Positions 1-64,000 of a stretch of DNA of 64,000 nucleotides are shown piece after piece (the first letter of the stretch is position 1; every line of letters starts with the position of its first letter). Origin of the DNA: a bacterium (GTDB taxonomy: Bacteria; Sysuimicrobiota; Sysuimicrobiia; Sysuimicrobiales; Segetimicrobiaceae); assembly GCA_035307765.1 (NCBI GenBank), contig DATGHU010000042.1, positions 1-64,000 on the forward strand. Reading direction: 5' to 3'. The translations under genes were made by a program, and so were the position numbers. The notes under the pieces are model-generated. The model did no database searches. It was given only the letters and a program-made list of their open reading frames with translations, and was not told where the DNA came from.

Positions 1-527
1 CGATCGAGCTGGGCCTCAGGAAGCGGATAGGTGCCTTCCATCTCGATCGGGTTTTGGGTCGCCATGACGAAAAACGGTTCCTCCAGCCGACGCGACTCTC
101 CGGCGATCGTCACGGCGTGCTCCTGCATCGCCTCGAGCAGCGCCGACTGCGTCTTGGGGGTGGCGCGGTTGATCTCATCGGCCAGCACGATTTGGGCAAA
201 CACCGGCCCGGGCTGAAACTCGAACCGGCGCCGTCCGGTGTCGTCCTGGACGATGAGGTTGGTGCCGAGGATGTCGGCGGGCATCAGGTCCGGCGTGAAC
301 TGGATGCGGGCGTAGTTCAGCGCCAGGGCCTGGGCGAGGGTGCGCACGAGGAGCGTTTTGCCGAGCCCCGGCACCCCTTCCAGGAGCACGTGCCCGCCGG
401 CCAGCAGGGCGATGGCGACGAACTCCAGCAACTCCTGTTGACCCACGATGACCCGGCGCAGCTCCGACAGGATCGCGTCGTAGACTGCGCGGAACGCCTC
501 GGCTTCGCGGGACAGCGGATCACTCAT
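1..527 (-). CDS. MoxR-family AAA+ ATPase, partial (C-terminus beyond window)
   Basis: The first 175 residues of a MoxR-type AAA+ ATPase run off the left edge. Reading from an ATG at 527, the Walker A loop is GVPGLGKT, the Walker B is VLADEIN, and the MoxR-typical segments [12 protein letters not shown] and [19 protein letters not shown] are present. MoxR ATPases act as chaperones that assemble or activate protein complexes and usually sit beside DUF58 and von Willebrand factor A proteins. The start overlaps the stop of the preceding gene by four bases (ATGA), so it is probably translated with the coiled-coil membrane protein upstream. The client cannot be told from this window because the following genes lie outside it. 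Confidence 0.93.
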
Positions 528-2089
528 CGCCCGCCCCCCAGGGTCTCGAAGTACCGGCGGATCACGGTCAGGTACTCGGGCGGAATCTGATCCTGCGCCA
601 CCGCCCGGTCGTTCTGGTGGGCGACGTCCGCCGGCACCGGCGCCGTGGGAAGCTGCGGAGAGCCGGCGCGCCCCGGGGCGACCAGATCCCGAGTGAGCGA
701 ACTGCCCTCCCCCTGCTTCCCCGTCAGGTGCTCTTCGGCCCGGGTGCCGCCGAGCCGCTGGGTGGGGGCGCCGAGCGCGGGTCCCTTCCCCTGACCGGGC
801 CGGCTGCCCTGGTTGGGACCGGGGGGAGGCGGGGTGCCGGCTTCGTCGCCGGGCGCCACGGGGTTGGGCCCCGGGGCGGTCGGCGGCGGGGCCTTCTCGG
901 TTTGGGCCTGCCCGGTGACCTGCGCGCGGCTGTTCCCCAGCGGCCCGCCCCGGGCGATCCGCTCCGCCGATCGCTGCACCTGGCGGTGAGCGTCCCCGAG
1001 TGCCTGCTCGTCGCCGAGCATCCGCTCCAACCCTGTGAGGTCCTGCAGGGCGTCCCCGAGCGCCGAGGCGGCGGCGGGGAGACGGTCGCGCTCCACCTCG
1101 CGGCGCGCCTTCGCAAGGTTCTGTCGGGCGGAGTTTGGCGCATTCATCTCGTCCAGAGAGTCGGAGAGGGCGCTCAACCGCTTGGACAAATCCTGGCGCG
1201 CGCTGGGATTCCGCTCGCCGCGCAGCTGTCCGGTGAGCGACTCCAGCTCGCGGATTGCTCCGTCCAGCCGAGGATCGGCGGGGGAGGTCGGCGCGAGGCG
1301 CGGGTCGCGCGCGCTCTGCGTGCCGCGCACCCCGGCGCCTCCGAGGCGTCGGGCGACACGATTCTCGGCCGCCTGCAGTTGCCGGCTCGCGTCCGCCAGC
1401 AACCCCAGCGCGGACTGCCGCGACACCCGCGGCCCGGAAAGCTGCCGCCCCAACGCCTGCAGATCAGGGGCGGCGCGGCGGGCTTCGGGAAGTCCCTGCG
1501 TGCGCGCCGCCGCTTCGAGCTGCCGGGCAATCGCGGTCAGCGCGCGACCTTCGCTTCGGATCACGACGGCGTTCCGCGCCGCGGGCCAGCCCGGGATCGA
1601 CCATCCCTGCAGGAAGTGCGCCCACACGAGCAGAGCGCCGACGCACGCCGCCGCCGGCCACAGCCCTCGGGGAAATGGGACGGGCGCGGCCGTGCGGGGG
1701 ATGACCCCGCCCGCGACCTCCACCGCGTCGGCGATCTGCAGGCGCGCCAACCCCACTCCCGGCGAAGGCCCTTCCAGCAGTTCGACCGCGGTGCTGAGCC
1801 GATCGGCCAGGCCGAGGCGGCGATCGGTCATACGGGCAGCCTGCAACAGCGGCGGCCGCATCAACCACGCCAGCAGGGGCAGGCTGAGGGCGAGCGCCCC
1901 CACCGAGATCACCGCCGCGGCGCGCAGAGGGAACGGGATCGGAACGATCATCGTCGCGAGCGCCCACACTAGAATCCCCGCGGACGCCGCCGCCGCCGCC
2001 CGGCCGAGGAAGGGGACCGCGGCCCCCAGGCCCAGCCGCCACCGCACCCGGCCGAGCACCTCGTGCAGGGCGATCGACTCGCGCGTCAT
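524..2089 (-). CDS. membrane protein with long coiled-coil region (DUF4175-like)
   Basis: A 521-residue protein whose start is taken at the ATG at 2089, because codons upstream only shadow the neighbouring permease and this ATG overlaps the permease stop by ATGA. Residues 1-100 hold two hydrophobic segments, with a third near residue 170. The middle and C-terminal half is rich in Arg, Glu, Leu and Ala and looks coiled-coil. A Pro/Gly/Gln-rich linker follows, and the end carries the short motif [13 protein letters not shown]. Proteins of this layout occur next to MoxR genes; the function is unknown. It is anchored in the membrane with most of its mass probably outside. The DUF4175 comparison is from memory of the architecture. 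Confidence 0.75.
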
Positions 2090-2790
2090 CCCGCCGCCAG
2101 GCTGCGCAGCCGCTGACCGGTCCACAGCGCACAGCCCACACCGATCGTTGCGTAGGTCGCCATCGGGACAGCGGGGAGGAGCCCCCGCGCGGCATCGGTC
2201 ACCGCGACGATTGGGTTCAGCCCGTGAAGCGGCAGTGGGAGTAGGGTCGTACCGACAAAGATCACCAACAGCGTCGCCCAGTGCACCACCGTCCGCAGGA
2301 ACTCCGCGTCGAAGAACACGCCGTAGAGAAGACCGATCTGGGCGATCCCCCAGGCGGCCACCGCGATCACGCTCGCCGTCGGGAGCAGCGAGACCGTGGG
2401 GATCTGCCGGATCGCCGTGGTCAGGACCAGGAGGGGCGCGCCCAGCACCAGCCAGTAACCGATCGTCACGAGCGAGCTGACGCTCTTGCCGATCACAATC
2501 GTCGCGGGGGAAAACGGTGCGAAGATCAGATCGATCGCCGCCTTCTCTCCTTCCACGGCGATCTCCTGGATGAGACACGCCGAGGCGAAGTAGGCAACCA
2601 TCACGATCTGCACCCAGAGCACGGCGACGTACAGGCTTGTCTCGTTTGACTCGGTGAATCGGCCGAGTTCGGGGGGTAGTCCGAGAAAGACCAGCGCGCC
2701 GAGCATGCCGAGGTAGACCGCCTGAAGAACCCAGATCTTGCGGCTTCCGCTCCGCGCCCGCAAGTCCCCGCGCAGCACCGGATTCTCCAC
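2086..2790 (-). CDS. ABC-2-type transporter permease subunit
   Basis: A 234-residue integral membrane protein. The GTG at 2790 is chosen because a good Shine-Dalgarno (ggaggac) lies just upstream and the N-terminal motif NPVLRGDLRARS matches the start of ABC-2-type export permeases. About six hydrophobic segments are visible. No ATP-binding partner is encoded inside the window, so it may lie beyond the left edge or elsewhere. It sits between two large membrane proteins in a tightly packed run (14-bp gap upstream, ATGA overlap downstream). Substrate unknown. Confidence 0.75.
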   Translation of the reverse strand: MENPVLRGDLRARSGSRKIWVLQAVYLGMLGALVFLGLPPELGRFTESNETSLYVAVLWVQIVMVAYFASACLIQEIAVEGEKAAIDLIFAPFSPATIVIGKSVSSLVTIGYWLVLGAPLLVLTTAIRQIPTVSLLPTASVIAVAAWGIAQIGLLYGVFFDAEFLRTVVHWATLLVIFVGTTLLPLPLHGLNPIVAVTDAARGLLPAVPMATYATIGVGCALWTGQRLRSLAAG

Positions 2791-2803
2791 GGCGTCCTCC
2801 CGC

Positions 2804-4660
2804 CTACCGGCGCTCCAGAGGTAGCAGCAGGATCGTGAGCCGCTGGCGCGGCGCCCCGGCGCCCCCGAGCGCGAACACCGGCGCCGGTCCCTCCAACTCA
2901 CCTACCAGCACCGGTGTCGCGCCATTAAGTATAGCATCGCCGTTCGGCCCCTGAAAGATCCCGTCCAATACGCGGGCGGGGAGCTCGGGCAGCGATCGCC
3001 CATCTGCCGTGGCCGCGATCCACCCATCCGGGTGCAGCTCACGAACCGTGCGGCCGGCCGGAAGATCCCCCACCGAGTAGACGCGGTCGCGCCACCGGAG
3101 TTCGACACGCCGGGCGCGGAGGGGCCCCAGGTCGACGGAAAGCGTCCGCCCACCGTCCGCCAGCGACGCCGACGCGACGAGGCCCACGGCCCCCACCGCC
3201 TCAAATGGGCGGGGCGGCTCCCCGGGACGGAGGACGCCGGTGAGGACGGTGCCGCCCGAGGTCAGCTCCATCCGAAGATCGCCGGTGGGGGTCATCGGAT
3301 CGGCGACCATATCCGGAGAGACCGTAACCTTGTACCGCCCGCCGTAGGGCACCGCCACGGCGGCGACGGCGACGGCCTTCGCTTCCCCCGACCCGATGAC
3401 GGGTCCGAGCACCGTCGCCTGGACCAGCGTCGCGGATCGGTGGCGGGTGAGTTCCGCCAGGCTGGAAAATGCACCCAGCCCGGCCAGGGCGATCACCACC
3501 GCCGCCCCGGCACCCGCGATCGTCGGCTTCCACCGCAGCAACCCCAGGACCGCCGCGAGATAGAGGAGGATCGCGCCGCCCACCTGCGCGTGGACCCCCG
3601 GGTCGAGGGGTGTGCCCGTGGTCAATTGCTCGGCGACCGCCGCCGCGTCAATGCTCGACGCGGCCCCCCCGCCCAGCACCTCGTCCCACAGGCGGAGGCG
3701 CCCCTTCCATTCCAACACCGGAGACCGCCACGGATCGAATCCCCAGATCGTCACCTGACCCGCGCCCGCGTCGCGGGCGGCGATCAGGGGGCCCCCGCCG
3801 CCCAGGACCTCGCGGGCCCCGGCGCGAGGGATCAGCGTGGTCGCGGCCAGCGGGGCCGGCGGGAACGCGCCGCCGTACCGGGCCGCCAGCTCGACCGGTG
3901 GGGGAGCGACGCGGGGCCCCCCCACGTCCGCAGGAAGAATCGGGTCGAGAAACGCCAGCTGCCGGGTGCCGGGGCCGGCGATCAGCAGAAGGCGTCCGCC
4001 CAAACGCACCCATGTCAGCAGCGCCTGTTGCTGGGCGCTGTCCAGCAGGGCCGGATCGAGGCCGCGAATTACGAGGAGATCGACCGCGGCGTACTCTTCA
4101 AAGCTGTGGGGGAGCGCGTCCGCCGTGACGTACCCAACCGCAACCCGGCCGGGAAGGAGGCTGAGGGCGGCCAGGCCGACGCGGTCGTCGGATAACACGA
4201 CCAGCACGCGGTCACCGACCTGTTCCGGCGCGATGGCCACCGCGGTCTGCAGGACCGGCTCCCCGTTGACGGCGACGCGGATCGTCACGGGGCGTCGGGG
4301 ATCGCGGATCGTCACCGGGGCCCGGATCACCTGGCCTGCCCCGGCGACCGATTCGAAGGGGACGATGGTCGAGGTGATGACCCGCCCGATCTCGGGCCCG
4401 AGTGCGGGGGCGTCCACCTCGAGTTCGGCGTGGCCCGATCGCGCCAGCGGGGGCACCACGACCAGGATCGGCACCGTCACCCCGAGTTTAACGATCCCAT
4501 CGAACCCCAGCCGGACCTCTAGGCCGCCGTCCGCCGCGGGGCTCGCGGCGGACGGCGGCGCGGGCGCGAGGCACCAGAGCGCGCAAAGCCCGACGAGGGC
4601 CGGGCCGGCGCACCGCGCCACCTCCCGCCAGGTGCGGCTATGTGGCTTTCTTGCCGTCAC
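2804..4660 (-). CDS. large exported membrane protein of unknown function
   Basis: About 618 residues if translation begins at the GTG at 4660; a second GTG at 4621 is equally possible. An N-terminal hydrophobic signal or anchor (residues 20-35) is followed by a beta-rich extracytoplasmic part and then a segment resembling a class I glutamine-amidotransferase fold without an obvious catalytic Cys (VLVVLSDDRVGL, GGRLLLIAG). Two hydrophobic helices lie near residues 360-410, and another beta-rich tail follows. This layout is common in proteins encoded with MoxR and ABC-2 permeases. The 5' end overlaps the FmdB-like gene by 23 bases. No enzymatic function is claimed. Confidence 0.6.
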   Translation of the reverse strand: MTARKPHSRTWREVARCAGPALVGLCALWCLAPAPPSAASPAADGGLEVRLGFDGIVKLGVTVPILVVVPPLARSGHAELEVDAPALGPEIGRVITSTIVPFESVAGAGQVIRAPVTIRDPRRPVTIRVAVNGEPVLQTAVAIAPEQVGDRVLVVLSDDRVGLAALSLLPGRVAVGYVTADALPHSFEEYAAVDLLVIRGLDPALLDSAQQQALLTWVRLGGRLLLIAGPGTRQLAFLDPILPADVGGPRVAPPPVELAARYGGAFPPAPLAATTLIPRAGAREVLGGGGPLIAARDAGAGQVTIWGFDPWRSPVLEWKGRLRLWDEVLGGGAASSIDAAAVAEQLTTGTPLDPGVHAQVGGAILLYLAAVLGLLRWKPTIAGAGAAVVIALAGLGAFSSLAELTRHRSATLVQATVLGPVIGSGEAKAVAVAAVAVPYGGRYKVTVSPDMVADPMTPTGDLRMELTSGGTVLTGVLRPGEPPRPFEAVGAVGLVASASLADGGRTLSVDLGPLRARRVELRWRDRVYSVGDLPAGRTVRELHPDGWIAATADGRSLPELPARVLDGIFQGPNGDAILNGATPVLVGELEGPAPVFALGGAGAPRQRLTILLLPLERR

Positions 4661-4955
4661 CCGAACTCGACTCGGCGGTCGAAGGCTTCGTCGAGGACGA
4701 AGAGGATCCGGCGTCCGATCCGCCCGCGGACACCTTGGTCGGCGCGGCGGTCTTGCTTTCCCCCTCGGCCGGGGCGGGGGATTTTCGGTTATCGGTGACA
4801 TAGAATCCCGAACCTTTAAAAATGAGGGCGGGCGCGGAAAACACGCGGCGCACCGGCCCTTTGCAGCGCTCGCAGCGCTCGACAGTCTCACCTACTGCGT
4901 GGACAACCTCAAACTCGTGGTGACAGCGTGTACACCGATACTCATACGTTGGCAC
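4638..4955 (-). CDS. FmdB-family zinc-ribbon protein
   Basis: A 105-residue protein starting at GTG 4955 behind an agaggtgag ribosome-binding site; the next residues, PTYEYRCTRCHHEFE, are the FmdB hallmark. Two CxxC knuckles (CTRC and CERC) would bind one zinc. The N-terminal 55 residues are the ribbon, and the remainder is a low-complexity Ser/Ala/Lys tail often seen in this family. FmdB-type proteins are suspected regulators, but their role is not settled. It is the first gene of the run toward MoxR, preceded by the terminator of the upstream acetyltransferase. Confidence 0.9.
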   Translation of the reverse strand: MPTYEYRCTRCHHEFEVVHAVGETVERCERCKGPVRRVFSAPALIFKGSGFYVTDNRKSPAPAEGESKTAAPTKVSAGGSDAGSSSSSTKPSTAESSSGDGKKAT

Positions 4956-4980
4956 GATCTCACCTCTGCGGCTCAAACGC

Positions 4981-5015
4981 AGAAAACGGCCCCGCCCGCG
5001 ACGGAAGCGGGGCCG
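4981..5015 (-). terminator. Rho-independent terminator after the GNAT gene
   Basis: A 9-bp perfect inverted repeat (4987-4995 with 5007-5015, cggccccgc/gcggggccg) separated by 11 bases. Read on the minus strand it is followed directly by ttttct. It lies 16 bp past the acetyltransferase stop and 26 bp before the FmdB-like start, so it separates the two transcription units. Confidence 0.8.
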
Positions 5016-5030
5016 GATGCGATGCTACGT

Positions 5031-5573
5031 TTATTGTGGCCCCGGATCCGCGTGGCTGTCAAGGTGACGGTACATGACGACCGTATCGGCGAGGGGGCCC
5101 GAGGCCGCTTGGGCATAGCCGGGAATGATGCCGACTCGAACGTAGCCGAGGCTCGCGTAGAGACGTTCGGCCGCGTCGCCGGGGCGGGTGTCGAGGACCA
5201 AGAGTGTCCGGCCGGCGCCGCGGGCGGCCCGCTCAACCGCCAGCATCAGGGCACGCCCGATGCCCCGGCGGCGGACCGCGCGGTGCACGAGCAGCTTCAT
5301 CACCTCGGCGCGGTGGCGTGCGTTCGGCATGGCCGCGAGTGCGAGTTGGACGGTCCCCTGCACGACGCCGCCGACCACCGCTGCGAGGACGAGGTGCGTG
5401 CCGCCCGCCACCCCCGCCGCCACGCTCATCCAATAGGCGCGGGCATCGGCCTCCGCCAGCGGCGGCAGAAACCCTACCGACGCCCCGCTGTCAACCGCGT
5501 CCTGGAGGAGGGCGATGAACTGCGCGCCGTGCGCCCGGAGCTGCTGCGCGGAGAGGACCTGGATCTCATCCAC
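5031..5573 (-). CDS. GNAT-family N-acetyltransferase
   Basis: A 180-residue GNAT protein. The acetyl-CoA-binding motif A is visible as RRRGIGRALM (Q/RxxGxG/A type), preceded by the V-K-L-L-V strand and followed by the TLLVLDT strand and the Y-x-x-L-G-Y segment near residue 145. GNAT enzymes transfer an acetyl group from acetyl-CoA to an amine; the acceptor cannot be read from sequence. It stands alone between metK and a terminator. Confidence 0.88.
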   Translation of the reverse strand: MDEIQVLSAQQLRAHGAQFIALLQDAVDSGASVGFLPPLAEADARAYWMSVAAGVAGGTHLVLAAVVGGVVQGTVQLALAAMPNARHRAEVMKLLVHRAVRRRGIGRALMLAVERAARGAGRTLLVLDTRPGDAAERLYASLGYVRVGIIPGYAQAASGPLADTVVMYRHLDSHADPGPQ

Positions 5574-5680
5574 GTGCCGCCGCCCTCGGGCGAAGCCCCC
5601 TGCCGGTCGAGGAGACCCGCACGATTCGTCGGGTGTCGGAGGAGCGGCGGTGTGCGACCGACGGGCCGAGGTGAAGCGCC

Positions 5681-6901
5681 TCAGCAGACGCTGTACTTCC
5701 CCTGGGCCAATTCGCGGCAGAAGACCTGGATCCCGGCCAACTCGCGGTCCACCACCTCGCCGACCCGACGCTCGACGGCGGCCTTGCGCGCGCCCTTGGC
5801 AAGGATGATCTGGGCGGCGGCGACCGGCTCATCGATCGGCTTGCCGATCTGGCTGACCATCCAGACGTACGCCTCGCGAACGCCCTCGACCTCCTCGAAC
5901 ACCTTCTGCGCCACCTGATGGGTGAAGATCGAGTAGATCTTTCCCACGTGGGAGACGGGGTTTTTGCCGGCGGCCGCCTCGGTGCCCATCGGTCGATTGA
6001 TCGCGATGACGCCGTTGACCTTGTTGCCCCGTCCGATCTGACCGCTGTCGCCCGACTCGGCGGAGGTGCCGAGCACCGAGAGGTAGATTCCCCCCACCCC
6101 CCGCCCCGGTTCGTCGAGGGTGTTCAGGTCGAAGTGGATCTTATCCATCGTGGTGCGCCGGGCGAGAAAGGACGTGACGGCATCGTAGATCTGCTGCTTG
6201 CGACGGAAATAGTGATCCTCGTTTTCGATGAAACGATCGACGAAGGCCACGGCGGCCGTGAGGCGCAGCTCCCGCCCCTGCCGCACGCCCATCACTTTGA
6301 CGTCCTCGCCCGCCTCCGGAAACTCTTCCTTGAAGGTGCGGGAGTTGATGAACTGCTCGGTTTCGCGCACCAGCCGCTCCGTCTCGGTCATCGGCCAATA
6401 CCCCACCGCCGCCGACGTATCGTTGGCGCCCATGACGCTGCGGCTGAAGATGTCGACGAGTTCGGCCGACCCCGGCTTGATCTCCAGCTGGTAGGAAACG
6501 TGGGGACCGTCGAGGGTGTCCGGTCCGCCTGGATCGACGAACCGGAGGTTCTCGCGCAGCCAGTTCTTGGCGGTCCTGATGGCGAGCTCGCGAATCGGCA
6601 CGACCCGGCCGTTGAGCCCCTCGGTCGCCCGATCGCCGAAGATGAGCTTCATCGGCTCGCGGATCGCTCCGCCTCCGAACTTGACCTCGGCATCTCCGGC
6701 AACCAGGAAGGCCTTGTCGATGTTGTGGTGAAGGATCCGGCCGAACTGGCTCAGGTACTCCCGGCTGAGCTCAACCGACACCCGATCCATGATCGCGTCA
6801 CAGATCGAGTCGGGGTGGCCGATCCCCTTGCGCTCCACCATCTCGACCTGCAGGTCGCCCACCGGGACTCCCGGCAAAGTCTCTACCCGAATGGTCCGCA
6901 T
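5681..6901 (-). CDS. archaeal-type S-adenosylmethionine synthetase (methionine adenosyltransferase)
   Basis: A 406-residue protein from ATG 6901, with ggaggac nine bases upstream. It makes S-adenosylmethionine from methionine and ATP. The sequence is not the usual bacterial MetK: it shows the archaeal AdoMet synthetase family features ERKGIGHPDSICD near the N-terminus, GGGAIREPMKLIFGDRA, GANDTSAAVGYWPMTE, HFDLNTLDEPGRG and the end KYSVC. The length fits that family (about 400 residues). It is encoded alone, and I saw no recognised SAM riboswitch in the 121 bp before it. Confidence 0.93.
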   Translation of the reverse strand: MRTIRVETLPGVPVGDLQVEMVERKGIGHPDSICDAIMDRVSVELSREYLSQFGRILHHNIDKAFLVAGDAEVKFGGGAIREPMKLIFGDRATEGLNGRVVPIRELAIRTAKNWLRENLRFVDPGGPDTLDGPHVSYQLEIKPGSAELVDIFSRSVMGANDTSAAVGYWPMTETERLVRETEQFINSRTFKEEFPEAGEDVKVMGVRQGRELRLTAAVAFVDRFIENEDHYFRRKQQIYDAVTSFLARRTTMDKIHFDLNTLDEPGRGVGGIYLSVLGTSAESGDSGQIGRGNKVNGVIAINRPMGTEAAAGKNPVSHVGKIYSIFTHQVAQKVFEEVEGVREAYVWMVSQIGKPIDEPVAAAQIILAKGARKAAVERRVGEVVDRELAGIQVFCRELAQGKYSVC

Positions 6902-7022
6902 CCTGGTTGTCCTCCGATCGCCCGCTCCCGATCCATCCCGCACCGACGCGACCGGGAGGGCGTCACAGGCAGGCGTTCTTCGCGGCCCGCCGGTGATCTC
7001 CTGCGTCCGCTGCCATTCCGCG

Positions 7023-7700
7023 TTACCGGGTCGGGGCCTGTGCAAATATCCTGACCAGCACCATGCCGCAGGCAAACCCGCCGATGTGCGCCCACCACGC
7101 CACGCCGCCGGCCTGGGGCACGCCGAGCGACGCCAGGCCCGAGAACAGTTGGATGAAGATCCACAGCGGCAGGAACAAAACCGCGGGCACCCACACGAAC
7201 CGCAGAAAGAGCAACAGCCAGATGACCAGCTGCACCCGCGCCGTCGGATACAGCACCAGATACGCGCCGAGGACACCGGCGATGGCCCCGCTGGCGCCGA
7301 TCGTCGGCTCGGCCGACAGCGGGTTCGCGAGGATGTGCACAAGGTTGGCGACCACTCCGCAGATCAGGTAGAACACCAAAAAAGGGCCGTGCCCCATGGC
7401 GTCCTCGACGTTGTCGCCGAAGATCCATAGGAAGAGCATGTTGCCCAAGATGTGCCCCCAGCCGCCGTGCAGAAACAGACTGGCGACCAACCGCACCGGG
7501 AGCGGCGCGGGGGTGGGCGCGATCCGGCCGGTGACCGCCGCGGGGACGACGCCGTAGGCCATCAGCAGGCGCGCCGCGTCGTCCAGTGTCGGCAGCGTGA
7601 GGGTGTAGTAGAACGCCGCCCCGCACGCCGCCATCACCACGTACAGCATGATGGGAAAGGTGCGGGACGGAATGTCGTCCCGAAGGGGGAAGAAGATCAC
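7023..7700 (-). CDS. rhomboid-family intramembrane serine protease
   Basis: A 225-residue polytopic protein starting at GTG 7700. The catalytic dyad is visible as Ser137 in GASGAIAG and His205 in WWAHIGGF; the L1-loop motif HGGWGHILGN (Asn87) is also present. Six hydrophobic segments fit the minimal rhomboid core. These proteases cleave transmembrane substrates within the bilayer. There is a 90-bp gap from ispG upstream and 121 bp to metK downstream, so operon membership is uncertain. Substrates unknown. Confidence 0.92.
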   Translation of the reverse strand: MIFFPLRDDIPSRTFPIMLYVVMAACGAAFYYTLTLPTLDDAARLLMAYGVVPAAVTGRIAPTPAPLPVRLVASLFLHGGWGHILGNMLFLWIFGDNVEDAMGHGPFLVFYLICGVVANLVHILANPLSAEPTIGASGAIAGVLGAYLVLYPTARVQLVIWLLLFLRFVWVPAVLFLPLWIFIQLFSGLASLGVPQAGGVAWWAHIGGFACGMVLVRIFAQAPTR

Positions 7701-7789
7701 CGGCGCTGACTAGCGGGCCGGCGCCGAAGTGTGAGGGCGATTGTGCGGAAGGCGACGCGAACGGAGGCCAAGGCTGGCCCGCGGCCCGC

Positions 7790-8896
7790 TCACCCGGAGG
7801 TTCCGGCTTCCTGTGCCTCGCGCATCTCGGCCTCCTGCTTCTCACGGACCACGATCTCCACTTCTTTCATCAACCCCTCGAGAAGGTGTGCCTCGGGCAG
7901 GCTGGCGACGATCTTGCCCTTCTTGAAGATGAGCCCCATCCCCTTGCCGGCGGCGATCCCGAGATCCGCCATTCTCGCTTCCCCGGGGCCGTTGACCGCG
8001 CACCCCATCACCGCCACCTTCACCGGAACCGGGTACTGCTGCAGACGGCGCTCCACCTCCTCGGCCAGCGTGACGATGTCGACGTCGGCCCGGCCGCACG
8101 ACGGACACGCCACCAGGATCGGTCCCTTCATCCGCAGGCCGAGCGATTTGAGGACCTCGAACCCGACCTTCACCTCCTCCACCGGATCGGCGGCGAGCGA
8201 GACCCGGATCGTGTCCCCGAGTCCGCGGGAGAGGATGGCCCCCAGGCCCACCGACGATTTCACCGTCCCGGCCCATGTCGTCCCGGCTTCGGTGATCCCG
8301 ACGTGCAACGGATACGGAGCGGCCTCCGCGATGCGGACGTAGGCCGCGATCGCCATCTCCACGTCGCTGGCCTTGACCGAGATCACGATATCGTGGAAGT
8401 CGAGGTCCTGCAGGATCTTGATCTCGTCGAGAGCGCTCTCGACAAGCGCTTCGGCGCAGGGCTCGCCGTACTTGCGGAGCATCTCCTTCGAGAGCGAGCC
8501 GACGTTCGCCCCCACCCGAATCGGCACGCTCCGGCTCTTGGCCTCGCGTGCCACGGTCCGGACGCGCTCGGCGACCCCGATGTTTCCCGGGTTGAGCCGC
8601 AGCTTGTCGACCCCCGCCTCGAGGGCGGCGAGCGCCAGGCGATAGTCGAAGTGAATGTCCGCGACGAGCGGGATGGAGATGCGGGCCTTGATCTTCCCGA
8701 GCACGGCGGCGGCGGCTTTGTCCGGGACCGCGACGCGGACGATCTCGCACCCCGCGGTGACCAGGGCCTGGATCTGCGCAACCGTGGCGTCGACGTCCCG
8801 CGTATCCGTGGTGGTCATCGACTGCACCGACACGGGCGCCCCGCCCCCCACCGGGACCGGTCCGACTCTGACGCGCCGCGTCTGTGTGCGATCCAT
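7790..8896 (-). CDS. ispG: 4-hydroxy-3-methylbut-2-en-1-yl diphosphate synthase (GcpE)
   Basis: A 368-residue IspG, which converts methylerythritol cyclodiphosphate to HMBPP in the MEP isoprenoid pathway with a [4Fe-4S] cluster. Diagnostic stretches are VSVQSMTTTDT at the N-terminus, LRLNPGNIG in the barrel, and the C-terminal cluster ligands ACPSCGR and MGCAVNGPGEA. It is downstream of rseP (33-bp gap) and shares the region with dxr and uppS, so three isoprenoid genes are grouped. Length is normal for the short bacterial form. The tail after the ferredoxin-like domain is Glu/Ala rich. Confidence 0.97.
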   Translation of the reverse strand: MDRTQTRRVRVGPVPVGGGAPVSVQSMTTTDTRDVDATVAQIQALVTAGCEIVRVAVPDKAAAAVLGKIKARISIPLVADIHFDYRLALAALEAGVDKLRLNPGNIGVAERVRTVAREAKSRSVPIRVGANVGSLSKEMLRKYGEPCAEALVESALDEIKILQDLDFHDIVISVKASDVEMAIAAYVRIAEAAPYPLHVGITEAGTTWAGTVKSSVGLGAILSRGLGDTIRVSLAADPVEEVKVGFEVLKSLGLRMKGPILVACPSCGRADVDIVTLAEEVERRLQQYPVPVKVAVMGCAVNGPGEARMADLGIAAGKGMGLIFKKGKIVASLPEAHLLEGLMKEVEIVVREKQEAEMREAQEAGTSG

Positions 8897-8929
8897 CCGG
8901 CCTATTCTAACATCAACGGCTTCGTCCCG

Positions 8930-9979
8930 CTACGGCAGCGGGATGTGCACGGGATGCAGGATGTCGCGGACGGTCAAGGCGATGATCAAGCAGAGCAGCA
9001 GCGCCAGCCCGACCAGGTGGATGTACCCCTCCCGGCGGGGATCGACCGGCCGCCGCCGCAGCCCCTCCGCCACCAGAAAGGCGGCCCGGCCGCCGTCCAG
9101 CGCCGGCAGCGGGAAGAGGTTGAACAGCCCGATGATGATGCTGAAGAACGCCGTGATGTACAGGAAGGTCTCCGCCCCGGAATGGGCCGCCTGGTCGAGG
9201 ACGTTGACGGCGGTCACCGGGCCGCTCAGTTGGCTCAGCAGTTGCCCGGACCGGAACAGCCCTCCCAGCGCGCTGAGGTAGGCGACGATATCGCGACCAG
9301 TCGTCGTCACCCCCCACCACAGGGCCCGGGCGGGATCGAGGTGGGCGCGGATGACCGAGGGAGAGAACCCGGTCAACCAGACCCGCTGTCTCGGATCGTA
9401 CCGGGTGGGGACATGGATCAGGGATTGCCCCCCCGTCCGGTCGATAAGGATCGCGAGCGTCCGCCCGTGGCTGGAATGAATCGTCTGGACGATCTCCTCG
9501 CCGTTCTTCATCGGGCGGCCATCGATCGCCAGGATGACGTCCCCGGGCCTCAGTCCGGCTTTGGCCGCGGGATACCCCGCGACCAACGACCCGACGCGGT
9601 TGCTGACGCCGACCGGGATCCCAAACGCCGCGGCGACCACCGCGAGGAGGAGGATGGCGAGAAAGAAGTTCATCACCGGCCCCGCGCACACCACGGCCAG
9701 GCGCGCCTCGACCGACTTCGTTCGGAACGACCGCTCCGGCGCCTCCTCGGGCTCGCGGCTGTCAAGATCCTCGCCGGCCATGTTGACGTAGCCGCCGACC
9801 GGCAACAGGTTCAGCGCATAGGTCGTCTCACCGCGGGTGACCGCGGCGAGGCGCGGCCCGAACCCAATGGCAAAGGTGTGCACCGTAATCCCCACCCGCT
9901 TGGCGACGATGAGATGCCCCAGTTCGTGGACCACGATCATTAACTCCAGGGCCAGGATGGCCAGGACAAGCGTAGGCAC
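8930..9979 (-). CDS. rseP: site-2 intramembrane zinc metalloprotease (RseP/RasP type)
   Basis: A 349-residue membrane protease starting at GTG 9979 with ggaggg five bases upstream. The zinc motif HELGH (His18, Glu19, His22) lies in the first transmembrane segment, a PDZ domain follows (around PAAKAGLRPGDVILAIDG), and the C-terminal LDGGR motif completes the active site. Family members carry out regulated intramembrane proteolysis, such as anti-sigma-factor cleavage, and clear signal-peptide remnants. It follows dxr in the cluster order typical of Bacillota. Confidence 0.95.
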   Translation of the reverse strand: MPTLVLAILALELMIVVHELGHLIVAKRVGITVHTFAIGFGPRLAAVTRGETTYALNLLPVGGYVNMAGEDLDSREPEEAPERSFRTKSVEARLAVVCAGPVMNFFLAILLLAVVAAAFGIPVGVSNRVGSLVAGYPAAKAGLRPGDVILAIDGRPMKNGEEIVQTIHSSHGRTLAILIDRTGGQSLIHVPTRYDPRQRVWLTGFSPSVIRAHLDPARALWWGVTTTGRDIVAYLSALGGLFRSGQLLSQLSGPVTAVNVLDQAAHSGAETFLYITAFFSIIIGLFNLFPLPALDGGRAAFLVAEGLRRRPVDPRREGYIHLVGLALLLCLIIALTVRDILHPVHIPLP

Positions 9980-10042
9980 TCAGACTCCCTCCGCGGCGAC
10001 TCGCGCATCGGTATTGACGATCAGCAGGCGCCCCCTAATCAT
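9980..10042 (-). CDS. possible 20-residue leader peptide upstream of rseP
   Basis: An ATG at 10042 follows a purine-rich ribosome-binding sequence (agagagg, six bases before). It opens a 20-codon frame whose TGA is immediately followed by the GTG of rseP in the same frame. The rseP Shine-Dalgarno lies inside it, so translational coupling is plausible. The encoded peptide resembles nothing I know, and the frame could be chance. Confidence 0.3.
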   Translation of the reverse strand: MIRGRLLIVNTDARVAAEGV

Positions 10043-10077
10043 ATATCCTCTCTTCTTCCCCTTTTTCGCCTGGTCCG

Positions 10078-10097
10078 GCGGCGTGATGCCACGCCGC
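10078..10097. repeat. inverted repeat between dxr and rseP
   Basis: Seven-base perfect arms (gcggcgt/acgccgc) flank a six-base loop. There is no T-run on either side, so it is not a standard intrinsic terminator; it may be a processing or pausing hairpin in the dxr-rseP transcript. Confidence 0.4.
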
Positions 10098-10114
10098 ACC
10101 GCACGCGGCGCGGA

Positions 10115-11281
10115 TCATGCCGCGCAGGCGGCCGCCTCGGCCCGCGCCCGCGCTTCTCGATCCGCACCGAGCACCACGTCGAGCGAGGTCACCGCAACCG
10201 GGCGGTGTCCGTCCAGCACCCGGCGCACCAGCCTGGCGATGTCGGGAAAGCGAATTCGGCGGTCGAGGAAGAGGCCGACCGCAACCTCGTTCGCCGCATT
10301 GAGCGCCGCGGGGCCCGTCCCTCCCAGCGCCAACGCCTGGCGCGCCAGGTCGAGGCAGGGGAAACGGATGAGGTCCGGGGCCTCGAAGGTCAGGGCTCCC
10401 ACCGTCCGGAGGTCGAACCGGCTCAACGGACTCGGGTGCCGCGCGGGATACGTGAGCGCGTACTGCACAGGCAACCGCATATCGGTCGGCCCGAGTTGGG
10501 CCAGGAGGGATCCGTCCACGAACTCGACCAATGCGTGGATGGTGCTCTGGGGGTGCACGACGACCTCAATCGCCCCCGGGGCGACGCCGAACAACCAGTG
10601 CGCCTCGATAATCTCCAAACCCTTGTTCATGAGCGTCGCCGAATCAATCGACACTTTTCGCCCCATCGTCCAGGTTGGATGCCGGAGGGCCTCCGCCGGC
10701 CCGACCGTCTCCAGGGCCTCACCGGGAAAACGCAGGAACGGCCCTCCCGAAGCCGTGAGCCACAGCCGGGCGACCCCCCCGGCCCCCCCCTGCTCGAGAC
10801 ACTGAAAGATCGCAGAATGTTCGCTGTCCACGGGCAACACCCGTGCCCGCGAGCGCGCCGCCGCCGCCGTCACGAGGGCCCCCCCGGCGACCATGGCCTC
10901 CTTGGTGGCCAGCGCCACATCCTTTCCCGCGCCGAGCGCGGCGAGGGTCGGAGCGAGGCCCGCGGCGCCGACCACGGCCACCAACACCAGGTCGGCGCTC
11001 GTCTCCGCGGCCAGCGTGGAGAGGCCCTCCGGCCCGATGAGAACGTCGCCGCGCCATCCGGGGATCCCCCCGCGGATGCGGGCCGCGCCTTCCGCGGTTC
11101 CGACCACGACCGCCTCCGGCCGGTGTTCTGCCACCTGCTCAATCAACCGTGGGATGTTGTCGTTCGCGGCCAGGGCCACCACGTCCAGGCCGCCCGCATC
11201 CCCCCGCAGGTGGCGCACCACATCGAGCGCGGTGCGGCCGATCGACCCCGTCGAGCCCAGGATGGCCACGCGGCGCCTCAT
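10115..11281 (-). CDS. dxr: 1-deoxy-D-xylulose 5-phosphate reductoisomerase
   Basis: About 388 residues; catalyses DXP to methylerythritol 4-phosphate, the first committed MEP-pathway step, with NADPH and a divalent metal. Visible features are the dinucleotide loop ILGSTGSIG, the metal/substrate segment VDSEHSAIFQCLE, ASGGPF, and SIDSATLMNKGLE. The ATG at 11281 is preferred over the one 12 bases upstream because it overlaps the cdsA stop as ATGA. Length is normal. Confidence 0.97.
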   Translation of the reverse strand: MRRRVAILGSTGSIGRTALDVVRHLRGDAGGLDVVALAANDNIPRLIEQVAEHRPEAVVVGTAEGAARIRGGIPGWRGDVLIGPEGLSTLAAETSADLVLVAVVGAAGLAPTLAALGAGKDVALATKEAMVAGGALVTAAAARSRARVLPVDSEHSAIFQCLEQGGAGGVARLWLTASGGPFLRFPGEALETVGPAEALRHPTWTMGRKVSIDSATLMNKGLEIIEAHWLFGVAPGAIEVVVHPQSTIHALVEFVDGSLLAQLGPTDMRLPVQYALTYPARHPSPLSRFDLRTVGALTFEAPDLIRFPCLDLARQALALGGTGPAALNAANEVAVGLFLDRRIRFPDIARLVRRVLDGHRPVAVTSLDVVLGADREARARAEAAACAA

Positions 11282-12135
11282 CCCCGCGGCCACCAGAGCA
11301 TCGTGAAGTAACCCACGGCCATCGCGAACAACAGCCCGTCGAATCGGTCCAAGATCCCGCCGTGCCCCGGAAGGATCCGCCCGGCGTCCTTCACCCCGAC
11401 CTCACGCTTGACCGCGGACTCCCACAGATCCCCGACGATGCTGGCCGCCGCGCACAGCCCGCCGACGGTCGCCGCGATCGGGAGCGGGATCCGAAACCAG
11501 ATCCCGCACACCAATCCCCCGAGGATCCCGGCGACGATCCCCCCCACGGCGCCCTCGAGCGACTTGTTCGGGCTGACCTGGGGCAGCAGCTTGCGCCGCC
11601 CGGTCATCGCCCCTACGAAATACGCGGCACTGTCCGCCGCCCAAACAACGAGAATCACGAGCAAGGCCGGGGCCGGGTCGCTCAGATGCGTCGAGCCGAG
11701 GCCGAGAGCGCGCAGGCGGAGGACGTAGCTGAACAGATATCCCACGTACAGCGCGCCGAGGAGGGTGAGCCCGGTGTTGGCCAGCGCACGGTCCGGACGG
11801 CCGCGCCGCAGCTGCACCGCCACCGTCCACACCAGAAGCGCGGGCAGCCCGACCGACTGCCAGGGACTCGGCCAGGCCGCCTCGACCGCAAAGAGGACCC
11901 CGGCGGCCATCCCGGCCGCCCGCACCGGTCGGTACCCGGTGCGCTCGACCATCCGGTAAAATTCGTCGAGGCCGATCAAGATCACACCAACGACTCCCAC
12001 AAACAACCACGGGCTCCCGAGGATCACCAGCGCGAGGGTCAGCGGCATCCCGATCGCGGCGGTGGCCAGCCGCGTTGCCAGCCGGTCTCCCCCCGGCCGC
12101 GGGCGCTCGATGCCGCCGCCGGCCGGCGGGCCCAT
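11278..12135 (-). CDS. cdsA: phosphatidate cytidylyltransferase (CDP-diglyceride synthase)
   Basis: A polytopic membrane enzyme of about 285 residues that forms CDP-diacylglycerol from phosphatidate and CTP. The C-terminal family signature is present: ADSAAYFVG, then RRKLLPQVSPNKSLEG with the conserved S-P-x-K-S-x-E-G. Seven or eight hydrophobic segments are visible. The start is uncertain: the ATG at 12135 gives a normal length, while the open frame continues upstream into uppS. It sits between uppS (37-bp gap) and dxr (4-bp overlap), the usual order. Confidence 0.93.
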   Translation of the reverse strand: MGPPAGGGIERPRPGGDRLATRLATAAIGMPLTLALVILGSPWLFVGVVGVILIGLDEFYRMVERTGYRPVRAAGMAAGVLFAVEAAWPSPWQSVGLPALLVWTVAVQLRRGRPDRALANTGLTLLGALYVGYLFSYVLRLRALGLGSTHLSDPAPALLVILVVWAADSAAYFVGAMTGRRKLLPQVSPNKSLEGAVGGIVAGILGGLVCGIWFRIPLPIAATVGGLCAAASIVGDLWESAVKREVGVKDAGRILPGHGGILDRFDGLLFAMAVGYFTMLWWPRG

Positions 12136-12172
12136 CCCCTCGGCAGCGGGACGGTCGGCCGGGGAGGGAAGG

Positions 12173-12955
12173 CTATCCAAGATCCACTCCGCCGAAGCGT
12201 CGTTTGCGTGACTGGTAGCTGCGGATCGCCTCAAAGAGATCAAGCTTTCGGAAGTCGGGCCAGTGGATTTCCGTGAAGTAGAGCTCGGCGTAGGCGGCCT
12301 GCCACAGGAGGAAGTTGCTGAGCCGGTGCTCCCCCCCCGTCCGGATCAACAGGTCCGGATCCGGAAGATCGGGGGCAAACAGCCGCTGCTGCAGCGCCCG
12401 TTCGTCGATGTCCTGAAGTGCCATCCGGCCCTCCACCGCCTCCCGCGCCAGCTGCCTGGCCGCCTCGGTGATCTCGCTGCGGCCGCCGTAGTTGACCGCC
12501 AGATTGAGGGTGATTTGGGTGTTGTGCTCGGTGAGCGCCATCACCTGCGCAATCGCTGCCTGCACCCCCGCCGGCATGGCGTCGAGCAGCCCCGACGCGC
12601 GGAAGCGCACGCCGTTCTTCTGAAGGTCGAGCGCCTCCTCACGCGCGGTCTCGACCATCAAGGTCATCAACGCCTCCACCTCATCTTGTGGGCGCCGCCA
12701 GTTCTCCGTGCTGAACGCGTAGAGGGTCAGAACCTCCACCCCGCACTCGCGCGCCCCCTCCAGCGTGCGGCGCAGAGCCTGGCGCCCCACGCGGTGCCCC
12801 TCGACCCGAGGGAGCCCCCGCACCTCCGCCCAGCGGCCGTTGCCATCCATGATGATCGCGATGTGCCGGGGCATGCGGGAAGGATCCAGGGAGGCCCGCA
12901 CCGTCTCCTCCCGCCACCCTAGGTTCGCCACCGTCCGACCGCGGGCTCTGCTCAC
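12173..12955 (-). CDS. uppS: di-trans,poly-cis-undecaprenyl-diphosphate synthase
   Basis: A 260-residue cis-prenyltransferase that extends farnesyl diphosphate to the C55 lipid carrier for cell-wall synthesis. The catalytic motif MPRHIAIIMDGNGRWA is present at about residues 28-43. Also visible are YAFSTENWRRP, NYGGRSEI, and the C-terminal RTGGEHRLSNFLLWQ with the P-D-L-L-I-R stretch before it. The GTG at 12955 follows gaggggag. It is separated from the PASTA-like gene by about 125 bp that include a strong hairpin. Confidence 0.96.
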   Translation of the reverse strand: MSRARGRTVANLGWREETVRASLDPSRMPRHIAIIMDGNGRWAEVRGLPRVEGHRVGRQALRRTLEGARECGVEVLTLYAFSTENWRRPQDEVEALMTLMVETAREEALDLQKNGVRFRASGLLDAMPAGVQAAIAQVMALTEHNTQITLNLAVNYGGRSEITEAARQLAREAVEGRMALQDIDERALQQRLFAPDLPDPDLLIRTGGEHRLSNFLLWQAAYAELYFTEIHWPDFRKLDLFEAIRSYQSRKRRFGGVDLG

Positions 12956-13008
12956 CCGCCACTCCCCTCTCCACCGCGCGCCACCCCGGCCCCCGCCCGA
13001 TGCACCAA

Positions 13009-13031
13009 GGCCCCCTCGAGCCGAGGGGGCC
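13009..13031. repeat. strong GC hairpin between the PASTA gene and uppS
   Basis: A 10-bp perfect inverted repeat (ggccccctcg, 13009-13018; cgagggggcc, 13022-13031) with a three-base loop. Read on the minus strand it follows the PASTA-like gene by about 50 bases and precedes uppS. The 3' flank (ttggtg) is only weakly T-rich, so it is either a poor terminator or attenuator or a stability element. Confidence 0.55.
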
Positions 13032-13079
13032 CCCCATCTCCCCTATGGTGACCCGGGCCGAACGTCGGGGCAACGCCAC

Positions 13080-13300
13080 CTATACGCGTGCGTCGTCCGA
13101 CCGCTCTCCGCACGCCACAAGCATCAGGCGCCCATCCGTGTCCACGCGCTCCCGTACCACCCGTCGGGGATCCCGGAGGGTCCCGCGCGGCGGGCGGGTC
13201 TCCAGGACCGACTCGACCGTCCATCCCGCGGCGGCGACGATCCGCGTCGCCTCATCCAGGGTGAACCCGACCACGTCCGGCGGCCCGCCGACCGGGGGCA

Positions 13301-13301
<1 letters not shown>
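13080..13301 (-). CDS. small orphan single-PASTA-domain protein
   Basis: A 73-residue protein matching one PASTA repeat: PPDVVGFTLDEATRIVAAAGW at the start, RPPRG in the middle, then R-V-V-R-E-R-V and LMLVAC as the last strand. PASTA domains usually occur in tandem on penicillin-binding proteins or PknB kinases and bind peptidoglycan or beta-lactams. Here there is no signal peptide or kinase domain, so the location would be cytoplasmic. The ATG shares its A with the frr stop (TGATG), indicating translational coupling. Confidence 0.7.
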
Positions 13302-15190
<1,889 letters not shown>

Positions 15191-15207
15191 CGCTTCTGTC
15201 CTCCGCT

Positions 15208-16026
15208 CTAGGCCTGAACTTCCTCTCCTTCCGGCGGCGCCTCGACGCCCTCACCCTCCCCGGGCAGCGGCGCCATCGGCGCGGGCTCGACCGCCTCCTC
15301 CGCGGCGTGGGCGGCTTCCTCTTCGATCATTTCCGCCTTGCGCCGCTCCTCGTACCCCTCCTGCGCGGCGTTGGCCACGCGGTTCGTGATCAGCCGGACC
15401 GCCCGAATCGCGTCGTCGTTGCCCGGGATGGGGTAGTCGGCCTCGTCCGGATCGCAGTTCGTGTCGATGATCGCGACGATGGGAATCCGGAGCTTGCGCG
15501 CCTCGGCGATCGCGATGTGCTCCTTGCGGGTGTCGACGACGTACATCGCCGACGGGAGGGTCTTCATCGCGGCGATCCCGCTGAGGTACTTTTCCAACCG
15601 GGCCAGCTCATCCATCAAGTGGGACTGCTCCCGTTTGGGCAGGATGTCCAGCGTCCCGTTCTCGCGGATTTCCACGAGCTCCTTGAGGCGGTCGATCCGT
15701 CCCTTGATGGTGTTGAAGTTGGTGAGCATTCCACCCAGCCAGCGTTGGTTCACGAAGAACTGATGGGCGCGGGTCGATTCCTCTCGGATCGCATCCTGAG
15801 CCTGCTTCTTGGTCCCGACGAAGAGCACAGATCCGCCGGCCGCGACCGTTTCGCGGACAAACTTATAGGCCCCCTCGATCAGGGGGACCGATTTCTGGAG
15901 ATCGATGATGTGGATCCCGTTTCGCTGCGTAAAAATAAACGAGCCCATCTTGGGGTTCCACCGGCGGGTTTGATGCCCAAAGTGGACCCCGGCCTCGAGG
16001 AGCTGCTTCATCGTCACAACAGGCAC
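15208..16026 (-). CDS. rpsB: 30S ribosomal protein S2
   Basis: A 272-residue uS2 recognised by [42 protein letters not shown] and the [14 protein letters not shown] segment. The last 40 residues form an acidic Glu/Ala/Pro extension beyond the usual end. First gene of the rpsB-tsf-pyrH-frr-PASTA transcript, with a near-consensus promoter about 110 bp upstream. Confidence 0.97.
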
Positions 16027-16134
16027 TGCATTCCATCCCCTTTCGGTTTCGCCTCCGCTCCCCTCATCCCGCGCCGGAACCCGAGCTCGGGCACCGCCGG
16101 ACGCAGTCCAGGAGCGTGCTGAAAGTCTTGCCGT

Positions 16135-16163
16135 AGTATAACATAGGCCCTTCGATGAGACAA
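16135..16163 (-). promoter_or_regulatory. sigma-70-type promoter of the rpsB operon
   Basis: On the minus strand, TTGTCT (16163-16158) and TATACT (16140-16135) are separated by exactly 17 bases. They match the -35 and -10 consensus at 4/6 and 5/6. The predicted start is near 16128, leaving a leader of about 100 nt before rpsB. It lies in the only AT-rich patch between hslU and rpsB. Confidence 0.8.
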
Positions 16164-16215
16164 ATAGCGCCGCACGGGCCCGCGCGCGCGCTGCGGCCGG
16201 GCCTTGCGGACCGAG

Positions 16216-17646
16216 CTAGAGGATGTAGCGGCTCAGGTCGCGGTCGGTGAGGATCCCGGCCAGGTGCTCGCGCACGTACGCGGCATCGATCACCACCTCC
16301 GGCGCCCCCTCCGGAGCGGCAAATGAGATCTCTTCGGTGACCCGTTCGAGAATGGTGTGGAGACGCCGCGCCCCGATGTCCTCTGTCTGGTCGTTGACCT
16401 GGCGACCGATCCGGGCCATCTCGCGGACACCATCCGGGGTGAACTCCACCCGGATGCCCTCCGTGGCCAGCAGGGCGGCGTACTGTTTCGTCAGCGCGTT
16501 CTCGGGCTCGACCATGATCCGGACGAAGTCCTCCTCCGTCAGCGGTTGGAGCTCGACCCTGATCGGCAGCCGTCCCTGGAGCTCGGGGATCAGGTCCGAC
16601 GGCTTCACGACGTGAAACGCCCCGGCGGCGATGAAGAGAATATGGTCGGTGCGGACGGGGCCGTGCTTCGTGGTGACCGTCGAACCCTCCAGGATCGGGA
16701 GGATATCGCGCTGCACGCCCTCGCGCGAGACATCTGGACCGACGTCCCTTCCTCCTCCGGCGATCTTGTCCAACTCATCGATGAAGATGATGCCGGCTTC
16801 TTCGGCTCGGCGGATGCCTTCGCGGATCACCTCGTCGCCGTCGATGAGCTTCTGCGCCTCTTCATGCGTCAGAACGCGGAGCGCATCGGAGGCGGTCATC
16901 CGGCGTTGCTTGCGCCGCCTGGGGAGAACGGTCCCGAAAAGGTCCTGGAGGTTGATCCCCATCTCCTCCGCCCCCTGGCCGGAGAACACTTCGATCGTCG
17001 GGGACGCCGCCTGTTCGACCTCGATCTCCACCATCTCCTCGTCGAGGTCGCCCCGGGCGAGCCGGTCGCGAAGCGCGGCGCGCCGACCGGCGAGCTCCGC
17101 CGCGTCGTCCTCGGGAGGGGGGGTCTCCGCCGCCGGCGTCCGGGTGCCGCCAAAGAGCGCCTCCAGCGGGCTGGCGTACGGTCCCTCACGGCGCGACGCC
17201 GGAGCCAGAATCTCCACGAGCCGTTCCCGAGCCTGGGCCGCGGCCCGCACCTCGACGACGGCCATCCTCTCGCTCCGGACCATCTGCACCGACGCCTCGG
17301 TGAGGTCGCGCACCATCGAGTCCACGTCCCGGCCCACGTAACCGACCTCGGTAAACTTTGTGGCCTCCACTTTCATAAACGGGGCCGCGGTCAGCCGGGC
17401 GAGCCGGCGGGCGATCTCGGTCTTGCCGACGCCGGTGGGGCCGATCATGAGGATATTCTTGGGGATCACCTCGTCCCGGAGTTCAGGGCCGAGGCGGCTG
17501 CGACGGTACCGGTTGCGCAGGGCGATGGCGACCGAACGCTTCGCGGCGGTTTGACCGACGATGTATTTGTCGAGCTCTGCAACGATCCGGCGCGGCGTCA
17601 GGTCCACCATCGCCAGTGGAGGATCGGCGCGGCGGCGGCCCTCCAT
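16216..17646 (-). CDS. hslU: HslU, ATPase subunit of the HslVU protease
   Basis: A 476-residue AAA+ unfoldase that feeds proteins to Hsl[18 protein letters not shown], the Walker [27 protein letters not shown], Walker [11 protein letters not shown], and the C-terminal tail ending RDLSRYIL (which docks in HslV) are all present. The internal I domain (about residues 120-230) is acidic and variable, as usual. An alternative ATG at 17610 would remove 12 residues. It starts three bases after the hslV stop. Confidence 0.96.
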
Positions 17647-17649
17647 CGG

Positions 17650-18234
17650 CTAGCGCAGGACCTCTACGGTTACCCGGTCATTGGTGAACACGCAGATCTC
17701 GGCGGCGAGGCGCAACGCCTCCCGCGCGGTCTCCTCCGCGGAGAGGCGTGAGTGCTGCAACAGCGCCCGGGCGGCGGCGAGGGCGTACGGGCCCCCCGAA
17801 CCGATCGCGGCCACCCCGTCGTCGGGCTCGACGATGTCCCCGCCCCCGGAGAGCACGAAGATGTGCTCTCGATCCGCCACGACCATCAGGGCCTCCAACC
17901 GGCGGAGGATTCGATCGGTCCGCCACTCCTTGGCCAGTTCGACCGCCGCGCGCGGGAGGTTGCCGTGGAACTCCGTCAGCTTCTGCTCAAGCTTCTCAAA
18001 GAGGGTAAGCCCGTCGGCCGCCGAGCCGGCAAACCCCAACAGCACGCCATCGGCCAAGCGCCGGACCTTCTTCGCTCCGTGCTTCAGCACGGTGGTGCCG
18101 GCGCTCACCTGCCCGTCCCCCCCCACGGCGACGACCCCGTCTCGCCGCACCGCAATGATAGTGGTCGAGCGCCACGCCCTCCCGATCGTGCCCGGACGCC
18201 GGTGAGATCGTCTGCGCCCGACCGACCGGCTCAG
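17650..18234 (-). CDS. hslV: HslV, peptidase subunit of the HslVU protease (start codon unclear)
   Basis: The proteolytic core with the mature N-terminus [10 protein letters not shown] (catalytic Thr1 at 18165), GDGQVSAG, and [17 protein letters not shown]. Length from Thr1 is about 171 residues, normal for HslV. No ATG, GTG or TTG occurs in frame within a plausible propeptide length. The listed start is a CTG at 18234 whose last two bases lie inside the topA stop and which gives a 23-residue propeptide. An ATC at 18186 would give a 7-residue propeptide, the usual size. A missed base is a third option. Confidence 0.85.
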
Positions 18235-20348
18235 GACGGCGCCCCGACCTGCTCGACCTCTCGCGGTTTCGGCAGTTCCTTGTACTGGCAGCCCTTGTTG
18301 CTGCACACGACGGGCGCCGGCGTCCCCCGCCGGGCGCGCTTCGCCACCAGCATTTGCCCGCACTCGGGGCAGACCCGCCCGGTTGGGCGGTCCCACGAGG
18401 TGAACGTGCAGGCCGGGTAGTTGGCGCATCCGAAGAACATCCGCCCCTTCCTGGTGCGCCGTTCCACCACTTCCCCCGCGTCAAGCGGACACTTGACCCC
18501 GATCCCGACGGGGCGTGTATACGAACACTCCGGATACCCCGAGCAGGCGATGAACTGCCCGTAGCGCCCGCGCCGCTTGACGAGCGGCTTGGTGCAGCGG
18601 GGGCACGGTTCCCCGATTTCCTCGGGCGCCATCTCCACCTCTTCGATGTTCTGCTCGGCCTTGTGCAGCACTTCTGCGAATGGCCCATAGAATCCGTGGA
18701 GCAGGCGGATCCAGTCCTCCTGCCCCTCCTCGACCCGGTCGAGGTCCTCCTCCATGTGGGCCGTGAACCCGACGTTCACCACGGTGGGGAAGTGCTCGAC
18801 CAGAAGGGAGTTGACGAGCGTGCCGAGCTCGGTCGGGTACATCCGCCGGTCCTCGAGCTCCACGTACCCGCGATGCTTGATCGTCTCGATGATCGGCGCG
18901 TAGGTGCTCGGCCGGCCGATCCCCCGCTCTTCGAGCGCGCGCACGAGCGTCGCCTCGGTATAGCGGGGAGGCGGCTGGGTAAAGTGTTGCGCGGGATCGA
19001 GGCTCACCAGCCGCAGGCGCTCCCCCTGCTGAACGTCCGGCAGCCAGCCTTCGGGAGTGTCCTCCTCCCCGTTGTCGCGCCCCTCGAGGTATACGCGGAG
19101 AAACCCCGGGAATTTCACGCGCGATCCGGTGGCCCGGAACAGGTAGGGGCCGACGGTGATGTCGACGGCCAGCGTATCGAGCACCGCGGACGCCATCTGG
19201 CTGGCGAGGAATCGCTCCCAGATGAGTTTGTACACCTTGTATTGATCCGCCTTGAGGAACGGCTTCACGATTTCCGGAGTGCGCAGCACGGAGGTCGGCC
19301 GGATGGCTTCGTGGGCCCCCTGGGCGTTCCGGCGAGATGGGTACTGTCGGGGTTGGCCGGGGACGTAGGGCGCACCGAACACCTGCCCGATGTACTCACG
19401 GGCCTGCTGCTGCGCCTCCTCCGCGACCCGAACGGCGTCGGTGCGCATGTAAGTGATCAACCCGACGGTTCCTTCCGTCCCCACGTCGAGACCTTCGTAG
19501 AGCTGCTGCGCCACAACCATGGTGCGCGCCGCCGAGTACCCGAGTTTCCGGTTCGCCTCCTGCTGGAGCGTGCTCGTGGTGAACGGCGCCGAGGGATGCC
19601 GCTGTTGATCTTTACGGCGGATCTCGGTGACCGTGAACGGCAGCCGTTCCACTTCCTGCACGATCGCTTGCGCGGTGGCTCCGTTCGGGACGTCGATCTT
19701 CTCGTCGTTCTTGCTGACCAGACGCGCGACAAATGCGGCCTCTTCGGTCTCCCGCGCCAAACGGGCAGCGATCGACCAGTACTCCTGAGGGACAAAGGCG
19801 TCGATCTCCTGTTCCCGCTCACAGATCAGACGGACCGCCACGGATTGCACGCGGCCGGCGCTCAGCCCGCCGCGAATCTTTCGCCAGAGCAGCGGGCTGA
19901 TCTTGTACCCGACCAGGCGGTCCAGGATCCGGCGGGCCTGCTGGGCGTTCACGAGGCTGATGTCAATGTCCCGGGGCGCGAGCAGCGCCTTGCGCACGGC
20001 CTCTTTGGTCACCTCGTGAAACTCGATCCGCTTGATCTTCGGGTTCACCTTGGAAAGGATCGACGCAAGATGCCAGGAGATCGCTTCGCCCTCGCGATCG
20101 GGGTCGGTGGCCAGGTAGACGGCGGACGCCTTCTTGGCCGCCGCCTTCAGCTCTTTGATGACCGGCCCTTTCCCCTTGGGCACAACATATTTCGGCGTGA
20201 ATTCGTGTTCGACGTCGACCCCCAGCTGGCTGCGTGGAAGATCCTTGACGTGTCCCATCGAGGCGATGACTTCGTACTTCCGGTCCAAGAGCTTCTTCAC
20301 GGTCCTCGCCTTGGTGGGCGATTCTACAACGACGAGTGATTTGGTCAC
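18231..20348 (-). CDS. topA: DNA topoisomerase I
   Basis: A 705-residue type IA topoisomerase that relaxes negative supercoils. The Toprim domain opens with [18 protein letters not shown] and holds [12 protein letters not shown]; the active-site tyrosine is in [13 protein letters not shown]. The C-terminus has three topoisomerase zinc ribbons with CxxC/CxxxxxC pairs (CPRC, CPLD with CANYPAC, CPEC). GTG at 20348 follows aggagg by seven bases. It heads the topA-hslV-hslU run. Confidence 0.97.
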
Positions 20349-20766
20349 GAATCGCCTCCTGGCTGATGCAACCAGCTGTCCCTCCTGTTAACCGACCGGG
20401 GGGCACACGGCTTCCCCGACGGCTGCCGAACCATCCCGCCCCGATCGCGGGCGACCAGCGCGGCCGACACCGTTTCCTCCCAGGCCAAGCCCCCGACGGC
20501 CCGACCGGCATCCGTCATGGACCCACCGGGGAAAAGCCCGCCCCCGCTGCGTGGGGAGCGGCCGTCCCGCGATCCGCCGGCGGCTGGAACCGGGGAAAGT
20601 GGCGCCCCGGGTGTCATTGGGGCCGGCTTCTCACTCCCCCCTCGGTCGCGGCGGCGACCCGTGCCGGGGCGCCGATCTGCGAGGGCACCGAGATCGTCGA
20701 CGGAGCCCGGGCGGTGCGCCGTGGGCGCCTTAGAGGCCCTTCCCCCGTCCGTCAATGTCGCTTCCA

Positions 20767-20799
20767 TTAAAGTACGGTTAAAGTACGGTGCCCGTACGG
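20767..20799. repeat. three tandem 11-bp repeats (core GTACGG)
   Basis: Two perfect copies of ttaaagtacgg (20767-20777, 20778-20788) are followed by a degenerate third (tgcccgtacgg, 20789-20799). The shared core gtacgg recurs every 11 bp, one helical turn, which is the arrangement of a multi-site operator on one DNA face. Confidence 0.75.
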
Positions 20800-21042
20800 T
20801 GCTCGGCCCGATACGCCGAATCTGGGCCGCACCCCAGCACCGCCTCCCTCCCACATCGGCCGGGACGCCGCATCGGGCTGCCGCCCTCGGAGTCCTTCGG
20901 TCGCCTCCGACCTCAGCCTCCCGGATGGTGATCCTCACGCAAGGCTCCGATCGACACGGGACCGACGACGCCGCCGGACGGCGCGCAATTACACACCGAC
21001 GCGCGCGGATCGTCCTTACCTCTATACCCGTATCCCGGCGAT

Positions 21043-21070
21043 TTTATACCTCTCCTCCGACGATTGTCAA
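21043..21070 (-). promoter_or_regulatory. near-perfect sigma-70-type promoter facing topA
   Basis: On the minus strand a perfect TTGACA (21070-21065) and TATAAA (21048-21043, 5/6) are separated by 16 bases. It is one of the best promoter matches seen in the window. Transcription would start near 21036 and run about 690 nt before topA. Confidence 0.75.
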
Positions 21071-21289
21071 ATGCGAGACCCTAATGCCTATCGATCGGCG
21101 CTCCACGGCAGCGCTCCGCCGGCCCCGATCGATCGCACGCCATCTCCTCCTCGAACCACGTTGTCCCCGCCGAACCGGGGCCGATCCCAGCCACGACGCC
21201 GCCGAACGATCGCCGCTTCCGCTGGCAGGAAGCCCCGCGCCCCCCGATGAAGGGGAAGGCACATTGGGAACCGCCGTGAACATCCGTTC

Positions 21290-22603
21290 ATGAGGCTGCT
21301 CGACCGCCTTTCCCAACTCGACCGGGAGCGGCACCCCATCCGGGTGGCCGTGATCGGCGCCGGCCAGATGGGCAGCGGTCTGGTGCATCAACTGGCTCGC
21401 CTGCCCGGCATGCGGGTCGCCGGCGTCTGCGACCTGGCGGTGGAGCGGGCGCTGGCGGCGGTGGAGGGGGCCGGGATCTCGGCGGACGTGGCGGGAGGTC
21501 GAGGGGAAACCGACCGGCTTCTGGCCGAGGGGCGCACGTGCATCGTCTCCCAAGCCGGTTGGCTGGTCGACGCCCCCTCCGTGGACGCGGTGCTGGATGC
21601 CACGGGAGACCCGGAGACCGGCGCCCGTCTGGCGTTCGCGTCACTCACCATTCGCAAACCGTTCATCACCATGAACGTCGAAGCCGACGTGACGGTAGGA
21701 CCCATCCTGGCGTGGCTGGCCCGTCGGTCCCACACCGTGTACACCGTCGCCGGCGGCGATGAGCCTTCGGTCCTCTGTGAGATGGTGGATTTTGCTCGGG
21801 CGGTCGGCCTCGAGGTGGTGTGCGCCGGGAAGGGGAAGAACAACCGGCTGGACCGAACCGCCACGGCGGAGGCGGTGCGCACCGAGGCCACCGCCAGGGG
21901 CATGAGTCCCCGGATGCTCGCGGCGTTTGTCGACGGCACCAAGACGATGGCCGAGATGGCATCTTTGGCCAACGCGACCGGGCTCGTCCCCGATCTCCCC
22001 GGCATGCACGGCCCTCAGGCCAACCTCGCCGATCTCCTCCGCACCTTCGTCCCCGAGGCCGACGGCGGCATCCTCCGCCGCGGGGGGGTGGTAGAGTACG
22101 CGATCGGCGACGTCGCCCCGGGAGTGTTTCTCGTCGTCACCTCCGCCAGCGGCTCCATCCGGCGGGATCTCGCCTACCTGAAGATGGGTGAGGGACCCTA
22201 CTACCTCCTCTACCGTCCGTACCATCTGGCGAGCCTGGAGGCTCCGCTCTCGGTGGCGCGCGCCATGCTCTCCGGGGAAACCACCATGGCCGCCGCCGGC
22301 GCGGCGCGGGCCGAGTGTGTGGCGGTGGCGAAGTGCGACCTACGACCCGGAGAAATCTTGGATGGGATCGGCGGCCGGATGATCTACGGGCTGGTGGAGC
22401 CCTCCGCCCAGGCGTCGGCCGGCCGCGCCGTACCGATCGGCGTCACCCAGGGGGCCCGGGTCCTCCGCCATATCAGCGCGGGGTCGGCCTTGAGCGACGG
22501 TGACGTCGCGCTGGATGAGGCGCTCACCATCGTCCACCTGCGCCGCCTGCAGGAGGCCCTCACATCTCAAGGTCGCCTCGACGCGGAGGGGAGGGGGGCA
22601 TGA
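21290..22603 (+). CDS. SAF-domain NAD(P)-dependent oxidoreductase (homoserine dehydrogenase-like, COG4091 type)
   Basis: A 437-residue protein. The N-terminal Rossmann fold begins VAVIGAGQMGSGLVHQL; a dehydrogenase-like catalytic region follows with VEADVTVGP and GKGKNN. The C-terminal 80 residues resemble a SAF domain (KCDLRPGEILDGIGG, ISAGSALSDGDV). Homologues are called predicted homoserine dehydrogenases, but several such proteins oxidise sugars or sugar acids instead, so the substrate is open. The stop overlaps the SorC regulator start (ATGA), suggesting a controlled catabolic role. Confidence 0.8.
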   Translation: MRLLDRLSQLDRERHPIRVAVIGAGQMGSGLVHQLARLPGMRVAGVCDLAVERALAAVEGAGISADVAGGRGETDRLLAEGRTCIVSQAGWLVDAPSVDAVLDATGDPETGARLAFASLTIRKPFITMNVEADVTVGPILAWLARRSHTVYTVAGGDEPSVLCEMVDFARAVGLEVVCAGKGKNNRLDRTATAEAVRTEATARGMSPRMLAAFVDGTKTMAEMASLANATGLVPDLPGMHGPQANLADLLRTFVPEADGGILRRGGVVEYAIGDVAPGVFLVVTSASGSIRRDLAYLKMGEGPYYLLYRPYHLASLEAPLSVARAMLSGETTMAAAGAARAECVAVAKCDLRPGEILDGIGGRMIYGLVEPSAQASAGRAVPIGVTQGARVLRHISAGSALSDGDVALDEALTIVHLRRLQEALTSQGRLDAEGRGA

Positions 22604-23583
22604 GCGCCGATCGAGCGCTGATCACCAAGGTCGCCGACCTGTACTATCTTCGGCATCTTACCCAGCAGGCGATCGCCGAACGCCTCGGCGTGTCCCGCCC
22701 CACGGTGTCGCGACTCCTCCGCCGGTCACGCGCGGAGGGTATCGTCAAGATCGAGGTGACCTACCCCGACGGTCACCAACACGAACTCGAGCGGACCCTC
22801 GAAGACCGTTTTCGTCTCCGCGAAGCGATCGTCATCCGCGGGCGGCCCGAATCCCCCTCGCTCACCCGCCGGGCGCTTGGCGAAGCCGCCGCCGCCCATC
22901 TCGACCGGATGCTCTCCGGCGCGGAGCGGATCGGCATCTCCTGGGGAACGACCCTCGCCTCGCTGGTCGACCACGTGCGCCCCCGCAGGCTACGGTCGGC
23001 GGTGGTCCCGCTTGTCGGCGGGCTGGGACAAGCGGCACCGGAGATCCACGCCAACGATCTGGCCCGGCGGCTCGCGGAAGCGCACCAGGGAACGGCGCAC
23101 CTCCTCCACGCCCCCGCCATCGTCGCCACCGGCAGCGTACGGACGGCCCTCCTCACCGACCCCGGCATTCGCCGGGTGCTCGATCTGGCGTGCCGGGTCG
23201 ACATCGCACTGGTCGGCATCGGCGCACTCGTTCCCTCGTCGACCCTGATCCACAGCGGGTATCTCAACGCCCGTGAACTGACGACCCTGCGCCGGAACGG
23301 TGCCGTGGGAGATATCTGCACCCGGTCGTTCTCCGCGGAGGGGGCGGGCATCGGCGGCGCCCTCGATGCCCGCACCATGGCGGTGGATCTCGATGATCTC
23401 AGGCGGATCCGGACGGTGATCGCCGTGGCGGGAGGCTTGGAAAAGGCCGAGGCGATTCTCGGGGCCCTGCGCGGGGGGCTGGTCACCGTCCTGGTCACCG
23501 ACCACCTCGCCGCCCGAGCGGTCCTGCGGGCGGGGCCGACCCAACCGGAGCGCCCTCGGGTCGAGCAGGAGGCCCGGGGGTGA
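22600..23583 (+). CDS. SorC/DeoR-type sugar-binding transcriptional regulator
   Basis: A 327-residue regulator of the SorC family. Residues 15-50 form the winged HTH (LTQQAIAERLGVSRPTVSRLL). The remainder is the sugar-phosphate-binding domain, with GISWGTTLASL, VVPLVGGLG and VDIALVGIGA as landmarks. Such proteins are tetramers released or activated by a phosphorylated sugar and control the adjacent catabolic genes. It is translationally coupled to the dehydrogenase upstream and is the likely controller of this plus-strand cluster. Confidence 0.92.
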   Translation: MSADRALITKVADLYYLRHLTQQAIAERLGVSRPTVSRLLRRSRAEGIVKIEVTYPDGHQHELERTLEDRFRLREAIVIRGRPESPSLTRRALGEAAAAHLDRMLSGAERIGISWGTTLASLVDHVRPRRLRSAVVPLVGGLGQAAPEIHANDLARRLAEAHQGTAHLLHAPAIVATGSVRTALLTDPGIRRVLDLACRVDIALVGIGALVPSSTLIHSGYLNARELTTLRRNGAVGDICTRSFSAEGAGIGGALDARTMAVDLDDLRRIRTVIAVAGGLEKAEAILGALRGGLVTVLVTDHLAARAVLRAGPTQPERPRVEQEARG

Positions 23584-23649
23584 TGCGCCCCCCTCTCGCC
23601 CCCGGCCCGGCCGCGGGTCGGCAGCCGTCACCGGGAGGAGGATCCACCC

Positions 23650-24876
23650 ATGCCGACGCGTCATGAACGGTACGAAATCGAACTCCACTGCGGCCGCTGC
23701 CGCCGCTCGACGTCGCACCTGGTCGCGGTCGGCGAGCGTTCCCTCTCGCGCGTTCTGTGCATCGCCTGCGGTCGGGTGGTGGTCGTGGATACCCTCAGGT
23801 TCATGGAGCAGTACGTTGACAGCGTCATGCGCCGACTCGTGGCTAAGCCGTTTGAGATCACAACCGAGTTCACGCGCAGCCCGCGCGCCTTCTTCACGTC
23901 GCTACCCAGCCGCATGCTGACCAAGCCGTTTCGGGTGGCGGCCGAGCTCCGAACGACCATGGACATCGTCCGCCTGCGGCGGCGGAGGCCGACGCCCTCC
24001 ATGCCCCCGCCGCCCCTCCCGAGCGCTCCCGGAGAACTCCCCTCCGTGGAGCGGCGGTGTCGGGTCCTCCTGAGTGCCCCCTTGATGTGGGCGCACCCCG
24101 CGGAGGAGGTGATCGCCAGCGCGCACGACCTCGGGTACGACGGCGTGGAGCTGTGGGCCTATCAGCTCGCGGAGGACGGCACCGACCCCGCGGCGATTAG
24201 GGCGCAGGCCCAATCGCTTGGCCTTCTGCTCACCCTCCACGCGCACAGCTGGGACCTCAACCTCTCCTCGCACCTCGACCCGATCCGGGCGGCCTCCTTG
24301 GACACCGTCCACCGATCGGTGGCGCTCGCCGGTCAACTCGGGGCGCAGATCATCGTCGTCCATCCGGGGCGGATCACGGTGCCCTTCGAAGAAGCCGAGA
24401 CCTACTGGCCTCGGCTGGTTGCCAGCCTGAGGGACATCGCCGACGACGCGGCCGCCCGCAACGTCCGGGTGGGCGTCGAGCACATGGAACCGCGCCAGGG
24501 CGAGTTCATCGTCACCCCCGAGCAGGCCAACCGGCTCGTGGCCGAGGTGGACCGCCGGAACGTCGGGACGGTCCTCGACATCGCACACATTCCCTGGGGA
24601 GCGGACGAGTCCGCGTTCATCGCCGCCCTCACCCACGTCATCCACGTCCACCTGAGCGACGCGGATGAGTCGAGACTGCATCTTCCACTCGGCCAGGGCG
24701 CGCGAAACCTGGCCCGCCTTCTCGCCGCCCTGCGCGACTTCCGGGGGGCGATGGCGCTCGAGGGGTACTCGATCGAGGCCGGGACCGACTTGGCGCGCTG
24801 GAACAAGGCGCGCTTCGAGGAACTCTGGCGGGAAGCGGCGGCGCTGAGCGGAGAGGTCGTGCCCGGGCCTCCGTAG
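23650..24876 (+). CDS. zinc-ribbon (bh-like) domain fused to xylose-isomerase-like TIM barrel
   Basis: A 408-residue fusion behind gggaggagg. Residues 1-105 hold two CxxC pairs (Cys14/17, Cys37/40) and two echoes of a K-P-F-x-x-x-x-E motif (KPFEITTE, KPFRVAAE), as in small clostridial 'bh' proteins of unknown function. After a Pro-rich linker, residues 130-400 form a sugar-phosphate isomerase/AP-endonuclease-2-type barrel with metal-ligand candidates in GVEHMEP, VLDIAHIPWG and IHVHLSD. It probably acts as an isomerase or epimerase; substrate unknown. Confidence 0.8.
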   Translation: MPTRHERYEIELHCGRCRRSTSHLVAVGERSLSRVLCIACGRVVVVDTLRFMEQYVDSVMRRLVAKPFEITTEFTRSPRAFFTSLPSRMLTKPFRVAAELRTTMDIVRLRRRRPTPSMPPPPLPSAPGELPSVERRCRVLLSAPLMWAHPAEEVIASAHDLGYDGVELWAYQLAEDGTDPAAIRAQAQSLGLLLTLHAHSWDLNLSSHLDPIRAASLDTVHRSVALAGQLGAQIIVVHPGRITVPFEEAETYWPRLVASLRDIADDAAARNVRVGVEHMEPRQGEFIVTPEQANRLVAEVDRRNVGTVLDIAHIPWGADESAFIAALTHVIHVHLSDADESRLHLPLGQGARNLARLLAALRDFRGAMALEGYSIEAGTDLARWNKARFEELWREAAALSGEVVPGPP

Positions 24877-25044
24877 CCTCAGTAGTCCCCGGCGCGCCGC
24901 GGTCCTGCGCGTTTCACCTGCGCTTCACGCCTGAGAGCAGGAGGCCGCGGCGACGATGCCAAAGGCTCTGTCCATCCGGGATGGAACGGTCGGCAATCCA
25001 CGCAGGAACCCGGCCGAAGCGCCCGGTGGGGGAGCCCCGCGAGG

Positions 25045-25824
25045 GTGAAACTCGGAATCGTTAGCGACATCCACTGCGGGCCGGACGCCGACACGCGGCT
25101 GGGGAGCCAGTCGCCGGCGCTGCTGGAAGGGTTTGGCGAAGCGATGCAGGCATTCCGGCCCGACTGCATCATCGACCTCGGCGACCGGATCAACGACGTT
25201 GCCGGCGCGCAGGACCGCCAGCGGACGGCGTGGGTGCGCAAAACGCTTGCCGCGCTCGGCGTGCCCGTTTATCATGTCCTGGGCAACCACGACGTCGCCA
25301 ACCTGTCGAAGGCCGACCTCGCCGACCTCTTGGACAAACGGGGGGCGTACGAGGCGGTGAACCAAAACGGGCTGCGGCTCGTCTTGCTGGACAGCCAGGA
25401 CCCTCCGTTTGAGCGGATCGGGGGGACCGTCGGATCCCGCCAGCGGGAGTGGCTGGAGACGGTGCTGGCGGAGTCGCGCGAGCCCTGTCTCGTATTCGGC
25501 CACCACCCGCTCGACGAACAGCGACTCGATGGCCACTGGTACTTCGCCGCCCACCCCGCCCATGCCCACACACGCGGCCGGGAGGCGGTGCGGTGGGCCA
25601 TCGAACGATCGGGACGCGTCCTGGCGGTGTTTACAGGGCACATCCACTGGACGCGCGTGACCACGATCGCTGGGATCCCGTATGTGACGCTGGGTTCGCT
25701 CGTCGACGGGGGGTTCACGCAGGGCCGGCCGTGCGGCACGTTTGCCGCGGTGACGGTGCGGCCGCGGGAGATCGACGTCGAGGTCGCGGGGCTGCTGCCG
25801 GACCGGTTTCAGTTGAGCCGATGA
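25045..25824 (+). CDS. calcineurin-like metallophosphoesterase
   Basis: A 259-residue enzyme from GTG 25045. All family motifs are present in order: SDIH, GDRIND, GNHD, FGHHP and GHIHW. These bind two metal ions and hydrolyse phosphomono- or diesters. There is no signal peptide, so it is cytoplasmic. Its stop is near the importer genes that follow, which suggests that a phosphoester enters through the transporter or is formed from its substrate; that link is inference. Confidence 0.92.
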   Translation: MKLGIVSDIHCGPDADTRLGSQSPALLEGFGEAMQAFRPDCIIDLGDRINDVAGAQDRQRTAWVRKTLAALGVPVYHVLGNHDVANLSKADLADLLDKRGAYEAVNQNGLRLVLLDSQDPPFERIGGTVGSRQREWLETVLAESREPCLVFGHHPLDEQRLDGHWYFAAHPAHAHTRGREAVRWAIERSGRVLAVFTGHIHWTRVTTIAGIPYVTLGSLVDGGFTQGRPCGTFAAVTVRPREIDVEVAGLLPDRFQLSR

Positions 25825-25844
25825 ATGGGAGAAGGGAGCGTCGC

Positions 25845-26843
25845 ATGCGAATCGCCGCGCTGAGCATCATCGTCCTGCTGGCCGCCGCGGTCACGGGCTA
25901 CCCCAGGGTCCAGGCCGCCCCGTCCGCGGGGACCATCACCCTGTACACCTCCGAGTCGGAGGATGACGTCAACCTCTTGGTGCAGGACTTCATGCACCGG
26001 ACCCCCGGGATCACGGTCAAGATCTTCCGCGCCGGCTCCGGGCCGGTGGAGGCCAAGATCGAAGCCGAGTCGCAGGCCGGCGCGATCCAGGCCGACGTCA
26101 TCTGGTTCGCCGACATCACCTTCTTCCAAAACCTCGCCCGCAAAGATCTGCTCCTCCCCTACCGCCCCCCTGCCGCGGGGCGGGTTTCGCCCGAGTTCCA
26201 CTACGACCGAGACCGCTACCACGAGGTGCGGCTGATCTTCAATGTGGTGGCGTTCAACACCCAGCAGGTGAAGTTTCGCCCCACGAGCTGGTGGGATCTC
26301 ACCCTCCCCCGCTACCGCGGACGCGTGGGAATGCCGAGCCCGTTCATCTCCGGGGCCGCCTTCGCCCACGTCGGGACCTTCGCGGCGATGCCGGAGTTCG
26401 GGTGGGGGTTCTACCAAAAACTGGCGGAAAACCACGCGCTTGTATTTCGCAGCAACGGAGACGTGATTCAAAAACTCGCCTCGGGAGAGATCGCGATCGG
26501 CCAAGTGGTGGACTTCTTCGTGCGGGCACTCCGGGCGCAAGGCTCGCCCGTGGACTACATCGTGCCGAAGGAAGGCGCGGTGCTGGTGCCAACCCCGGTC
26601 GGGATCATCAAGGGCACGGCCAACCGCCCCACGGCCGAGGCGTTCATCAATTACCTGTACACGCCCGAGGCCCAGCGGCTGTTCGCCTCGCGCGCATACA
26701 TCCCGGTCGTGCCGGGCATCGCCGTCCCGCCGGGGACGCCAGAGGCCGCCCAGATGAAAATCATTCAGCCAAATTTGAGTTACATCGACCAGCACCGGGA
26801 AGAGATCAAGACGCGGTTCACCGCCCTGTTCGGCACGCAGTAA
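25845..26843 (+). CDS. ABC transporter substrate-binding protein (iron/phosphonate type)
   Basis: 332 residues from ATG 25845 (gaaggga seven bases upstream; an ATG at 25821 overlapping the previous stop is an alternative). A signal peptide covers residues 1-26 ending in VQA. The mature part starts GTITLYTSESEDDVN, typical of periplasmic binding proteins for Fe(III), spermidine or 2-aminoethylphosphonate. The ADVIWFAD and GTANRPTAEAFINYL segments support this. No lipobox Cys is seen. It is the first gene of a binding protein-permease-ATPase operon. Confidence 0.92.
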   Translation: MRIAALSIIVLLAAAVTGYPRVQAAPSAGTITLYTSESEDDVNLLVQDFMHRTPGITVKIFRAGSGPVEAKIEAESQAGAIQADVIWFADITFFQNLARKDLLLPYRPPAAGRVSPEFHYDRDRYHEVRLIFNVVAFNTQQVKFRPTSWWDLTLPRYRGRVGMPSPFISGAAFAHVGTFAAMPEFGWGFYQKLAENHALVFRSNGDVIQKLASGEIAIGQVVDFFVRALRAQGSPVDYIVPKEGAVLVPTPVGIIKGTANRPTAEAFINYLYTPEAQRLFASRAYIPVVPGIAVPPGTPEAAQMKIIQPNLSYIDQHREEIKTRFTALFGTQ

Positions 26844-26847
26844 CCTC

Positions 26848-28566
26848 GTGGCGACCTTCCCCAGCGCGGGCGCGAGGCAGCCCAGCTTACTGCGCCGCGC
26901 TCTGCTGCTGATCGGCTGCGTGGCGATTGGGACGCTGGCGCTCCTGATCGTCTATCCGACTGCGACGCTGGTGCTGCAGTCGCTCCTCGTCAACGGACGG
27001 TTCTCGCTCCACCATTACGCCCGGGTCGCCGCCGACGGCTCGACCTACACCGCGCTCGCGAACAGCTTGGTGGTGTCCCTCTGGGCCACGGCGGGGGCGA
27101 CCGGGCTGGGCGTCGTGTTGGCCTGGCTGGTGTCCCGCACCGATCTCCCGCATCGGATGTTTTGGCGGACGGCGCTGATGGTTCCGTACATGATTCCGCC
27201 GTTCATCGGCGCGATCGCGTGGGTCGACCTCCTGAACCCGGCCGGGTACCTGAACCAAATCTGGATGGCGTCTACCGGATCGCCCGACCCTCTGGCCGTC
27301 ATCTACGGGCGAAATGGGGTCGTCTTTGTGATGATCCTCTACGAATATCCCATCGCCTATCTCGCCGCCCTCGGCGTGCTCCAACGGATGAGCCCCGCTC
27401 TGGAGGAGGCCGCCCGGATGGCGCGGGCGGGACCCTGGCGCGTGCTGCGGGACGTCACCGTCCCCCTGGCCCTCCCCGGGATTCTGGCCGGGGCGCTGCT
27501 CGTGTTCATGGCGTCTCTCGGGAACTTCGGCATCCCGGCCATCATTGGGTTCCCGGCGCGATACGTCGTGTTGACGACGAAGATCTACAGCCTGATCCTC
27601 AACTTCGACCAGCCGGATCATCTCCAGGCCGCCGCGGCCCTCTCCATGTGGTTGGTCGGGCTCGCCGCCATCGTGCTCTACGCGGAGCGTGCGGCGCTAC
27701 GGCGGGGGCGCTTTGCCACGATCGGCGAGGGGGCGTCCTCCGCCGCCTCGCTCGTTGCCCTGGGGGGATGGCGCCGTCCGGCCACGCTGGCCCTCACCGG
27801 CCTGCTCGCGGTCGGGGTCGCCCTCCCGGTGGCGGCGATTCTCCTCACCTCGTTGGTGCGCGCCTACGGCCTTCCTCCGGTGCCGGCGAATCTGACGCTC
27901 CAGCATTATGCAACGGTGCTGTCCGGGGTGCCCAAAGTGCGGCGGGCCCTCATCAACAGCATGGGGTTGGCGGCGGGCTCGGCCACCCTGATCGTCCTCC
28001 TCTCGGTGGCGATCGCCTACCTGGTGGGCCGGAAGCGGGTCGGCGCGGCGGGGCTGATCGACCTGCTCATCACCATCCCCTACGCGGTACCGGGGACGAT
28101 CGTGGCGCTGGCGATGATCCTGGCCTGGCTGCGCCCCCTCCCCGTGATCGGCGTGCGCCTCTACGATACGTTCTGGCTCATCCTGCTCGCCTATGTCGCC
28201 AGATTTCTCGTCTTCGGGGTCCGCACCGCGCTGGCCGGAATGCGGCAGATCCACGGATCGCTGGACGAGGCCGCGCGCATCAGCGGCGCCGGGCCCCTCG
28301 AGGCCTTTCGGGACGTTGTGCTTCCCCTGATCCGCCCCAGCCTGGTCTCCGGGTGGTCGCTGGCCTTCATTCCGGCCGTGGCCGAACTGACGCTGTCCAT
28401 CCTGCTTTTCTCGGTCGGCAACGAAACTCTCGGCGTCGTGATCTTCGGACTCCACGACGAGGGCAAAATTGCCCTCTCCGCCGCGCTGGCGGTCCTGGTG
28501 ACGGGCCTGCTGATCGGGGTCAACCTGCTCACCCGGGTGCCCCTCGCGGACCGGCTGAGGGTGTGA
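26848..28566 (+). CDS. ABC transporter permease, two fused permease domains (FbpB-like)
   Basis: A 572-residue membrane protein with two homologous halves of about six transmembrane segments each. Each half carries an EAA loop that contacts the ATPase (EEAARMARAGPWRVLRDVTVPLALPG and DEAARISGAGPLEAFRDVVLPLIRPS, given in part). Fused permeases like this serve Fe(III) and phosphonate importers. GTG 26848 is four bases after the binding-protein stop. Confidence 0.94.
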   Translation: MATFPSAGARQPSLLRRALLLIGCVAIGTLALLIVYPTATLVLQSLLVNGRFSLHHYARVAADGSTYTALANSLVVSLWATAGATGLGVVLAWLVSRTDLPHRMFWRTALMVPYMIPPFIGAIAWVDLLNPAGYLNQIWMASTGSPDPLAVIYGRNGVVFVMILYEYPIAYLAALGVLQRMSPALEEAARMARAGPWRVLRDVTVPLALPGILAGALLVFMASLGNFGIPAIIGFPARYVVLTTKIYSLILNFDQPDHLQAAAALSMWLVGLAAIVLYAERAALRRGRFATIGEGASSAASLVALGGWRRPATLALTGLLAVGVALPVAAILLTSLVRAYGLPPVPANLTLQHYATVLSGVPKVRRALINSMGLAAGSATLIVLLSVAIAYLVGRKRVGAAGLIDLLITIPYAVPGTIVALAMILAWLRPLPVIGVRLYDTFWLILLAYVARFLVFGVRTALAGMRQIHGSLDEAARISGAGPLEAFRDVVLPLIRPSLVSGWSLAFIPAVAELTLSILLFSVGNETLGVVIFGLHDEGKIALSAALAVLVTGLLIGVNLLTRVPLADRLRV

Positions 28567-28567
28567 C

Positions 28568-29656
28568 GTGGCCGAACTCGCCCTCGACGGGCTGGGGAAA
28601 GCGTTCGGTGCAGTCTGGGCGGTGCGCGATCTGTCCCTCGTCGTCCGAGACGGGGAGTTCGTGACCTTGCTTGGCCCATCGGGGTGCGGAAAGACCACGA
28701 CCCTCCGGATGATCGCCGGGTTCGTCGCCCCCACCACGGGGCGGATCGCGCTCGGCGGGCGTGTGCTCTCGTCCGCATCGACGGGCGCCGCGGTTCCCCC
28801 GGAACGTCGGGAAATGGGCATGGTCTTTCAGAGCTACGCCGTGTGGCCGCACATGACCGCGGAGGCGAACGTCGCCTACCCGCTCCACCGCTCCCGCCTC
28901 CCGCGTGCAGAAGTGGAAGCCAGAACCCGCCGCGCCATGAGCCTCGTCCGCCTCGACGCGCTGGGCGCCCGTCACCCCCAAGAACTCTCCGGCGGCCAGC
29001 AGCAGCGGGTCGCCCTGGCGCGGGCCCTGGTGATGGAGCCCTCGGTCCTCCTCCTCGACGAGCCGCTCAGCAACCTGGACGCGAAGCTCCGCGAGGAGAT
29101 GCGCATCGAGATCAAAGACCTCCAGGAGCGGCTGGGGATCACGGTGGTCTACGTCACCCACGACCAGGCCGAGGCGATGGCGCTCTCCGGCCGGATTGCG
29201 GTGTTGCGGGAGGGACGGATCATCCAGACCGGGACCCCGCGGGATCTCTACGAGCGGCCGGCCGACCCGTTTGTGGCCGCCTTCATCGGTGCGGCGAACT
29301 TCGTCCCCGGGACCGTCGCGGGGGGGAGCGCGGGATCGCTTCACGTGCGGTTCGCGGACGGTCAGGTCATCGTCGTGCCCGGGGCGGCCGAGACGGACCG
29401 GGTCCTCGTCTGCATCCGCCCGGAGGATTTGGAGTTCGACCTCCAGGGAGTCCTGCGCGGCACCATCGTGCGCGCCACCTACCTCGGCAACCGCGTGGAT
29501 TACGCCGTCCGCATCGGCGACGTGACCGTGCGGGTGGAGGGACGGCCCGGCGCGGGCCCCTCGGCCGGGGAGGTGGTGAGGCTCAAGATCCGGCGGGCGG
29601 TGGCCTACCCTGCGCCGACGAGCGGAACGACCCGGGCGGGGGTCGCCACGACGTAA
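28568..29656 (+). CDS. ABC transporter ATP-binding protein (PotA/FbpC-like, with TOBE domain)
   Basis: A 362-residue importer ATPase: Walker A GPSGCGKTT, signature LSGGQQQRVALARA, Walker B VLLLDEPLSNLDAK, H-loop VTHDQ. The C-terminal 120 residues form the TOBE-type domain (NFVPGTV, IRPEDLEF). GTG at 28568 follows the permease stop by one base. The 3' end overlaps the convergent HAD gene by 52 bp. Confidence 0.96.
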   Translation: MAELALDGLGKAFGAVWAVRDLSLVVRDGEFVTLLGPSGCGKTTTLRMIAGFVAPTTGRIALGGRVLSSASTGAAVPPERREMGMVFQSYAVWPHMTAEANVAYPLHRSRLPRAEVEARTRRAMSLVRLDALGARHPQELSGGQQQRVALARALVMEPSVLLLDEPLSNLDAKLREEMRIEIKDLQERLGITVVYVTHDQAEAMALSGRIAVLREGRIIQTGTPRDLYERPADPFVAAFIGAANFVPGTVAGGSAGSLHVRFADGQVIVVPGAAETDRVLVCIRPEDLEFDLQGVLRGTIVRATYLGNRVDYAVRIGDVTVRVEGRPGAGPSAGEVVRLKIRRAVAYPAPTSGTTRAGVATT

Positions 29657-30264
29657 TCCGGTCCCGCCGCGAGCAGCGCCGGCCCTTCGCGCGTTCCCCA
29701 CATCGCCGCCGCGCTCCGGGCGCCGGCCGCGCGGGCGGCCTGGATGTCGAAAACGCCATCGCCGACAACGAGCGCATCGCGCGGCGGCGTCCCCAGCCGC
29801 CGCGCCGCTTCCACAATGGGGTCGGGAGCGGGCTTCGGCGCGGGGGTGTCTTCCGCGCTGACGGCCACCCGAACCCACCGCTCCAGCTCGAAGGCCCGAA
29901 GCGCCAGGGCGGTGGACCGCCGCCGCTTGGAGGTGACGACCCCGATGGGCGCGCGGCCGTCGAGCCCGGCCAGCATCTCCACGACGCCCGGGAACAGCAC
30001 ACAGAGGCGATCGTGGTGTGCATCGTAGTAGTCGGTGTAGGCCGCGACCAGCGCCGGGACCCGGGCGGGGGCGAGGTGGGCGAAGCGTGCCGGGAGGGGC
30101 TCCCCCCAGTGCGCCGTGACCTCGTCGTCCGCCAAATCCCGGGCGAGCACGGTGCGGGCGGCGTGGCGGAAGGACGAGGCAATCAACGCGTACGAGTCGA
30201 TGAGCGTGCCGTCGAGATCGAAGAGAACCGCGCGGACCGGCCGATCCGGCTCCCTGGGCGCCAT
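29605..30264 (-). CDS. HAD-superfamily phosphatase (PpaX/Gph-like)
   Basis: A 219-residue HAD hydrolase: motif I FDLDGTLIDS, motif II VVTSKRR, the motif III lysine in PAPKPAPDPI, and motif IV VGDGVFDIQAA. The family includes phosphoglycolate phosphatase and pyrophosphatase; the substrate cannot be assigned. Its ATG shares one base with the dppC-like stop (TGATG), so it is the last gene of the peptide-importer operon. Confidence 0.9.
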   Translation of the reverse strand: MAPREPDRPVRAVLFDLDGTLIDSYALIASSFRHAARTVLARDLADDEVTAHWGEPLPARFAHLAPARVPALVAAYTDYYDAHHDRLCVLFPGVVEMLAGLDGRAPIGVVTSKRRRSTALALRAFELERWVRVAVSAEDTPAPKPAPDPIVEAARRLGTPPRDALVVGDGVFDIQAARAAGARSAAAMWGTREGPALLAAGPDYVVATPARVVPLVGAG

Positions 30265-31133
30265 CAGGTGCGGAGACGCGGATCGAGCGTATCCCGCAGC
30301 CAATCCCCCGTCAGGTTCACGCCGAGCGCGGTCAGCGCCAGCGCCGCCCCCGGAAACGCCGCGAGCCACCAGGCGAAGAAGATGTAGTTTCGTCCATCGC
30401 TCACCATCGTCCCCCACGCCGCCGCGGGGGGTTGGATCCCGAATCCCAGAAAGCTGATCGTCGCCTCGGCGATGATGAACTGGGAGACCTGCAGCGTGCT
30501 GATGACGATGATCGGGGTCATCACGTTCGGAAGGATGTGCCGGACGATGATCCGCCCCACCGGCGCTCCGGTCGCCACCGCGGCCAGAACGTACTCCCGG
30601 CCGCGCAGGGCCAGCACCTCGCCTCGGACGACCCGGACGTAGAGCGGCCACCCCGCGATGATGAGACTGAGAACGATATTCCGCAGCCCCGCGCCGATGA
30701 TCGCGTTGATGGTCAGGGCCAGCAGGATAAAGGGAAAGCTGAGCTGGATGTCGGCGATCCGCATGATCACCGCGTCGCCCCACCCGCCGAAGTACCCGGA
30801 GAGAAGCCCCAAGGTACAACCCACCCACCCCGCCACGATCACGGTGGCGATCCCCACGAGGAGCGCGATCCGCGCGCCGAAGATCACCCGGGACAGGACA
30901 TCCCGTCCCAACTGGTCGGTCCCGAACGGGTGCGCGTGGCCCGGGGGCCGGAGCACGACCGCGAACGAGGCGGCGGTGGGGTTATACGGGGCCAGGGACG
31001 GCGCGAGCAGGGCGCACGCCACCGCCGCCGCCACGATCGTTAGCCCCACCAGGCCGGTGCGGCTCTGCCGGAGCCAGCGCCGGCGAAGGCGGACCCCCCC
31101 GCCCCGCGCCGGCGGCGCCGCGGTTCTATCCAT
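30264..31133 (-). CDS. oligopeptide/dipeptide ABC transporter permease (DppC-like)
   Basis: A 289-residue permease with the OppC/DppC N-terminal segment (HPFGTDQLGRDVLSR) and a binding-protein-dependent permease domain of five to six helices. The EAA loop reads REYVLAAVATGAPVGRIIVRHILPN in part. It overlaps dppB-like by eight bases and pairs with it to form the heteromeric channel. Confidence 0.95.
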   Translation of the reverse strand: MDRTAAPPARGGGVRLRRRWLRQSRTGLVGLTIVAAAVACALLAPSLAPYNPTAASFAVVLRPPGHAHPFGTDQLGRDVLSRVIFGARIALLVGIATVIVAGWVGCTLGLLSGYFGGWGDAVIMRIADIQLSFPFILLALTINAIIGAGLRNIVLSLIIAGWPLYVRVVRGEVLALRGREYVLAAVATGAPVGRIIVRHILPNVMTPIIVISTLQVSQFIIAEATISFLGFGIQPPAAAWGTMVSDGRNYIFFAWWLAAFPGAALALTALGVNLTGDWLRDTLDPRLRT

Positions 31134-32043
31134 AGCGCACCTGCGGATTCAGCCAGAGATAGGACAGGTCGACGAGAAAGTTCATCGTCACGTAGAGGAA
31201 CGACGTGATGAACACGCCGACCATCACGACGGGAAAATCCCGGCCCAACAGGGCGTCCAAGATGTACCGGCCCAGTCCCGGCCAGGCGAAGATCGTCTCG
31301 GTAACGACCGCCCCCCCCAACAGCTGGCCGGCGTTCAATCCGAACACGGTGACGATGGGGATCGCCGCGTTTTTCAGCACGTGGCGGATGAGCACAGCCG
31401 GCTCGCCGATCCCCTTGGCCCGTGCCGTCCGAACGTAGTCCTGCCCCAGCGCGTCCAAGACCGCGGACCGTGTGACGCGCGCGATCTGGGCGGCATAAAA
31501 AGCGGCCAGCGTCACCGCGGGGAGCACGAAGTGGGTCCAGTCGCCGTACCCACTCACCGGAAACCAGCGCAGCCACACGCCGAAGATCCAGATCAGCATC
31601 AACCCCAGCCAGAACCCCGGGATCGCCTGGCCCAGGGCGGTCGCCGCGATCCCGAGCGTGTCCACGAGGGTCCCCCGCCGTGCCGCGGAGACGATGCCGA
31701 TCGGAACGGCCAGCCCGGCGACGAGCGCGAGCGAGACGACCGCCAGCTCAAGCGTCGCCGGGAAGTGCTGGAGCACCAGCGGGAGCGCCGGGGCGCGATA
31801 GCGGAGCGAGGCCCCGAAATCCCCTCGCCCCACCCGGCCGAGGAAGTCGAGGTACTGGACCCACACCGGCCGGTCGAACCCGAGGAGGTGTCGGAACGCG
31901 GCGATATCTTTTGGCTGGACGTCCAGGGGGAGGAACAGGATCACCGGATCGCCGGTGATGTGGACGAGAAAGAACACGGCGGTGAGCGCGAAGAACACCG
32001 CGATCGCCGCCTGCACCACGCGGGCCGCCAGGTAGGTCGCCAT
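31126..32043 (-). CDS. oligopeptide/dipeptide ABC transporter permease (DppB-like)
   Basis: A 305-residue permease. The N-terminal helix and the extracytoplasmic loop with LGFDRPVWVQYLDFLGR followed by GDFGASLRYR are DppB/OppB hallmarks. An EAA loop (QDYVRTARAKGIGEPAVLIRHVLKN, in part) lies near residue 200. No ATPase genes follow in this window, so the ATP-binding subunits must be encoded elsewhere. Confidence 0.95.
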   Translation of the reverse strand: MATYLAARVVQAAIAVFFALTAVFFLVHITGDPVILFLPLDVQPKDIAAFRHLLGFDRPVWVQYLDFLGRVGRGDFGASLRYRAPALPLVLQHFPATLELAVVSLALVAGLAVPIGIVSAARRGTLVDTLGIAATALGQAIPGFWLGLMLIWIFGVWLRWFPVSGYGDWTHFVLPAVTLAAFYAAQIARVTRSAVLDALGQDYVRTARAKGIGEPAVLIRHVLKNAAIPIVTVFGLNAGQLLGGAVVTETIFAWPGLGRYILDALLGRDFPVVMVGVFITSFLYVTMNFLVDLSYLWLNPQVRYG

Positions 32044-32129
32044 GCGCGGCTCAGCTCACCGCCCCGGCCGCGAGTCCGCCGGAGCGTGACGCGGCGCCGC
32101 CCGGGCGCGGGGAACCGGTCGCGGCGAGC

Positions 32130-33647
32130 CTACTTCGCTCCCGCCTCCCACATCCAGACTTTCTCATCCGGCCGCGGCTGCCAGACGATCCAGTTGGCGA
32201 CCCCGTAGAGGTCGTGCTGCTGCCACAGCGGCACCCAGGGCGCCATGTCGTGCAGCGTCTCCTGCACCCGCCGGAACGCCGCGTTGCTCTGGTCGGGGTT
32301 GACGATGATCTCGGCTTTGTGGATCATGTCTTCGATCTTCGGGTCGCCGAAGCTGCTGTAGGTCAGGTTGCCGACGAACAGCTGCCCCACCGTCCCGATC
32401 GGCTCCAGGTCCGGCCCCCACCCGAGGAAAAACATGTCGCCGACCTTCCGGTTGATGATCTTGTCCAGGTGGCTCCGCCACTCATTCACCTGGACGTGGA
32501 CCGTGATCCCGATCCGGCCGAGCTGCGCGGCAATGGCCTCGGACACTTCTTTGTCCAGCGGGTACCGCCCGGTGGGGGTGTCGAGCTGGAGGGTGAGCTT
32601 GGCGGGGTCGAACCCTGCCTCCACCAGCAGCTGCTTGGCCTTGTCCGGGTTGTACCCGTAGCAGTTCAGCGCCGAATCGTACGCGGAGTCGTAGCGGCTG
32701 ACGTAGCCGCAGATCTTGCTGGACTGGCCGGCGAGCACGGTCTTGATCAACTCGTCCACGTTGATCGCGTAGTTCATCGCCTGGCGGACCTTGACGTTCT
32801 GCATCGGGCCGGGGTGGAGCGTCTCGAGCGCCAGGTAGTTGATGCGCGAGCTCACCGTGGACCGAACCGTCGCCCGCCCGCTGCGGTTCACGGTATCGAC
32901 CGCCTGGGCCGGGACGTCCTTCATGATGTCGATCTCGCCGGCGAGCAGCGCCGCCAGGCGGGCGCTGAATTCGGGGATCACCCGGAAGACCACGGTGTCG
33001 ATCTTCACCGGACCGGCCCAGTAGTTCGGGTTCCTGACGAGAACGAGCTGTTCGCCCCGCACCCAATCCTTGAACTTGTACGGGCCGGTCCCGATCGGGT
33101 GGGTCGATGCGTAATCGATCCCGACCTTCGAGACGTAGACCGGGGCCAGGATGAACGGCCCGGGCAGCGAGAGGTAGCTGAGCAGCACGGGGAACGGCTC
33201 CGAGGTGTGCACCCGCACCGTGTAGTCGTTGACCACATCCACGCTGGTGATCGGCTTGAAGCGCGGCAGGTAGTGGGTTTTATTTTTCGGGTCGAGGATG
33301 TACTCGAACGTGAACTTCACGGCGTCGGCGGTAAAGCGTTCGCCGTCGTGGAACCGCACATCGTGGCGGAGCGTGAACTCCCACGTGCGGTCGTCGATAA
33401 CTTTGTATCCCGTCGCCAGCCACGGGATGATCTTCTCGGTCTTGGGGTCGCGGTTGAAGAGGAGGTCGTAGATGTTCTCGAGCTGGGCGTTGGTGGTCCA
33501 ATCGACCACGGTTGATCCCATCAGCGTCAGCGGCTCGGCGCCGATGCCGATCGTCACCTGGGTCGGCTTCGCTTGCGCGAGGAGCCCCGGCGGGAGGAGC
33601 AGCGCCCCCAACCCAAGCAGCAGGATGATGATGGCGAACCGTCTCAT
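32130..33647 (-). CDS. family 5 extracellular solute-binding protein (peptide/opine/nickel type)
   Basis: A 505-residue exported protein with a signal peptide of about 25 residues ending LLAQA. The family 5 layout is clear: an N-terminal lobe with YDLLFNRDPKTEKIIPWLA, the segment WEFTLRHDVRFHDGERFTADAVKFTFE (in part) and a C-terminal lobe. It delivers ligand to the DppBC-like permease downstream. It overlaps the preceding M24 gene (ATGA), so the importer and the peptidase-like protein are made together. Confidence 0.95.
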   Translation of the reverse strand: MRRFAIIILLLGLGALLLPPGLLAQAKPTQVTIGIGAEPLTLMGSTVVDWTTNAQLENIYDLLFNRDPKTEKIIPWLATGYKVIDDRTWEFTLRHDVRFHDGERFTADAVKFTFEYILDPKNKTHYLPRFKPITSVDVVNDYTVRVHTSEPFPVLLSYLSLPGPFILAPVYVSKVGIDYASTHPIGTGPYKFKDWVRGEQLVLVRNPNYWAGPVKIDTVVFRVIPEFSARLAALLAGEIDIMKDVPAQAVDTVNRSGRATVRSTVSSRINYLALETLHPGPMQNVKVRQAMNYAINVDELIKTVLAGQSSKICGYVSRYDSAYDSALNCYGYNPDKAKQLLVEAGFDPAKLTLQLDTPTGRYPLDKEVSEAIAAQLGRIGITVHVQVNEWRSHLDKIINRKVGDMFFLGWGPDLEPIGTVGQLFVGNLTYSSFGDPKIEDMIHKAEIIVNPDQSNAAFRRVQETLHDMAPWVPLWQQHDLYGVANWIVWQPRPDEKVWMWEAGAK

Positions 33648-34888
33648 CGGGTACCGCCTCCTTTGACCGAGACCGTCTGCGACTCCAAATCCCGGGGAAA
33701 CTTGGTGGTGATCTCGGCGCTTCCCTTTTTCACGATCACCGTGTCGTCGTGCCGGAACCCCCCGATTCCGTACAAGTAGATCCCCGGCTCGCAGCTGAAC
33801 ACCTCGTGATCCAGAAGCGGCCGATAGTTGAAGGCGATGTCGTCGGGATACTCATGGCCGGCGAGCCCGATCCCGTGCCCGGTCCGATGGATGATGTGCT
33901 CCCCGAACCCTCGCTGCTCGAAGACCCGTTGGGCCGCGGCGTCCACGTCGGCCATCGTCGCCCCGACCACCAGCGCCGCGGCCGCGGCCGCCTGCGCCTC
34001 CGCCGCGGCTTCAAAGGCCGCGGCCTGCTGCTTGCTCGGCGATCCGACGAAGAACGTCCGTTCGTTCTCGCAGACGTATCCGTTCAGGCGGGGGATGACG
34101 ATATTGACGATGCCGTGCCCTTCCCGCACCACCTGACCGTAGTCTCCGCTGATCCCGTGTGGGCACGCGGAGTTGGGCCCGGTCAGCCCTGAGACCCTCA
34201 GCTCCACCTTGTAGTCCGGGAAGCGGCGTGCCGCCTCCCCCGCCATCTCGTGGAGGACGAGGGTGTCGATCTCGGCAAGCGGGCGCCCAGGCTCCAGGTG
34301 CTCCCGGTAGCGGGCCTGGCCCCAGTCGCTCAGCTCGGCCCCCTGGCGAATCAGCGCCAGCTCCTCCTCGACCTTCACCATGCGCATCTCCTGCAGGATC
34401 CGGCCGGCGTTCGCCAGCTGCAGCCCGGGCAGCAGATCGGGAACCGCGGCGATCGGTCCGGCGGTGCTGTCCACCCCCACCCGTCCCCTGGCCAGCCCTT
34501 TGCGCCGGAGGAGATCCGCCACCATCTGCGGCCACTGCGGGGTCATCCACGTCCGGTGCTGCATCCGGTAGTGTTCGGTGTAGAAATGCACCTCGGGGAT
34601 CCACATCGAGGCGTGTTCGGCGGCGTACCGCACGTGATTCGAGGACAACTCGTGCATCACCAGAAACGGGGCGTCGTCGCGCGGGACGACGGCGGCGACC
34701 GGCCGCTCCCAGGGCGCCACGTCGAGGTAATACCCCGAGACGTACAGAAAGTTCTCCGGGGTCAGCACCACCAGCGCGGCCAGGTCTGCCGCCTCGAGCG
34801 CCCGGCGAATCCCCGCAAGACGATCCTGGAAGACGTTCCGGCTGAGGTACCCCACCCCCACACCACCCCGGCGATCGCGCGAGACCAT
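33644..34888 (-). CDS. M24-family (Xaa-Pro peptidase/creatinase-like) protein
   Basis: About 414 residues with an N-terminal creatinase domain (residues 20-150) and a C-terminal pita-bread domain. GHGIGLAGHE and CEPGIYLYG match the M24 His and Glu ligands, but the expected Asp-Asp pair reads as N...E (IVNIVIPRLNGYVCENERTFF, in part) and the last Glu as HDD. A variant with these substitutions is common among M24 proteins encoded with peptide ABC importers, so it may be a non-prolidase hydrolase. The start ATG 34888 is not strongly supported. First gene of the importer operon. Confidence 0.85.
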   Translation of the reverse strand: MVSRDRRGGVGVGYLSRNVFQDRLAGIRRALEAADLAALVVLTPENFLYVSGYYLDVAPWERPVAAVVPRDDAPFLVMHELSSNHVRYAAEHASMWIPEVHFYTEHYRMQHRTWMTPQWPQMVADLLRRKGLARGRVGVDSTAGPIAAVPDLLPGLQLANAGRILQEMRMVKVEEELALIRQGAELSDWGQARYREHLEPGRPLAEIDTLVLHEMAGEAARRFPDYKVELRVSGLTGPNSACPHGISGDYGQVVREGHGIVNIVIPRLNGYVCENERTFFVGSPSKQQAAAFEAAAEAQAAAAAALVVGATMADVDAAAQRVFEQRGFGEHIIHRTGHGIGLAGHEYPDDIAFNYRPLLDHEVFSCEPGIYLYGIGGFRHDDTVIVKKGSAEITTKFPRDLESQTVSVKGGGTR

Positions 34889-35029
34889 CTCGCCCGCTGC
34901 CCGGCGAGAATCGGGCCGGCGAGGCGCGCCCGTACAGGTTCCCTCAGATTCCAGACAAGTCCTCTCTGGGAGGCCGGTCGACGCCGGTCCGGGGAGGGAG
35001 ACCGGGCTCGAGGATGGAATATCGCGGAC

Positions 35030-35551
35030 ATGAGCGCAGCCACCATGAACTTCGCACATTTCTTCGACTACCTCCTCACCGCGCGCGGTCGTCTCACGGA
35101 CTGGATCCGCGGCCAGCCCTCGGGAGTCTACACCAAGGCCTTTCCGATCGGGCTGGGATCGATTCGCGCCACCCTCGTGCACACCGCAGCGGCGGAATGG
35201 GCGTACGTCCGGCGGCTGGGGGGCGAGGGCGTCTCGCCGGCGGACAGCCCGTTCACCCTCGAGCGTCAGCCGGAGTTCGATCCGTTCGCGGCGGCATGGG
35301 CGCGCGAAGCGCCGACGACCCGCGCGGCCCTGGCCGCCATCGGCGACCCCGGGCGTCCCGTCGAGTTCACCACCAGGATGGGGCCCAAGCCGATGCGCGT
35401 ACGCGCCACCGCCGGAGGGATCGCCGGGCAGTTGCTGTTCCACGAGGTCCACCACCGCGCCCAGGTGATGGCGATGCTGCGGCAGAGCGGGGTCGCCGCG
35501 GAGAACCTGGACTACTCGGTCCTGATCTGGGAGCGCACCCCGATCGGCTGA
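35030..35551 (+). CDS. DinB-like four-helix-bundle protein
   Basis: A 173-residue DinB-family protein. The putative metal-binding histidines appear in LVHTAAAEW and FHEVHHRAQV, the usual spacing. DinB-like proteins are often bacillithiol- or mycothiol-dependent transferases or stress proteins; no specific role can be given. Transcribed divergently from the M24-importer operon and nine bases before the amidase. Confidence 0.85.
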   Translation: MSAATMNFAHFFDYLLTARGRLTDWIRGQPSGVYTKAFPIGLGSIRATLVHTAAAEWAYVRRLGGEGVSPADSPFTLERQPEFDPFAAAWAREAPTTRAALAAIGDPGRPVEFTTRMGPKPMRVRATAGGIAGQLLFHEVHHRAQVMAMLRQSGVAAENLDYSVLIWERTPIG

Positions 35552-35559
35552 CCGGCCGC

Positions 35560-36975
35560 ATGCCCGACGACCTCTGCGATCTACCGGCAACAGCGCTCGC
35601 GGCCGCGATCCGGGCAAAGCGGATCTCGCCCCGCGAGGTCACCGAGGCGGTGCTGGATCGAATCGAGCAGGTCAATCCGATCGTGAACGCCTTCGTCACG
35701 ATCGCCGCCGATCAGGCCCGCGAGGCGGCCCGGGAGGCGGAGGCCGCCGTGATGCGCGCCGACCCGCTCCCCCCCCTGCACGGGATCCCGGTCTCGATCA
35801 AGGACCTGACACCGACCAAGGGCATCCGCACCACCTACGGTTCCAAGGCGTTCGCGGATCACGTCCCGGCCGAAGACGCCCTCGTCGTGGAGCGCCTGCG
35901 CGGCGCGGGGGCGATCATCCTCGGCAAGACGAACACCCCGGAGCTGGGCGCGGGCGCCAACACCAAGAACGCGCTGTTCGGACCCACCCGCAATCCGTGG
36001 CGGCTGACCCACACCTGCGGCGGCTCAAGCGGAGGCTCGGCGGTGGCCCTGGCGACCGGGATGGGACCGCTGGCTCACGGCACCGACACCGGCGGATCGT
36101 TGAGGATCCCGGCGAGCTTCTGCGGCGTGATCGGCTTCCGGACCTCACCCGGAGTCGTGCCGGCGTACCCCGACCCCCTGTTGTACGATCCACTCTCGAT
36201 CACGGGGCCGATGGCGCGCACGGTGGCGGACACGGCGTTGATGCTTGCTGCCGTGGCGGGTCCCGACGATCGCGCCCCCATCTCGATCCCGGTCGATCCG
36301 TCGGAGTGGTTGAAGGCCGCCCGCACCCCCGACGTGCGGGGAGCGCGGATCGCCTGGAGCGCCGACCTTGGCGTCACTCCGGTCGACCCCGAGGTCGCGC
36401 GCATCGCCGAAGCGGCGGCGAGGACCTATCAGGACATGGGATGTACGGTGGCGGACGCGCACCCGGACTTTCGCGGCCTTCGCCAGATCATCCACACCAC
36501 CCGCGCGGCGAGGATGGCCGCGGTGCACGGGGGCCTGCTGGCCGCATGGCGGGACCAGATGTTCCCGCCACTCGTGTGGAACATCGAGCACGGACTCACC
36601 CTCAGCGCGGAGGAGTGGGGTCGGGCGGAGATGGAGCGGACCGCATTGTGGCACCGGGTCCGCACGTTCTTTCAGGGCTACGACCTGCTGCTCACGCCGA
36701 CCGTCGCCGTCCCCCCGTTCCCGCTGGAGTGGGATTACCCCCCCGAGATCAACGGGCGGAAGGCGGAGACGTACATTGACTGGTTCCTGCTGACCTATGC
36801 GATCACGCTCACCGGGTTGCCGGCCATCTCGGTGCCCGCGGGATGGACAGCGGACGGCCTCCCGGTGGGGCTCCAAATCGTCGGACGTCGCTGGGGCGAG
36901 GTAGCGGTCCTGCGCGCAGCGGCGGCGCTAGAGGCGGCGCGGCCGTGGGCCGGCCGGCGTCCCCCGCTCACCTGA
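35560..36975 (+). CDS. amidase-signature enzyme
   Basis: A 471-residue amidase with the complete Ser-cisSer-Lys triad: Lys81 in VSIKDL, the glycine/serine stretch CGGSSGGSA (Ser156/157), and the nucleophile Ser180 in DTGGSLRIPA. Length is standard. The family hydrolyses amides from acetamide to Gln-tRNA; the C-terminal region does not resemble GatA closely and no gatB/gatC neighbours exist, so a catabolic amidase is likelier. No signal peptide. Confidence 0.93.
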   Translation: MPDDLCDLPATALAAAIRAKRISPREVTEAVLDRIEQVNPIVNAFVTIAADQAREAAREAEAAVMRADPLPPLHGIPVSIKDLTPTKGIRTTYGSKAFADHVPAEDALVVERLRGAGAIILGKTNTPELGAGANTKNALFGPTRNPWRLTHTCGGSSGGSAVALATGMGPLAHGTDTGGSLRIPASFCGVIGFRTSPGVVPAYPDPLLYDPLSITGPMARTVADTALMLAAVAGPDDRAPISIPVDPSEWLKAARTPDVRGARIAWSADLGVTPVDPEVARIAEAAARTYQDMGCTVADAHPDFRGLRQIIHTTRAARMAAVHGGLLAAWRDQMFPPLVWNIEHGLTLSAEEWGRAEMERTALWHRVRTFFQGYDLLLTPTVAVPPFPLEWDYPPEINGRKAETYIDWFLLTYAITLTGLPAISVPAGWTADGLPVGLQIVGRRWGEVAVLRAAAALEAARPWAGRRPPLT

Positions 36976-37044
36976 TCGAGCGCCCGCGAGAACCGTCGGG
37001 CCGGGCAAGCGTCCACCGTCTCGCCGCCTCGCGGCAGCAGAGGA

Positions 37045-37257
37045 TCAGCGCGCCAGGTGCTGCGCCTCCTGCTCCATCCACTCTTCCACCGCCGCCCTGA
37101 CGATTTCGTACGTCGATCCGCGGCCTTCCCCCACGATCGGACCGGCCATGGACCGTCGGGCGATCCATAGCCACCCGCCGCCGCGGACCCGCGCATAGGC
37201 GACAAGGACGCGAACGGTCCCCAACGGCGTTTCTCGTCTGATCAGCTCGTCCCGCAT
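37045..37257 (-). CDS. small hypothetical protein, second gene of a two-gene unit
   Basis: About 70 residues from ATG 37257. The sequence is basic in the middle (VRVLVAYARVRGGG) and ends in an amphipathic helix (EIVRAAVEEWMEQEAQHLA). No family recognised. It starts 16 bp after the 75-residue gene upstream, so the two are probably cotranscribed. It could also be longer, from 37335. Confidence 0.5.
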   Translation of the reverse strand: MRDELIRRETPLGTVRVLVAYARVRGGGWLWIARRSMAGPIVGEGRGSTYEIVRAAVEEWMEQEAQHLAR

Positions 37258-37273
37258 GGCCCGGCGAGGGAGC

Positions 37274-37501
37274 CTATCCGACTCGCCGGAGACGCCGGAG
37301 GTCACCCGCCCCCACCGCGGGATCAACCTCGGCACCCATACACCTTAAGAACCCGACGACCTCGCGGACGAACGCGGGATCCCCGGGGATATGCGGAAGT
37401 GAGACATGACGAATCCGCCCTGCCTCAGCGTCCTGGATGGCGTGCACGAGGGAGATGGCGCCGAAAGCGTAGAGTCTGCTGACGATCTCGTCGCGGCTCA
37501 T
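37274..37501 (-). CDS. small hypothetical protein, first gene of a two-gene unit
   Basis: A 75-residue protein starting at ATG 37501 with a strong ribosome-binding site (ggagga, four bases upstream), which makes it a real gene. It begins MSRDEIVSRLYAFGAISL and contains PHIPGDPAFVREVVGFL. No signal peptide or known domain. Divergent from the crotonase gene. Confidence 0.6.
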   Translation of the reverse strand: MSRDEIVSRLYAFGAISLVHAIQDAEAGRIRHVSLPHIPGDPAFVREVVGFLRCMGAEVDPAVGAGDLRRLRRVG

Positions 37502-37745
37502 GCGTCCTCCGTTTCTGCGTCTCCTAGTTCGATGCGCGGGTGCGATGCAGGTCAACCGTCCACGTTCAGGTGGGGCCGCTCGGGACGTATGGTTCTCGCT
37601 CCCCCTAAAAACTCCTGCTCGCCTCAGGGCCGCGGGGATCACGTGCCCGCGAGAGGAGCGCCCCCCGAGGGGACCGAATGAGCACCGGACGGCGGTGCGC
37701 GGCATCCGACGCGACCCGTCGCCCCGCCGTCTCAGGAGGATCACC

Positions 37746-38519
37746 ATGGGCGCATCGCCTGTGCTCTATGAGGTCGTCGATGACGTGGCTGTGCTCACGC
37801 TCAACCATCCCGAGAGGCGCAATGCGCTCTCTCGAGAGGTGCTGGAAGCGCTAAAGGGGCATCTCGATCGCATCGCCGCCCGGCGCGAGGTGCGGGCCGT
37901 GATCATCAGGGCCGTCGGCCCGGCGTTCAGCGCCGGGCACGACCTCCGGGAACTGGTCGACGGCCACGAGGAAGACTACACCTCGCTCTTTGCCCTCTGC
38001 ACCGACGTGATGGAATCCATCCGCCGGCTGCCCAAACCGGTGATCGCACAGGTGCACGCGATCGCGACCGCCGCGGGCTGCCAGCTGGCCGCGACCTGCG
38101 ATCTGGTGGTGGCGTCCGAGGAGGCGAGCTTTGCCACCCCCGGGGTCAAGATCGGGCTGTTCTGCACCACCCCGGGCGTCGCGCTCTCGCGCGCCGTGGG
38201 TCCGAAGAAGGCGATGGAGATGCTCCTGACGGGGACGGCAATCAGCGCCCGCGAGGCCGAACAGGCGGGGCTGGTCAACCGTGTCGTCCGGGCCGATCGG
38301 CTGGCCGAGGAGACGATGGCCCTGGCCAAACAGATCACCGGCGCGAGCGCGTACACGCTGGGGCTGGGAAAACAGGCGTTCTACCGGCAGTTACCCCTCG
38401 ACCGCCCGCAGGCGTACGAGATCGCGCAGGAGGTGATGGTCGAGAACACGCTCGCTCCCGACGCCCAGGAAGGCATGCGGGCGTTCCTGGAGAAGCGGCC
38501 ACCCAGGTGGCAGAATTGA
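37746..38519 (+). CDS. enoyl-CoA hydratase/isomerase-family protein (ECHDC3-like)
   Basis: A 257-residue crotonase-fold protein behind aggagg. The oxyanion-hole region AGHDLRE and the segment ATAAGCQLAATCDLVVAS are clear. The two catalytic glutamates of true hydratases are absent: GCQL replaces GxE, and FATPGVKIG has Gly in place of the PE glutamate. This matches the ECHDC3 subgroup, whose reaction is not established. Calling it a hydratase would be unsafe. Confidence 0.9.
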   Translation: MGASPVLYEVVDDVAVLTLNHPERRNALSREVLEALKGHLDRIAARREVRAVIIRAVGPAFSAGHDLRELVDGHEEDYTSLFALCTDVMESIRRLPKPVIAQVHAIATAAGCQLAATCDLVVASEEASFATPGVKIGLFCTTPGVALSRAVGPKKAMEMLLTGTAISAREAEQAGLVNRVVRADRLAEETMALAKQITGASAYTLGLGKQAFYRQLPLDRPQAYEIAQEVMVENTLAPDAQEGMRAFLEKRPPRWQN

Positions 38520-38765
38520 TTGTCAGCGGAGATTTTCGTTCCAGGGCCGAACGAAAACAAACGCGCCATCGCTCGGAGCTTTGTGAAGAAAGTCGAAGTC
38601 GATCCGGACACCGGATGCGTGTCAATGCACGTGCCCACCCGGCCTCCTGCCCTTCCGAACCCCAAGAACTCGCTTGGGGACCCCGCCTCTTCGCGGAGTC
38701 CCAATCGAGTTGGTAGCAGGGGCTGGATTTCCGAGTTACCGACACGACGAGTGTTGTCGGCTTAA
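38520..38765 (+). pseudogene. C-terminal remnant of a serine site-specific recombinase
   Basis: Beginning right after the crotonase stop and in the same frame, the open frame reads FVPGPNENKRAIARSFVKKV then EVDPDTG and VSMHVPTRPP. This is the kind of C-terminal segment found in large serine recombinases (ENKRxIxRxFVxxVxVDPxTG). Nothing of the resolvase or recombinase domains precedes it, so it is a fragment of a lost mobile element. The assignment is by pattern only. Base composition falls toward the low-GC toxin-antitoxin region that follows. Confidence 0.45.
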
Positions 38766-38766
38766 A

Positions 38767-39324
38767 TTATGGCCTCCCCTCTTCGGAAGGAACGGGAAAC
38801 CATTCCCATAGCCTCTCCGGGCCGCGAACCGCCCGGGGGGAGTTCGAACGGTCTGTAAACAGCGCCACTTCCTGGCCGTTTTCTGGGAGTGCAGCCGATT
38901 TGCACCAAATGCCTGGCCGGGCCTCGTCATATAGGTGTTGGCCTACGGACTGTGTAACTTCACGGGAAACTCCGGTCGGATACTGGACTGGGAGTCCGAG
39001 GCCAACTACACCTTCAGAAGACACAATGTCTATAAGGCCATCTTGCTCGATGTCTAGCTGATAGAGGTCGGCCTGTTTCTCTTCAGAGAGCTCCCAAGGC
39101 TGAATAGACTCACCGCTATGCCTATACCAGAGGTTCTCGATAGCCACTTCCCGAGAGCAAGACGTGTAAAGCACTGGGAAGGAATCTGGTGCATTCCATC
39201 GTCCACCATACTGTATTGAATACCGCCCGTCCACCGGATCCCAACCGGCATGTGGGATATAGCGAAAGACTGTCCCAGTAAACGGGCCTCGAGCGCGGGG
39301 AGACCAACTAGGCTGTCGCGCCAT
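38767..39324 (-). CDS. RES-domain toxin (NAD+-degrading, type II toxin-antitoxin)
   Basis: A 185-residue RES-family protein. Conserved elements are Arg21 in the FRY motif, GGRWN (residues 41-44), VLYTS (Tyr53), the Glu of REVAIEN (Glu63) and a late Ser in CKSA. RES toxins degrade intracellular NAD+ and arrest growth until neutralised by an Xre-type antitoxin. Its start lies 17 bases inside the antitoxin gene, the normal arrangement for this class. GC content here is about 47% (39001-39060 by count), far below the surroundings. Confidence 0.88.
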   Translation of the reverse strand: MARQPSWSPRARGPFTGTVFRYIPHAGWDPVDGRYSIQYGGRWNAPDSFPVLYTSCSREVAIENLWYRHSGESIQPWELSEEKQADLYQLDIEQDGLIDIVSSEGVVGLGLPVQYPTGVSREVTQSVGQHLYDEARPGIWCKSAALPENGQEVALFTDRSNSPRAVRGPERLWEWFPVPSEEGRP

Positions 39325-40129
39325 AGTTCGTTAGGCACTCAAAGTAGTCGATAACAGCGGCACCCTTTCCCTTAAGAATAAGTGCGAGCGGAGTTTTGCC
39401 CCTAAGTCCCTTTCCCGGTCGCCTGACCACCGACAGCAGAAGTCCGGGGCGAACATAGCTCTCAAGTCGTACGAGCAACACCAGGTTTGCGTCGATGCGA
39501 GCCCGCACTTCGGGTGAGATACCGCCACCCGCCAGCCACTTTTGAACCGATGTTCTACTCACGCCCAACAAGATCCTCAAATCCTCTGTGGTCAATCCAA
39601 GCCCATTTTGAAGACGCTGTAATTTGGCAATGTACTCATCATGGAGCGGTTCGGTAGCGAGATCTTCAAGAACTATTCCCTCAAGAAAGGTCAGAACGTG
39701 CCTCGAGAAGGTCGACAGGTTTTCCCGAGGTGTCTCTTCCCGTCTACGAGAGCCTAGCCTAAGGGGATGCAATGAAGGAGGTCGAAAGAGCCAAGGGACC
39801 GAGCGGCAACGTTGTGCAATCTCCAGGGCTACAGTCGCCCGCGCATCGTCCACTATGGCCAGCCATGGTGAAACTGGAGCAGCCGAAACCGCGTCATGCA
39901 GATACTTAATCAAGTAGAATCGATCTGCATCAGTAGGCTGGACAATAATTCCTGCTGCCAGTAACTCCGCAACGGCCTGATGTACCACCCTTAAGGCAAC
40001 TTCTGCAAAGGCCCGTGCCTCGCGAGGGCTTCTTCCCGCCAGAACCCCTCGGCAAGAAACACCATGGTCTGCCTGCCGCCGACCCCAGGCCTCAACTTCC
40101 TCGACACCGCCGCGGAGGAGCACGCTCAC
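39308..40129 (-). CDS. Xre/MbcA/ParS-type antitoxin with long N-terminal extension
   Basis: A 273-residue protein. The C-terminal half is a recognisable antitoxin: an HTH at 176-200 (TTEDLRILLGVSRTSVQKWL) and then the toxin-binding domain (residues 225-265, LLSVVRRPGKGL, VIDYFECL). Typical antitoxins of this class are 120-160 residues; the first 130 residues here (FAEVALRVVHQAVAELL and so on) match nothing I know. The GTG at 40129 coincides with the predicted transcription start, so it may be leaderless or the true start may be internal. Confidence 0.85.
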   Translation of the reverse strand: MSVLLRGGVEEVEAWGRRQADHGVSCRGVLAGRSPREARAFAEVALRVVHQAVAELLAAGIIVQPTDADRFYLIKYLHDAVSAAPVSPWLAIVDDARATVALEIAQRCRSVPWLFRPPSLHPLRLGSRRREETPRENLSTFSRHVLTFLEGIVLEDLATEPLHDEYIAKLQRLQNGLGLTTEDLRILLGVSRTSVQKWLAGGGISPEVRARIDANLVLLVRLESYVRPGLLLSVVRRPGKGLRGKTPLALILKGKGAAVIDYFECLTNYGATA

Positions 40130-40166
40130 AACTCAATGATAACCAGATTACAACCTAATGTCAACC
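40123..40166 (-). repeat. four 11-bp direct repeats over the toxin-antitoxin promoter
   Basis: Minus-strand units are ggttgacatta (40166-40156), ggttgtaatct (40155-40145), ggttatcattg (40144-40134) and agttgtgagcg (40133-40123). GGTTG begins two of the units and GGTT or AGTT the others. They span the -35, the spacer, the -10 and the presumed start, as expected of an autoregulatory operator bound by the HTH antitoxin. Confidence 0.7.
40136..40164 (-). promoter_or_regulatory. promoter of the toxin-antitoxin operon
   Basis: A perfect TTGACA (40164-40159) and TATCAT (40141-40136, 5/6) are 17 bases apart on the minus strand. The predicted start is at about 40129, the first base of the antitoxin GTG. 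It lies immediately after the acyl-CoA ligase stop. Confidence 0.8.
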
Positions 40167-40194
40167 GGTACTCCGAACTCTACGGACCGAAAGT

Positions 40195-41757
40195 TCAGTT
40201 GATCCGCTTCTCCCGGTGCTTCCACTCGCGCTCGCGCAACAGGTACTTCTGAATCTTCCCCGTTGAGGTCTTGGGAAGATCCCCGAACTCCACGAGCTTC
40301 GGACACTTGAAATGGGCGATGCGCTCCCGGCAGTGGGCGATGATCTCTTCGGCGGTCGCCGCTCTGCCCGGCTTGAACACGACGAAGGCCTTGGGGACCT
40401 CTCCCCACTTGTCGTCGGGGACCGCGATCACCGCGCACTCCATCACCGCCGGGTGGCTCACCACGGCCTGCTCGACCTCGATCGTGCTGATGTTCTCGCC
40501 GCCGGAGATGATGATGTCCTTCTTTCGGTCCCGCAACTCGATCTGCCCGTCCGGGTGCATCACCGCGACGTCCCCGGTGTGGAACCAACCACCCCGGAAC
40601 GCCTGTGCGGTCGCCTCCGGCTGCTGGAAGTACTCCTTCATCACGACATTGCCGCGATAGACGACCTCCCCCATCGTCTGGCCGTCCCTCGGCACATCGC
40701 GCATCTCCTCATCGACGACCCGTTGCTGCCCGCCGGTGATGTGGGCGACCCCCTGCCGGGCCTTCAGCCGGACCCGGGCCTCGACGCTTAACGACTCGCC
40801 CTCGGACGGGGCAACGTTGATCGTGAACGGTCCGTAGGACTCGGTGAGGCCGTAGGCGTGCTCGATCTCGAAGTGGAGGCTGGACATCTGGTCGATGATC
40901 GTGGGCGACGGCGGAGCGCCCGCGGTCATGATGCGGATCGGCTGTGTCAACCGGCGGGCCGCCGGGTGATTGGCGAGGGCGATCAGCACCGTCGGGGCCG
41001 CGCAGAAGTGCGTGATCCCCTTGTCCCCGAACAGCCCCCAGACCTGAGCCGGGTCGATTCGCGGAATGCACACGCTGCGCGCGCCCACCGCCGGCAGCCC
41101 CCAGGTGAAGGTCCAGCCGTTGCAGTGGAACATCGGCAGCGTCCAGAGATAGCCGGCGTCGCGGGTCAGCCGGTGCTCGATCACCATGGCCAGGGCGTTC
41201 AGGTACGCCCCACGGTGCGTGTAGACGACGCCCTTGGGGCGGCCGGTGGTGCCGGAGGTGTAGTCGATGGCGATCGGCTCCTCTTCGTCCTCCAACCAGG
41301 GCTCGACCTCGCGATCGCTCCCCGACGCCAGCAGCCCTTCGAACTCCGTGCCGAGATCGGTTCGCCGCACGCTGGACGGGATCCGTTCCAGTTGCCCTTC
41401 GAGTTCGGGGGTAAAGAAAACCCGCCGCGCCCCGGAGTGCTCGACGATGTACGCGACCTCCTCCGCGTTCAGCCGGGTGTTGATCGCCACGACCACGCCA
41501 CCCGCTTGCGGGACCCCGAAGTGAGCGAGCAGGAGCGGCTCAGAGTTAAGCGCGAGAAACGCCACGCGATCGTGCCGCTGCAAGCCCTCCCGTCGGAGCG
41601 CCGAGGCCAAACGGCGCGCCCGGGCGCGCCACTGCCCGTAGTCGAACCGGCGGTCTCCATCCTCGACCGCGGTCCGGGTGGCGTAGACGTCGCCCGACCG
41701 CTCCAGAAAGTTCACCGGGGACATTTCCTCGCGGTAGACCTTGACCTTGGTCAGCAT
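40195..41757 (-). CDS. AMP-forming acyl-CoA synthetase/ligase
   Basis: A 520-residue adenylate-forming enzyme. The phosphate loop is DYTSGTTGRPKGV, the adenine motif AYGLTESYGP, the hinge WFHTGDVAVMHPDG, and the C-terminal RKKDIIISGGENIS. The catalytic lysine is in TSTGKIQKYLL. It activates a carboxylic acid to its CoA thioester; the chain length is not deducible. It could feed the crotonases elsewhere in the window, but no shared operon links them. Confidence 0.95.
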   Translation of the reverse strand: MLTKVKVYREEMSPVNFLERSGDVYATRTAVEDGDRRFDYGQWRARARRLASALRREGLQRHDRVAFLALNSEPLLLAHFGVPQAGGVVVAINTRLNAEEVAYIVEHSGARRVFFTPELEGQLERIPSSVRRTDLGTEFEGLLASGSDREVEPWLEDEEEPIAIDYTSGTTGRPKGVVYTHRGAYLNALAMVIEHRLTRDAGYLWTLPMFHCNGWTFTWGLPAVGARSVCIPRIDPAQVWGLFGDKGITHFCAAPTVLIALANHPAARRLTQPIRIMTAGAPPSPTIIDQMSSLHFEIEHAYGLTESYGPFTINVAPSEGESLSVEARVRLKARQGVAHITGGQQRVVDEEMRDVPRDGQTMGEVVYRGNVVMKEYFQQPEATAQAFRGGWFHTGDVAVMHPDGQIELRDRKKDIIISGGENISTIEVEQAVVSHPAVMECAVIAVPDDKWGEVPKAFVVFKPGRAATAEEIIAHCRERIAHFKCPKLVEFGDLPKTSTGKIQKYLLREREWKHREKRIN

Positions 41758-41987
41758 GCCGCATCCCTCTTCCGTCGACCCTCACGGTCGGTACTCGGCC
41801 GCCGCGCCCGGACGTCGGCCCGGCGGCGAAGATCGAGGCGGGCTTCGGCGATGCGCGAACGCCCTCCTGCCCAACGCCACGATCCCCTCACGCAGGCGTC
41901 CGCCGCTCCCGCGGCTGGCCACAACGACGATCGGCGGGAGCGGCGAGAGCGTTCCCGCGCGGGGACCCGATCCGTTGCCGCGGCGCC

Positions 41988-42776
41988 TCAGAGCAGCGGG
42001 AACAACGTCGTCTGGGAAACGGGGAGGAACGCGCTGCGGTGCGCGGGGCACGGACCGTGGCAGGCGAGCGCGGCCAAGTGTTCCGCCGTCCCGTAGCCTT
42101 TGTGGCGGGCGAACCCATACCCGGGGATCGCTCGATCGAGGTCTTGCATCAGCCGGTCCCGGATGACCTTGGCGACGATCGACGCGGCGGCGATGCAGGC
42201 GTGCGAGGCGTCTCCGTCCACCACCGCGGCCTGTGCCAAGCCGAGCGGGAGGCGATCACGGCCGTCGACGAGGATAAAGTCCGGCGGGGGGATGAGAGCC
42301 TCCACCGCCCGGCGCATCGCCAGCCAGGACGCGCGCAGGATGTTCAGCCGGTCGATCTCCTCGACCGACGCCGTGCCGATGGCCACGCCCACGGCGCGAG
42401 TGCGTATCGCCATGGCCAGCCGCTCACGCGCTTCGGGAGCGAGCCGCTTGCTGTCGTCAAGCCCGATGATCGCCGGTTGCTCCGGGAGGATCACGGCCGC
42501 CGCGACCACCGGCCCCGCCAGCGATCCCCGACCGACTTCATCGACCCCCGCCACAATCTGCCCGGCCCGGCGCCGCCCGCGCTCCTCACGATACAACCGG
42601 GCGACGCGGCGCCGCTCCAGCCGGTCGGCGGCCCGCGCGCGCTCGTACCGAGCGGCGAGGCGGCGCACCGCCTGACGGTCGTCAGCGGCCAGCAGATGCA
42701 ATACCCTCTCCGGCAAACGTCGGAGGCGGGCCAGGTGCGCTTGGATTTCAGCCACCGTCAGGTGGCGCGGGTCCAT
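41988..42776 (-). CDS. rnhB: ribonuclease HII
   Basis: A 262-residue RNase HII that nicks RNA of RNA-DNA hybrids and single ribonucleotides in DNA. The catalytic DE pair is Asp79-Glu80 in AGVDEVGRGSLAGPV; DDSKRL and ASIVAKVIRDRLM are also present. The N-terminal 75-residue Arg-rich helical extension is typical of the Bacillota form. Last gene of the rplS-lepB-rnhB run. Confidence 0.96.
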   Translation of the reverse strand: MDPRHLTVAEIQAHLARLRRLPERVLHLLAADDRQAVRRLAARYERARAADRLERRRVARLYREERGRRRAGQIVAGVDEVGRGSLAGPVVAAAVILPEQPAIIGLDDSKRLAPEARERLAMAIRTRAVGVAIGTASVEEIDRLNILRASWLAMRRAVEALIPPPDFILVDGRDRLPLGLAQAAVVDGDASHACIAAASIVAKVIRDRLMQDLDRAIPGYGFARHKGYGTAEHLAALACHGPCPAHRSAFLPVSQTTLFPLL

Positions 42777-42854
42777 CGGGCCTATCCTCCCGAGCCGGCG
42801 ATTGGGCCCGGTCGTTCTAGATCATGTCGCGACCGCTGAGCGGAGGGCCCCCGG

Positions 42855-43463
42855 TCAGTGGACGAAGCCGATTCGCGACATGGGCCAGTAGATGAAGACC
42901 GCCTTCCCGATGACGTTCGGACGAGGAACATAGCCGAAGAAGCGGCTATCTTCGCTGTTGTTGCGGTTGTCGCCGAGCACAAACAGCTGGCGCGCCGGGA
43001 CCGTGACCGGACCGTAGTTCCCAAAGTCGGGCTTGATCGTGTAGCTCTTCTCCGACAGCACCTTGTCGTCGATGTGGACGATGCCGTCCCGAAGCTGCAC
43101 GCGGTCGCCGGGCAGGCCGATCACGCGCTTGACGAAATCGCGCTGGGGGTTGAGCGGATACCGGAACACGATCACGTCTCCACGGTGCACCGGCTGGAAT
43201 CGATAGATGAACTTCGCCACCAGGATCCGGTCGTCGACCATCAACGTCGGTTCCATCGAGCCGGAAGGAATGTAGAAGGCCTGGACGACAAACGTGATGA
43301 TGACAAGACTGAGCAGCGCCGCGAACAGGCACGCGTCGAGGGTCTCGACGATGGCCTGGCGCGTCACCTGAGGGATCTGCCCGGTGCGCTTGATGATGAT
43401 CCGTGAGGCGAGGAGAACCGCGGACACGCTGAGGATGACCGTCGGGATGCTGAGCGCGCTCAA
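42855..43463 (-). CDS. lepB: signal peptidase I
   Basis: A 202-residue membrane endopeptidase that removes export signal peptides. The catalytic Ser69 lies in PSGSMEPTL and the general-base Lys112 in RDFVKRVIGLPGD; GDNRNNSEDSR is the C-terminal family box. Two N-terminal hydrophobic segments (residues 4-24 and 46-64) are present. Eight bases separate it from rplS. Confidence 0.96.
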   Translation of the reverse strand: MSALSIPTVILSVSAVLLASRIIIKRTGQIPQVTRQAIVETLDACLFAALLSLVIITFVVQAFYIPSGSMEPTLMVDDRILVAKFIYRFQPVHRGDVIVFRYPLNPQRDFVKRVIGLPGDRVQLRDGIVHIDDKVLSEKSYTIKPDFGNYGPVTVPARQLFVLGDNRNNSEDSRFFGYVPRPNVIGKAVFIYWPMSRIGFVH

Positions 43464-43471
43464 CGGCCGGC

Positions 43472-43813
43472 CTACCGTTTCTCCTTGATGCGGGTTTCTT
43501 TGCCCACCTTCTCGCGGAGATAGTAGAGCTTCGCCCGGCGCACCCGCCCGCTTCGCAGGATCTCGATCTTCTCCACCCGAGGCGAGTGAACCGGGAACGT
43601 GCGCTCCACCCCGACCCCGTGGGCGATGCGCCGCACGATAAAGTTCTCGCGGATCCCCCCGCCCTTGCGCCCGATCACGACTCCCTCGAACGCCTGGAGC
43701 CGATCGCGCCCGCCTTCGGCGACCTTGATGTGGACCCGCACGGTATCCCCCGGCCGAAACGGCGGGACACCGGTTTTCACCTGCTGGCGCTCGACGGCGG
43801 TCAGACGCTCCAT
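43472..43813 (-). CDS. rplS: 50S ribosomal protein L19
   Basis: A 113-residue bL19: [51 protein letters not shown]. The ATG at 43813 (MERLTAV) follows a gaaggggg site; an ATG 21 bases upstream has none. An extended -10 promoter sits about 35 bp upstream, so it can be transcribed apart from trmD. Confidence 0.97.
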
Positions 43814-43846
43814 CGCTATGCCCCCTTCATGCAATCACAATTGCCC

Positions 43847-43855
43847 ATTATAGCA
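43847..43855 (-). promoter_or_regulatory. extended -10 promoter before rplS
   Basis: On the minus strand TGCTATAAT gives a perfect -10 hexamer with the TGn extension. No -35 match is found at 16-18 bp, which fits the extended -10 class. The predicted start lies about 30 nt before the rplS ATG. Confidence 0.6.
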
Positions 43856-43913
43856 CGGCGCGCCCGCAACCGGCGCCTGCTCCAACGCATCGTCCCACTT
43901 CGCGCGCCGCCGA

Positions 43914-44666
43914 TCACCGCTCACGACATCCGCCCGGGCCTCGTAGCTCGTGCAGAATCGCCCGGGCCTCGTCGTCGAGCCTGGCCTCATCGATCAGGTC
44001 CGGGCGGCGCAGCAGGGTTCGGTGGAGCGCCTCCCGTGCCCGCCACCGGCGGACCGCGTCGTGGTGTCCGCTCAGCAGAACCTCCGGGACCTTCCGCCCG
44101 CGGAACTCCGCGGGACGCGTGTAGTGGGGATGATCCAGGAGGCCCTGGGAGAACGAGTCGTGCGCCACCGAATCGGCGTCCCCAACGGCGCCGGGCAAAA
44201 ATCGGCCCACCGCCTCGACGATCACCAGCGCCGCGAGTTCTCCCCCCGAGAGCACATAATCCCCGATGCTGATCTCCTGTGCCCCCACCAACTCGGCGAC
44301 CCGCTCGTCGACCCCCTCGTACCGCCCGCACAGCACGACCAGGTGCGCCCCCGCCGCAAGGTCCCGGACCCAGGCCTGGGTGAGCAGGCGTCCCTGGGGG
44401 CTGGTCAGCAGCACCGTCGGCGCTCCCTCCGGCCGAGCGGCGCGGATCGCCTCTACGGCGCGCACGAACGGCTCCGCCTTCATCACCATCCCCGCGCCCC
44501 CACCGTACGGCAGCGCGTCCACGGTGCGATGCCGGTCCGCGGTGAACTCTCGGAGGTCCCACACCGCGAGCTCCAGCAGCCCCCGCGCCCGCGCCCGCCC
44601 CAGGACCCCGGCCTCCAGCGGGCCGGGAAACACCTCCGGGAATATGGTGACGACGTCGACCCTCAC
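43914..44666 (-). CDS. trmD: tRNA (guanine-N1-)-methyltransferase
   Basis: A 250-residue SPOUT methyltransferase forming m1G37 in t[14 protein letters not shown] opens the protein; the trefoil-knot segments [11 protein letters not shown] and [11 protein letters not shown] are present, and HHDAVRRWR lies in the C-terminal domain. The GTG at 44666 overlaps the rimM stop as GTGA; a GTG nine bases upstream is possible. Confidence 0.96.
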
Positions 44667-45199
44667 GAGGTCCACTGCGGCGGCCGCGCCACGAGCCGGC
44701 CGGCGTCGAGGTCGATCTCTTCGATGACGCTGTCCACGGCGGGCAGGAGGATCTCGGCCCCCGCCGGCGGGCGGACGACGTACACATCGTTGCTGCCGGT
44801 GCGGATGATGTCGACCACGCGCCCGATCGGGGTCCCCTCCGGCGTCCGAACCTCAAGCCCGATCACCTGAAACGTGTAGAAATGCCCCGGGGGCAGCGGG
44901 ACGGCTTCGCGCGCGGGGATCTGCACCGTCGCCCCGCGAAGCCGCTCCGCCTCCTCCGGCGTATCGATCCCGGCGAACTTCATCAGCACAAAGCGTCCCG
45001 CGGCCTCCGACTGCTGCACATTCACCGGCCGGACCATCGCCCCTGAGACCAGGACGGCCCGATCCAGAGCCAACAGGTGCTCGGGGAAATCGGTCACCGG
45101 AAACACCCGCACCGCCCCCCGCACGCCGTGCGCGCGCGTGACCTCGCCCACGATGATGAGGTCACGGGGCGCCTCGGACGCCCCGCGCCGCGCCGCCAT
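44663..45199 (-). CDS. rimM: 16S rRNA-processing protein RimM
   Basis: A 178-residue RimM, an assembly factor for the 30S head that binds uS19. The N-terminal barrel starts [16 protein letters not shown]; the PRC-barrel half shows [18 protein letters not shown] and [13 protein letters not shown]. Seven bases after ylqD and overlapping trmD. Confidence 0.95.
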
Positions 45200-45205
45200 C
45201 CCCCG

Positions 45206-45646
45206 CTACCGGCCGGCGGGGGTGATGATCGGGGAGGTGGCGGCCTCTCGGATCTCGAGCACGATCCCGTCCTTCACCACAATCTCGGTCTGCGAGATCT
45301 TGTCGAAGAGGTTGTCCCCCACGGAGACCTCCACCGTGCCCTCGATCGTCCCCTGGGTGAACTCGGTGTTGAGCTCGAGCGCCTGCGCCTCGCGCAGGCG
45401 AGCCTGCAGCTCCAAACGCGTCGCCTCCTGCCGGCTCCGTTCGACCTCGAGTTGTTGGCGCACCGCCCGCGCCTGCGGGGAGACCTGGCGCTCCAACTCG
45501 AATCGGCGGGCCTGAACGTCGATCTGCTGGACCAGCGCATCGACCCGCTTGATCGCGTCCTCAAGATCCGAGACGTACAGGCGCTTGAACGCCTCGGTCA
45601 CAATCGCCTTGATCACCACGGGTCGTTGCAAGGTAATGGCCGCCAT
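45206..45646 (-). CDS. ylqD: YlqD-family protein
   Basis: A 146-residue protein with a long central coiled coil (residues 30-95) between short beta-rich ends (VVIKAIVTEAFK; VEVSVGDNL, IVVKDGIV). This matches YlqD, whose gene lies at the same place (rpsP-ylqC-ylqD-rimM) in Bacillus and relatives. Function unknown. The call rests on position plus architecture. Confidence 0.75.
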   Translation of the reverse strand: MAAITLQRPVVIKAIVTEAFKRLYVSDLEDAIKRVDALVQQIDVQARRFELERQVSPQARAVRQQLEVERSRQEATRLELQARLREAQALELNTEFTQGTIEGTVEVSVGDNLFDKISQTEIVVKDGIVLEIREAATSPIITPAGR

Positions 45647-45769
45647 CGGTCCCCTCCCATCTCGCCCCCGCCACGACAGCAGCCGCTCCCCCGACTCCGG
45701 GAAGGCGTGCCGTATGGTGGAGGGCCTGTTCTCTCTCTGCGTGGCCCCGGCCGGCGATCCGCCGGGGTG

Positions 45770-46003
45770 CTACGGCCGGATGATCTCTACCGTGACGCGC
45801 TTGCCGCTGCGAGTCGCGCCGGCCCGGGCAAGGGTGCGGATCGCTTTGATCACCCGCCCCCCGCGCCCGATCACTTTGCCCAAATCGTCGGGGGACACCT
45901 GGAGTTCCAGCACGGTGGCCTGTGGGCCATCGATTTCGCGGACCTCCACGGCGTCCGGATGGTCCACCAGGGAACGGGCCGCCAACTCGACGAAGGCCTT
46001 CAT
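45770..46003 (-). CDS. khpA: KH-domain RNA-binding protein KhpA (YlqC)
   Basis: A 77-residue single KH domain with the GxxG loop in VIGRGGRVIKAIRTL. KhpA pairs with KhpB/EloR and binds many small RNAs and mRNAs in Gram-positive bacteria. Its ATG overlaps the rpsP stop (ATGA). Confidence 0.93.
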   Translation of the reverse strand: MKAFVELAARSLVDHPDAVEVREIDGPQATVLELQVSPDDLGKVIGRGGRVIKAIRTLARAGATRSGKRVTVEIIRP

Positions 46004-46278
46004 CGCGGCGCCTTGGCCCGGGACTCCTCCCATCGTTGGAGCACCCCGGTCTTCGCGAGCACCACTCGGGCGGCGTCCGAGGGGCGCGCGCCCTTCCGCA
46101 GCCACGCCAGGACCTTTTCCTCGTTCACCTTCATCGTCGAAGGCTCGGTCCGAGGATTGTAGAAGCCGATCGCTTCGATGTACTTGCCGCTGCGGGGACT
46201 CCGGACATCCGCCACCACCAGCCGGTAGAACGGCTGCCCCTTGGCTCCCCGGCGCATCAACCGGATCTTGACGCTCAT
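46000..46278 (-). CDS. rpsP: 30S ribosomal protein S16
   Basis: A 92-residue bS16 with the diagnostic start VKIRLMRRGAKGQPFYRLVVAD, then FYNPRTEPS and a C-terminal AWLRKGARPSDAA. It is 43 bp downstream of ffh. Confidence 0.97.
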   Translation of the reverse strand: MSVKIRLMRRGAKGQPFYRLVVADVRSPRSGKYIEAIGFYNPRTEPSTMKVNEEKVLAWLRKGARPSDAARVVLAKTGVLQRWEESRAKAPR

Positions 46279-46321
46279 GCACGCTCCCTCCTTAACCTGT
46301 GGTCCCTTCGCGAGGACCGCC

Positions 46322-47650
46322 TCACGAGGGCGGAAATGGCATCGGCAACTTGCCCTTGCGGCCGCGCGACTCCAGTTGCCGCATCATCTTCTTGACCTCG
46401 TCGAACTGACGGAGGAGCCGGTTCACCTCCTGAACGGACGTCCCGCTCCCCCGGGCGATCCGGCGGCGGCGGCTGCCGTCGATGATCTGCGGGCGCCGCC
46501 GCTCATCCGGGGTCATCGAACCGATCACCGCCTCAACCCGACCCAGCGCCCGCTCGTCAACCTCCGCCCCTTTCATCCGCTGGCCCAGCCCCGGGATCAT
46601 GCCGAGCAGTTGGTCCAGCGGGCCCATGGCGCGGACCTGCCGGAGCTGCTTGGTAAAATCCTCCAACGTGAACTCCGCGCGGCGGATCTTGCGCTCGACC
46701 TCGCGCGCCTGCTCGACGGTGACCTCCGCCTGCGCCCGTTCGATCAGCGTCAGGACGTCGCCCATCCCCAGGATGCGCGAGGCGACCCGATCGGGGTGGA
46801 ACGGTTCCAGCGCCTCCAACCGCTCGCCGGTCCCCACAAAGAAAATCGGCCGCTCCAGCGCGGCGACGACGGAGAGCGCGGCGCCGCCCCGAGCGTCCCC
46901 GTCGAGCTTCGTCAAGATCAACCCATCGATCGGGACGGCGCGATGAAACCCTTCCGCCATCCGCACCGCGTCCTGACCGGCCATGGCGTCGAGCACCAGC
47001 AAGGTGGTGTGCGGCGCCGTCGCCTCGCGCATCCGGGTCAGCTCGCCGAGCAGCTCAGCGTCAATGTGCAGCCGCCCGGCGCTGTCGATGATCAGCACAT
47101 CCGCGGCGGTTTGGCGGGCCCGCTCCAACGCCTGCCGGGCCACCTCCACGGGGTCGGTACCGGTCCCCAGGGCAAACACCGGAACCCCTGCGGTCTTGCC
47201 GACCACCTGGAGTTGGGTGATCGCGGCCGGCCGGTAGACATCGGCGGCGGCCAGCAGTGGGCTCCGCCCCTGCTTCTTGAGGTGCAGCGCCAGCTTCCCC
47301 GCGGTCGTCGTCTTCCCCGTGCCGTGCAGCCCCACCAGGAGGAGCACGGTCGGCGGGGTCGGCGAGAGCCGCAACGGGTGGTGGGCCGTCCCGAGCAATC
47401 GGGTCAACTCCGCGAACACGAGCTGCACGACCTGCTGGCCCGGCGACAGGCTCTTCCAGATCTCCTGCCCGACCGCAGCCTCCCGCACTCGGGCGATGAA
47501 GTCCCGCGTGACCTGAAAGTTGACATCGGCCTCGAGCAGGGCCAGCCGCACCTCTCGCAGCGCGGCGTCCACATCCTCGGGTGAGAGCGTCCCCCGACCC
47601 CGGAGGCGCGTGAAGATCTCGCCCAGCCGACCCTGCAGCTGCTCAAACAT
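46322..47650 (-). CDS. ffh: signal recognition particle protein Ffh
   Basis: A 442-residue SRP GTPase that binds 4.5S RNA and nascent signal sequences. The N domain starts MFEQLQGRLGEIF; the G domain has GLHGTGKTT (P-loop), DVYRPAAITQL and TKLDGDARGG; the M domain has GMIPG and the RNA-binding SRRRRIARGSGTSVQEVN. The ATG at 47650 is used because the 10 codons upstream shadow the methyltransferase, which it overlaps by eight bases. Confidence 0.97.
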   Translation of the reverse strand: MFEQLQGRLGEIFTRLRGRGTLSPEDVDAALREVRLALLEADVNFQVTRDFIARVREAAVGQEIWKSLSPGQQVVQLVFAELTRLLGTAHHPLRLSPTPPTVLLLVGLHGTGKTTTAGKLALHLKKQGRSPLLAAADVYRPAAITQLQVVGKTAGVPVFALGTGTDPVEVARQALERARQTAADVLIIDSAGRLHIDAELLGELTRMREATAPHTTLLVLDAMAGQDAVRMAEGFHRAVPIDGLILTKLDGDARGGAALSVVAALERPIFFVGTGERLEALEPFHPDRVASRILGMGDVLTLIERAQAEVTVEQAREVERKIRRAEFTLEDFTKQLRQVRAMGPLDQLLGMIPGLGQRMKGAEVDERALGRVEAVIGSMTPDERRRPQIIDGSRRRRIARGSGTSVQEVNRLLRQFDEVKKMMRQLESRGRKGKLPMPFPPS

Positions 47651-48251
47651 CGCACGCCTCGAACACCCGGTATCCCCCACCCCGGGCGACCTCGATCACC
47701 CGCGCGTATCGGTCCTGCATCAGGCGGCCGAGCGTCCGGGCCCCCTGCTTGGTCCGGGCGACCAAGTAGAACCGCCCGCGAGGGGCGAGGCATCCACGCG
47801 CCTCGTCGAGCAACCGCACGACGACGGCCCGCCCCGCCCGGATCGGCGGGTTGCACAGGATGAGATCGAACCGATCGCCCGCCACGGGCGCGCACCCGTC
47901 CCCACAACGCGCCTCGGCATTGGCCACCCGGTTGAGCCGGATGTTCTCCGCGGCCAGGGCCACCGCGCGGGGGTTGATATCCACCAGCAGCACCCGGCTC
48001 CGGGGAAGGCGGGCTGCCACCACGACCCCCAGGACGCCGTAGCCGCATCCCAGGTCCAGGATGCGCTCGGCGCCGCCCGGGTCCACCGAATCCAGCAGCA
48101 GCCGGCTGCCGGCATCCACCGCCCTCCGGGCGAACACGCCGGATGCGGTGCGAAACCGAAAGACTCGGTCGCCGTCGCGGAAGGTGACGGCGCGGGCCCC
48201 CTCAGAGGACGGCGCGGCGGGAGAGAAATAGTGCGAGGTCTCGGAGATCAC
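47643..48251 (-). CDS. RsmC-like class I SAM-dependent rRNA methyltransferase
   Basis: A 202-residue methyltransferase with motif I LDLGCGYGVLG and the amino-methylating NPP motif in LILCNPPIRAG. The latter, with the N-terminal SEGARAVTF, points to the RsmC/YbxB group that makes m2G in 16S rRNA. It is inserted between ylxM and ffh with overlaps on both sides (ATGA upstream, eight bases downstream), which is not the usual order. Confidence 0.85.
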   Translation of the reverse strand: MISETSHYFSPAAPSSEGARAVTFRDGDRVFRFRTASGVFARRAVDAGSRLLLDSVDPGGAERILDLGCGYGVLGVVVAARLPRSRVLLVDINPRAVALAAENIRLNRVANAEARCGDGCAPVAGDRFDLILCNPPIRAGRAVVVRLLDEARGCLAPRGRFYLVARTKQGARTLGRLMQDRYARVIEVARGGGYRVFEACDV

Positions 48252-48664
48252 AGCGCGTCTCGGAGTGCCCGTAAGGCGCCCCGCAGGTCGGCCAGGGCCT
48301 CGCCGTCATCCCGTTCCAAGTGCTCCACCAGGCGCTCGACGTCCACGAGGCGCTCCTCCAACGCCGTGCGCGCGCGGGCCTGCCGGTCCAACACCCCCAG
48401 CAACCCGACGCGCCCCTCGAGCGACCGCAGTTCGGACACGGACCGCCGGAGGCTGTCGAACACCGCCTGGCGCGTCACGCCGAAGCGGTCGGCGATCTCC
48501 CCCAGCGACAGGTCGTCGTGATAGTACAGGCGCATCATCGCCTGCTGGTGCGCCGTGAGGAGCGGGGCGTAGGCGTCGAGGAGCCACGCCACCGCCGTCC
48601 GCCCGTCGAGGGCACGGGGCAGCCCGGAGCCCGGCGAGGAGTGGGAAATACGCTGTAAAGGCAT
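48248..48664 (-). CDS. ylxM: YlxM-like HTH protein (SRP-operon regulator family)
   Basis: About 138 residues. A sigma-factor-like HTH is visible (LTAHQQAMMRLYYHDDLSLG, then EIADRFGVTRQAVFDSLRR), the YlxM/p13 signature, followed by a Leu/Arg-rich helix. In Bacillota and streptococci YlxM modulates SRP GTPase activity. The gene lies between ftsY and ffh as expected. An ATG 12 bases upstream is an alternative start. Confidence 0.85.
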   Translation of the reverse strand: MPLQRISHSSPGSGLPRALDGRTAVAWLLDAYAPLLTAHQQAMMRLYYHDDLSLGEIADRFGVTRQAVFDSLRRSVSELRSLEGRVGLLGVLDRQARARTALEERLVDVERLVEHLERDDGEALADLRGALRALRDAL

Positions 48665-48772
48665 TGCACTTAACATCTTATCACGTCGGACGGCCGCTGG
48701 GAACCCCTCGGGGTGAACGGACGGAGCGCGGCGCCGGGGGCAGTTCCCCTCGGCGGCGGGTCGGTCTCGACG

Positions 48773-49714
48773 TCACCCTCCGCGCTCGGCGGGCCCGAAG
48801 AGCGCCTCGGCGAAGGCGTGAGGATCAAACGGTTGCAGATCGTCCACCCCCTCGCCGAACCCGATCAGCTTCACCGGCAGGCCGAGTTCCTCGGCAATGG
48901 CGACCACAATCCCCCCCCGCGCGGTCCCGTCCAGTTTGGTCAGAACGATCCCGGTCAGCGGGAGCGCGGCTTTGAACTGCTTCGCCTGAACCACACCATT
49001 CTGCCCGGTCGTGGCATCGAGCACGAGGAGGGCCTCCACGGGGGCACCCGGCAGCTCCCGACGCAGGACGCGGTCAACCTTCTTGAGCTCTTCCATCAGG
49101 TTGGCCTTCGTGTGCAGCCGCCCGGCGGTGTCCACGATCAGCACGTCCGCGTGGCGGGCACGGGTGGCCTGGGCCGCGTCGTAGACAACGGCGGCGGGAT
49201 CGGCCCCCGCCTGATGGCGGATCAGGTCCACGCCGACTCGCCCCGCCCAGACCTCGAGCTGATCGATCGCGGCGGCGCGAAAGGTGTCTCCCGCGGCGAG
49301 GAGCACCTTACGCCCCTCTCCCTTCAGCCGGGCCGCCAGTTTGCCGATCGTCGTGGTCTTGCCGGCTCCGTTCGTCCCCAGGATGATCACCCCGACGGGG
49401 GAGGGAGACAGGACGAGCGGCGCCGGGGCTCCCAACGCGGCGGTGAGGATCTCCACCAGGACCGACCGGAGCGCTTCGGGCGAGCGGGCGTCGAGGCGGG
49501 CCCGCTCCCGAAGCCGGCCGATGACGGCGGCGGTGGTGCGGACCCCGAGGTCGGCCTGGATCAGCGTCTCTTCCAGCACCTCGTAAAACTCCTCGCCGAT
49601 GCCGCGGCCGAGCAGATCGTCGATGCGGACGGTAAGGGCCTGACGGGTCCTGGCCAGCCCTGCGCGAAGGCGGCCCAGCCAACCCGACGGGTTAGCCAAC
49701 GGGCTGCGGTTCAC
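48773..49714 (-). CDS. ftsY: SRP receptor FtsY
   Basis: A 313-residue SRP receptor GTPase: P-loop GTNGAGKTTTIGKLA, GDTFRAAAIDQLEVWA, DTAGRLHTKANLMEEL, TKLDGTARGG. The acidic A domain of E. coli FtsY is missing, as in most Terrabacteria. The GTG at 49714 is 23 bases inside smc, and a TTG at 49699 is an alternative. Confidence 0.96.
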   Translation of the reverse strand: MNRSPLANPSGWLGRLRAGLARTRQALTVRIDDLLGRGIGEEFYEVLEETLIQADLGVRTTAAVIGRLRERARLDARSPEALRSVLVEILTAALGAPAPLVLSPSPVGVIILGTNGAGKTTTIGKLAARLKGEGRKVLLAAGDTFRAAAIDQLEVWAGRVGVDLIRHQAGADPAAVVYDAAQATRARHADVLIVDTAGRLHTKANLMEELKKVDRVLRRELPGAPVEALLVLDATTGQNGVVQAKQFKAALPLTGIVLTKLDGTARGGIVVAIAEELGLPVKLIGFGEGVDDLQPFDPHAFAEALFGPAERGG

Positions 49715-52700
49715 CCAGTGGGTCGGACTCCACCAGACGGACAGAGACCATATGCGACACCCCGGGCTCCTCCATGGTCACCCCGAAGAGCGCGTCGCTG
49801 GCCTCCATCGTCGCCTTGTTGTGGGTGATGATGATGATCTGGGAACGCGCGGCGAGCTCGCGGAGCACCTCGCTGACCTTGCGGGTGTTGGCCTCGTCGA
49901 GCGCGGCCTCGACCTCGTCGAAGACGCAGAACGGACTCGGGCGCACCCTGAGCATCGCGAAGACGAGGGCCAGGGCGACCATCACCCGCTCCCCGCCGGA
50001 GAGGGCGCCGAGACTGCGCAGTTTCTTGCCCGGCGGCTGAGCGATGATGTCGATCCCCGGCTCCGCGCCGTCGGCTCCCGGCACCAGTTCGAGCCCGGCC
50101 CGGCCGCCGCCGAAGAGCCGGGCGAAGATGGCGCCGAACTCCTCGTTGACCGCATGATAGGTCTTGTCGAACTGGCCGCGGATCACTCCCTCCAACTGTA
50201 CGATCAAGGTGCGCAACGCGGCGATCGCGGCCTGGACGTCTTCCATCTGATGGCGGAGCGCCTGAGCGCGCTCCGCCACCTGTCGGTGCTCCTCGATCGC
50301 CAGAAGATTCACCGGACCCATCGCGGCAATCAGACCCCGCAGCGCCTCGATCCGCCCCGCCGTTTCGTCCCGGTTGACGCTCTCCGGAACGGACTCCACC
50401 GCCCGTTCGAACGAGATCCCAAACTCCTCCTCCATCCGCCGGCGTGCGCTCCCGAGTTCGGCTTCCACCTGGGCCTGCCGCACCTCGACCTTGTGCACTT
50501 CTTCGGCCAGCGCGGCGGCGCGATCCAGCGCCTCCCGATGCTGGCCTTCCGCTTCCGCCCGCCGCGCGGCGAGCTGCGCGCGAACGTCGTCGAGGGCGGC
50601 CTGCGCGGCCCCGAGGCGGGCCCCTTCCGCGTCAAGCGCCTCGCAGCGCGCCCGCCCCGCCGCCTGTTCGGACGCGAGGTCGGCCGCTTCGCCGTCGAGC
50701 TGCCCGCCCTCGGCGGCCAACTCTTCGTCCCGGGCGGCAAGGAGGGCGAGCCCTCGATCAACCTCCTGCATCCGAGTCCGCAGCCCCTCGCGCCGGCCGG
50801 TCGCCTCGGTGAGCGCCACCCTCAGCTCGGTCACCTGCGCCGCGCCGGCGCGGCGCGCGCCGGAATGCTCGCGCAGTTTGACGACGAGGGCGGCAATCTG
50901 CGCTTCCCGTTCAGCCAGCTGCACCCCCAGGGCATCCGCATCTCGGTCCGCGCGCGCCCGTATCTCGGACGCCGCCGCTACCTCCTGATCGACGGCAGCC
51001 TGCTCCGCGCTGACCTGCGCAATTTCTTCCACCAGCCGTCCGGACTCCGCCTCGACCAGGGTCAGCCGCCGACGGGACTCCACCACCCGCTCGGACTGGC
51101 GGGCGGCGAGCGCCTCCGCCGCCGCCATCGCCCCTTCCAGCTCATGGATCCGCGCCCCGATCGCTTCTCGGCGCTCGGTCAGCGTGCCCAGCGAGGCGTC
51201 CATACGCGCACAGGCCTCACGGACTTCGGTCACCTCCTCGCTCCGCCCCAGGATCCCCCCCTGATCGGAGGAGCGACGGCCGACGATCAGCGTCCCCTCC
51301 GCGGTGAGCACCTCCCCGGCGAGCGACACCGCACGTCCCCGATATCCGGCGCCGCGCAGCCTCAACGCCGCGTCCACATCCCCGACGATCAGGACATCGA
51401 CGAGCAACGTGCGGACCGCCTCGGCGTGCCTCCCACTGATCTGGATGAGGTCGATCGCCCGCCCCAGAATCGCGGGATCCGAGCCGACGGGGGGCGGCAC
51501 CGCCCGGGCTCCTTCCGCGGACATCGTGGCCGCCGGGACAAACGTGATCGCCCCACGTTCTTCCCCTCCCAGGAGCGCGAGCGCCCCGGCGACATCGTCC
51601 ATGGAGGAGACGACCAAGGCGGAGAGGGCCGGGCCGAGCGCCGCCTCGACCGCCCACCGCAGATTCTTCGGCACGCTGAGGAAGTCGGCCACCGCGCCGG
51701 CCAAGCCGGGCGCCCGGGAGGGATCGTTCTGCCACGCGAGCAGGATCTCCCGCGCACCGCCGTCATAGCCGCGGTACTGCGCCCGGGCCTCCTCGAGATA
51801 CCGAAGGCGAGAAGCGAGCCGCTCCCGCTCAATCTCGAGCCGGCGCTCCTCTCCCACCAACGACTCGCGGTCGGCGCAGGAGGCCTCGTGCTCGGCCCGC
51901 AGCGCCGCCAACCGACCGCGCGCACCGTCCAGCTCGGCCTCGCCCATCTCGGACTCGCCGACGCGCACGGCGGCGTCTCCCCGTGCCGTGTCCAGCTGCT
52001 GCCGGAGGTGCGCCACCCGCGCTCCCAACCCCGCGCTCCGGTCCCGGTGCGCCGCTTCCCGAGCCTCGGCCGCGGCCATCTCGCTCCACGCGCGAAGCCG
52101 GACTTCGGCCGCCGCGCGGACCTCGGCGCGCCAGGCTTCGAGCTGCTCCTCCCCCTGCGTCGCGGCCGCCTCCATCTCGAGCAACTGCGCCGCTGCCGCC
52201 TCGGCGTCCTGGCGTATGCGGTCTTGGCGGGCGAGCAGATCGCGATCGGCACCGGCGAGCGCGGCTCGCTCCGCTCCCAGCGCTTCCGCATCGCCGCGGC
52301 ACCGGGCGCGTTCGCGGTCGAGCCGCTGGCGTCGCGCATCCACCCCGCGGAGGCGCTCGCCGATCAACTCCACCGCGGCCTGCGCGGCGGCCCGGCGCTC
52401 GGTCAGATCGACCTGGGTGCGCTGGATCTGCTCCCACTCTTGACCCGCATCGACGGCCTGCCGATCCAAGGTCTGTCGCTGCTCCGCGAGCGCCCGCACC
52501 GCGTCTTCCGTCTCCCGGCGGCGGGCGGCAATCTCTTCCAGGTGCTCGCGGACGCGGCGCTGCGCCCGGAGGGAACGGCGAACCTCGTCGACCTGCAGCG
52601 AGAGTTCGAGGGTCCGCAGTTCGCGGGTCAGCGCCTGATACCGCTCCGCGGTCTCGGCCTGAGCGGCGAGCTGCTCCGTCTGCACGTCGAGCTCCGCGAG

Positions 52701-53324
52701 CACGTCGGTGACGCGCAGCAGGGTCGACTCCGCCGCGCCCATCCGGCGCTCGGCGTCGTGGCGCCGGCGCTTGTATTTGGCCAGTCCGGCCGCCTCTTCG
52801 AGGATCATCCGTCGTTCCTCTGGCGTGGCGTCCAGCGTCCGGTCGACTTCGCCCTGAGTGATCAACGCGTAGGTGTGGCCGCCGAGGCCCGTCCCGAGAA
52901 ACATCGACTGGATATCGCGCAGCCGGCAGGGCAGCCCGTTGATGAAGTACTCGCTCTCCGCGTTGCGCATCGCACGGCGGGTCACCGTCACCTCGGCGAA
53001 GGCGAGCGGGGTGGGAGGGACATTCCCGCCGTCCGGCCCGGGCGGCAGCGCGAGACTCCCGTCCTCGTTGTCGAGGGTCAGGGTGACCTCGGTCATCCCC
53101 AGCGGCCGCCGGCGCTCGGTACCGGCAAAAATGATGTCCTCGGTCCGCACGCTGCGGAGGGCCCGCAGGCTACCCTCGCCCAGCGCCCACCGGACCGCGT
53201 CGAAGATGTTGCTCTTGCCGCTCCCGTTGGGGCCGACGATCCCGGTGATCTGGGAGGCGAACTCGATGACGGTCCGCTCGGCGAAGGTCTTGAACCCGCT
53301 CAGCTCTAGGCGCTTTAGGCGCAC
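49692..53324 (-). CDS. smc: chromosome segregation protein SMC
   Basis: A full-length 1210-residue SMC ATPase. The head carries Walker A GPNGSGKSN, the signature LSGGE and Walker B FCVFDEVEAALDEAN. Two long coiled-coil arms flank the hinge near residues 510-620 (GLAGAVADFL, AALGPALSALVV). With ScpAB, encoded elsewhere, it organises the nucleoid. GTG 53324 follows gggaggg. The rnc gene often found upstream is absent; a glycosyltransferase is there instead. Confidence 0.97.
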   Translation of the reverse strand: MRLKRLELSGFKTFAERTVIEFASQITGIVGPNGSGKSNIFDAVRWALGEGSLRALRSVRTEDIIFAGTERRRPLGMTEVTLTLDNEDGSLALPPGPDGGNVPPTPLAFAEVTVTRRAMRNAESEYFINGLPCRLRDIQSMFLGTGLGGHTYALITQGEVDRTLDATPEERRMILEEAAGLAKYKRRRHDAERRMGAAESTLLRVTDVLAELDVQTEQLAAQAETAERYQALTRELRTLELSLQVDEVRRSLRAQRRVREHLEEIAARRRETEDAVRALAEQRQTLDRQAVDAGQEWEQIQRTQVDLTERRAAAQAAVELIGERLRGVDARRQRLDRERARCRGDAEALGAERAALAGADRDLLARQDRIRQDAEAAAAQLLEMEAAATQGEEQLEAWRAEVRAAAEVRLRAWSEMAAAEAREAAHRDRSAGLGARVAHLRQQLDTARGDAAVRVGESEMGEAELDGARGRLAALRAEHEASCADRESLVGEERRLEIERERLASRLRYLEEARAQYRGYDGGAREILLAWQNDPSRAPGLAGAVADFLSVPKNLRWAVEAALGPALSALVVSSMDDVAGALALLGGEERGAITFVPAATMSAEGARAVPPPVGSDPAILGRAIDLIQISGRHAEAVRTLLVDVLIVGDVDAALRLRGAGYRGRAVSLAGEVLTAEGTLIVGRRSSDQGGILGRSEEVTEVREACARMDASLGTLTERREAIGARIHELEGAMAAAEALAARQSERVVESRRRLTLVEAESGRLVEEIAQVSAEQAAVDQEVAAASEIRARADRDADALGVQLAEREAQIAALVVKLREHSGARRAGAAQVTELRVALTEATGRREGLRTRMQEVDRGLALLAARDEELAAEGGQLDGEAADLASEQAAGRARCEALDAEGARLGAAQAALDDVRAQLAARRAEAEGQHREALDRAAALAEEVHKVEVRQAQVEAELGSARRRMEEEFGISFERAVESVPESVNRDETAGRIEALRGLIAAMGPVNLLAIEEHRQVAERAQALRHQMEDVQAAIAALRTLIVQLEGVIRGQFDKTYHAVNEEFGAIFARLFGGGRAGLELVPGADGAEPGIDIIAQPPGKKLRSLGALSGGERVMVALALVFAMLRVRPSPFCVFDEVEAALDEANTRKVSEVLRELAARSQIIIITHNKATMEASDALFGVTMEEPGVSHMVSVRLVESDPLGEPQPVG

Positions 53325-53408
53325 ACCGGGCCCTCCCCTACAAAGACGCTAGAAACTCGGAGCACATTGGATACGATCGCTTCGTTTGGCGTCGACCGTG
53401 ATCCACGG

Positions 53409-54569
53409 CTAGGCGGTGGGATGGGCGACCACGCCTCGGCCGGCGAGCATCGCCGCGTAGACCCCGACCAGTTGATCGACAATCCGGTCCTGACTGTATA
53501 CGGCCGCGGCAGCCTGCCCGCGGGCTCCCCAGGCCCGACGCCGTTCGGGTGCCGCCAGCAGATCGGCGACCGCCCGGCGGATCGCTTCCGGATCCGGCGG
53601 CACCACGCGTCCGGTCTCGCCGTCCCGGACAATTTCCTTGGTGGCCCCGCCCTCCACCGCCACCACAGCCCGCCCCGCCGCCATCGCCTCCACGACCGCA
53701 AGCCCCAGCGTCTCGGTCTGCGACGGGGAGACGAAGAGATCGCAGGCGAACATGGTATCCACCACGTGCCGGTGGTCCTGGGCACCGGCGAAGACCACCC
53801 GTTCCCCCACCCCCAAGCGGTGCGCCTCCGCCTGGAGCTCGGGCCGCTCCGGCCCGTCGCCCACGAGAAGGAGCCACACGTCCTTGGGCAGGCCCGCCGT
53901 GGCCTCGAGCAGGAGCGCCACCCCCTTCTCCCGCGCGAGACGCCCCACAAACAGCAGGAGCGGAACGTCCGGTGGAATATGGAACCGCGCCCGCACCCCC
54001 TGTGCATCGGGGGCGGCAAATTCCGTCAGGTCGATCCCCGCGCCGGGGAGAACATCGATTTGCGTCCGTACCCCGTAGTGCCGGAGCAGCGTCGTCATGG
54101 ACGGCACGGAGACGAGCACGCGGTCGCATCGGTTGCAGTACGCGGTCGTGTAGGCGATGATGAACGGTCGGGTCAGCTCGCCGACGAGGGGTGCGTAGTG
54201 CGCGTACTCGCCGTAGAGCGTATGGTACGTGAAGACCAGTGGCAGCTTGAAGGCATGGGCAACCCAGGCGCCGAGGCCCCCCAGCAGGAACGGCGAGTGA
54301 CTGTGAACGAGATCCAGGTGGAGGCTGCGGAGCGTGCGCAGGTGAGCCGCGGAGTACGGGACCGCGAGGGGAAAATCCGGGTGCCCGGGCGGCGCGACCG
54401 AAGGGAACCGATACACTTCGGGGTCGGCATCGGTGAATCCGGGATAGGTGGGCGCGAAGATGGCCACGCGGTGCCCCCGCGCCCGCAGCGAGCGGGCGGC
54501 GGCTTCCACGGCCCGGACGACCCCGCTCCGGCGCGGCAGGTAGGAATCGGTGAAGAGCCCGATATTCAC
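53409..54569 (-). CDS. family 4 glycosyltransferase (diglucosyl-diacylglycerol synthase-like)
   Basis: A 386-residue GT4 retaining glycosyltransferase. N-terminal GLFTDSYLPRRSGVVRAVE and the HSHSPF motif, with the nucleotide-sugar site SQTETLGLAVVEAMAAG at about 285-303. Members that read DxYxPxxxGV at the N-terminus are often diacylglycerol glucosyltransferases or mannosyltransferases. No signal or membrane segment. 84 bp upstream of smc. Confidence 0.88.
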   Translation of the reverse strand: MNIGLFTDSYLPRRSGVVRAVEAAARSLRARGHRVAIFAPTYPGFTDADPEVYRFPSVAPPGHPDFPLAVPYSAAHLRTLRSLHLDLVHSHSPFLLGGLGAWVAHAFKLPLVFTYHTLYGEYAHYAPLVGELTRPFIIAYTTAYCNRCDRVLVSVPSMTTLLRHYGVRTQIDVLPGAGIDLTEFAAPDAQGVRARFHIPPDVPLLLFVGRLAREKGVALLLEATAGLPKDVWLLLVGDGPERPELQAEAHRLGVGERVVFAGAQDHRHVVDTMFACDLFVSPSQTETLGLAVVEAMAAGRAVVAVEGGATKEIVRDGETGRVVPPDPEAIRRAVADLLAAPERRRAWGARGQAAAAVYSQDRIVDQLVGVYAAMLAGRGVVAHPTA

Positions 54570-54799
54570 ACCGCACCCCGTTCGGTCGATCGCTGGGCCA
54601 GAGAGGGGGACCGGCGGAACGCCCGCGGCTGGCGCGGCCGAGTATCACCAAAGCGCTGCGGCAACATCTGCACCGATGTCCTGCTCCGATGGGCGCTGCG
54701 TCGAATTTGCGTCAACGATTCCTTCTCAGGTTCGCGCACGCCCCGAAAAATCCTGCCCGCCCAACCGGCGTCCGCGGCGAGACGGCATCGGCGCGGGCC

Positions 54800-55705
54800 T
54801 CACCCCGTCCCGAGGTGGACGCGGAGCGCGTGGCTGGGTAGATCGGGGGTGATCGCCTCGCGCACCAGGCGCCCGCACTCGAGGAGCGCCTGCTGGTCGA
54901 TGCCGGTTGCGACGCCCATCGCCTGGAGCATATGGTTGACGTCGTCGGTGGCGATGTTCCCCGTGGCCCCCGGCGCAAACGGACACCCCCCCAACCCACC
55001 CACGGCCCCGTCGAACCTGGTCACCCCCGCATCACATCCCGCAAGGACGTTGGCGAGCCCCATCCCACGCGTATCGTGCAGATGCAGCGCGAGGGTGAGG
55101 TCGGGATGTTTCTCCGTAAGGCAGGCCACGGTCGAGGCCACCTGGGTTGGGGTCGCCACGCCGATGGTATCCCCCAGGCTGATCGCGCGGAGCTCGAGGG
55201 TCCGCGCGTGCTCGACGATCCGGGCGACCGCGTCGAACGGCACGGCGCCGGTGTACGGACAGCCGAAGGCGACGGCGATCCCTACTTCGAGGCTCGCCCC
55301 GGGCAGGACGTCGACCCCCTTGGCGATAGCCTCGACATGGGCCAGCGACTCCGCCACGGGCATCCGGACGTTCCGCTCATTGAAGCGATCGGTGGCACCG
55401 ATCACCACGGTGTAGTGTCGGACCCCGGCGTCCCGCGCCCGCTCGAACCCGCGGAAGTTCGGGATGAGCGCGGAGACCTGGAGGTGAGGAAGCGCGAGGG
55501 CGGCGCGGGCGATCGCCTCCGCATCGCCGAACTGCGGGACCGCCCTGGGGGAAACAAAAGACGTGACTTCCATCGCCCGGATCCCCGAGGCGTGCAGCGC
55601 GTGGAGCAGACGGACCTTCACGTCCGTCGGCACGACGGCGCCGACGAGCTGGAGGCCGTCGCGCAACCCCACCTCCTTGATCGCGACCTGATGGGGAACG
55701 CGCAC
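54800..55705 (-). CDS. hydroxymethylglutaryl-CoA lyase-family enzyme
   Basis: A 301-residue DRE-TIM metallolyase. The metal site shows EVGLRDGLQ (Asp16) and LHLHDTRG (His208, His210), and the catalytic loop is GGCPFAPGATGN (Cys241), close to the HMG-CoA lyase signature. It would cleave a 3-hydroxyacyl-CoA to acetyl-CoA plus a keto acid; HMG-CoA is the classical substrate and citramalyl-CoA an alternative. GTG 55705 directly follows the stop of the preceding CoA-transferase gene. Confidence 0.92.
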   Translation of the reverse strand: MRVPHQVAIKEVGLRDGLQLVGAVVPTDVKVRLLHALHASGIRAMEVTSFVSPRAVPQFGDAEAIARAALALPHLQVSALIPNFRGFERARDAGVRHYTVVIGATDRFNERNVRMPVAESLAHVEAIAKGVDVLPGASLEVGIAVAFGCPYTGAVPFDAVARIVEHARTLELRAISLGDTIGVATPTQVASTVACLTEKHPDLTLALHLHDTRGMGLANVLAGCDAGVTRFDGAVGGLGGCPFAPGATGNIATDDVNHMLQAMGVATGIDQQALLECGRLVREAITPDLPSHALRVHLGTG

Positions 55706-56905
55706 TCAGATCACCCCGCGCCGGTGAAGCGCGTCGATCTCCGTCCGGGAGAGCCCCAACAGTTCCCCGTAGATCTCTGCGTTGTGCGCGCCCATCGCCG
55801 GCCCTGCCCACGCCAGCCTCCCCGGTGTGCGGCTGAACCGAGGAACGACTCCGGGGAGGGCGAGCGGGCCGACGTCCGGATCGTCGACCTCGACGATCAT
55901 CCCGCGATCGCGGACCTGCGGGTCGCGGCAGATCCCGGCGATGTCGTACGCGGGTCCCGCCGGGACCCCCGCCTCCGCCAAGCGTGCGGTTAACTCGTCC
56001 AGCGGAAACTGCTCCGTCCAGGCCGCGACCGCCGCGTCCAGCTCCGCCTGCCGTTCTCCCCTCCCCCGATCGTCGGTGAGCCCGGGATCCTCCGCCCAGT
56101 CCGACCGGCCCATCAGCGCGGCGAGCCGGCGGAACACGTTGTCATTGTTCGCTCCGATCACCACGTACTGGCCGTCTTGAGTCGGGTAGATGCCGCTGGG
56201 GGCGACCCCGGGAAGCCCGGTGCCGTGGCGCTGCCCGATGATTCCGAGCTTCTGGTACGCCGGCAGGAGGTCGTCGAGCAGGCTGAACGTCGCCTCGGTG
56301 AGCGCCACGTCGATCTCCTGCCCGTGCCCGCTCCGGCGGCGTTCCTCAACGGCGGCGAGAGCGGCGACCGCCCCATAGAGCCCGGCGACCGAATCGGCAA
56401 GAGCAAATCCGACTCGCGTTGGCGGTCGATCGGGGTACCCGGTGAGGAAGCGCACCCCGGCCATCGCCTCCGCCACCCCGCCGAACCCGGCCCGCTCTCG
56501 ATAGGGCCCGGTTTGTCCATAGCCGCTGATCCGCACCATGATCAGTCGGGGGCACGCATCCGCCACCTGGGCGTACGCCAACCCCCACCGCTCCAGCACC
56601 CCAGGCCGAAAATTCTCCACGACGATGTCGGCCAGACCGTAGAGCCGGCGGGCGAGTTGCTGACCTTCCTCGCGATGCAGATCAAGGGTGATCGCGCGCT
56701 TGTTGCGGGAGAGGAGCTTCCAGAGCAGCGAATGCCCCTCTACCTGCGTCCGCCACCCGCGGATGGGATCGCCCCGGCCCGGCTGCTCGACCTTGATCAC
56801 ATCCGCCCCGTAGTCGCCGAGGATCCGGGCGCAGCACGGCCCGGCGATCATGTTTCCGAGATCGAGCACCCGCAGCCCGACGAGCGGACCGGCGCTCTCG
56901 AGCAC
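55706..56905 (-). CDS. class III CoA-transferase (CaiB/BaiF), second of a pair
   Basis: A 399-residue CoA-transferase starting at GTG 56905. LDLGNMIAGPCCARILGDYGADVIKVE (in part) and NKRAITLDL are the N-terminal marks; the catalytic Asp171 is in ALADS. Family III enzymes move CoA between carboxylic acids through an aspartyl-CoA anhydride. It lies between its paralogue and the lyase, with junctions of six bases or less. Confidence 0.93.
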   Translation of the reverse strand: MLESAGPLVGLRVLDLGNMIAGPCCARILGDYGADVIKVEQPGRGDPIRGWRTQVEGHSLLWKLLSRNKRAITLDLHREEGQQLARRLYGLADIVVENFRPGVLERWGLAYAQVADACPRLIMVRISGYGQTGPYRERAGFGGVAEAMAGVRFLTGYPDRPPTRVGFALADSVAGLYGAVAALAAVEERRRSGHGQEIDVALTEATFSLLDDLLPAYQKLGIIGQRHGTGLPGVAPSGIYPTQDGQYVVIGANNDNVFRRLAALMGRSDWAEDPGLTDDRGRGERQAELDAAVAAWTEQFPLDELTARLAEAGVPAGPAYDIAGICRDPQVRDRGMIVEVDDPDVGPLALPGVVPRFSRTPGRLAWAGPAMGAHNAEIYGELLGLSRTEIDALHRRGVI

Positions 56906-56910
56906 GGCCG

Positions 56911-58137
56911 TCAGGCCTTCCGCACGTCCCGCGACGAGCGCTGCGGGGGACGCCCGATGACGTGGGCAGCGCGCAGTTCCTCGATGCGCTGATCGGTATA
57001 CCCGACCTCGCGCAGCACCTCTTCCGTGTGTTCCCCCAACAGCGGCGGGGGCAGCCGGAACGCCCCCGGGGTCTCGGACAATTTCACTGGCATCCCGAGC
57101 AGTTTCACCTTGCCGTGAATCGGGTGCGGCATCTCCACCAGCATCTGCTGATCGAGGATCTGGGGGTCGCGAAAGACCTCCGCCAGGTTGTAGATCGGGC
57201 CGCAGGCAATACCCCGCTCGTTGAGGAAGGCGACCCACTCCGCCTTGGTTCGCGCCTGAAACGCCGCGTTCAAAATCGGATTCAGTTCCTCCCGGTGCGC
57301 GACGCGATCGTTGTTCGTGCGAAACCGGGGATCCTCCAGCAGTTCGGGGTGTCCCAAGGCGTCGCACAACCGCTTCCACATCACCTCGTTGCCGGAGCAC
57401 AGGTTGAAGGGACCGTCCTGCGCCTGATAGACGCCGAACGGTGACGACAGCGGATGATGGTTTCCGGCCACCCCGGGCGGGGTGTCCGTTTCAAAGTACA
57501 TCCCGGCGCTCCAGGTGAGCAACGCGACCATGGCGTTGACGATCGCGACCTGGACCTCCTGCCCCTGTCCGGTGCGCTCGCGGGCCAACAACGCAAGCAG
57601 GATGCCCCGGCAGGCCGTGGTGGCGCAGGTCAAATCCGCCAGCGCGATGCCGGCGCGGGTCGGACCCGTCGCAGCCTGTCCCGTGATGCTCATGAATCCC
57701 GACATCCCCTGCCCGACCTGATCGAAGCCGGGACGCTGACTGTAGGGCCCGGTACTCCCAAACCCGGTGATCCGGCAGTAGACCAATCGCGGATTTTCGC
57801 GCCGCAACTTCTCTGCCCCCAACCCGAGTCGCTCCATCACCCCGGGGCGGAAGTTCTCCACCAACACGTCCGCACCACGCGCCAGGCGTTGGACGATTTC
57901 CCTGCCGGCCTCGGTTCGAGTGTCGATCGTGATGCTGCGCTTGTTGCGGTTCGCCGCCGCAAAGAAGTAGCTGTTGCCGACCAGATCCTGGCGGAGGCTC
58001 TGATAGCGAGAATGGTCCCCGTCGATGGGTTCGACCTTCACGACATCGGCGCCGAAGTCCCCGAGCTCCTGGGTACAGTACGGCCCGGCGAGAAACCGAG
58101 TCAGGTCTACCACGCGGATACCGTCGAGCGGACGCAT
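56911..58137 (-). CDS. class III CoA-transferase (CaiB/BaiF), first of a pair
   Basis: A 408-residue CoA-transferase: VVDLTRFLAGPYCTQELGDFGAD (in part), NKRSITID, ENFRPGVMERLG, catalytic Asp168 in ALADLT. Two adjacent paralogues of this family can form a heteromer, as in succinyl-CoA:benzylsuccinate or malate CoA-transferases, or act on different acids. Three bases downstream of the crotonase. Confidence 0.94.
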   Translation of the reverse strand: MRPLDGIRVVDLTRFLAGPYCTQELGDFGADVVKVEPIDGDHSRYQSLRQDLVGNSYFFAAANRNKRSITIDTRTEAGREIVQRLARGADVLVENFRPGVMERLGLGAEKLRRENPRLVYCRITGFGSTGPYSQRPGFDQVGQGMSGFMSITGQAATGPTRAGIALADLTCATTACRGILLALLARERTGQGQEVQVAIVNAMVALLTWSAGMYFETDTPPGVAGNHHPLSSPFGVYQAQDGPFNLCSGNEVMWKRLCDALGHPELLEDPRFRTNNDRVAHREELNPILNAAFQARTKAEWVAFLNERGIACGPIYNLAEVFRDPQILDQQMLVEMPHPIHGKVKLLGMPVKLSETPGAFRLPPPLLGEHTEEVLREVGYTDQRIEELRAAHVIGRPPQRSSRDVRKA

Positions 58138-58140
58138 GGA

Positions 58141-58920
58141 CTACCTCCCCTGGAAGCGGGGCCGGCGCTTCTCGAGGAACGCCCGCACCCCCTCGCGATA
58201 GTCGTCACTCTCGTATGCTCGCTCGACGAACGCTGCCAGGACCGACTCCGTCATCTCACCCTCGCCGAGGAGATGCTGCAACATCAGCTTTGCACCCCGC
58301 TGTGACAACGGGGCCTGCTCCGCCAGATGATGCGCATATTCGTATGTTTGCGATTCCAGCGTGCCGGGGTCGCAGACCCGGTTCACGAGGCCCATGGTTT
58401 GAACCTCCTCAACGCCCAGGAGCCGTCCGCTGAATAGGATGTCGCGGGCGTGACTCGGGCCCACGATGCTCGCGAGCCGCCGCGTACTCGCGAGGCCGTA
58501 GATGATGCCCAGCCGCGCCGCGGTGATACCGAACCGAGCGGTACGCGCCGCAAACCGCAGATCGCAGGCAAGCGCCACCTCGAGGCCGCCCCCGACGCAG
58601 AACCCGTGGATCATCGCGATCGTGGGCCTGGGGAACTCGGCCAGCGATCGATCGGCGGCTTCCACCGTCCGGCTGTACCGCCGCGCCGTCGTGCGATCAG
58701 CCCGCACGCGCCCGAACTCCGAAATATCGGCGCCCGAAGCGAACGCCTCTTCGCCGGCGCCCCGGATGACCAGCACGCGGAGGTTCGTATCGACCGCAAG
58801 GTCTGCGAGCAGGGATGGGAGCGCCTGCCACATCTCAAAGCTGATCGCGTTTCGCTTCGCCGGTCGGTTGAACACCAGCGTCGTCACAGCACCGCGCTCT
58901 GCAACGACCAAATCTTCCAT
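58141..58920 (-). CDS. enoyl-CoA hydratase/isomerase-family protein
   Basis: A 259-residue crotonase from ATG 58920 behind ggaggg. The oxyanion region ASGADISEF and the first catalytic Glu in GGGLEVALACD are present. The second is replaced (FGITAARLGI, where hydratases have PE), so isomerase, lyase or other crotonase chemistry is as likely as hydration. First gene of the operon that continues with two CoA-transferases and the lyase. Confidence 0.92.
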   Translation of the reverse strand: MEDLVVAERGAVTTLVFNRPAKRNAISFEMWQALPSLLADLAVDTNLRVLVIRGAGEEAFASGADISEFGRVRADRTTARRYSRTVEAADRSLAEFPRPTIAMIHGFCVGGGLEVALACDLRFAARTARFGITAARLGIIYGLASTRRLASIVGPSHARDILFSGRLLGVEEVQTMGLVNRVCDPGTLESQTYEYAHHLAEQAPLSQRGAKLMLQHLLGEGEMTESVLAAFVERAYESDDYREGVRAFLEKRRPRFQGR

Positions 58921-59078
58921 CCGGCACCCTCCGGTTCCTACTCTCCAGGCCATGAGCGTTCGCGCGAGGCGGGAACCGTTCCTTTCCTCCCGTCCGAGTC
59001 GGAGGCGTGACGGACGCCCAATCATCACGAAATCGCCCCGGCGACAAATCGGCCGGCCCCTCGGGGCGAGGAGGCTAA

Positions 59079-59107
59079 TTGTCAGACTTCAGGGTGGATG
59101 CTACAAT
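59079..59107 (+). promoter_or_regulatory. promoter of the tRNA-Pro gene
   Basis: TTGTCA (59079-59084) and TACAAT (59102-59107) are 17 bases apart, each 5/6 to consensus. The predicted start is four to six bases before the mature tRNA. Confidence 0.8.
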
Positions 59108-59118
59108 GAAGGCCGCGT

Positions 59119-59195
59119 CGGGGAGTAGCGCAGCTTGGCAGCGCGCAGCGTTCGGGACGCTGAGGCCGAGGGTTCAAATCCCTCCTCCCCGACCA
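59119..59195 (+). tRNA. tRNA-Pro (anticodon CGG)
   Basis: A 77-nt cloverleaf: acceptor CGGGGAG/CTCCCCG, D stem GCGC/GCGC, anticodon stem CAGCG/CGCTG with loop TTCGGGA (anticodon CGG, reads CCG), T stem GAGGG/CCCTC with TTCAAAT loop, and an encoded ACCA end. The start with C1 and the GCGCAG D arm are normal for proline tRNAs. Confidence 0.95.
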
Positions 59196-59451
59196 TATCG
59201 AGTGTCCCTCCGGGATTCTGACTATCGCGTTCCGCCCGAGGGCGCGCGGCACGATGCTTCCGCGGGTGACGACCTGGGTGCCGAGAGCGAGCAAGAGACA
59301 GCGCCCGTAACCAAGGCCCAGTGGACACACACAATCCAGAGTCCCACAAAAAAAACAAACCTCGAACGCCCAGATGACGCCTTCGTGTGTCTCCCAACCA
59401 GGCCAATTGGGCATAGAAGCGCTAAGCAATTCGTCGGGTTGGGGGCAGTCA

Positions 59452-60138
59452 GTGGACGCGCGGAACGCGAGGTCTCGAGCGCTGGCGATCATCGGTCTTG
59501 TCGGCGTCATCACGTTCGCGGCCGCCGGAGCGCATGCCGCGCTCACGGTGCACGGCGACCTGGCGGCGTGGAAAGAACTCAACGCTGCCTTCAAAAAACT
59601 GATGGCGCTCTCCTCGTACCGCGTGACGGTCAAGTCCAGCGGAATGACGTCGACGGTCATAGAGATCGGGGGACCGCATTCGTACCATTTACTCTCCCGC
59701 ACAATCACCGACACGGGCGTCTGGACGAACGAAGTCTTCGCCGTCGACGGGCAGATCCGGAAACGCACGACAGGCGTGCCCGGCGTCCCCGAGGAGTGGC
59801 AATGTCCAACAAGCGCCCCGCCGAAGGGTGCCTCGCTGAAAGGCGTGAATTTCGGCGATCCCTTCGAATCCAAAGCCCTCCACGGCATGGTGGACATGTC
59901 GCGTGGGCCGGATACCGTAATCGAAGGGACGTCCGTGCGGACGTATCAATACCTCTTCACTCAATCAGACACTCAATCGGGACAGACGATGAGGACAACA
60001 GATATCGTATCCGTGGGCAAGGCAAACGGATTGCCTCGGCGGATCGTCAATGAGGGGGCCAACGGCGATGTCACCGGAATGACGGATTTTGACGATTTCG
60101 GCGCGCGCATCGTGATGACGCTGCCGCGGTGCAAGTAG
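59452..60138 (+). CDS. exported protein with LolA-like features
   Basis: About 228 residues if the GTG at 59452 is the start (gggg eight bases upstream); the open frame extends to 59374. A signal peptide covers residues 8-30 (ALAIIGLVGVITFAAAGAHA). The mature part has an alternating beta pattern (YRVTVKSSG, TSTVIEIGGPHSYHLLS, EVFAVDGQIRKR) reminiscent of LolA/LppX-type lipoprotein-binding folds. Function unknown. First gene after the tRNA and oriented opposite to the electron-transfer genes. Confidence 0.65.
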   Translation: MDARNARSRALAIIGLVGVITFAAAGAHAALTVHGDLAAWKELNAAFKKLMALSSYRVTVKSSGMTSTVIEIGGPHSYHLLSRTITDTGVWTNEVFAVDGQIRKRTTGVPGVPEEWQCPTSAPPKGASLKGVNFGDPFESKALHGMVDMSRGPDTVIEGTSVRTYQYLFTQSDTQSGQTMRTTDIVSVGKANGLPRRIVNEGANGDVTGMTDFDDFGARIVMTLPRCK

Positions 60139-60337
60139 CCCACATCCTGAGCCTCCGCGTGGCCTTGGCTCGTACCCTCCGTCCTGTTGGTTGAGCTCCC
60201 GGAGTGGACCCGGAAATCTCTGCCCCGCTTGACCTGATGTGATGCTCTCCCGTTTGGGAAACGATACGGACACCTATTGGGGTTGAAGAAAATCCTCGGC
60301 ATCACCCCATATGAACGGACGGCTTCTGTGCGCGTAC

Positions 60338-61297
60338 TTAGTGGCTCGCCGGAGGGCGACGACGCAGCGCCGCGGCGAGGCCGTACGCGAGGGTGAGCGC
60401 GAGCATGCCCGCGACGATCTCGGGCCAGAGATCCCGAGACACCAGCAACCCATCGAGACGCACCGAGACCGCTGTCCCGGCACGCACGGGACCGCCGGAC
60501 AATCGAATGTAGGGTCGTCCGCGTTCGGTAATAGAGCCGTTGGCGCGCACGCCAATCCCGGACGCCCGAATGCTGTGATCCACGAGCAGCTCCACGTCCG
60601 TCGCGCCGTACGGCAACAACCACCGCAGGGTCGCCGTACGGGTGCGCGGCTCGAACCTGAACGTGTACGCGACCTCCATCGTGCCCGGCAGCACCGGCGT
60701 CGCGTCGGTGATCGTCCCGCGCGCCACCTGAGGGTCCCGCCAGCCGCCGACAAATTCTACCGGCTCGGGACCGAGCGGGAGCGGGGACACCTGCGGGAGT
60801 GGGAACACGAGGGGATCCGCGTCCGTCGCGACGATGGCGCGGTCGGTCGCATTTTGCAGACGCTGAATGACGCTCACGCGGAGCCCGCGTTGCAGGGGCT
60901 CGACGACGGCGAACGCGATGGTTCCATGCAGGGCCGTACGGTCCTCGGTGGACTCGAACACGGACAGCTGCACGTCTCGCGCGGGGACCGCGGGAGTCAA
61001 GGCGGCGCGGGCGGTGTACGACACCCCGCCGTATTGAACCTGTACGAGGAACACGCGGATTCCGCCAAGCGGCAGACTGGAAAACGCAAAGCGGCCCTTC
61101 GGATCGGTCGTCGTCCCCCGTGTCGAGGTGGAACCGCGCTCGACGATCTCGAGGTTCACCCGCTGCCCGGCGACCGGATGCACCGGGGGCGTATCATCGA
61201 GCACCACGCCGCGGATCTCGCCGGTCGCGCTTGTTGCCGCTGCGGCTGCGTCGAACGCCCCTATGCTTGTGCCGAGGGCCGCACACACAAGGAGCAC
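60338..61297 (-). CDS. exported, C-terminally anchored protein with transthyretin-like domain
   Basis: A 319-residue protein with a signal peptide (residues 1-20). A carboxypeptidase-regulatory/transthyretin-like beta domain follows (EIRGVVLDD, TTDPKGRFAFSSLPLGG). A second beta-rich region comes next, then one C-terminal transmembrane helix (PEIVAGMLALTLAYGLAAAL) with a basic tail. Such proteins bind or display other exported proteins; no activity can be named. It is third in the same direction after the sulfocyanin-like and Cyc2-like genes (236-bp gap), so a shared role at the cell surface is possible. Confidence 0.7.
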   Translation of the reverse strand: MLLVCAALGTSIGAFDAAAAATSATGEIRGVVLDDTPPVHPVAGQRVNLEIVERGSTSTRGTTTDPKGRFAFSSLPLGGIRVFLVQVQYGGVSYTARAALTPAVPARDVQLSVFESTEDRTALHGTIAFAVVEPLQRGLRVSVIQRLQNATDRAIVATDADPLVFPLPQVSPLPLGPEPVEFVGGWRDPQVARGTITDATPVLPGTMEVAYTFRFEPRTRTATLRWLLPYGATDVELLVDHSIRASGIGVRANGSITERGRPYIRLSGGPVRAGTAVSVRLDGLLVSRDLWPEIVAGMLALTLAYGLAAALRRRPPASH

Positions 61298-61533
61298 CGC
61301 TCCCCCAGCCCTCCGTGAAGATGACCTTACCGCTTCCAGACCTCGGTGGGGGGCGCCAGCGTGTCGACCTTCCTCCGACGGGCAGGACGCGCTCGGCCGT
61401 CGAGCGATGTCCAGGCTATGACCTCATCGCACGACCACGGCGGCGAGTCGGAAAACCGGAACCTCCCCACCGAGGCCTTCGTCACCGACGCCGCTGCGTC
61501 GCCACGCATCCCCTCGTACCCGGACACGAGACG

Positions 61534-62994
61534 CTAGAACGCCCACCAGGTGAACAAGAGAAGCGTGTTGTTGTCGCTGGCGTTGCGTCCATTTCCATCG
61601 TAGTTTGTCGTCCCACCGTTGAACTGTAAGTAGTAGGTGTATTGCAGTCCGACCCGCACATTGAGCCATGGAAAACCCGCGTGTTCATTATCGCTGCCGA
61701 ACGGCGTCCAATCGATTTGAGCAATGATGGCCTGTGAGTTCGGACTGCCGCTCGCGCTCCCCGTCATCGGCGCGGGAGCAAAGAGGGTCGAATCATTGCT
61801 TCCGGAGATGCCGCTGTACGCGAGCGTCAGTCCGTACGTATCGTGCCAGTAATAGGAGGCGGCGAGGCGAAATTGCGTCAGGGAGTTTGACGCATTGCTT
61901 GACAGACCCGCGGCGAAGGACGCGCCCAGGTTTTGCGTCTCGAACAGGATGTTGCTGGTGATGGCGAGGACGTCCGGTCCGAACCGCCGCTGGTAGGTGG
62001 CGTCGAGCCCCCAATCGGTGTACTGATTTTGCGCCGAGGGGCTGAGTGCGCCCGGGATCTGCTGGAGAGGGATATTCATCCACACCCCGCCGACTTCGAA
62101 GAAGTTATTGCCCCACGTGTGCTGGTCGGCGAGCCGGAAATACGGGGCGCCGCCGCTAATGGTGCCAAGGCTCGGGGCGGCGATGTTCATGCTGCTGAGC
62201 AGGTTGGCGCTCCATGTTTGGTAGAGGCCGACTTCGGCAAAGATTGAGTTATCGTACAAACCCGACAGGCTGAGCCCGTAGACCGAAGTGCCGAGCGCGC
62301 TGATCGCCGGGCTCGCAGCCGGCGTGGGTCCGACGAACGGCGTGAGATACGGGAACTGGAAGCCATTGTAGAGGGTGTTGTAGGGATCGCCTCCCGACGG
62401 CTGATTGGCGAGATCGAACCCGAGCAAGAGCGAGTGATCCCCGAACGTGAGATTTTTCGTGATCGCGAGGTCCGACGTAGCCTCAGATGAGACCAACGAT
62501 CCCCCTGGAACGGCAAGGAAGCCCACTTGCTCAAATCCACCGATGCCAAAGTTGTCGCCGAAGGAATACCCCCCCGCGATGAAGAGGGACGTTCCACTTC
62601 CGAGAATATTGAAAAAATTGTTCGTGCCGTAGCCCGCGGGCGCCGTCGGTTGGTCCCTCGCATCGGTCTGGAAGCTCGGTGAAACCACGAGATTGACGGG
62701 AATATGCGACCACGGGCCGGTGCCCCCAGCGAGGGTATAGCCGTTGGCTCTGAAAGAGATACCGAAAGGGGTGAGTTGAGGCCCGAATCCGCCGACATGG
62801 CAGGCGCTGCATGGCGCACCCGTTTGCCCGGAGAAACTCGGCAGTGCATCGGCAGGTCGGACCGCTGGGTATGCCACCACGAGCATCAGGGCGCCCAGGA
62901 GACCCGTGAGCAGATAGACGGACGGACGCAGAATGCTCGTGCGTACCGCTTTCGGTTCCGGAAGGACCTCTCCCCCTCCAGACCTGCTCCTCAC
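61534..62994 (-). CDS. Cyc2-like fused cytochrome c-outer membrane porin
   Basis: 486 residues from GTG 62994. A long signal peptide ends near ADA50. The mature start LPSFSGQTGAPCSACH holds one heme motif CSACH (Cys62, Cys65, His66), then GPQLTPFGISFRANGYTL. The heme box followed by a LTPFGxxFxxxGY stretch is the mark of Cyc2-type fused cytochrome-porins. The remaining 400 residues alternate polar and aromatic positions as in beta-barrels and end WWAF, the C-terminal Phe recognised by the Bam machinery. Cyc2 (485 residues in Acidithiobacillus ferrooxidans, from memory) oxidises Fe(II) at the cell surface. 100 bp downstream of a blue-copper gene. Confidence 0.75.
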   Translation of the reverse strand: MRSRSGGGEVLPEPKAVRTSILRPSVYLLTGLLGALMLVVAYPAVRPADALPSFSGQTGAPCSACHVGGFGPQLTPFGISFRANGYTLAGGTGPWSHIPVNLVVSPSFQTDARDQPTAPAGYGTNNFFNILGSGTSLFIAGGYSFGDNFGIGGFEQVGFLAVPGGSLVSSEATSDLAITKNLTFGDHSLLLGFDLANQPSGGDPYNTLYNGFQFPYLTPFVGPTPAASPAISALGTSVYGLSLSGLYDNSIFAEVGLYQTWSANLLSSMNIAAPSLGTISGGAPYFRLADQHTWGNNFFEVGGVWMNIPLQQIPGALSPSAQNQYTDWGLDATYQRRFGPDVLAITSNILFETQNLGASFAAGLSSNASNSLTQFRLAASYYWHDTYGLTLAYSGISGSNDSTLFAPAPMTGSASGSPNSQAIIAQIDWTPFGSDNEHAGFPWLNVRVGLQYTYYLQFNGGTTNYDGNGRNASDNNTLLLFTWWAF

Positions 62995-63094
62995 GCGGTT
63001 CCCCCCTTCGGCGGTGTGCCTCCGCTCATGACCGAAATGCTCCCGACCAGGCCTGCCTTCTCACCCGCACCCGCGCCGGGGCAGACTGGCCGCG

Positions 63095-63640
63095 CTACTT
63101 TACGGTAAACGTCACCGCGTCCGCCGGGGCCGCGCTCGGTGCGTCGGCCGTCGCCGAAACGATCAGGTTGGCCCACTGTCCGACGGGCGCGTGCCCTTGG
63201 ACGCCGCAGACAAACTCGTACGATCCGGCCTTGCTGGCCTCGAACGTGATCGTCTCCTTGGCACCCTTGGACAACCCCGCGCTATAATCCGATGTGGTCG
63301 CACCCGAAAACACCGGGGCGGCCGCCTCCGGATGCTGGTGCCCGCCGGCGGGCAACACGGCCAAACTGTGATTCAACGCTCCGGCGTTCTCAAAGTGCAC
63401 TACAACCTCCCACCCGGCGGGGACAGTGATCGTCAGGGCTCCACGATTGAGCCCATTGAAGTTCATGGTCTTATTGCTCTTATTCTCACCCGCGGTGATC
63501 GCAAATTCGACCGAGTGCTTCGCCGCGCCCCGGACCGACGCCTGAGGGGCCATCACGATGACTGTTGCTGCGAGCGCCCCGACCGTTAACCCCCGAAGCG
63601 CCCTTACAATAACCGGGGCTACTCTGTGTTCCTGCGTCAC
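63095..63640 (-). CDS. sulfocyanin-like blue-copper protein (cupredoxin)
   Basis: 181 residues from GTG 63640, behind ggaggt six bases upstream. A signal peptide or anchor (about residues 12-38) is followed by a cupredoxin domain with MNFNGLNRGALTITVPAGWEV and NHSLAVLP (His91), typical of sulfocyanin. The C-terminal copper loop reads FVCGVQGHAPVGQW, giving Cys145 and His150; position 155, where the axial Met stands in sulfocyanin and rusticyanin, is Gln. It would carry one electron in the periplasm and is the natural partner of the Cyc2-like protein encoded next. Confidence 0.85.
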   Translation of the reverse strand: MTQEHRVAPVIVRALRGLTVGALAATVIVMAPQASVRGAAKHSVEFAITAGENKSNKTMNFNGLNRGALTITVPAGWEVVVHFENAGALNHSLAVLPAGGHQHPEAAAPVFSGATTSDYSAGLSKGAKETITFEASKAGSYEFVCGVQGHAPVGQWANLIVSATADAPSAAPADAVTFTVK

Positions 63641-63940
63641 ATCAACACCTCCACGCGAGTTCACCGGAACTTTTCGTGTCGAAGTAAGCCGGTCCTGCCT
63701 CCTCCAATCATAAGATGGAGGGCAAATCCACACCATCCGGCCATGAACCGATTTGGGGCTTCCAGCCTTGTGCCTTGTTCCGCGAGCCCTGGGGGACGGC
63801 TTTCTGACAGAAGCATGGCTTCACCGGAACGGCTCTGACACGCGCCGAAGCGGCGTTATGGAACGGGGGGGCAAAACCCGAGGCAACGAGCGGTACCCGC
63901 ATGCGGCGAGGGCTGCCCGAGGATACGCCAGGGGGGCCAT
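63641..63940. other. spacer upstream of the sulfocyanin-like gene
   Basis: No convincing gene. The minus-strand promoter of the electron-transfer genes must lie here; I found no clear -35/-10 pair. Confidence 0.5.
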
Positions 63941-63958
63941 ATCCCTCCTCCCCAACCA
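63941..63958 (+). repeat. 18-bp near-copy of the tRNA-Pro 3' end
   Basis: atccctcctccccaacca matches the 3' end of tRNA-Pro (59178-59195) at 17 of 18 positions, in the same orientation and 4.76 kb away. No cloverleaf can be built upstream of it. This is the arrangement left when an element integrates into a tRNA 3' end, though no integrase lies between the two copies. Confidence 0.45.
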
Positions 63959-64000
63959 AAGCCGACTCGGAGAACACAAATTGTCCCCCTCGTGCTTGGG

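Follow-up and report, generated by a model that had tools for sequence, protein, structure and literature searches.

A Cyc2-family cytochrome-porin paired with a glutamine-ligand sulfocyanin as a candidate outer-membrane electron conduit in a diderm bacterium

The window, the 64,000-nucleotide stretch of DNA analyzed here, comes from an uncultured, non-proteobacterial organism and carries three genes in line on its minus strand: a sulfocyanin (63095–63640), after 100 bp a cytochrome-porin (61534–62994), and after a further 236 bp an exported protein that combines a carboxypeptidase-regulatory-like domain with a C-terminal membrane segment (60338–61297). The cytochrome-porin, a Cyc2-family monoheme protein of 486 aa, runs from a GTG start codon preceded by AAGGGGGG to a TAG stop. 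Its signal peptide region (aa 1–49; 62848–62994) was assigned from the sequence and contains a low-confidence helix (25–40) in the structural model; the hydrophobic segment ends ...RPADA↓LPSF. Next come ALPSFSGQT (aa 50–58; 62821–62847), the counterpart of the Cyc2 motif AxPxFAR[QK][TY] with AR replaced by SG, and the heme-binding CSACH (aa 62–66; 62797–62811), the sole CxxCH of the protein, which also contains LTPFGISFRANGY. The β-barrel spans about aa 100–486 (61537–62697), as judged by an AlphaFold2 model, Foldseek and the C-terminal motif, and ends FNGGTTNYDGNGRNASDNNTLLLFTWWAF, with Phe as the last residue (...TWWAF). The signal peptide, the C-terminal Phe and the 100-bp same-strand gap to a cupredoxin gene, all pointed out in the original prediction, are present in the sequence. 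The CxxCH is single, as had been claimed, but lies about 12 residues past the cleavage site rather than directly after it.

The sulfocyanin, a blue copper protein with a signal peptide, probably starts at a GTG at 63640 behind GGAGGT (GGAGGTGTTGAT), the position at which the original prediction had ended the region; the reading frame is open to 63736. It matches Pfam SoxE (PF06525) at 4.7e-22 and 78.5 bits, passing the gathering score (cut-off 21), and the copper protein that had been called sulfocyanin-like is a true sulfocyanin. Against TIGR03094 it scores 76.9 bits, below the curated cut-off of 168.4, and it reads as a member of that model's family, not as the archaeal equivalog. Its copper ligands fall within 63176–63370 (minus strand): His at 63368–63370, Cys at 63206–63208, His at 63191–63193 and an axial Gln at 63176–63178. 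The type 1 ligand set (His, Cys, His, Met) is thus incomplete, with Gln in place of the axial Met. This position is equivalent to Met148 of rusticyanin, and Met occupies it in rusticyanin and most sulfocyanins.

Within the window family, the axial ligand follows gene context: Gln is found in all four sulfocyanins that directly adjoin Cyc2, and Met in 20 of the 21 others with a readable site. The exception (G006:C142, L175) is a Gln-ligand sulfocyanin with no Cyc2 found in its 3-kb stretch. At this locus (445–2955) the fifth Gln-ligand copy is flanked by another cupredoxin and by a long, barrel-like protein that has no Pfam match, an arrangement that may represent a second kind of porin–copper protein pair. 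A sulfocyanin tree built without the axial column requires at least two changes without firmly distinguishing a single origin from two; no more than two independent changes underlie the Gln pattern. The Met148Gln change takes rusticyanin from 667 mV down to 563 mV, and stellacyanin, whose axial Gln is natural, lies at 265 mV (PMC11881046); the potential of Cyc2-PV1 is 208 mV (PMC8406198). By analogy, the Gln form of sulfocyanin may be tuned to a low-potential donor.

By published criteria (PMC8406198), a Cyc2 has a signal peptide, one CXXCH, at least 365 aa, the motif AXPXFAR[Q/K][T/Y], PXL about 4 residues after CXXCH and a 16-strand porin. The window protein has the signal peptide, the single CXXCH, 486 aa against the threshold of at least 365, and a fused 16-strand porin; its PQL sits 5 residues past CXXCH, within the offset of 3–5 among the references. 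ALPSFSGQT retains A, P, F, Q and T of the motif. The strict form AxPxFAR[QK][TY] occurs in 0/9 window-family sequences, 18/67 proteobacterial homologues and 18/18 sequences of Zeta clusters 1 and 3, and its Arg is absent from all nine window-family sequences and from many alphaproteobacterial relatives. The reference Cyc2 of a rusticyanin (rus) operon reads FARQL and likewise misses the strict motif, so the departure from it was not treated as excluding the window family. Since the Arg is missing, the published database screen (PMC8406198) would have dropped these sequences.

The same rus operon, in the gammaproteobacterial genome G713 (locus L151), served as the functional anchor. Its order is cytochrome-porin, one further protein, COX2, COX1, oxidase-assembly-like genes and a rusticyanin-model cupredoxin (137.2 bits, slightly below the cut-off of 146.7), a layout of the cyc2–cyc1–cup–cox–rus kind described in PMC10654088; the stretches examined at the rusticyanin loci of G804, G605 and G659 contain no Cyc2, which is present only at L151. 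Aligned end to end with the rus-operon Cyc2, the window protein is 27% identical (E 2e-39; 1e-99 in a profile search), with FNGGTTNYDGNGRNASDNNTLLLFTW set against FDGASSNYDGLGRNASDNNTLSFFTW, and its alignment with putative Zetaproteobacterial cluster 1 is limited to the N-terminal 110 residues. A 115-row tree groups the window family with the proteobacterial homologues and the rus-operon Cyc2 (99 SH-aLRT, long branch); outside this group fall the presumed Zeta cluster 1 and 3 rows, whose labels were inferred from the sequences. Within the Cyc2 family, the window porin thus falls on the Acidithiobacillus side ("Cluster 2") and outside Zetaproteobacterial clusters 1 and 3.

Searches of Pfam, NCBIfam and PDB sequences gave no match for the porin, so its Cyc2 membership rests on homologues, tree and fold. 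The AlphaFold2 model, computed from 50 sequences (mean pLDDT 82.8, pTM 0.81), shows a confident barrel of about 16 long strands; its least confident part is the cytochrome domain with the heme segment (pLDDT <50 at aa 41–53 and 62–68). The best PDB folds retrieved by Foldseek are the 16-strand porins OmpT, Omp32 and OmpU, and also OprP/OprO; a 16-strand porin is likewise the Cyc2 fold reported by Keffer et al. 2021 (PMC8406198). The 486-aa protein is therefore a Cyc2-family fused cytochrome-porin. The Cyc2-like identity put forward in the original prediction holds, as does the 16-strand-type barrel that it proposed to look for, the full-length homology being to the rus-operon Cyc2 and not to unrelated CxxCH proteins.

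Among 61 genomes, the porin gene is confined to the window family, where 6 of the 12 members searched carry it, the window's own genome included, with extra copies in two; it was not found in the other 6, two of which are only 64–68% complete. Intact full-length homologues share 68–76% identity in five related genomes, three paralogues 50–55%, and dozens of Proteobacteria carry full-length homologues at 33–45%. This conservation, together with the recurrence of the gene pair in two further genomes of the window family, speaks against a chance feature. In a 50-row bootstrap tree, the nine window-family sequences form one clade (100/100) whose sister is a pair of metagenomic "Proteobacteria" bins (L010/L011; 97/90), and both lie within Rhodospirillales/Acetobacteraceae-type sequences (100/99). 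A constraint keeping the proteobacterial rows together without the window family was rejected (AU p = 0.0013). This nesting in Proteobacteria argues for transfer with a change of carrier; the simplest reading of the tree is that the gene would have entered the lineage from Proteobacteria and then duplicated. On a plasmid of Acidithiobacillus ferrooxidans YQ-N3 (CP084173.1, L098, 5890–8186), a Cyc2 homologue lies with a c-type cytochrome gene and an adjoining transposase gene, and Acidiphilium plasmids give matches to the same part of the query; Cyc2-type genes are thus mobile on plasmids.

The carrier slot beside the porin varies among loci. A sulfocyanin lies directly upstream of the porin on the same strand, 44–229 bp away, at four places in three genomes (that of the window, G009 and G011); in G009 and G011 the pairing repeats as arrays near genes read by eye as CcmA/B, joined in G011 by CcmC/F and a Rieske-like protein. 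In G005 the upstream slot holds a class I cytochrome c (L092:7721–8245, 311 bp from the porin), so sulfocyanin is not obligatory. In G002 the contig ends upstream of the porin. A third arrangement, conserved in G006, G009 and G011, is a run of sulfocyanin, CuA cupredoxin, Fer4_5 polyferredoxin (about 490 aa), CuA cupredoxin and porin (L094:6498–10979, L096:6494–10996 and L093:9288–13986), adjoined by a HisKA_3/LuxR-type two-component system; no oxidase subunit I was recognized near the CuA proteins in these stretches. Among 80 proteobacterial loci, at least 18 have a class I cytochrome c and at least 11 a HiPIP within 1.5 kb of the porin, counts that are minimal because the scoring covered a single cytochrome family and several of the contigs are short; a sulfocyanin-like gene within that distance occurs in 0/80. 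The closest proteobacterial relatives (L010, L011, L012, L014, L030 and L033) have a cytochrome c in the upstream slot at 11–280 bp. The carrier slot beside the Cyc2-family porin is exchangeable.

Downstream, a gene of the 60338–61297 type comes after cyc2 in G000, G002, G005 and G006. Its protein may serve in cytochrome assembly or in anchoring. A paralogue with 48% identity (L195:13095–14027) lies inside the ccm/Rieske/cytochrome b cluster of the window genome and so ties the module to cytochrome biology. The contig continues 2 kb past the window end, and upstream of the sulfocyanin it carries a metallo-beta-lactamase–rhodanese fusion resembling persulfide dioxygenases (L090:9162–10286, window about 64161–65285).

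The host has the machinery that such a module would use. Omp85/BamA is present in 19 of the 21 genomes of the order, that of the window included, so the host is not monoderm; "Bacillota-like", if taken to mean a single membrane, does not hold, and a monoderm host was rejected. The lineage, with one class and one order, may tentatively be placed in Sysuimicrobiota (CSP1-3), whose layout in PMC11604079 it resembles. Pfam confirms CcmC, CcmE and CcmF in the window genome, with an ABC ATPase at the CcmA position, and the same stretch carries a diheme cytochrome c, a Rieske-like protein (by eye) and cytochrome b. The genome has three COX1 genes, and one set (COX1–COX3–COX3–COX4) lies behind a Met-ligand sulfocyanin. 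All three systems that the original prediction had tied to its reading, namely Ccm, BamA and a terminal oxidase, were thus found in the same genome. A search of eight family members found no RuBisCO; iron oxidation, if any, would therefore probably be carried out by an organism that uses organic carbon or another route of CO2 fixation. The genes at 55706–59028 of the window, which by eye encode two CaiB-type CoA-transferases and an enoyl-CoA hydratase, suggest heterotrophic metabolism; with these fatty-acid/CoA-transferase flanks and no RuBisCO, the host looks heterotrophic.

Building on what was computed (family membership, barrel, recurring gene pairing, carrier exchange, transfer, Gln ligand and supporting machinery), we infer that electrons pass directly between the two proteins, in which direction they flow, and that Fe(II) donates them. 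In the mechanism we propose, the Ccm system would attach one c-type heme to the exported 486-aa porin, and BamA would insert it in the outer membrane as a barrel of ~16 strands with the heme at the N-terminus. One electron would come from a reduced donor inside or close to the pore, most likely dissolved Fe(II), and reach the heme, which would pass it to the neighboring periplasmic sulfocyanin and from there, directly or via other cupredoxins or cytochromes, to a heme-copper oxidase. As to its history, the porin gene would have come from a proteobacterium, in whose relatives a small cytochrome c fills this slot; the recipient lineage's own sulfocyanin would then have taken that slot, with a Met-to-Gln change at the axial position expected to lower the potential. 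On balance, the best explanation of the locus is that the two genes probably form the outer half of an electron-transfer chain, as originally proposed. We are highly confident that the porin is an outer-membrane electron conduit and consider the sulfocyanin its likely direct partner. The chances that Fe(II) is the natural donor are about even. Many porin homologues occur in Proteobacteria not known as iron oxidizers.

The most serious competitor keeps the same conduit but assigns it another donor or acceptor, such as Mn(II), Cu(I), humics, electrode-like minerals or an outward electron overflow. We regard this as rather unlikely, though it draws on the absence of RuBisCO, on relatives that are mostly heterotrophic Proteobacteria, on the warning in PMC8406198 that the function of many Cyc2 homologues is unverified, and on the treatment of Cluster 3 as possible reduction by FeGenie (PMC7005843). 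On the other side, Fe(II) was oxidized by all three biochemically tested Cyc2 proteins (PMC8406198), the rusticyanin-operon type is the tested side of the tree that lies nearest, and RuBisCO is unnecessary for lithoheterotrophic iron oxidation.

The pairing itself could be accidental, with the sulfocyanin serving the COX complex and the porin another carrier. Same-strand adjacency at four places in three genomes, its repetition in arrays and the near-confinement of the Gln ligand to Cyc2-adjacent copies make mere neighborhood improbable, even with the G005 cytochrome c, the three loci in which the sulfocyanin lies 2.2–2.6 kb off behind CuA and Fer4_5 genes, and the many window-family sulfocyanins found elsewhere, alone or beside COX1. 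Copper or other metal detoxification, in which barrel and cupredoxin would handle periplasmic copper instead of respiration, is very improbable: cupredoxins and CuA-like proteins do cluster with the porin, but its covalent heme motif is invariant across the family, no copper-efflux or CopA/CopB gene was recognized beside it, and ccm, Rieske-like and cytochrome b genes neighbor the porin or the paralogue in G011 and the paralogue cluster. Binning contamination, suggested by a Cyc2 tree nested in Proteobacteria and by a pair near the end of a 66-kb contig, an end that would then be proteobacterial, was rejected as scarcely credible, given that the porin recurs in five other assemblies, that the window-family sequences of six genomes make up a separate 100/100 clade and share neighbors, and that paralogues of the sulfocyanin and of the 60338–61297 protein lie elsewhere in the same genome.

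The Cyc2-family conduit and its sulfocyanin partner are well supported as real, and we found no earlier description of such a pair for the window lineage. The literature naming both proteins, in the parts available, gave no description of the two as neighboring genes, and reports may exist elsewhere; PMC8223813, considered as a prior report, was set aside, as it states that neither was found.

Cyc2 is a marker for microbial iron oxidation, and its periplasmic partner is usually unknown. Our findings suggest that an outer-membrane electron wire of the Cyc2 type can change its periplasmic partner. With three carrier types beside one porin family, in a small lineage and its likely donors, partner exchange becomes testable with few proteins. 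A whole Cyc2 branch may be under-counted in surveys that use an Arg-requiring motif screen, and a Cyc2-type gene is now placed in a lineage whose iron metabolism we did not find described. More tentatively, and with somewhat less than even confidence, Cyc2 conduits could be modular: on entering a new lineage the outer-membrane component would retain its function, a cytochrome c or HiPIP carrier giving way here to the recipient's own sulfocyanin, retuned by a natural axial change from Met to Gln, in a lithoheterotrophic iron oxidizer that is a little-known, non-proteobacterial diderm.

Among known systems, the rus-operon Cyc2 (Acidithiobacillus type, "Cluster 2") shares with the window porin full-length homology, one CxxCH, the barrel and the C-terminal NYDGxGRNASDNNTLxxFTW; the cyc2–cyc1–cup–cox–rus system (PMC10654088) likewise combines a periplasmic blue-copper partner with an oxidase. 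The two differ in sequence (27% identity, and no Arg in the upstream motif of the window porin) and in partner, which is rusticyanin with cytochrome c4 in the rus operon and a sulfocyanin outside any oxidase operon in the window. Proteobacterial Cyc2 homologues (Acetobacteraceae/Rhodospirillales, Thiomonas, Rhodanobacter, Dyella and Caulobacteraceae) align over the full length at 33–45% identity and carry the CHVGGFGPQLTPFG signature also seen in the window porin, but their recognized carrier is cytochrome c or HiPIP instead of sulfocyanin. Cyc2 cluster 1 (Zetaproteobacteria, Gallionellaceae and Chlorobium; Cyc2-PV1) has the N-terminal cytochrome motif and the general barrel design in common with the window porin, whereas only the N-terminal 110 residues align and a long branch lies between them.

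On the copper side, rusticyanin M148Q and stellacyanin carry an axial Gln on a type 1 site, as the window sulfocyanin does; in contrast to the mutant, the Gln here is natural and sits in a sulfocyanin, whose lower potential is an expectation. Ferroplasma and Sulfobacillus have sulfocyanins of the same SoxE family, proposed as carriers in iron oxidation (PMC4062416, PMC10427800). No outer-membrane porin is involved there, whereas in the window a porin lies beside the sulfocyanin and Gln replaces the axial Met.
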